From the IMG/VR virus record IMGVR_UViG_3300025141_000807, positions 1 to 22,946 of that record: DNA of 22,946 nucleotides; one strand, given 5' to 3'. This DNA is from a virus. Below are positions 1 to 22,946 of this stretch, piece after piece; position 1 is the first letter of the stretch; every line of letters begins with the position of its first letter. The translations under genes and the position numbers were made by a program. Below the pieces are notes generated by a model that was not told the origin of the DNA, made no database searches, and worked only from the letters and a program-made list of their open reading frames with translations.

Positions 1-176
1 CTGTGGGTATCAAGGGAATCTCGTAGTCCTTGTACACTATATTCGTAATAGTTTCGCATTTTTTCAAGTGTTTCACGCAACTCAACAATTTCCTTGAATC
101 GTTTCTTGTTTGAGTCTCGTGTCTCTTTTTGGAGATCTTTTAAGTCTTTCTGTATTGATTGTATTGTTGGAACCAT
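1..176 (-). CDS. Partial coiled-coil protein, cut by the left edge
   Basis: Only the first 58 residues are visible; the reading frame is open to the window edge. The protein begins MVPTIQSIQKDLKDLQKE and is dominated by charged, helix-forming residues with heptad-like hydrophobic spacing, so an N-terminal coiled coil is likely. No domain is recognisable. It is the next gene downstream of the 1564-residue ejection-type protein, with no terminator in the 31-nt gap, so it is probably co-transcribed with the late module. Uniquely in this window, its ATG is preceded by a perfect AGGAGGT at a 10-nt spacing, which fixes the start. Short coiled-coil proteins after podovirus tail genes can be lysis-related (holin or spanin partner), but no membrane segment is visible in this part, so function is left open. 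Confidence 0.7.
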   Translation of the reverse strand, partial: MVPTIQSIQKDLKDLQKETRDSNKKRFKEIVELRETLEKMRNYYEYSVQGLRDSLDTH

Positions 177-186
177 ATATGTATTT

Positions 187-193
187 ACCTCCT
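187..193 (-). promoter_or_regulatory. Canonical Shine-Dalgarno AGGAGGT
   Basis: The minus strand reads AGGAGGT, 10 nt upstream of the ATG at 176. It is fully complementary to the usual 16S rRNA 3' end. It stands out because almost no other gene in the window has a recognisable Shine-Dalgarno sequence. Confidence 0.75.
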
Positions 194-207
194 AGTATTA
201 TACCACG

Positions 208-3200
208 TTAGAATGACGTTATTTTATCCCTGTGCCTTCGCAGCTGGTCATTCACATCTTCTGTGATAATCTTCTTCTGTTTAAGGTTTCTGATAAACTC
301 TACCGCCTCGCCTTCGGTCATGTTTTCAGAGTTGATAATTTTAATGATAGAAATAGTCCTTCCACCATTCTCAACGCCGAGAGACTTTATAGCCCTTTCG
401 TGCCGCTCTAGATTCTCTCTTGCAATAATAGTGTCCACTTTTTTGCGCTCCTTCTCTGGTAGGGCATCATAGACTTTTCTTCCCTCTTCTGGACTACCTG
501 CATCTCGAAGGTCTCGTATTTTCTGAAGAGACCCTTTTGCTTTTCGAGAAAGGTCAACACCAATGTTCGCTTGTGATTCTTGAACCTCTCCAATTTGTTC
601 AAATCGTGAATCTTCGACAGGGTCCACAACAAACGTTGATCTCCTAAACCGATCCTTGATAGGTTGTGTTGTAAGCCTTTTGAGCAGTCCAGGCTGTTCT
701 TCACCTTCTCGTAGACGAGAGTCGCCGAAAAGCCTTCTCGTTAATCCTCCAGTAGCAGAACTTGCGAACTGCTCTGCCTCAAGCGGGGAAATCCCCAACC
801 TTTTAGCAATAGACGTTTGTCCAAACTTTTTAAATATTTCTGGGGTTTTTTCTCTAAAGATTCTATCAGAAGAAACCTTACTTGTTGGTTCACCCTCAAT
901 AGACTGGGGCTCGATAGGACGACCCCTAAACAGATCAATTCCCGTAGCAATTTCAATTGGAGCCTTAATAATTGGAGCTGTAGAGCTCGCAAGAGACTTC
1001 AACCTACCTCCTGGGTCTAGTGTTCCGTGTCCTTCTTTAGACTCAATATTTACAGGGAGAGCGTCTGTCAAAAACTGATCCATTGCTCTCGCGAACTCGT
1101 GTGGGTCGCGGTCATGAAAATACGTAACACCAGACTCTACAAGGTTAAACACAAGCTTCAGCCCATCTCGCTTCTGCACCTTCCAGTACTCCGCAAACTT
1201 TTTACCATCTTCGTTAACACCATAAGAGCGATCATCATCTTTTCCGTAAAGTGCAAACTTTGGAATCATAATATAACTGTCTCTCTCCCATTGAGACACT
1301 TGTTCGAAATGCTCCCTATTCCCTGGTCGAAGGTTGTATGCTGTGATTGCGGCCACTCCAGTCATTGGAACAGAGAGTTTCGCCCAAGCCTTCGCTGACG
1401 CAATTCGTTCTTTTCGTGTTCCTTTAAAGGGGTGTACAAACAGGCGGCTGACGTCTGTGACAGTTCCTTGGGTTGCGGCATTGTAAAAAGGGAAAAGCGC
1501 ATTCATCTCTGGGGTCCAAGTTCCGCGTGCCCAAAAGTCAGGGCTCCCAGCAACCTTTCGAACCTCAGACATCAACTCTTCCCGTGTTACAACATTCTTT
1601 ACATTCTTCGCCCCCTTATTAACAAGTTTTTGTTGTCTTTTGAGGAATGCTTCTGCCTCACGAAACCCAGCAAGTTTTCCAGTAATTTCTAAAGAGCCAC
1701 CAATATCTGTTGGAAGCCGTAATACACCAAACACAAACTTCTTCAAAGCTCCAGCTTTTGAAGTATTATATATTGGTTTTAGTAGTTCTTTGGCTAGTGT
1801 TCGTGAGTATGCTCCAGTAAATGCACCACTCTCCATAAAGTCCTGCATCATTTTGCTTCGTGAACCAAAAACTGTATACCCTATAGACTCAAAAAATGCA
1901 GACAAGTAGTTGGTAGTTACGCGAAGTGGGTTAATTCCAAACGCCTTATTAAGAAACAGGTTTCTCCCCATGTCAGCAATAAGGGCATTCACAGCATTAA
2001 AGCCTGTGTTATAAGCAATTGCACCAAACTTCATTGGGATAGATGTTTTTCCAGCAAGGCGAACAATAGTAGATGCTTGCTCAAGATTTAAGCCTTTCAG
2101 CGCGTCGGATATTCCTTTATCAACATGGTAAAACACCTTTTTGCCGTCCTCGTAAATAAAAACCTGCTCCATTCCCTTCACTGGCTTCCGCAGAGCCTGG
2201 TCGCCCTTCTTTGGTCCGATCTTCTTAATAAATGCCTCTGCTGTGTCAGCCTTTTCTAGGTCCCCAATAATACGCCTTGTAAACCGCTGTCTTTCAATTT
2301 CTTCTATAAGACGAGGTATTTTTTTGTGTGCTGCCTCAATAACATCCTCAAGCATCACAACAGAATCTTTACCTTTCCCAAGCATCTTTATTCCCTTAAT
2401 GCTTTGGATTTCACTCGCAGCTTTCGGGGTAATGCTTTTTGAGGCAAGCCGCATCACATCATCAATCGAACGACTCAAATCAATACCTTGAAGTACGCCG
2501 TTTTTAACAAGGTCGTCTTGTATAATAATATTAAACGGTGCATAAAAGTCGTTGGAGTTTCGTATTATGTCGGCCTGTTTTGTGCTCAACCTCCCCACGG
2601 CCTCCATCTCTTCAATAAACTGCCTGAAGAACACATTATATTCGTCTGCTGCTTGCTCAAAAATTTCTGCAACCTCATCACCAACACCTAGCTTGATATG
2701 AGCAATACCATCTACCATGTCTTTGATTGTTTTTCCTGCGAATTGTTTCTGTAGGGGGTTGTCGGAAAGCCTACTAAGAACTCGTCGCATAGAGACATAT
2801 TGTGAAAACTGCTCAAGCGATCCACCAGTTTTTGTAATAACTTTGGTGATAATCTTATCAAAGTCCATAAGCTTTGATGTAATTTTCCCCTGTGTTCCAG
2901 AAAAAAGATTTGCAACTTCTGACAACTTTAACCCATCTCTTGTTTTCCCATGTGCCTTTAGTAGTTGTTTCTGTGCAGAATCTAGTGCATTAAACTGATT
3001 TATTTGTGTTCGCTCAATAGCCTGTCCAGTCTTCTTGATAGCATTAACAGCCTTTCGTCCACTTTCTCCGATAGTCTCTGGCTCTTTTTTATATGTGAAC
3101 TCATCTATAAACTTCGCAACCTTCTCTCCATTATCAAGGTCAACCTTACCACCAGCATCAGCTAACACCTCTGCTTCAACAGCAAGACCAGCAGCCTTCC

Positions 3201-4902
3201 TTGAAGATTGCTTAAGCTGGTTTTGGAGTTGGCTTTCTGAAAAGTTTTTATAAGGACGGCTCATTTCCTGTATCTCTTCAAGACGTGTGGGGATGTTTGG
3301 GTCTGTTCCCTTGAAAGGTATGCGCTCTGTGACTGTGCCAGCCCTTCTAATTAATTGTTGTTCCTTGGTTCTTAAAAGACCTTTTATTGCTCCTGTGCTC
3401 TTTGTATCAGCAAGCCTAAAGATGACTGGGTAGATGTCATCGCTATTTTGAAGGTATGCACTCAACTCTTTGCTTGCATCCTTACTAAGCTTTTGGTGAG
3501 GCGTAAGGTCAAAGAGACCCCTGATCACTTTTTCCGCCTCTCTCTTTGCAACAACCTTGGGGTTTGCATTTTTTCGTAAAATGTTTCGTACAACACCCTT
3601 AAAGAGATCGAGGTCATCCTTTGACTTTTTAACATTGGAAAAAGGAACATCTTTTTGGATTGTTGTTGTTATAGGGCGATCAATATTTTTTCGTAAAAAC
3701 TTTTCCTCTTGTCGTAATGAAAGCTCTGTGTGAATATCTGTAACCTCATCAAGGTTTTGGGAAAGTTTTTGTGCAACCTCGTCTCCAGCCTTTTTTGCCT
3801 GCGCGTCTTTAACAATGCTCGCACTGTTCCGAATAATCTCATCTACACCCTCTCTCACTTCTTTTGTACCCCCGTGTGTGACTAGTCGTTGTGCCACTCT
3901 GTCCATAACCTCTACATTTGATGCGCTGGCAAGTTTCGCAGCATCACCAGCTTTTGCGCTCTTCCCTAGTATTTTCAAGAGAGGTTTTGTTATCCCTGCT
4001 GCACCCAATAATCCTATCTTTGCGCCTGGTCCTATAACAGGGACAAGGTCGAGGGCTGTACCTACAGCATCAAGTCGGTCGCCCGCGGTCATATTGTCAA
4101 GATTACGCTCGTGATCAATAAATCGTCGAACTCGTGGAGTGTTGAGTATTTTTTGTTCAATATCACTACCTCGACGATTTATTGATATTTTTCGAAATAA
4201 TTCTGGATTTGTTCTTTGAAATTCTAATATATCCCCAAATGTTGATCGTGCCACTTTACCAAAGCCTCTCCTATGTGCCTGCTTAATCATTTCTGTTCCT
4301 TTAGGAAGTGCTCCAATCGTTGTAATTGATCTTATTGTTTCAGGAAACTTCTCTTCTTTAATAAAATCCAACAATAGCTTGTCTCTCATGGTAAATCTAC
4401 TTTCCCCAAGTATATCTGTTTTTTCTTGAGGGAGACTTTTTACGAGACGCTGTAACCCTTTCATAGCTGAATGTATATCGTTTCCAATTTGTTGGGATAG
4501 CAAGATAGGGAAAGATCGATCACCAACCTCACCACGAAGAATGTCTTGCCTTCTTATTGTTTTATCAATAACAGATTCTCCAACAAATGGGCCAGCTGCT
4601 CTCTTGGCAGAAGCTGAAATGTTTGACCTTGGTGTAGCAGTAAATGCCCTTAACGCCTTAGTGGCACCAGAAGACACCTTACTAGTCACACTTCTTCTAA
4701 GGGCTTCAGACCTACTTTTGACTTTCCTGGTAATAATTTTAGAAGGAGGATCTTTTTTAACAACATCTACAACCTTTCTTGTTGTTTTTTGGATACTTTT
4801 TGGCACTCTTCTTTTCACCTCACGACGAATAACTTTGCCAGCTAAAGGGGCAACAGTCCTTTTAAGAAACCTTCCAAACTTTTTAATCCTCTCAAATGCC
4901 AT
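208..4902 (-). CDS. Giant internal virion / DNA-ejection protein with LPD38-like region
   Basis: A 1564-residue protein, the largest here. The first ~100 residues are very basic (MAFERIKKFGRFLKRTVAPL onward), suiting packaged DNA. Around residues 275-317 lies a glycine/hydrophobic stretch (LDLVPVIGPGAKIGLLGAAG) that could insert in a membrane. Around residues 950-1160 the sequence (FGAIAYNTGFNAVNALIADM, later LFPFYNAATQG) resembles, from memory, the large polyvalent protein-associated domain LPD38 seen in giant phage proteins. The rest is charged and helical. Gene order (last of the tail block, after nozzle, fiber and a coiled-coil protein) matches T7 gp16-type or other podovirus ejection proteins. 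The inferred role is delivery with the genome and building or assisting a channel across the envelope. No lytic transglycosylase or polymerase motif was recognised. The start is ATG at 4902 with the leader ACATATAATT and no Shine-Dalgarno. It lies 13 nt after the 482-residue gene. Confidence 0.8.
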   Translation of the reverse strand: MAFERIKKFGRFLKRTVAPLAGKVIRREVKRRVPKSIQKTTRKVVDVVKKDPPSKIITRKVKSRSEALRRSVTSKVSSGATKALRAFTATPRSNISASAKRAAGPFVGESVIDKTIRRQDILRGEVGDRSFPILLSQQIGNDIHSAMKGLQRLVKSLPQEKTDILGESRFTMRDKLLLDFIKEEKFPETIRSITTIGALPKGTEMIKQAHRRGFGKVARSTFGDILEFQRTNPELFRKISINRRGSDIEQKILNTPRVRRFIDHERNLDNMTAGDRLDAVGTALDLVPVIGPGAKIGLLGAAGITKPLLKILGKSAKAGDAAKLASASNVEVMDRVAQRLVTHGGTKEVREGVDEIIRNSASIVKDAQAKKAGDEVAQKLSQNLDEVTDIHTELSLRQEEKFLRKNIDRPITTTIQKDVPFSNVKKSKDDLDLFKGVVRNILRKNANPKVVAKREAEKVIRGLFDLTPHQKLSKDASKELSAYLQNSDDIYPVIFRLADTKSTGAIKGLLRTKEQQLIRRAGTVTERIPFKGTDPNIPTRLEEIQEMSRPYKNFSESQLQNQLKQSSRKAAGLAVEAEVLADAGGKVDLDNGEKVAKFIDEFTYKKEPETIGESGRKAVNAIKKTGQAIERTQINQFNALDSAQKQLLKAHGKTRDGLKLSEVANLFSGTQGKITSKLMDFDKIITKVITKTGGSLEQFSQYVSMRRVLSRLSDNPLQKQFAGKTIKDMVDGIAHIKLGVGDEVAEIFEQAADEYNVFFRQFIEEMEAVGRLSTKQADIIRNSNDFYAPFNIIIQDDLVKNGVLQGIDLSRSIDDVMRLASKSITPKAASEIQSIKGIKMLGKGKDSVVMLEDVIEAAHKKIPRLIEEIERQRFTRRIIGDLEKADTAEAFIKKIGPKKGDQALRKPVKGMEQVFIYEDGKKVFYHVDKGISDALKGLNLEQASTIVRLAGKTSIPMKFGAIAYNTGFNAVNALIADMGRNLFLNKAFGINPLRVTTNYLSAFFESIGYTVFGSRSKMMQDFMESGAFTGAYSRTLAKELLKPIYNTSKAGALKKFVFGVLRLPTDIGGSLEITGKLAGFREAEAFLKRQQKLVNKGAKNVKNVVTREELMSEVRKVAGSPDFWARGTWTPEMNALFPFYNAATQGTVTDVSRLFVHPFKGTRKERIASAKAWAKLSVPMTGVAAITAYNLRPGNREHFEQVSQWERDSYIMIPKFALYGKDDDRSYGVNEDGKKFAEYWKVQKRDGLKLVFNLVESGVTYFHDRDPHEFARAMDQFLTDALPVNIESKEGHGTLDPGGRLKSLASSTAPIIKAPIEIATGIDLFRGRPIEPQSIEGEPTSKVSSDRIFREKTPEIFKKFGQTSIAKRLGISPLEAEQFASSATGGLTRRLFGDSRLREGEEQPGLLKRLTTQPIKDRFRRSTFVVDPVEDSRFEQIGEVQESQANIGVDLSRKAKGSLQKIRDLRDAGSPEEGRKVYDALPEKERKKVDTIIARENLERHERAIKSLGVENGGRTISIIKIINSENMTEGEAVEFIRNLKQKKIITEDVNDQLRRHRDKITSF

Positions 4903-4915
4903 AATTATATGTTAC

Positions 4916-6364
4916 TTACACTTCTTCATCAGTATCAATACCTAGCTCTGCATCTATATTGTTATCAGCAGTGCTTTTTTTCGATCTACCAGGATCCCCT
5001 TCTTCAGCCTTGAATTTTCTTGAAAGAAGTTTTACGTCTTCTGGATTAAGCGAGCCTTTTAGGGTGTCGCGAAGCGTAAAGGTTGGATCGAGTGAGCCCT
5101 GGATAGCGTTCGTATACTCCTGTCGATTAATTTGTTGACCATCGAGGAAGAAGGAGAATCCACCAAACTCATCTTGTCTTCGTGTTAGACCAAATTCCTC
5201 TTCAGCCATCTTGATAACATCTGCTGACTTCAACTTCTTTTCCTTACCAGCTTTTCCTGCGAGTGCTGTTGCTGCTTTCAGTGCGGCAATTTCTTCTTTG
5301 CTTGCAATGTCGTCAAGCTTTAATTGTGCATCAAGCTGATCCATAGTGAAGTCAATAACCTGTCCCCACTGTTTCATCTTCCTGTCATTGTCGGTATTTA
5401 CAGCCTCTACGTAGTTTGCAACAGCGTTATTCACCGCCTCCTGTTGTTGTAGGTCGAGCTCTGTAAGGTCAGATTTTAATTGGAAGTCTACCTCTGCTGA
5501 TTTCGCTGCAAGCTCGGAAACAGCCTGTATTCGCTGTACATCTATTTGAGTAAACTTGTCAGTGATTTGATTTTGGAACTCTTGGAACTGGAATGAGAGG
5601 TCTGCGATTCTATCTCCCTTCGAAGCATCTGCCTGAGAAATTTGTTGTGCGATATTGTTCAGTGTTTGAACCTTGTTCAGTTGGATGTCTCCTATAGACT
5701 CAATAATTTCAGACCGCACAAGGTCTTGTTCATTAATCGCTGCACCAGAACGAAGACCAGCCACACCAAGTCCTGCTCGTTGTGCTGTTGCTCGTCGCTG
5801 AAGCTCTTCTCCTTCCCTCGAGATGTCTTGTGTCGCTCGTGCTGCTGCACGCTCAATACCTGGCTGTTGTCCCCGAAGTCCTGCTTTTTGCTGCTCAAAG
5901 AGCCTTTCTATTCGTTGTCGTTGTGACTCAAACTGTTGTCCAGCAACTCCACGTTGCCGCTCTAGCGAGGCTCGTGCTTGACCAGCTTGATGTTCAAGAA
6001 ACCCTTGCTGCTCTCCAATTCTTCCACGAAGAAACTGTGCTCGTTCCTTTAATACACCTCCACGCTTCTGTAGAATTTCTTGTTGTCGCTGTTCTTCTTC
6101 TCGTCGAACACGGTCAAGATCCTCCTGTGAAGGTCCAGAGAGTTCTGGTGGCTGAAATGCCCGCACCTCGTCAAGAATCTGCTGAGACGCACGAGGCGGC
6201 TCTACAACAGTTTGCTGTTGTGGTGTTGTTGGAGGAGGTGGAGGTGGTGTCGGCGCAGGTTTCTCTGTGCGACGCTTAAATTCACTTATCTGTCTTCTAT
6301 TTGGTGCAAGATTAGCCAAAAATTTACCAATATTTTGTTGCCACCTAAATCTTCTTATAGCCAT
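4916..6364 (-). CDS. Coiled-coil, Gln-rich probable internal virion protein
   Basis: 482 residues. The N-terminus is basic and aromatic (MAIRRFRWQQNIGKFLANLA), followed near residues 36-46 by a proline run (PAPTPPPPPP). From about residue 75 to 380 it is strongly helical, rich in Gln, Glu, Arg and Ala, with long heptad-like stretches. The C-terminus is acidic. No enzymatic motif is visible. It sits between the fiber gene and the 1564-residue protein, the position of T7 gp14/gp15-like internal core proteins, so an ejection or core role is the best inference. The start ATG has a leader TTTAATCTAACACT and lacks a Shine-Dalgarno. A tail-needle or long-fiber coiled coil is an alternative; order and the basic N-terminus favour an internal protein. 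Confidence 0.7.
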   Translation of the reverse strand: MAIRRFRWQQNIGKFLANLAPNRRQISEFKRRTEKPAPTPPPPPPTTPQQQTVVEPPRASQQILDEVRAFQPPELSGPSQEDLDRVRREEEQRQQEILQKRGGVLKERAQFLRGRIGEQQGFLEHQAGQARASLERQRGVAGQQFESQRQRIERLFEQQKAGLRGQQPGIERAAARATQDISREGEELQRRATAQRAGLGVAGLRSGAAINEQDLVRSEIIESIGDIQLNKVQTLNNIAQQISQADASKGDRIADLSFQFQEFQNQITDKFTQIDVQRIQAVSELAAKSAEVDFQLKSDLTELDLQQQEAVNNAVANYVEAVNTDNDRKMKQWGQVIDFTMDQLDAQLKLDDIASKEEIAALKAATALAGKAGKEKKLKSADVIKMAEEEFGLTRRQDEFGGFSFFLDGQQINRQEYTNAIQGSLDPTFTLRDTLKGSLNPEDVKLLSRKFKAEEGDPGRSKKSTADNNIDAELGIDTDEEV

Positions 6365-6373
6365 AGTGTTAGA

Positions 6374-7399
6374 TTAAATTATTCCAGTTGCACTCCATGC
6401 AATACCAACACGAGTACCAGACCCAATAGCACTTCCATCTGTATCATGGACTTCTATTGTAAGACCGGAAACAGTAGGAACAGCGGATGCTTGGAGTCTA
6501 GCAAGTGCCGTAAAGTCACCAGCGGTTGTTGGGTCTGTTGTGTTTTTAAAGCCAAGGCAGTTTGTTGTGACAATCGGAATTTCTGCAAACGTTACTGGAA
6601 ATGTTGGACCAATGGTTGTAGGGGTTGCAGTTCCATCTCCAGTAATAAAGTTCCATCCTATTTGGGTCACATAGTTTCCGTTAAACGAGTTAACAGCAAT
6701 GTCTTGTCTCGCCAAAACAATATCATTCTTTGCATATGTATACGCAGTAGCTATAGAACCTTTTTGTAGTTTAGCTCCAGTAAAGTAAGATGTTTTTGAT
6801 GTTCCAGCGTGTTTCAATTTAATCTTCAAGGATGTGTCTCCAGACCCTATGGTTTTATTTTTGATAACCAATCTTTCCCAAGTGTCACCACCAGTATGTG
6901 CCGCTGTCCCAAAGGAGTTGTCTGCATTGTCGGTCAATTCAATCTCAGTAGTGTTTGAGTCTGACTTACACCATACAGAACATGTAACGACTGATATATT
7001 CGCCTGAAGCTCAGGGAAGCTTGTAAGAGTAAGTTCTTGAACTGCCGTTGCTCCGTTTGTTGTGGACTTTACTTGGTGGCTTGAGCCAGGGATTCCCACA
7101 GGAGCTGCTGTTGCGTCTGCGTTTACGGCAAAGTTTGTTAGCGTCCATCCATTTGCTCCATATCGGAAAAAACCATTGTACGCAAAGTTTCTGTCATGAA
7201 GATCATCAAGGTTAACTTTTGCCTGAGTTACTGTTGCGTCAATCAGCTTTGTAGACCCAGTGATGCTTGCATTCTTAACATTGGCGTCTTCGATGTTTCC
7301 ATTAAACTCATTGTAGATTGTGTTCCAGTTTGCCATATCTCGTGTCGGGTCGTCTTGGTCACCCGACTGAATGGTGTTTGGATTTGTGATAACTCCCAT
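6374..7399 (-). CDS. Tail fiber / receptor-binding-type protein
   Basis: 341 residues. The N-terminal part contains phrases typical of fiber attachment regions (DMANWNTIYNEFNGNIEDAN and then short beta-repeats such as ASITGSTKLIDATVTQAKV). Residues ~65-215 look like a carbohydrate-binding jelly-roll of the CBM4/9 type: an NGFFRYGANGWTL start, a WCKSDSN strand, TWERLVIKN, and an AKLQKGSIATAYTY end. The C-terminal ~100 residues (GNYVTQIGWNFITGDGTATP onward) resemble small lectin-like fiber tips. The inferred role is host-surface recognition. It lies just after the nozzle gene and before the ejection proteins, a normal place for a podovirus fiber. The leader is GTTAATACAAAACT-ATG with no Shine-Dalgarno. 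It is short for a sole fiber, so other receptor-binding proteins may lie outside the window. Confidence 0.72.
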   Translation of the reverse strand: MGVITNPNTIQSGDQDDPTRDMANWNTIYNEFNGNIEDANVKNASITGSTKLIDATVTQAKVNLDDLHDRNFAYNGFFRYGANGWTLTNFAVNADATAAPVGIPGSSHQVKSTTNGATAVQELTLTSFPELQANISVVTCSVWCKSDSNTTEIELTDNADNSFGTAAHTGGDTWERLVIKNKTIGSGDTSLKIKLKHAGTSKTSYFTGAKLQKGSIATAYTYAKNDIVLARQDIAVNSFNGNYVTQIGWNFITGDGTATPTTIGPTFPVTFAEIPIVTTNCLGFKNTTDPTTAGDFTALARLQASAVPTVSGLTIEVHDTDGSAIGSGTRVGIAWSATGII

Positions 7400-7408
7400 A
7401 GTTTTGTA

Positions 7409-8947
7409 TTAACGTAATTTAACAACTTTTTTAAATGCTGGACTAAGACCATAGATGGTAATCTTCTCGTCTGTCCCAGTGTGGGTGAACTGATACTTGA
7501 TTGTCCTGGACTTCAGTTTCGTCTTTATCCACTGCTCAACATCACCGCCAAACCCACGAACAAACTGACCACGAGTTAAGGACGACCCACGAGTAGCGCT
7601 GTTCCCTTGAAGGGTAATGTTTTGAGTAGTAAAGCCAGCATTATCAGTTCCTTTGTACCCAAACGAAACGGTAATAGCACCAGCGTCTGCACCACGAACA
7701 AATGTTTTTCTTAGCTTCTTATTGAGGTCTGTACTGTCAAAATCAAATGCCTTTGTTTCAAATGTCATGACAACAGACTCTTCTCCAGCATTTAACACTT
7801 CAGCCTTGTAGACACTTCCATTTGTTTCCGTCATATCCCCAAAGAAAAGCTGAAAGTCGCTACTCACAGGCATTTCTGCAAACACAGACGGTGAATATCC
7901 GTTATCAATGCTTGCAACAACAGGAAAACTTTTTGTTGTATCAACAACAAATGCTCTGTCGATAATGGTCTGCCCTGACCGTGTGTACCCTAGATAATAT
8001 CTGTTCTCCTTCTTCCCTCCACACATGTTCGACTTCAGCACCATTCCAGTTTGAAACGTGCTCTCGACGTCGGAGGAGATATATTGTACAACAGAGCCTT
8101 CTGATCGGTAAATTCCGTCATCAGCAGCCCAGTAAATAAAACCATTAACCACTCTCGGGCTTCTCTTGGCGACACACCCAACCCCAGCAGGCATCTTCCG
8201 AACATCTACCTCAAAGGCAATATTATTATTACCTCCAGGGGCTGAACGAACACCCGTAAGGATGTATGTCGAATGCTCAGTCCACACAAAAACAAGGTCT
8301 CGGTATTCCTTGATTCCTGTGATTGGGCCGTCAAAGTCTTGAAACTGTAGGGAACGAAATGTTTCAAGCGCATCAACGTCTGAGAAGTAGAGCCGTTGTG
8401 GCTGGTTGGTTGTATTCCCTAAAAGAAGGACGGCCCTCTCCGACCAGTACTCCAGCACTCGTGGCTGGTCACTTGATGTTGCAGACGCCACAGGAATCTC
8501 TGTAAGTGTTGATACTGAAGAGTTGTCATACTTACGAAACGTGTCTGTTCCTGTGGTAATATAAGCGACATCTTGAGCAGTCACCATCTCCATGTCCGCT
8601 ACTGCAGTGAGCGTTTGGGAGAGTGCTGTCCATGAACCACCATCTGTGTAGTGGTAGATGTCTGTATTGTATTTTGCTATAAGTTTATGAACTGTGTCCC
8701 CTTTGTGGTAGTACCCAAGGCCTGTTATGCCTTTGGCGGCACCAATCTGAGCGTCAACCAGCTCATACCCATCACGTGTTGTCACCTCACCCGTACTCCC
8801 AATGCGCACATTCTCTGCCCTTGATAGTTGGTTGTTTTCTATCTGGTTCTCATTATCGTTATTATTCAGCCCACCGTTAAAGTTATATTGCCGAGCAACA
8901 TCTACATTCGCACCGCTAACATAACGTGAGATCTGTTTTCGTGGCAT
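7409..8947 (-). CDS. Tail nozzle / packaged-DNA stabilization protein (P22 gp10 / T7 gp12 type)
   Basis: 512 residues, beta-rich throughout. Near the N-terminus, FNGGLNNNDNENQIENNQLSRAENVR followed by TGEVTTRDGYE matches the hallmark opening of the podoviral nozzle proteins (a short Asn-rich start, then a tRpGy-like motif). The middle (YWSERAVLLLGNTTNQPQRL, RDLVFVWTEHSTYILTG, GFIYWAADDGIYRSEG) reads as successive propeller blades. The family forms a hexameric ring below the adaptor that closes the portal channel. It follows the adaptor gene with a 2-nt gap, as expected for head-completion genes. Assignment by family pattern and order is good; the exact family is not proven. The leader is TAATGCGTAACC-ATG. 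Confidence 0.78.
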   Translation of the reverse strand: MPRKQISRYVSGANVDVARQYNFNGGLNNNDNENQIENNQLSRAENVRIGSTGEVTTRDGYELVDAQIGAAKGITGLGYYHKGDTVHKLIAKYNTDIYHYTDGGSWTALSQTLTAVADMEMVTAQDVAYITTGTDTFRKYDNSSVSTLTEIPVASATSSDQPRVLEYWSERAVLLLGNTTNQPQRLYFSDVDALETFRSLQFQDFDGPITGIKEYRDLVFVWTEHSTYILTGVRSAPGGNNNIAFEVDVRKMPAGVGCVAKRSPRVVNGFIYWAADDGIYRSEGSVVQYISSDVESTFQTGMVLKSNMCGGKKENRYYLGYTRSGQTIIDRAFVVDTTKSFPVVASIDNGYSPSVFAEMPVSSDFQLFFGDMTETNGSVYKAEVLNAGEESVVMTFETKAFDFDSTDLNKKLRKTFVRGADAGAITVSFGYKGTDNAGFTTQNITLQGNSATRGSSLTRGQFVRGFGGDVEQWIKTKLKSRTIKYQFTHTGTDEKITIYGLSPAFKKVVKLR

Positions 8948-8949
8948 GG

Positions 8950-9612
8950 TTACGCATTATTGAAGTGGTCTGGATCAAGTCGAGTGTTGAACACATTTGC
9001 ACCGATATCATCTTCGCTACCAACACGCTCAACTCCAACGCCAGCATGGTTATCATTCAGCATCTGAATAATCATGTTGTCAAAGTTGGTTTTCTCAATA
9101 ATGTATCGCTGCTCATCATCTTTGAGGAACATTCGTGAGAGTGCGTAGTGCACAAGTATTTCCCTGTACTTATCTGGGATATCAGATGTATCACTATCTG
9201 CAGACATCTCTGTTGGAGTCTTGTAGTACTTGTAGTTAATGGTATCTACAGATGAGGGGATTGGGTAGAACTGTATTTTCTGAAACCCAAAAAGTGTGTA
9301 GTAGCTTGGATTTCCTGACGCTGTGGGGTTTGGAACTGCTTGGTCAAACAGGGATGCAGAAACCTCTTGAATATACGCATTATCTCTTGTAACAGAGTGC
9401 ATCTTGTCAAAGTTTGTTGCCAGCGTGTATTCAGTTGTTGATGCTGCTGTGGTAATCGTAGAGGTCTCTTGCATGAACGGCCAGTCATATTCATTGCACA
9501 CCTGTCTCTGCGCCATGTTCAAGAATAGCTTTGCATCACTCAAAGACTCCGCAGAGGTGTCGTCAAACACGGAAAGTACTTGGTCTTGCAGATTCTTGTA
9601 AGTGAGTGCCAT
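8950..9612 (-). CDS. Head-tail adaptor protein (SU10/P22 gp4/T7 gp11-like)
   Basis: 220 residues. Residues 31-46 (LNMAQRQVCNEYDWPF) carry the helical signature of podoviral adaptors, in which an N-terminal helical bundle docks on the portal. A beta region follows, including QKIQFYPIPSSVDTINYKYY and a PTEMSADSDTSDIPDKYREI motif; the latter resembles the conserved ~DIPd.y...l~~ya motif of the SU10 adaptor family. The C-terminus is polar, as expected for a portal-clip-binding tail. Twelve copies usually sit under the portal. It lies directly upstream of the nozzle gene. The start ATG at 9612 has the leader CTAGAACAACACT and no Shine-Dalgarno. Confidence 0.8.
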   Translation of the reverse strand: MALTYKNLQDQVLSVFDDTSAESLSDAKLFLNMAQRQVCNEYDWPFMQETSTITTAASTTEYTLATNFDKMHSVTRDNAYIQEVSASLFDQAVPNPTASGNPSYYTLFGFQKIQFYPIPSSVDTINYKYYKTPTEMSADSDTSDIPDKYREILVHYALSRMFLKDDEQRYIIEKTNFDNMIIQMLNDNHAGVGVERVGSEDDIGANVFNTRLDPDHFNNA

Positions 9613-9625
9613 AGTGTTGTTCTAG

Positions 9626-9907
9626 TTATGGTCGAAGTGATTTCAGTTTTGTTTCTCGCGTTACTGCATCATTGTAGTTCTTAAGTCGTAGGTCGTCTCG
9701 CTCCTTCTTTTGTGCTGCGTTGAGCGGAGCATAGAACTGTTTCCGTGCTGCTTCGTCTTGCTTCATCTTCTTTACTTCTGCGTCTGTTAGCTCATGCACA
9801 ACCATCTTCTTCACTTTAGTTGTGTCAATATCTTTTCGTGCATTCTCAAGAAGAAGTTTCCCTTCTGCTTCTGTCTGGTAATAACCGAATACTACTTGCT
9901 TTGCCAT
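9626..9907 (-). CDS. Unknown small charged protein
   Basis: 93 residues, rich in Lys, Asp and Glu, mostly helical in appearance (GKLLLENARKDIDTTKVKKM, ELTDAEVKKMKQDEAARKQF). No signal peptide, membrane segment or cysteine pair. I do not recognise a family. It lies 14 nt upstream of the adaptor gene and downstream of the beta-rich virion genes, so it may be a virion or assembly factor. The coding case rests on its full-length open frame, tight packing between neighbours and the same A-rich, SD-less leader (TTAATATAATAGT-ATG). Confidence 0.65.
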   Translation of the reverse strand: MAKQVVFGYYQTEAEGKLLLENARKDIDTTKVKKMVVHELTDAEVKKMKQDEAARKQFYAPLNAAQKKERDDLRLKNYNDAVTRETKLKSLRP

Positions 9908-9939
9908 ACTATTATATTAATAATGTTTTTTAATACGGT

Positions 9940-10731
9940 TTAAATTTCTTCAATGAGACACCAACTCCAATCAGCTGCTACGACAGGCGAGTTCACAATT
10001 GCATGGCCATGAAGCTCATAGTCATTATCAGATGCTGGAGAGACAAACATTATTGCGTTTGGCTGATCTCCTGTTGTCGCCCAATTACAATCTCCTGCAC
10101 CACGAACAGCTGTTGAGACCTCTGCTGTGCCATCAACGTCATACCACTTGTACTCCGCAAGATCATTTCCAGCGTCACCAATTCGTATTCCTGTTTGGAC
10201 CCTGTAGTCAAATCCGCCAGTGAGAGTAATGCGTCCAATGTTTGTTGTAGTGTCAAGACTGATTCTTGAAAGCCCTGCTGCTTGGTGGACAATGTTATTG
10301 AACTCTATCCGAGTGTCAACTGCCACTGAGTCATTTGATGTTGTTCGACTAATAAGCATCCAATCCTTTGCTGCAGCTCCAGAAATATCTGGTGACTGCT
10401 CAAACCATGTTCCGTTGACATGACAATAATATGTTGCAGTCTTAAGTGTTGAGAGTGTCATGGCGGCATTAATCCCCTGTCCAAGCGTCTCACCACTAGC
10501 AGGAAATATCTGAAGTGTCTCTCCGCCGTCGTTTTGGACGATACACGCATCCCCAACTACTGCCGATGGAAGCGTTACGGTGTCATTATCGTTGACACAT
10601 GTAGATATCTGGTTGATTGTTGACGTTAATGGTTGCTGCCCCTGTGTTTGTGTTGTGGAAGCCGTAATACCAGAAGCATACGAGTTGCTCTGTGGTTTTG
10701 CGGTTGTTGAGTTAGTACTTACTCCTGACAT
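9940..10731 (-). CDS. Beta-rich virion protein (head fiber or decoration)
   Basis: 263 residues. The N-terminus is low-complexity Ser/Thr/Gln. Residues ~35-110 form a beta domain I recognise from many phage structural proteins: NDNDTVTLPSAVVGDACIVQ, GGETLQIFPASGETLGQGIN, then VNGTWF. A related domain ends the gene product at 11116-11919, suggesting duplication. The C-terminal half (KDWMLISRT to WSWCLIEEI) looks like a compact beta sandwich, possibly C1q/TNF-like. The position between capsid and adaptor genes suits a capsid-bound fiber. There are no catalytic residues. The leader is TCTAATATAAATAT-ATG without Shine-Dalgarno. Confidence 0.65.
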   Translation of the reverse strand: MSGVSTNSTTAKPQSNSYASGITASTTQTQGQQPLTSTINQISTCVNDNDTVTLPSAVVGDACIVQNDGGETLQIFPASGETLGQGINAAMTLSTLKTATYYCHVNGTWFEQSPDISGAAAKDWMLISRTTSNDSVAVDTRIEFNNIVHQAAGLSRISLDTTTNIGRITLTGGFDYRVQTGIRIGDAGNDLAEYKWYDVDGTAEVSTAVRGAGDCNWATTGDQPNAIMFVSPASDNDYELHGHAIVNSPVVAADWSWCLIEEI

Positions 10732-10753
10732 ATATTTATATTAGAATAATGTT

Positions 10754-11113
10754 TTATTCATTGACAAAGAACAAAGTGGTCCAACCCCTGTTGTATGAAG
10801 TAGAATCGAAGTCTACAGAATCAAAGAATTTTCCTGCATTTCGAGACATACCAATATTCGTATCATCAATATAGTCAACTTGTGCTGGAAGATCTGCCGA
10901 GTCTCGTCCTGCTAGCTGATATTGTATAGTATTCGCATCGTTGCGAATCATGACGCCCACCCATCGTATTGTTGTATGGTCTAATCCATGAGTGGCAGAT
11001 GCCTGAAAGTCTGCATCCATATCCCAATCACCAATATTCAGCACCTTCATCATGATTGGCGACTTACATATTATTGGAGTGGATGTTGTGTTGTTATAGT
11101 TTGTATCACTCAT
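10754..11113 (-). CDS. Small beta-rich virion-block protein
   Basis: 119 residues with alternating hydrophobic and polar residues typical of beta structure (TTIRWVGVMIRNDANTIQYQ) and an aromatic C-terminus (YNRGWTTLFFVNE). The general style, including the RGWTTLFFVNE end next to the WSWCLIEEI end of the downstream neighbour, fits a small virion-surface protein. No known family is recognised. It begins 2 nt after the stop of the 267-residue gene and is surely co-transcribed with it. The leader is GTTTACGTTCTAAAT-ATG. Confidence 0.6.
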   Translation of the reverse strand: MSDTNYNNTTSTPIICKSPIMMKVLNIGDWDMDADFQASATHGLDHTTIRWVGVMIRNDANTIQYQLAGRDSADLPAQVDYIDDTNIGMSRNAGKFFDSVDFDSTSYNRGWTTLFFVNE

Positions 11114-11115
11114 AT

Positions 11116-11919
11116 TTAGAACGTAAACCAGTTTGTACCGTTACTATAGACTCTTGCCACACCATAGTCAGCGGATATAGTAATGGTTGCAGCGCCGTCA
11201 ATGGTCTCTGCTCCTTCTGTAGCAATTGTAATATTGTCTGTAGCAGCTCCCCCTGATTCATCTTTGATAATGACAACTTTTCCCGCTTTTACTGTGTCTG
11301 TTTCAAGAGTGACCGTATCTCCACTAGCCGTAATGGCTGTCTTTGCAACAATATAGTCTGTCTCAAGGGTTGTGTATGCACCTGCACCTACTGCGGTACG
11401 GTTCATGATAGTTCCACCTGCAAGCTTTGTGCTTCCAAGCCCTTGGTCAATCACAAAGTCTGTCTGGTCATGACGAAGACTTCCATACTGAGTGTTGTCT
11501 GTGTCTGGGTCTGTTGCTGAATGAAAGTACATTGTTGGATCTGTCTGGAAAGTGTCGTGATCGTGATCCTTTAAAACATTTCCACCCGAGACAAGAGCAA
11601 CAACATGATTGCCATTCCCATCATTGTCACCAGCAACCAGGCTCATTCCCTCATCGGTATCATAAATAATACCAGCTCGTGTTGCAGCTGTTCCAAGGAA
11701 TTGTATACCAGCAGCCTTACCAACGGCTGGCCAGAATGGCTGGCTTGTCCCCATCTTTAGTCTTGCATCCACAAGGACGTTTGATAGAGCAGTGTCAACT
11801 GTAAAGATATCTCCACCGTCGGCGTCTTTTCGTACTAATAATGCTTCTGCGTTCGTTGTGTCAATAATAACTTGACCATCAACCTGTCCTCCAGCTTTTA
11901 ACGATTGTTCATATTTCAT
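11116..11919 (-). CDS. Fiber-like beta-rich virion protein
   Basis: 267 residues. The opening (NAEALLVRKDADGGDIFTVD, then VLVDARLKMG) is the repeated beta motif common in trimeric phage fiber shafts and heads. The C-terminal ~75 residues (ASGDTVTLETDTVKAGKVVI to SNGTNWFTF) share the pattern DTVTL - G - hydrophobic strand - nGTxWF with the N-terminal domain of the protein encoded at 9940-10731. The middle has a His/Asp cluster (KDHDHDTF) that may bind metal. The likely role is a head or tail fiber. The leader GTAAAATAATATT-ATG lacks a Shine-Dalgarno. Confidence 0.65.
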   Translation of the reverse strand: MKYEQSLKAGGQVDGQVIIDTTNAEALLVRKDADGGDIFTVDTALSNVLVDARLKMGTSQPFWPAVGKAAGIQFLGTAATRAGIIYDTDEGMSLVAGDNDGNGNHVVALVSGGNVLKDHDHDTFQTDPTMYFHSATDPDTDNTQYGSLRHDQTDFVIDQGLGSTKLAGGTIMNRTAVGAGAYTTLETDYIVAKTAITASGDTVTLETDTVKAGKVVIIKDESGGAATDNITIATEGAETIDGAATITISADYGVARVYSNGTNWFTF

Positions 11920-11923
11920 AATA

Positions 11924-12310
11924 TTATTTTACTCGAACACTGTAGGCCGTGTCAGTCCCTGAGTGAGTGAGCCGAAGCGAATCAATATTGTCGTCTTCAA
12001 ACGTTACTGTTGATCCTGCCCCGACTGTAAACTGATCTCCGAATGTTGAACCATCCTCACTTATTTCTATGAGGATTGAACCACTTCCAGTATTTGCCAA
12101 GTATCCTGCTGTTGAGTTACGTCCAAGGTCGGTGTTGAAGTCATGTGTTGCTGGACTATCCCCTGCCTCAAATGACGCATCTTCATATGCCTTATAACCA
12201 GAAAGGCCTCCAGATGAATCATCGGAGACAACGCGAACCGCTGTGTTTCCACTAGCGTCTGCAACAAACTTATCAAATTCTCTCTGGGATCGTGTCGAGT
12301 CGAGTGCCAT
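11924..12310 (-). CDS. Small virion structural protein
   Basis: 128 residues. The opening QREFDKFVADASGNTAVRVV follows a pattern seen in many small phage structural proteins (EFDKFv.d..G.tAVRV). The rest is Gly/Ser/Thr-rich beta sequence, including ISEDGSTFGDQFTVGAGSTV and a terminal TAYSVRVK. It is 4 nt upstream of the 267-residue fiber-like gene. A capsid- or fiber-associated role is inferred from position and composition only. The leader is GAAATAATAAAAAACT-ATG. Confidence 0.62.
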   Translation of the reverse strand: MALDSTRSQREFDKFVADASGNTAVRVVSDDSSGGLSGYKAYEDASFEAGDSPATHDFNTDLGRNSTAGYLANTGSGSILIEISEDGSTFGDQFTVGAGSTVTFEDDNIDSLRLTHSGTDTAYSVRVK

Positions 12311-12367
12311 AGTTTTTTATTATTTCGTTATCGTGACGAGCGTAAAGCCACGCCACGTTTGTAATTA

Positions 12368-12724
12368 TTATGAGTGCATCTTTGTAATGTGTAGCTTGAG
12401 TCCCTGTTCTGTTTTAAACTCCTTTTCACATTCCTCGCAACTGTTACTTTTTACTTCCTCTTTCTTCTCTTCCTTTACCTCTTCTGCTGGTTCTTCTTTC
12501 ACCTCTTCTTTGCTTTCTAGGTATTGGATGACTTCTGCACGTGCCTTCTCCAGCTTCTCCAGGTGCTCTTCTGCTGCTTGTCGGTTTCCAAACACTCGGC
12601 TTGATATCCAGACCTCTTCTTTCTTTGTGATTTCATTCTCCACACGGTTAAGAGTGTCGGGAACTTCGTACTTCAACACCTCTGTGTTCTGAATTGTTGC
12701 TCTTCTTTCTACAATCTTTGACAT
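12368..12724 (-). CDS. Small protein with C-terminal C2H2 zinc finger
   Basis: 118 residues with three parts. Residues 1-65 are helical and charged. Residues 72-93 are a Glu/Lys repeat (KEEVKEEPAEEVKEEKKEEV). Residues 96-117 match a classical C2H2 finger: C96-x2-C99-x12-H112-x4-H117, with Phe at 103 and Leu at 109 in the expected core positions. Such fingers bind DNA, RNA or protein around one zinc ion. The gene lies inside the capsid/fiber block, between small structural genes, and not in the early region, which is unusual for a regulator. It could be a virion-packaged DNA binder or a late regulator. No family name is offered. The leader is GCAATAATTAAAAAGACAT-ATG. Confidence 0.7.
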   Translation of the reverse strand: MSKIVERRATIQNTEVLKYEVPDTLNRVENEITKKEEVWISSRVFGNRQAAEEHLEKLEKARAEVIQYLESKEEVKEEPAEEVKEEKKEEVKSNSCEECEKEFKTEQGLKLHITKMHS

Positions 12725-12744
12725 ATGTCTTTTTAATTATTGCG

Positions 12745-12990
12745 TTAGCGTAAATTCTGGTTATGGACACGTTGTGCTTGCGCACTTGTTATCTCTCCCT
12801 TTTGAACAAGTTCGTGAAGTGACTCCTTCATAGCTGACTTAATCTTCTTTGTTTTCTCATCTTCCTGCTCTTTGCGTATGCGACGCTTGGCGTTGTCAGC
12901 AATACGCTTCGCTGTCTTAGAGTCACAAAGCTCATCCTTGAGGAAGGCTCTTCGTAGTTCTTCTTTTGTCATGTCATGCATCATGTTCAT
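12745..12990 (-). CDS. Unknown small helical protein
   Basis: 81 residues from the ATG at 12990. The frame also allows a GTG at 12993 and ATGs at 12984, 12981 and 12972; the choice is uncertain because none has a Shine-Dalgarno, and only the 12984 ATG has the A at -3 that is usual here. The product is Lys/Glu-rich and helical (KEELRRAFLKDELCDSKTAK, then AKRRIRKEQEDEKTKKIKSA). No domain is recognised. It lies between the capsid accessory gene and the zinc-finger gene. A short CCCCT-ATAA-AGGGG hairpin just upstream (13003-13016) has no U-tract. An assembly chaperone or nucleic-acid binder are both possible. Confidence 0.6.
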   Translation of the reverse strand: MNMMHDMTKEELRRAFLKDELCDSKTAKRIADNAKRRIRKEQEDEKTKKIKSAMKESLHELVQKGEITSAQAQRVHNQNLR

Positions 12991-13028
12991 CACTTATCCC
13001 TACCCCTATAAAGGGGCAAGGGAAGTGA

Positions 13029-13721
13029 TTAACCGAGATTGAGAGTTATCACAGCCATTGTGTCTGCATTTGCATTTCCTACAAGTGCACTTCCAAATGG
13101 TCGCGCTGAACTCGCATCTTCAGTTGTAGCAGCTTTACATGTTCCTGCTGTGTCATCACCTGGGATAACAACATCATTCGCTGTAAGTGCTGCGCCTGCA
13201 AGAACTGCTGCAGTTCCTGAGATTTGTCGCCAGAAGTATGAACCGCTTGCTACATCAACTGGTGCTACACCAGTAACAATTTGAGTCTTTGTAGTTACAG
13301 CAGCTTTCTTCACGCTGTCTGGGTGGAAGAGTGAGATGTCTGAGTCTGAAACAGATAGTGCTGTTCCAAGTGCTCGATCAAGAGTAAGGGTTGTTGTGTC
13401 GTTAGAAACAACAGTTCGCATTTGCCCTTCTCCAGTTCCGTCGTCGACATAAACATAGAATCCTTCGAATTGATTCACGGTCCAAGTAGCAGTAACGCCA
13501 CCTGTCTCGATCTTTGTTTTGTCTGCGCTTGAGGAAACTGTTTCTTCTTGGATCACTGCAGTTTGAATGAGAACTTCTCCTTCAGAAATTGCAGCTGATG
13601 CCTTTGAGTAAACATACTTGTTTCCGAACTGGTCTTCAGCAACTTGACCAAGCACCGCGTTAGCAGCTGTGTCGTCTTCGTAGAAGCTCTGGTCAACTGC
13701 GATTGCTCGTGCTTTTGCCAT
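13029..13721 (-). CDS. Probable capsid decoration / head accessory protein
   Basis: 230 residues encoded directly after the major capsid gene (22-nt gap), the usual place for a decoration protein. The sequence is beta-rich and Ala/Thr/Val-heavy. It contains a GEVLIQTAVIQEETVSSSAD region, a middle domain (FEGFYVYVDDGTGEGQMRTV), and a C-terminal part (SGSYFWRQISGTAAVLAGAA through PFGSALVGNANADTMAVITL) resembling head-decoration proteins, in which a small hydrophobic beta barrel sits on capsid axes. No catalytic motif. The exact family is not named. The leader is TAATTAAAAGACT-ATG, a good example of the A-rich start context used here. Confidence 0.68.
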   Translation of the reverse strand: MAKARAIAVDQSFYEDDTAANAVLGQVAEDQFGNKYVYSKASAAISEGEVLIQTAVIQEETVSSSADKTKIETGGVTATWTVNQFEGFYVYVDDGTGEGQMRTVVSNDTTTLTLDRALGTALSVSDSDISLFHPDSVKKAAVTTKTQIVTGVAPVDVASGSYFWRQISGTAAVLAGAALTANDVVIPGDDTAGTCKAATTEDASSARPFGSALVGNANADTMAVITLNLG

Positions 13722-13743
13722 AGTCTTTTAATTAGATTTCTTA

Positions 13744-14697
13744 TTATGCGGTAACTTGTGTGAGTTTTCCAAGATATCGACAGTTGTTTGCAGTAAGATT
13801 TCCCATCCATAGGATTTGAGCAATCTTTGCATCCTGGTTGTCTGGTCGTTGGAAGTCGGTCACGGTGAAGTTTGCATCTTTGTGATATCGAAGCTTCAAG
13901 TGTTCTGTGTTCAAGAAGTACATTACTCCTGAAGTACACTGTTCGTCGAACATCACGTCTGCCCCTCGGAACTTCATTGTTACAAATCCTGCGTCTGCAA
14001 GTTCTGTGTTTGAAACTCCAAATCGTTGGTTTGCTTGCATGAGAGCTTCGTACTTGTCATAGACTGTTGAAGTCGTAATGATCAAGTCTGGTCCCATTTT
14101 TCCACCACGGCTACACTGTGTGTATTTTGTTGCCATTGCAGAGATAGTAAGCGCACCACCTTGTGCTGTTTCGTTTGACTGCCAGAATTCGTTTCCTGCA
14201 GTTGCACGGTTGATATTTCCGTATGTTCCAGCTGAGTCAACCATGATTTCAAGTCCGTCAATGTCCTTACCTGAGTTTCCTGTTCCGTCTCCGAAAAGAC
14301 CAGAAACAATGTCTTCAGAAAGGCTCATTTCTGCTTCCTTCACTTTTCCAAGTAGAAGGTTAACTGCTGCAGAGTCTCCCATGTTGATTCGCTCTTCACG
14401 TCCAGAGATAACGATTGGTGCCGCGTATTGGGTCCAGTCGAATTCTGCTGCTGTGAATGCGCTTGTTGGAGTTGTGTCAAGAACATCATAACCGCTGTAC
14501 GATCCAGCGTTTGTGTTTTTCTTGTACATCAATGGTTCCAAAATCTTTGTTCCGCCATCAACTGGTGTATACGCCTTGTCCTTCAATGTTCGAAGAAGAA
14601 GATGTGAGTTGAAAACGGAGTCTGCAAATTCTGGTCCAACAAACTTTTCAACAGTGGAGGCAAGCACGTTTGTGTTGTAGTTCGTGTTTCCTGCCAT
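13744..14697 (-). CDS. Major capsid protein (HK97 fold)
   Basis: 317 residues. It carries the motif series I associate with a well-populated phage major capsid family: VDGGTKILEPLMY at ~46-58, YSGYD at 67-71, AAEFDW at 83-88, ISGREE at 97-102 followed by NMGDSAAVNLL, then GDGTGNSGKDIDGLEIMV, and a C-terminal GADVMFDEQCTSGVMYFLNT. The length is usual for the family. There is no long N-terminal delta domain, in keeping with a separate scaffold gene immediately upstream. The protein forms the icosahedral shell. Order portal-scaffold-capsid is textbook for podoviruses. The leader CTAATCCAAAACA-ATG has no Shine-Dalgarno, surprising for what should be the most highly translated gene. Confidence 0.88.
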   Translation of the reverse strand: MAGNTNYNTNVLASTVEKFVGPEFADSVFNSHLLLRTLKDKAYTPVDGGTKILEPLMYKKNTNAGSYSGYDVLDTTPTSAFTAAEFDWTQYAAPIVISGREERINMGDSAAVNLLLGKVKEAEMSLSEDIVSGLFGDGTGNSGKDIDGLEIMVDSAGTYGNINRATAGNEFWQSNETAQGGALTISAMATKYTQCSRGGKMGPDLIITTSTVYDKYEALMQANQRFGVSNTELADAGFVTMKFRGADVMFDEQCTSGVMYFLNTEHLKLRYHKDANFTVTDFQRPDNQDAKIAQILWMGNLTANNCRYLGKLTQVTA

Positions 14698-14711
14698 TGT
14701 TTTGGATTAGA

Positions 14712-15419
14712 TTATTGTTGGTGCTTCTCTTGCGCTTGTTGGTATGCGGCCATCATTTTATCAAATGAACTTCCTGTAGAAGGAGTCACTTGTTGTGATG
14801 GTGCTCCATTTGGCGCAGGAGTTGAAGCCGTTCGCTTTCCCTCTAATGATGCTAACGCTTCTTGTTTTCCCTCTTCTTTTGCGTTGCTGCTCATCGCATC
14901 AAATGCAACGGCTTTATACGCAATTTCGTAGGGAACACTGTGCTGAACTTCCTCTGGTAGCTGATCATAGAGATTGGCCATTTTCTCTCTATGTTTATCA
15001 ACGTTTTCTTGCCCGTATTCCTGGGCGAGGTTAGAGAGTTCACGCTGCTGTTCGAGTTCATAGAGAGCTTTCTTTGCCTCTTGCTCTGTTTCCTGCAACG
15101 ATTGTTGCTGCTTGGCAATAGTCACTTCTTGCTCTGACATTCCCTCGAACTGCGACGCCTCTTGGTTTTGTTGAAACGCATTTTGCATCGTCTCCATAAA
15201 ACCTTTGTACTGGTCAAGCTCTTTACGTGCCTGTCCAAGTTCGTTGCCTTGATCACCGAGCTTTTTCTTGAAGTGCTCGATTGTCTCAACGTCAACGGAG
15301 GGTGTGGCGTCTTGTGCCTGTTCTTCCTGTGGCACTTCAGGTGCTTGCTGCTCATTCACAGCAGGTGCTTCAACAGTCTGCTCATTCACAGCTGTTGTTG
15401 ATGGTTCTTCCATAAACAT
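14712..15419 (-). CDS. Capsid scaffolding protein
   Basis: 235 residues from the ATG at 15419; a second in-frame ATG lies at 15413 and a GTG at 15437. I prefer 15419 because it has A at -3 and the GTG lies within the terminator-like hairpin. The protein is very rich in Glu and Gln with long helical, coiled-coil stretches (IEHFKKKLGDQGNELGQARK and EQQRELSNLAQEYGQENVDK) and a short C-terminal helix (SSFDKMMAAYQQAQEKHQQ) suitable for capsid binding. It lies between portal and major capsid genes. Scaffolds guide procapsid assembly and then leave. No protease domain is visible, so it is likely released rather than self-cleaved. Confidence 0.8.
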   Translation of the reverse strand: MFMEEPSTTAVNEQTVEAPAVNEQQAPEVPQEEQAQDATPSVDVETIEHFKKKLGDQGNELGQARKELDQYKGFMETMQNAFQQNQEASQFEGMSEQEVTIAKQQQSLQETEQEAKKALYELEQQRELSNLAQEYGQENVDKHREKMANLYDQLPEEVQHSVPYEIAYKAVAFDAMSSNAKEEGKQEALASLEGKRTASTPAPNGAPSQQVTPSTGSSFDKMMAAYQQAQEKHQQ

Positions 15420-15421
15420 GG

Positions 15422-15490
15422 TTATTGAAAAACACACCGCTTATTCACGGTGTGTCTTGTCATCTGTGTTGCTAAAGGAGGAAGTTGCAT
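15422..15490 (-). CDS. Possible 22-codon leader ORF before scaffold
   Basis: The minus strand has an ATG at 15490 opening a 22-residue frame (MQLPPLATQMTRHTVNKRCV then FQ) that stops 2 nt before the scaffold ATG. The terminator-like hairpin at 15428-15457 lies inside its second half. If translated, ribosomes would disrupt that hairpin, as in attenuation leaders. The ATG follows GAGGACAA, a weak Shine-Dalgarno-like string at short spacing. Short frames arise by chance, and there is no run of one amino acid pointing to a regulated codon. This entry is speculative. Confidence 0.25.
   Translation of the reverse strand: MQLPPLATQMTRHTVNKRCVFQ
15428..15457 (-). terminator. Intrinsic-terminator-like hairpin between portal and scaffold
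   Basis: On the minus strand the stem ACACACCG / CGGTGTGT (8 bp, extendable by G-U and A-U pairs) encloses an 8-nt loop TGAATAAG and is followed by TTTTTC. This meets the form of a rho-independent terminator, yet it sits about 10 nt before the scaffold start inside an apparently continuous late operon. It may be a partial terminator that sets the ratio of portal to scaffold/capsid, or an attenuator. No clear promoter follows it. Confidence 0.6.
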
Positions 15491-15541
15491 TTGTCCTCAA
15501 CAACACGGACGACAAAAGACGCCGTGAATTGTTGCAACTTC
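15481..15541 (-). other. Large imperfect hairpin in the portal-scaffold gap
   Basis: A 61-nt inverted-repeat element. The outer arms are GAAGTTGCA and TGCAACTTC (9 bp). Nested inside, CAACAA + CACGG pairs with CCGTG + TTGTTG, giving an 11-bp stem interrupted by a 2-nt bulge and closed by a 13-nt loop. Outer and inner stems share two bases, so they may be alternatives or stack with an asymmetric bulge. It immediately precedes the terminator-like hairpin. Possible roles are an RNase III-type processing site, an antiterminator or an mRNA stabiliser. Confidence 0.55.
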
Positions 15542-15556
15542 TCTTCACTTAGAGAA

Positions 15557-17527
15557 CTATGTGGTTGTTTGATCAGGGAGTACAGATGGTCCTTGCTGAG
15601 AGTCTTCCAGCCTTGGTTGTTGTACACCTGTATTAATTGTATCACGTTTCCCAGATTCACGAAACTCAAGGTTTTGTTCCTCGAATCGTATGTGTCGTTC
15701 AAACATTTCTTGTAGCTCTGGGTTGAGCTCACCACGCTGCTCAAGCATGGAAAGAACCATGACATGATGCTTAATGTGTTCCTCATCAGCTGCATCGTTC
15801 GCAGGAACATCTTGCCCTTGAAGAAGCGCACGCTCATCCTCTAATGCTTCAAACTCTGACTGGGTGACATCGGCACTGTTATCTGGTGGAAGTATCTCAT
15901 CTTTGTTTCCAACATTCTCACTATCAAGATAATTCTCAATCGCTGGACGTATATTGATGCCAGCCTGTGCAAATCCACCAAGAACCTGTAGCTGTTCACG
16001 GGACTGTTTCCGTGCGAGTGGACCAGTCTTTGCAAGCGTGGAGTCTGTTTCAACGTTCGCCATGTAATTCCCTGCAATCTCTTGCTTGGTAAATTTCACA
16101 AAGTTTACGTCGCTACCAACAATTGGTATTAACATTTCTCTGTCTGCAAACTGCTGAAGCATTTCAATAATTTTCTTTCCAACAAAGTTGAAGATCTTTT
16201 CTGCAATCTCTTGCTTCTGGCTTGCACGCACATCTGTACCACGTGACACCTCGGCAATCTCTGTAGCACTTCGTTTGCTGTCTGGGTTGAATCCTAAACG
16301 GTAGTCGTTGATTCCTGTGATTTGGGTAATATCTTCATTGACCATTTGTTCAAATCGGTAATTGTCTGACGGTAGCGGGCTTGATTGGAGGTAGTCAACA
16401 GCACCACGCAGACCAGCACCTGTATCCTTTACGGGGATGATTGCCTTATCGAGACCGCTCTTTATTGCCTCGATTCCTTTCTTCCCAACAGCTGATTCAT
16501 TCACTAGTACTTTGATATGGGAACGCTTGAGGTGGTTCAGCATGTACGCACGGCTTCGATTGAGTTCATCCTGGTGTGGTCGGATGAGGTCAACCTCTGT
16601 AATCGGCATTGACTCTCCTGGAACCTTGTAATCACCGAGAATAATAAACGGGAATCCTTTGCCGCTGTAAATCTGACGTGGTTTTTCCACAAACTTGTCC
16701 CGTATTCCTTCCACAAGTATCGCTCGTGATGCTCTGTCTTCGTCATCAAGGAACCAGTGAAACAGCAACGCAACACGCTTGTTGTGTGGGTTGGAGTTTA
16801 CCTCTGGCTTCTTGGCATCCATGTTTCCTGGGAAGTGTACAGCTGCACCTGAAACGTTCATCTTCTCTAGTTCTGGGTACATCTTCTTCGCCTTCTCTAG
16901 GGGCATTACCACTCGAAACGTTGCATGTCGAATCTTTGACAGCTTCCTTGCCTCGGAGTCAATAAAAATATCATCTGGGTCTATGGACTCAATACTGATA
17001 CTGTCTTTTAAAATCCTTGTTGGCTCTTCGTCTTGCGGTGGGATAATCCCTTCAGCTTCCAGCACCTTCTCAACATCATCTCGCTCTTGGAACTTCTTAT
17101 TCTTTTCTTCCAGAAAGTTCCACTTCACCATGACACACCCGTAAGGACGAACCAACAAGTCGGTCACCATATCCTTCACTTCTTCTTTCACCTCTTGCTC
17201 ACGGATAATATATTCAAGTGTTTTCTCCATCGTGGTCACAACGCTTTCACCACCTTTGATTTGTGCTGCCTTCGAATCTTCATCTAGTGGGTACACGTTC
17301 CAGCGTGGGTCTTTAAAAACAGAAGACTGCACAATGGTTTGTACAATCGGTAATGCTTTATTTACGGTTAGTCCTGGTGCTGAGTTCGCACTCCTTCCAA
17401 GTAGGCTTGAGTCTTCGCCCTTGAATGCTTTGATGTTTTCTTTGGAACGCCCTTCGTACTTCTGCTTGTACAGTTTTTTTGCGGCGTCAATGTCTGCAAT
17501 AATTTTCTGAAGCTGAATATTTGCCAT
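15557..17527 (-). CDS. Portal protein (P22 gp1-like)
   Basis: 656 residues, in the usual size range for P22-type portals. Early features include a helical start, NSAPGLTVNKALPIVQTIVQ, and VTDLLVRPYGCVMVKWNFLE, the beta-rich region that precedes the clip. The diagnostic stretch SATEIAEVSRGTDVRASQKQ lies around residues 417-436 and corresponds to the conserved TATE-like stem/crown motif of these portals. The last ~100 residues are acidic and helical (EEHIKHHVMVLSMLEQRGEL to LPDQTTT), compatible with a C-terminal barrel. Twelve copies form the DNA channel that TerL docks on for packaging and the adaptor binds afterward. It is encoded directly downstream of TerL. It ends with TAG, unlike most neighbours. 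The leader is TGCTATATAAATATC-ATG. Confidence 0.85.
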   Translation of the reverse strand: MANIQLQKIIADIDAAKKLYKQKYEGRSKENIKAFKGEDSSLLGRSANSAPGLTVNKALPIVQTIVQSSVFKDPRWNVYPLDEDSKAAQIKGGESVVTTMEKTLEYIIREQEVKEEVKDMVTDLLVRPYGCVMVKWNFLEEKNKKFQERDDVEKVLEAEGIIPPQDEEPTRILKDSISIESIDPDDIFIDSEARKLSKIRHATFRVVMPLEKAKKMYPELEKMNVSGAAVHFPGNMDAKKPEVNSNPHNKRVALLFHWFLDDEDRASRAILVEGIRDKFVEKPRQIYSGKGFPFIILGDYKVPGESMPITEVDLIRPHQDELNRSRAYMLNHLKRSHIKVLVNESAVGKKGIEAIKSGLDKAIIPVKDTGAGLRGAVDYLQSSPLPSDNYRFEQMVNEDITQITGINDYRLGFNPDSKRSATEIAEVSRGTDVRASQKQEIAEKIFNFVGKKIIEMLQQFADREMLIPIVGSDVNFVKFTKQEIAGNYMANVETDSTLAKTGPLARKQSREQLQVLGGFAQAGINIRPAIENYLDSENVGNKDEILPPDNSADVTQSEFEALEDERALLQGQDVPANDAADEEHIKHHVMVLSMLEQRGELNPELQEMFERHIRFEEQNLEFRESGKRDTINTGVQQPRLEDSQQGPSVLPDQTTT

Positions 17528-17574
17528 GATATTTATATAGCAATTATATGCAACTTCACTTGTAGTCCTTTATT

Positions 17575-18930
17575 CTACCATGCCACCTCATAATCTCCTA
17601 ACACCTTTCCGTGCTTCTTGATCTGGCTTACCCTCTCCATTTGCTTATCAAAGCTAAATCTTGGCTGTTTATCTTTTGGCTTCTCGCTATCCATTGGTCG
17701 AGACATGATGAGGTATCGTAGGCTGTCACAAGCATGATCTCCAACCTTCGCTGGCTTGTCCCTCTCCGTTGAGTACACCGACGTGCGTGTATCCCAATGG
17801 TACGTCTCCAACTCCTTGATGAGATTCACACAATGTTTCGCAATATACAGCCTGCACTTCCCGTTCTCGTCCGTCTTAAAATGTTCTTTCATCCTGTTGA
17901 TACCAGCCATGACTTGGTTGTTTCCCTTGAGTGCGGTAATGCCAAAGTCTTGATACTCCTCATGCACGCTTTGCTTTGAGACTCCATGAACTTGTTTCGT
18001 TGAGGGGTCAATAATAAACGCTGGCTCTTTCGTTTGCACCTTCGCCCATATCGCCTCTGCATGCTCGCTCACGAGCTTCTGACGCTCATAGTGCTCGTCT
18101 ACTACATAAATTACTCCTTCGTCGCTTACACGGGCAAATATGGCTGCTGTGGGGTTCCTGTAGCCGTGGTCTATCCCTATTATCTCCTTCCAGTACTCAG
18201 GGAACTGTTGATTCTTTGGGTCGAACAGGTGAACGTGTCGCTTAAACTCTGGGTAGATAAGACCTGTATGAGTGAGGAAGTCACATTCATACTCTTGGTT
18301 GTACTCGTCCTCTGACATCTCTTGTCGTGCCTGTACAAGCTCGTCTGCATCTAACACGTTTGTCTCACTGGCTTTGAGAATGTACCCACTCCAATCCTTT
18401 TCGTCCCTGTCGAACAGTGCCTTGAAGTGGTCACTGCCTTTTGGTGTACCAATAAACCACGCCCACCCCTTATTCTCTGATAGTGCAGGGCGCACCACCT
18501 TACTCCAAACATCTGGTGATTGTTCTGCGTACTCATCAAACACTACGCCACTTAATCCTGCACCTCGTAACATGTCCGGGTTCTCTGACCCTTTGAGGTA
18601 GATGCGTGACTGTCCAATCTTTGCTGGAATCTTGAGTTGTATTGAAAGTTCTGTCTCGTTGTACTTATCCACAACTTGTTCAGGGGTGTAATGCTTCAGC
18701 ATGTCCCACGCTATCATCTTGGCTGCCTTGTAGGTTGGGGCTATGTACCAATAGACACCAGGATTGATGAGTGCGTGCTTGATAAGTTCGTTGATTGCCA
18801 TCGTAGTCTTGCCAAACCGCCTGTGACATACAGCAACCTTGAATCTACGTGTATCACTGTGGATAACTTTCTGGTGTTCGTGTGGCTTGTAGTCAAGCTC
18901 TACTATGCCGTCATTCCTTACTCTTGCCAT
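17575..18930 (-). CDS. terL: Terminase large subunit (packaging ATPase and nuclease)
   Basis: 451 residues with both terminase domains intact. ATPase: Walker A-like CHRRFGKTT at 35-43, an aromatic/adenine region WYIAPTYKAAKM at 61-72, Walker B VVFDEY at 129-134 with catalytic Glu133, and coupling motif GTPKG at 161-165. Nuclease (RNase H fold): GIDHGYRNPTA with Asp254, IIDPS with Asp309, and GDHACDSLRY with Asp398/Asp402. These residues cut concatemeric DNA and drive translocation through the portal. The start overlaps the end of the small-subunit gene by 13 nt. The packaging mode cannot be assigned with confidence from motifs alone; resemblance to known headful or cohesive-end types would need a tree. 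Confidence 0.92.
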   Translation of the reverse strand: MARVRNDGIVELDYKPHEHQKVIHSDTRRFKVAVCHRRFGKTTMAINELIKHALINPGVYWYIAPTYKAAKMIAWDMLKHYTPEQVVDKYNETELSIQLKIPAKIGQSRIYLKGSENPDMLRGAGLSGVVFDEYAEQSPDVWSKVVRPALSENKGWAWFIGTPKGSDHFKALFDRDEKDWSGYILKASETNVLDADELVQARQEMSEDEYNQEYECDFLTHTGLIYPEFKRHVHLFDPKNQQFPEYWKEIIGIDHGYRNPTAAIFARVSDEGVIYVVDEHYERQKLVSEHAEAIWAKVQTKEPAFIIDPSTKQVHGVSKQSVHEEYQDFGITALKGNNQVMAGINRMKEHFKTDENGKCRLYIAKHCVNLIKELETYHWDTRTSVYSTERDKPAKVGDHACDSLRYLIMSRPMDSEKPKDKQPRFSFDKQMERVSQIKKHGKVLGDYEVAW

Positions 18931-19286
18931 ATGAAGCCCCTAATAGCAACATTATCTGTAGCCTCCCCCTTTAATAACTGGCTTCTTCTTGTACTTGCTT
19001 CTGTTGCTCTTGTTATCTCATCCATCCTCAAAGTCTCTGGCTCTTCTTCTAACCTTCTTCTTTGTTCTTTCGTTCCTAAAGCAATAATGTTCATATCCTC
19101 TTTGATAATCTCCTTAATGCTTGGAGTCCTTATTGTCCCTAGTTCTCTCTTAATTGTATTGTGTACTGCTGTCTTAGATATGTTTGTCTTTCTTGCAACC
19201 TTACGAACACTAGCTTCTAGTGGATTCTTTATAACTTCTGTTATTACTTCTGCTATTTTTTCATTTGAAGTCTTTTTGCCCTTCAT
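18918..19286 (-). CDS. terS: Terminase small subunit
   Basis: 122 residues. Residues ~25-48 (ASVRKVARKTNISKTAVHNT) form a clear helix-turn-helix, the DNA-recognition part of small terminases. The middle (EDMNIIALGTKEQRRRLEEE) is a helical oligomerisation region. The C-terminal segment (NVAIRGFIWQE) ends with aromatic residues, a plausible TerL contact. Its 3' end overlaps terL by 13 nt, implying translational coupling. It is the first gene of the leftward late module and lies ~137 nt downstream of a minus-strand promoter candidate. The family recognises the packaging site (pac or cos) and nucleates TerL assembly. The leader TAGATTTATTATT-ATG lacks a Shine-Dalgarno. Confidence 0.82.
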   Translation of the reverse strand: MKGKKTSNEKIAEVITEVIKNPLEASVRKVARKTNISKTAVHNTIKRELGTIRTPSIKEIIKEDMNIIALGTKEQRRRLEEEPETLRMDEITRATEASTRRSQLLKGEATDNVAIRGFIWQE

Positions 19287-19358
19287 AATAATAAATCTAT
19301 CTTTACGCTTTGTTGCGCTGTTTTTTTGTATGAAATGTAGTTATCCCCACTCTACCTA

Positions 19359-19387
19359 TTGACTATAACGTTATACATGTATATACT
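19359..19387 (+). promoter_or_regulatory. Strong sigma70-type promoter candidate for the rightward small genes
   Basis: The plus strand has TTGACT, a 17-nt spacer and TATACT, each hexamer five of six to consensus. Transcription would begin near 19395 and run through a ~110-nt leader into the first small gene at 19507. The spacer and hexamer edges are filled by two overlapping palindromes, suggesting repression at this site. Transcripts from here would oppose those from the minus-strand candidate at 19430-19458. Confidence 0.6.
19364..19383. promoter_or_regulatory. Two overlapping 12-bp palindromes (candidate operator)
   Basis: TATAACGTTATA (19364-19375) and TATACATGTATA (19372-19383) are each perfect 12-bp palindromes that share the central TATA. 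Together they fill the region between the -35 and -10 of the rightward promoter. This is a natural site for a dimeric repressor. The only rightward DNA-binding candidate is the small helix-turn-helix protein at 20819-21007. Confidence 0.5.
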
Positions 19388-19429
19388 AGACTTACGGTAC
19401 AAGAGCGAGACAGTCACGACAAGGGAATA

Positions 19430-19458
19430 AATATATCTATCGCCCTCTTATGTCACAA
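19430..19458 (-). promoter_or_regulatory. Sigma70-like promoter candidate for the late module
   Basis: On the minus strand TTGTGA, a 17-nt spacer and TATATT can be read. The start would be near 19423, giving a leader of ~137 nt to the terS ATG. Other weaker possibilities in the same region are an extended -10 TGCTATAAT on the minus strand (19481-19489) and a plus-strand CTGACT-16-TATAGC (19459-19486) that would lie back to back with this promoter. The sequence alone cannot say which are active. Confidence 0.42.
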
Positions 19459-19492
19459 CTGACTCACCCTAGTTACTGATTATAGCATAATT

Positions 19493-19514
19493 ATTAAACA
19501 AACGCTATGACCAG
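19493..19514 (+). repeat. Duplicated start region, copy 1
   Basis: 22 nt covering the leader and first codons of the gene at 19507 match 21 of 22 with 19790-19811, which covers the start of the next gene. Both read ATTAAACAAAC then G or A, then CTATGACCAG. Confidence 0.7.
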
Positions 19515-19785
19515 TTCAACAATGACTTACGATGATGTCGTAAACAATGCAAGAAGTTTCTTTGAAGACAATGAATGCTTTGACGAAAGGGACATGATGG
19601 ATTTACTCTATGAAGCAATCGACCAAGCACTACCAATATACACAACTGACCTGCTCGATGTTGCAAAAACAAAATTAGACGTTCTTTTTCCAGAAAACCT
19701 CATAGGAGATGACGCTGTACAAATGTTGTACGCTGGAATATTTGAATGTGTAAACGAAGATTTGCAAGACCTTATAGAAGTATAA
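19507..19785 (+). CDS. Very acidic small early protein, unknown
   Basis: 92 residues with about 22 Asp/Glu against 4 Arg/Lys, so a net charge near -18. The protein looks helical (DDVVNNARSFFEDNECFDER, MMDLLYEAIDQALPIYTTDL). Two halves share loosely similar DLL-x-x-A patterns. I recognise no family. It is the first rightward gene after the strong promoter, the position where several phages place host-takeover or anti-defence proteins, and the extreme acidity recalls DNA mimics such as T7 Ocr. That is an analogy, not homology. The start is fixed by the A-rich leader ATTAAACAAACGCT-ATG; no Shine-Dalgarno. Confidence 0.7.
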   Translation: MTSSTMTYDDVVNNARSFFEDNECFDERDMMDLLYEAIDQALPIYTTDLLDVAKTKLDVLFPENLIGDDAVQMLYAGIFECVNEDLQDLIEV

Positions 19786-19789
19786 ACAA

Positions 19790-19811
19790 ATTAAACAAAC
19801 ACTATGACCAG
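19790..19811 (+). repeat. Duplicated start region, copy 2
   Basis: Matches 19493-19514 at 21 of 22 positions and covers the start of the gene at 19804. The proteins diverge right after the shared first residues (MTS), so the copied part is the translation start region and not the genes. Confidence 0.7.
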
Positions 19812-20079
19812 CAAAATCTACTATACAACGTACGGGTATGATGCAACTTATGTAGCCTTCTTTAAAATCATAAAAGAGACAGCAAAAACAGTAACCTTTG
19901 TTGAGATAGGGCAGGAATGGGAACATTTAGATGGTTTTCACAACAACATAACAAGTACACCATCAAACAAAGAGCTAGACGATACATTTAGAACACACAA
20001 AAAGACCATGAGGCATCCTATGTTTGGGCGCATAAGGCCCTACGAAGGGTCGCCAATATCAATAAACCCGAATCATTAA
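19804..20079 (+). CDS. Small phage protein of a YGYDxTxxxFF-type family, function unknown
   Basis: 91 residues. The first 40 (YYTTYGYDATYVAFFKIIKE then TAKTVTFVEIGQ) match a pattern I recall from many small uncharacterised phage proteins: a YD-T-x-x-x-F-F/Y core followed by a lysine-rich KTV strand. The second half is polar and ends with a His/Arg/Pro-rich tail (HKKTMRHPMFGRIRPYEGSP). No catalytic motif or membrane segment. It lies 18 nt after the acidic gene and has an almost identical start region. It is likely an early gene. The family is widespread but to my knowledge has no assigned role. Confidence 0.72.
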   Translation: MTSKIYYTTYGYDATYVAFFKIIKETAKTVTFVEIGQEWEHLDGFHNNITSTPSNKELDDTFRTHKKTMRHPMFGRIRPYEGSPISINPNH

Positions 20080-20084
20080 ATATT

Positions 20085-20177
20085 ATGCCAAACTACGCTC
20101 TCGTCTACCTCCTTACCGGATTGATTCTTTCCGCCCTTGTCGTTTCAATCCTCTTTGGCTCACAGCTTCATTGGTAA
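20085..20177 (+). CDS. 30-residue single-pass membrane micropeptide
   Basis: The frame opens with ATG at 20085 and gives MPNYALVYLLTGLILSALVV followed by SILFGSQLHW and a TAA. Residues ~5-24 are a continuous hydrophobic segment, with a polar/aromatic C-terminal end. It fills an otherwise empty gap of 115 nt, starts 5 nt after the previous stop, and has the same leader type (TCATTAAATATT-ATG). The codons are richer in C and G than in its neighbours. The candidates are a toxin-like or superinfection-exclusion micropeptide, or a small holin/antiholin. Coding status is supported by fit, leader and hydrophobic pattern only. Confidence 0.6.
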   Translation: MPNYALVYLLTGLILSALVVSILFGSQLHW

Positions 20178-20194
20178 ACCATTAAATAAAACAC

Positions 20195-20377
20195 ATGACA
20201 ACAAAATACAAGGCAGGCTCATATAAGATCAATTTTAGCAATAACTATAAAATGTTTAAGCACCCTGTCTATTTGGAATTAAATAAAGGGCAAGCAAAAG
20301 TAATATTTGAACTCTCCAAAAAGTACGGCATTTTTCAAGGGGTCCAACTTGTTGATAGGAGTGGCAATAAACTATAA
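20195..20377 (+). CDS. Unknown small basic protein
   Basis: 60 residues, Lys/Tyr-rich (MTTKYKAGSYKINFSNNYKM) with a helical middle (ELNKGQAKVIFELSKKYGIF) and a GVQLVDRSGNKL end. The LNKGQAKVIFEL segment resembles small early phage proteins but no family is named. It starts 17 nt after the micropeptide with the leader ATTAAATAAAACAC-ATG, closely matched by the leader of the gene at 20819. No Shine-Dalgarno. Confidence 0.6.
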   Translation: MTTKYKAGSYKINFSNNYKMFKHPVYLELNKGQAKVIFELSKKYGIFQGVQLVDRSGNKL

Positions 20378-20413
20378 TTACCCTTATCTTAGCATAAAAC
20401 TAACTAAAATACT

Positions 20414-20617
20414 ATGAAATTAGCAGTTGAAGACAACAAAAACAGTATAGGCTTTTTCGAAATTGATGGTAGACAATTAAAAAAGTTTATAAAAAGGGCG
20501 ATTATTGACATTGAAGACTTAAAATTGATTTGGAGTTATAGCCACAAAGAGCGATTACGAGACTCTAGTGTAAGTATTTTTGAAGGTGTAAACGTTGTAT
20601 ATAAAAAAACACTATGA
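20414..20617 (+). CDS. Unknown small protein
   Basis: 67 residues beginning MKLAVEDNKNSIGFFEIDGR. It has short beta-like strands, a basic patch (LKKFIKRAI) and a conserved-looking tryptophan (LKLIWSYSH). No domain recognised. Its TGA overlaps the ATG of the next gene (ATGA), implying translational coupling and showing that TGA is a stop here. The leader is AACTAAAATACT-ATG. Confidence 0.6.
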   Translation: MKLAVEDNKNSIGFFEIDGRQLKKFIKRAIIDIEDLKLIWSYSHKERLRDSSVSIFEGVNVVYKKTL

Positions 20618-20808
20618 AAAAAGAATCAGCCCATAATGGAAGAGAAAAACATACACAGAAGATATATACTGTAAATGGACACATGCTGAGATGCGAAAAA
20701 ACATTGCTCAATAGAAGATGTTTTTGTAGAGATAGGTATAATTTAATGCTTGAAAATTTGATGCTTTCAGAAGAGATTGCCGATCTAAGAAAACAACCAA
20801 AACACTAA
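20614..20808 (+). CDS. Unknown small Cys-containing protein
   Basis: 64 residues, basic. Three cysteines (one in MLRCEKTLLN and a CFC in RRCFCRDRYNLMLENL) might form part of a metal site, but no complete zinc motif is visible. The C-terminal 30 residues look helical. It starts inside the previous gene's stop (4-nt overlap), so it depends on coupled translation. The nearest A-rich leader is TATAAAAAAACACT-ATG. Confidence 0.58.
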   Translation: MKKESAHNGREKHTQKIYTVNGHMLRCEKTLLNRRCFCRDRYNLMLENLMLSEEIADLRKQPKH

Positions 20809-20818
20809 ATAAAACACC

Positions 20819-21007
20819 ATGAAACATTACACAATCAAAGAAGCTGCTGAACTCTTAGAAGTCACTGAACAGTACTTGCGCAACCGCATGGCCCCTGTTC
20901 AGCCTCGCATACAATACAAAAAGATAGAGATAGATAAACGACTGCGTACTGTTATTGAAGAGAAAGAATTGCTGAAACACTTTCCATTTTTGAGAGCCTC
21001 CACATAG
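20819..21007 (+). CDS. Small helix-turn-helix / excisionase-like DNA-binding protein
   Basis: 62 residues. Residues 4-24 (YTIKEAAELLEVTEQYLRNR) are the typical start of MerR/excisionase-type winged helices: a YTIKEAAEllxVt..ylrnr pattern in which the second helix reads the major groove. A wing-like KKIEIDKRLRTVIEE follows, then a short terminal helix. The family bends DNA or represses promoters. No integrase is visible in the window, so regulation is as likely as excision; the palindromes at 19364-19383 are an obvious candidate target. It is the last rightward gene, and its TAG lies in the terminator hairpin. The leader is CTAAATAAAACACC-ATG. Confidence 0.75.
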   Translation: MKHYTIKEAAELLEVTEQYLRNRMAPVQPRIQYKKIEIDKRLRTVIEEKELLKHFPFLRAST

Positions 21008-21020
21008 GGGGCTTCTCTAT
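20992..21020 (+). terminator. Hairpin ending the rightward gene cluster
   Basis: GAGAGCCTCC pairs with GGGGGC(T)TCTC (10 bp with one T bulge and one G-U pair) around a 5-nt loop ACATA, followed by TATTTC. The stop codon of the helix-turn-helix gene lies in the loop and the stop of the opposing gene at its 3' edge. The U-tract is weak, so termination may be partial. Between convergent genes this is the expected place for a terminator. Confidence 0.6.
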
Positions 21021-21184
21021 TTCAATATGAGAATAATGATAACGACACCAAGCATAGCGATGTATAAGTACACCTCAAATGCTGTGCTTTTATACAGCTC
21101 TTTGTACTTGTACAACTCTTTATCTTTTCTGCTGATCTCTGCGTTTGCCATCATCAGCTCTTTTTTGAGTTCTTCGTTGTTCAT
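21017..21184 (-). CDS. 55-residue coiled-coil plus C-terminal membrane microprotein
   Basis: The frame runs from ATG at 21184 to TAG. Residues 1-32 are charged and heptad-like (MNNEELKKELMMANAEISRK, DKELYKYKELYK). Residues ~37-54 are a hydrophobic segment (FEVYLYIAMLGVVIIILILK) ending in one lysine, a tail anchor. This arrangement (soluble coiled coil, C-terminal anchor) occurs in small phage membrane proteins including some lysis accessory factors, but nothing specific is recognised. The opposite strand has a competing hydrophobic frame (21027-21239) that is best read as the reverse complement of this one. The gene overlaps the previous micro-ORF by ATGA. Confidence 0.62.
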   Translation of the reverse strand: MNNEELKKELMMANAEISRKDKELYKYKELYKSTAFEVYLYIAMLGVVIIILILK

Positions 21185-21237
21185 AAAATCTCTTTTATTT
21201 TATCAAACTTCTCTTTCGCTGTTCCTTCACCTGACAT
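21181..21237 (-). CDS. Possible 18-codon gene coupled to the coiled-coil membrane gene
   Basis: ATG at 21237 opens MSGEGTAKEKFDKIKEIL, ending in a TGA that overlaps the next ATG as ATGA. It fills the 63-nt gap between the 127-residue gene and the membrane microprotein. The peptide is amphipathic and charged. An ATGA overlap favours a real coupled leader, but so short a frame could be chance. Confidence 0.3.
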   Translation of the reverse strand: MSGEGTAKEKFDKIKEIL

Positions 21238-21247
21238 GATCTCGATA

Positions 21248-21631
21248 TTACTCTTTGTCCCAATCTATAAAATCATCACCAACACTTTCCATAACAATCT
21301 CCTTGAGTCGTGGATACATTGCATCCCACATCTCACCCATTTCCTTTAAATCTTCCATCCAATACTCATCACTCTTCATATATATTCTCCCCTCCCATAT
21401 ACCGCGACTCTGAAAAGAGAAGTCAAAAAGACATTTAACCTTTTCCTCTTTGAACTCTTCGACAGAATCACAAGAAGTATTACTGATATACCCTACAAAC
21501 TCATCCTCCGTAGTCGTCTCAATCGGGTAAAGTGAGCCATATACTGCACCATAATCTCCAATAGTATAGTGAACCACATGAGGAGATTTACTATCCGTAG
21601 TCACGAAAAATGTCTTATACTTTTCTTGCAT
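21248..21631 (-). CDS. Unknown acidic protein
   Basis: 127 residues. It is acidic, with aromatic-rich beta-like stretches (SPHVVHYTIGDYGAVYGSLY), two cysteines (SCDSVEEF, KCLFDF) and an acidic, tryptophan-containing C-terminal half (DEYWMEDLKEMGEMWDAMYP, DDFIDWDKE). No motif recognised. It sits 4 nt after the 91-residue gene in a leftward group of small unknown genes. The leader is ATTAAAATAGAGAT-ATG. Confidence 0.62.
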   Translation of the reverse strand: MQEKYKTFFVTTDSKSPHVVHYTIGDYGAVYGSLYPIETTTEDEFVGYISNTSCDSVEEFKEEKVKCLFDFSFQSRGIWEGRIYMKSDEYWMEDLKEMGEMWDAMYPRLKEIVMESVGDDFIDWDKE

Positions 21632-21635
21632 ATCT

Positions 21636-21911
21636 CTATTTTAATGCTCTTAACTTTTGAAATGTTTCCCTGGGGTCTGTAGATTCCTTCATTATGGCAT
21701 TATACCTGGACTTCCACGTATCCTTATTGCCCTCTATTTGCCCCTGTGAGACGTTTGCCTCGTCTTTTCGATGTTCCCCCTGCACAGATACTATTTCGTC
21801 GAACCAGGCTACAGTTTCGGGGTCGCCCTGGTTGAAGAGGTTTTTACCTTTCAGCCAACGGTCTCGGCTCATAACTTTCTCTCTCCCATCTTTGAGTGTA
21901 ATAAGTATCAT
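21636..21911 (-). CDS. Unknown small protein
   Basis: 91 residues starting MILITLKDGREKVMSRDRWL. It has a short beta-like start followed by polar helical stretches with a tryptophan in WLKGKNLFNQ and another in KDTWKSRYNA. No domain recognised. It ends in TAG and is followed by a 4-nt gap to the 127-residue gene. The leader TTAAACAAAAGA-ATG again lacks a Shine-Dalgarno. Confidence 0.6.
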   Translation of the reverse strand: MILITLKDGREKVMSRDRWLKGKNLFNQGDPETVAWFDEIVSVQGEHRKDEANVSQGQIEGNKDTWKSRYNAIMKESTDPRETFQKLRALK

Positions 21912-21919
21912 TCTTTTGT

Positions 21920-22114
21920 TTAATACTTTGTAAAGTCTGAATCCTTGACAAGTGGGTTGAGTGGTGATGGGCCTTCTTGTTGTTCTTCAAGGTGTGTTGT
22001 AAGCCACCCCATAAAGTCTGACAAAGAGTTAGAGTTCATGTCCTGTGTTTGGCAAGCATAGGTTTCAAACTCTTTTCGGTAATCCTGTAGTACTTCAAGT
22101 GTTTCTTTCTTCAT
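21920..22114 (-). CDS. Unknown small acidic protein
   Basis: 64 residues, mostly helical and acidic at the start (KKETLEVLQDYRKEFETYAC), with SDFMGWLTTHLEEQQEG in the middle and a proline-containing tail. No membrane segment or known motif. It is 8 nt upstream of the next leftward gene. The leader is TAATTAAGTTAAAGAA-ATG, so weak AAAG rather than a real Shine-Dalgarno. Confidence 0.6.
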   Translation of the reverse strand: MKKETLEVLQDYRKEFETYACQTQDMNSNSLSDFMGWLTTHLEEQQEGPSPLNPLVKDSDFTKY

Positions 22115-22140
22115 TTCTTTAACTTAATTATTAACCATTA

Positions 22141-22165
22141 CCCCCACTACTCCCTCAACAACATC
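22141..22165. repeat. Imperfect direct repeat, copy A, downstream of the HNH gene
   Basis: This 25-nt stretch (CCCCCACTACTCCCTCAACA then ACATC) matches 22631-22655 at 19 of 25 positions. The two copies bracket the HNH gene about 490 nt apart. Read on the minus strand, both encode a similar short peptide (VVEGVVGVM here, VVVGVMGSM there). Confidence 0.5.
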
Positions 22166-22172
22166 AAGGTAG

Positions 22173-22610
22173 CTATTTTTGATTACCTCTACTAAGCGCC
22201 TCTTCTACTGATTCATTCCTTTTTAGTATTCTTCTCCTAAGGGTTTGATAATGTATGCCCGTTTCGTTGGCCCAGTCTGAGAGTGGCAGTGATCTTCCCT
22301 TGTATTCAAATAGCCTGACATCACTCTTGTTTCGACTCTGCTCTTTTCGTGTTACCCATCGGCAATTCTCTTTACAATAATGTCCGTCGTTGTCTATACG
22401 ATCAATTGTAAGGTGTGGCTCATAACTTTCTTTCATATCTTCCCAGAAGTTAATAAAACTATTTCTCCATCGGTCACACACCTCAATACCTCTGCCACCA
22501 TAACGATGGTACCTCTTACTTTTCTTGCAAGTACACCTTCGAATCATATTCCTCCACACCAAATACTGACGTGTCTTTGCCATTCCGTGTTGTTCGTATT
22601 TCCTTCTCAT
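22173..22610 (-). CDS. Free-standing HNH homing-type endonuclease
   Basis: 145 residues from ATG at 22610 (MRRKYEQHGMAKTRQYLVWR), the usual start of the family; upstream in-frame starts at 22628 and further are less likely because the leader AATAAAACATATT-ATG fits 22610. Key signatures: YGGRGIEVCDRW at 37-48, TIDRIDNDGHY at 68-78, ENCRWVTRKEQSRN at 81-94. The first His of the classical HNH is replaced by the DR of DRID, as is normal in this subfamily. The C-terminal ~45 residues (FEYKGRSLPLSDWANETGIH, then YQTLRRRILK) form a NUMOD-like helix-turn-helix for site recognition. It is a selfish mobile gene, placed at the upstream end of small unknown genes and flanked by direct repeats. It ends in TAG. 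Confidence 0.82.
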   Translation of the reverse strand: MRRKYEQHGMAKTRQYLVWRNMIRRCTCKKSKRYHRYGGRGIEVCDRWRNSFINFWEDMKESYEPHLTIDRIDNDGHYCKENCRWVTRKEQSRNKSDVRLFEYKGRSLPLSDWANETGIHYQTLRRRILKRNESVEEALSRGNQK

Positions 22611-22630
22611 AATATGTTTTATTGCCATAG

Positions 22631-22655
22631 ACCCCATTACTCCCACAACAACCTG
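22631..22655. repeat. Imperfect direct repeat, copy B, upstream of the HNH gene
   Basis: ACCCCATTACTCCCACAACA then ACCTG aligns without gaps to 22141-22165 (19 of 25). It may mark the target sequence reconstructed at both ends of an inserted endonuclease cassette. Confidence 0.5.
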
Positions 22656-22946
22656 CTGTGATAGTTTTTGTAACACTATGTTCCAATACAGTGAACCTTA
22701 GTTCCCATGCTCCCATCCATGGATGTCGGTTCTTCGTGGCTCGTTAGAAGGTTCATCTTTCGATGGTTGTGGTCACCTGTTAATAGGGGTGGATTAGAGC
22801 AGGTTTTTGTTTCTATTGAGCTCCTAGAATATTCCTTATACTTTGAGTCAACATGCTCCTGGAATGGAGATTGGAGAGCCGCCAAGTTCTTAGGTCTATG
22901 CCCAAGAACAGCCCTTCAATCCCCGAACCAAGAGCTTTAAACCTCA
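22656..22946. other. Unassigned right-edge region rich in inverted repeats
   Basis: I can assign no gene to these ~290 nt. Open frames exist on both strands (minus 22676-22885 and plus 22707-22940), but neither product resembles a known family and neither has the A-rich start context used by its neighbours. Structure is more evident: a 9-bp hairpin at 22886-22909 (GTTCTTGGG-CATAGA-CCTAAGAAC on the minus strand, better there because it uses a G-U pair where the plus strand has A-C), a GAAA-tetraloop hairpin at 22754-22765 on the minus strand, a 12-bp palindrome CATCCATGGATG at 22714-22725, and ACCTG/CAGGT arms at 22775-22804. It could hold a structured RNA upstream of the HNH gene or be remnant DNA. 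Confidence 0.35.

Follow-up and report, generated by a model that had tools for sequence, protein, structure and literature searches.

Attenuator-like anatomy in the gap between the portal and scaffold genes of a viral late operon

The window (the whole stretch of DNA analysed, 22,946 bases) is an entire virus record, and its minus strand carries a late operon with terS, terL, portal, scaffold and major capsid protein (MCP) genes in that order (Table 1). The scaffold gene had no PHROG or Pfam match. The portal and scaffold genes are separated by 137 nt (15556-15420, minus strand), the largest gap in the operon. A preliminary description of this DNA had given the same gap size, without naming a strand, and called the operon otherwise gapless; the size holds, but the other gaps are mostly of 2-57 nt, with terS and terL overlapping. 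The portal +1 frame is open across the gap from 15556 to 15472 (minus strand; SSLSEEKLQQFTASFVVRVVEDKCNFLL), and the codon score computed for it points neither way. Elsewhere on the minus strand, a 118-aa protein (12368-12724) has a C-terminal C2H2-zinc-finger-like segment, CEECEKEFKTEQGLKLHITKMH (PF12171, just below the cut-off).

Table 1. Coordinates of the late genes and of the RNA elements and short frame in the portal-scaffold gap.
Feature	Position	Strand	Basis and remarks
terS	19286-18918	-	assigned by position
terL	18930-17575	-	phrog_2
Portal (P22-like)	15557-17527	-	PF16510 P22_portal, 8e-22; phrog_156, 3.5e-28; stop TAG (15559-15557) just before the gap
Hairpin A, 61-nt, nested; candidate anti-antiterminator	15481-15541	-	-22.1 kcal/mol; MFE fold with the 3' end at 15480-15465
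Hairpin B, 87-nt, long imperfect; candidate antiterminator	15443-15529	-	-41.7 kcal/mol
22-codon leader frame	15422-15490	-	MQLPPLATQMTRHTVNKRCVFQ and stop; start context score -8.4
Hairpin T, predicted intrinsic terminator	15432-15455	-	ACACACCGTGAATAAGCGGTGTGT; -14.0 kcal/mol
U5 tract of T	15428-15432	-	sequence; ends 8 nt before the scaffold ATG
Scaffold	14712-15419	-	assigned by position between portal and MCP
MCP	13744-14697	-	phrog_9953, 4e-73; downstream of the putative gate

The plus-strand fold of the gap, examined first, was dropped, as the operon lies on the other strand. The minus-strand transcript of the gap folds with a z-score of -5.3, and this region has the lowest z among 571 sliding windows of that strand; some other windows come near the same value, and strong structure by itself does not set the gap apart. 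A stretch at 19401-19510 (minus strand), in the divergent intergenic region that precedes terS, is strongly structured (z -6.5), and a pair of 23-nt inverted repeat arms, 87% complementary and separated by a 27-nt loop, lies at 4114-4186 within a gene of 1564 aa.

Inside a 22-codon frame at the end of the gap, the preliminary description had noticed a GC-rich stem with a tail of five Us, and a terminator of this kind, hairpin T, is indeed present there with a d'Aubenton-type score d of 15.5-21.8. In our own d'Aubenton-type scan, with its own filters and covering both strands, T is the only site in the window with d of at least 10, and when the gap was dinucleotide-shuffled 1500 times, a single shuffle reached d of at least 15. 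Its U tract is short, five only. T was not among the sites returned by a separate consensus terminator scan of the window, probably because the stem extension in that scan consumes the Us. T would presumably terminate transcription in the host.

The 61-nt nested hairpin described earlier (hairpin A) was recovered at about -22 kcal/mol. A stronger third element, hairpin B, had been overlooked and is the most stable fold of the gap. Since the 3' arm of B contains the 5' arm of T, the two are mutually exclusive in full; A, for its part, occupies the 5' arm of B and would leave T free. As expected for two competitors of one strand, the 5' arm of B (CGGCGUCUUUU) is similar to the 3' arm and tail of T (CGGUGUGUUUU). 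At computed equilibrium, transcripts with 3' ends between 15440 and 15407 form T with a probability of 0-3%, versus 97-100% for the base of B. As the transcript grows, the computed favoured fold is A up to about 15460 and B afterwards, and for most transcript lengths the barrier on the direct path from A to B is at least about 14 kcal/mol (direct-path values only, hence upper bounds), which may let A last until T has been made. Either of two defaults would fit these values: A could persist and T form, with termination, or B could form, with readthrough. When the transcript is extended to 15380, T-containing folds are slightly favoured; the polymerase is already past by then.

These sequence statistics and mutually exclusive folds support an attenuator-like anatomy. 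A, B and T exist as computed, A precedes B, B excludes T, and T, the only good terminator of the window, lies between the upstream genes and the gene that would be controlled. We tentatively propose, at a little short of an even chance, that the gap acts as an attenuator-like leader which controls whether transcription of the terminase and portal genes continues into the scaffold and capsid genes. A would be the first to fold behind the advancing RNA polymerase; for as long as A holds, T could form and end transcription some 8 nt short of the scaffold ATG, and if the RNA rearranged into B, the 5' arm of T would be consumed and readthrough would follow. The choice between A and B would presumably be regulated, with pausing of the polymerase, ribosome load or some phage protein (the scaffold, for example) as candidate signals, translation of the 22-codon frame being an unlikely sensor. 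A phage has to keep scaffold, coat and portal in proportion, and a terminator/antiterminator leader would time or tune that balance transcriptionally, here in a phage whose genes are without Shine-Dalgarno sequences and in which an operator that acts by covering such a sequence may not work. It counts against such a gate that damping scaffold and capsid, the products in greatest demand, requires some antitermination signal, and the shortness of the U tract counts against it as well. In the searchable literature, which mostly omits subscription papers, we found no described example at this place, as the preliminary description had also stated.

The main rival, which we consider rather unlikely, is constitutive and involves no switching: the long hairpin would be a site of RNase III-like processing or of mRNA stability, T would be at most a weak partial terminator, and the two together would keep the message for terminase and portal apart from that for scaffold, capsid and decoration. 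Such a site would be well served by a long imperfect duplex of -42 kcal/mol, and a second strong hairpin, without a U tract, occurs at about 12990-13030 (in a window of z -5.8) just after the block, which places a hairpin on either side of the scaffold-capsid-decoration segment. However, a processing hairpin needs no terminator on its 3' arm, yet the sole site in the window with d of at least 10 is found precisely there, and structured windows occur within genes too. The second hairpin (minus strand, UCACUUcCCUUGCCCC/GGGGUAGGGauaAGUGA) lies in the gap that follows the gene at 13029-13721 and overlaps the GTG start of the next frame.

None of the 24 gene starts examined (for example 19507, 14697 and 12310) relies on a Shine-Dalgarno (SD) sequence; what they have in common is TAA near -12, with A at both -6 and -3 and T at -1. 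The signals are near those measured in Flavobacterium johnsoniae, A(-3), A(-6) and A(-12/-13) (PMC6847099), which makes a Bacteroidota host plausible. The scaffold start has a weak context (-5.1 for the ATG at 15419 and -2.4 for that at 15413), with a U tract in place of the TAA(-12) motif.

Nucleotide and single-protein searches found no near relatives in usable form, and protein-alignment scans yielded about 250 loci, most of them at 37-51% capsid identity. The nearest relatives found, L171 and L170, have about 50% capsid identity; the portal-scaffold gap of L171 is 20 nt long and lacks the structure of the window, and L170 has no fold comparable to that of the window's gap. Gene starts in L171 look similar to those of the window (SD-less, with TAA/A signals). 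The comparison with related phages that the preliminary description had called for covered these two at about 50% capsid identity, and the stems were not seen in them; conservation of the stems would support an attenuator without being strictly part of its definition. This apparent lack of conservation in the nearest relatives found counts against a gate, as does the position of the relatives' intrinsic terminators, which cluster just after the capsid gene (about 750-2000 nt past its start, where the window has none) and not before the scaffold gene. A terminator-like site does lie between the portal and scaffold genes of one relative, L027.

Of the 201 loci that have a scaffold gene, 154 carry a conserved short hairpin between portal and scaffold, RGAR-CAA-CY-N-RG-A-YUCY, which usually lies 1-20 nt ahead of the scaffold start and often beside an SD (for example L184:2372-2406 and L013:4010-4046, from the portal-scaffold gaps of L010-L268). 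Across its 49 distinct sequences 92% of cells pair, and two-sided changes number 35 compared to 12.3 in shuffles, with none of 500 shuffles reaching 35. RNAalifold recovers the structure unprompted, and the distinct elements in leaders number 125, compared with 13 matches to the pattern in other parts of the loci. The hairpin is absent from Rfam 15. It is better supported than the gate of the window and, as an RNA element, both concrete and testable; we take it as a candidate scaffold operator. The window was tried as a member of this family and rejected: the covariance model (R1) has no match in the gap, and its best match, of 12.2 bits, is elsewhere in the window.

The leader of the window could also be a translational operator, acting on scaffold initiation with one conformer exposing and the other hiding the start region, as in the autoregulated P22 scaffold gene. 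The region from -12 to -1 is indeed 0.88 unpaired in T-containing folds and 0.30 in B folds, and both the usual closeness of the relatives' hairpin to the scaffold start and the autoregulation recorded for P22 (Wyckoff and Casjens 1985, as referenced in PMC5744158) fit the idea. We nevertheless consider it quite unlikely, as the window is without the relatives' hairpin, B leaves the AUG itself less paired than T does, so that the direction of control is ambiguous, and a translational operator has no need for a terminator. Less probable still is chance or decay, with an inverted repeat left by a past rearrangement and a fortuitous terminator: the structure comes from one sequence, and no close relative was found with it, but the fold and terminator statistics and the exact placement before the scaffold and capsid genes make this very unlikely.

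The preliminary description had also proposed that ribosomes on the 22-codon frame melt T. The frame is there and stops, as stated, 2 nt before the scaffold ATG at 15419, and a frame ending so near that ATG arises in 1.2-1.6% of dinucleotide shuffles (a post hoc test). The context of its ATG scores -8.4 versus -5 to +15 for the late genes, and 37% of all minus-strand ATGs score at least as high, so it is like a random ATG. The codon score of the frame, 0.07, points neither way, and MQLPPLATQMTRHTVNKRCVFQ contains no regulatory codon run, no single-amino-acid run and no stall motif, with one Pro-Pro only. The frame is probably not a translated peptide, and the proposed melting finds no support in this start context, in the codons or in the nearest relatives, which lack a comparable structure. 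Attenuation by a leader peptide, with ribosomes on the frame deciding termination, is highly improbable despite the placement of its stop, given the random-like ATG, the reliance of no gene here on an SD, the lack of a run of one amino acid, and the prospect that any ribosome translating it would disrupt B and T alike and therefore leave no two clear outcomes.

A broader view, which we put forward as unlikely, is that the portal-scaffold junction in a wide podovirus-like group might be a general point of RNA control over capsid production, served in most members by a conserved hairpin operator by the scaffold start and in the SD-less lineage of the window by a terminator/antiterminator switch.

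The proposed attenuator-like leader resembles trp-type leaders, ribosomal-protein leaders and riboswitch platforms in having an early hairpin, a stronger alternative hairpin and a strand-sharing terminator upstream of the controlled gene. It differs from these known leaders in its place, between the portal and scaffold genes of a phage late operon, and in having no ligand, no supported leader peptide and no recognised aptamer: Rfam riboswitch and leader families gave no match at gathering score in the window, and the only matches, to microRNAs, were spurious and far below the cut-off. With the conserved hairpin of the relatives (RGAR-CAA-CY...RG-A-YUCY) it has the intergenic position in common, whereas sequence and fold differ. 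P22 is like the window in its gene order, terminase-portal-scaffold-coat, in its type of portal and in control at the scaffold gene, which is putative in the window. Control in P22 is a post-transcriptional repression by free scaffold, in contrast to the terminator-type layout, with no known repressor, of the window. T7, like the window, has an intrinsic terminator within its late operon, and the output-shaping role of such a terminator is putative in the window; in T7 and many relatives, however, the terminator lies after the capsid gene, whereas in the window it lies before.
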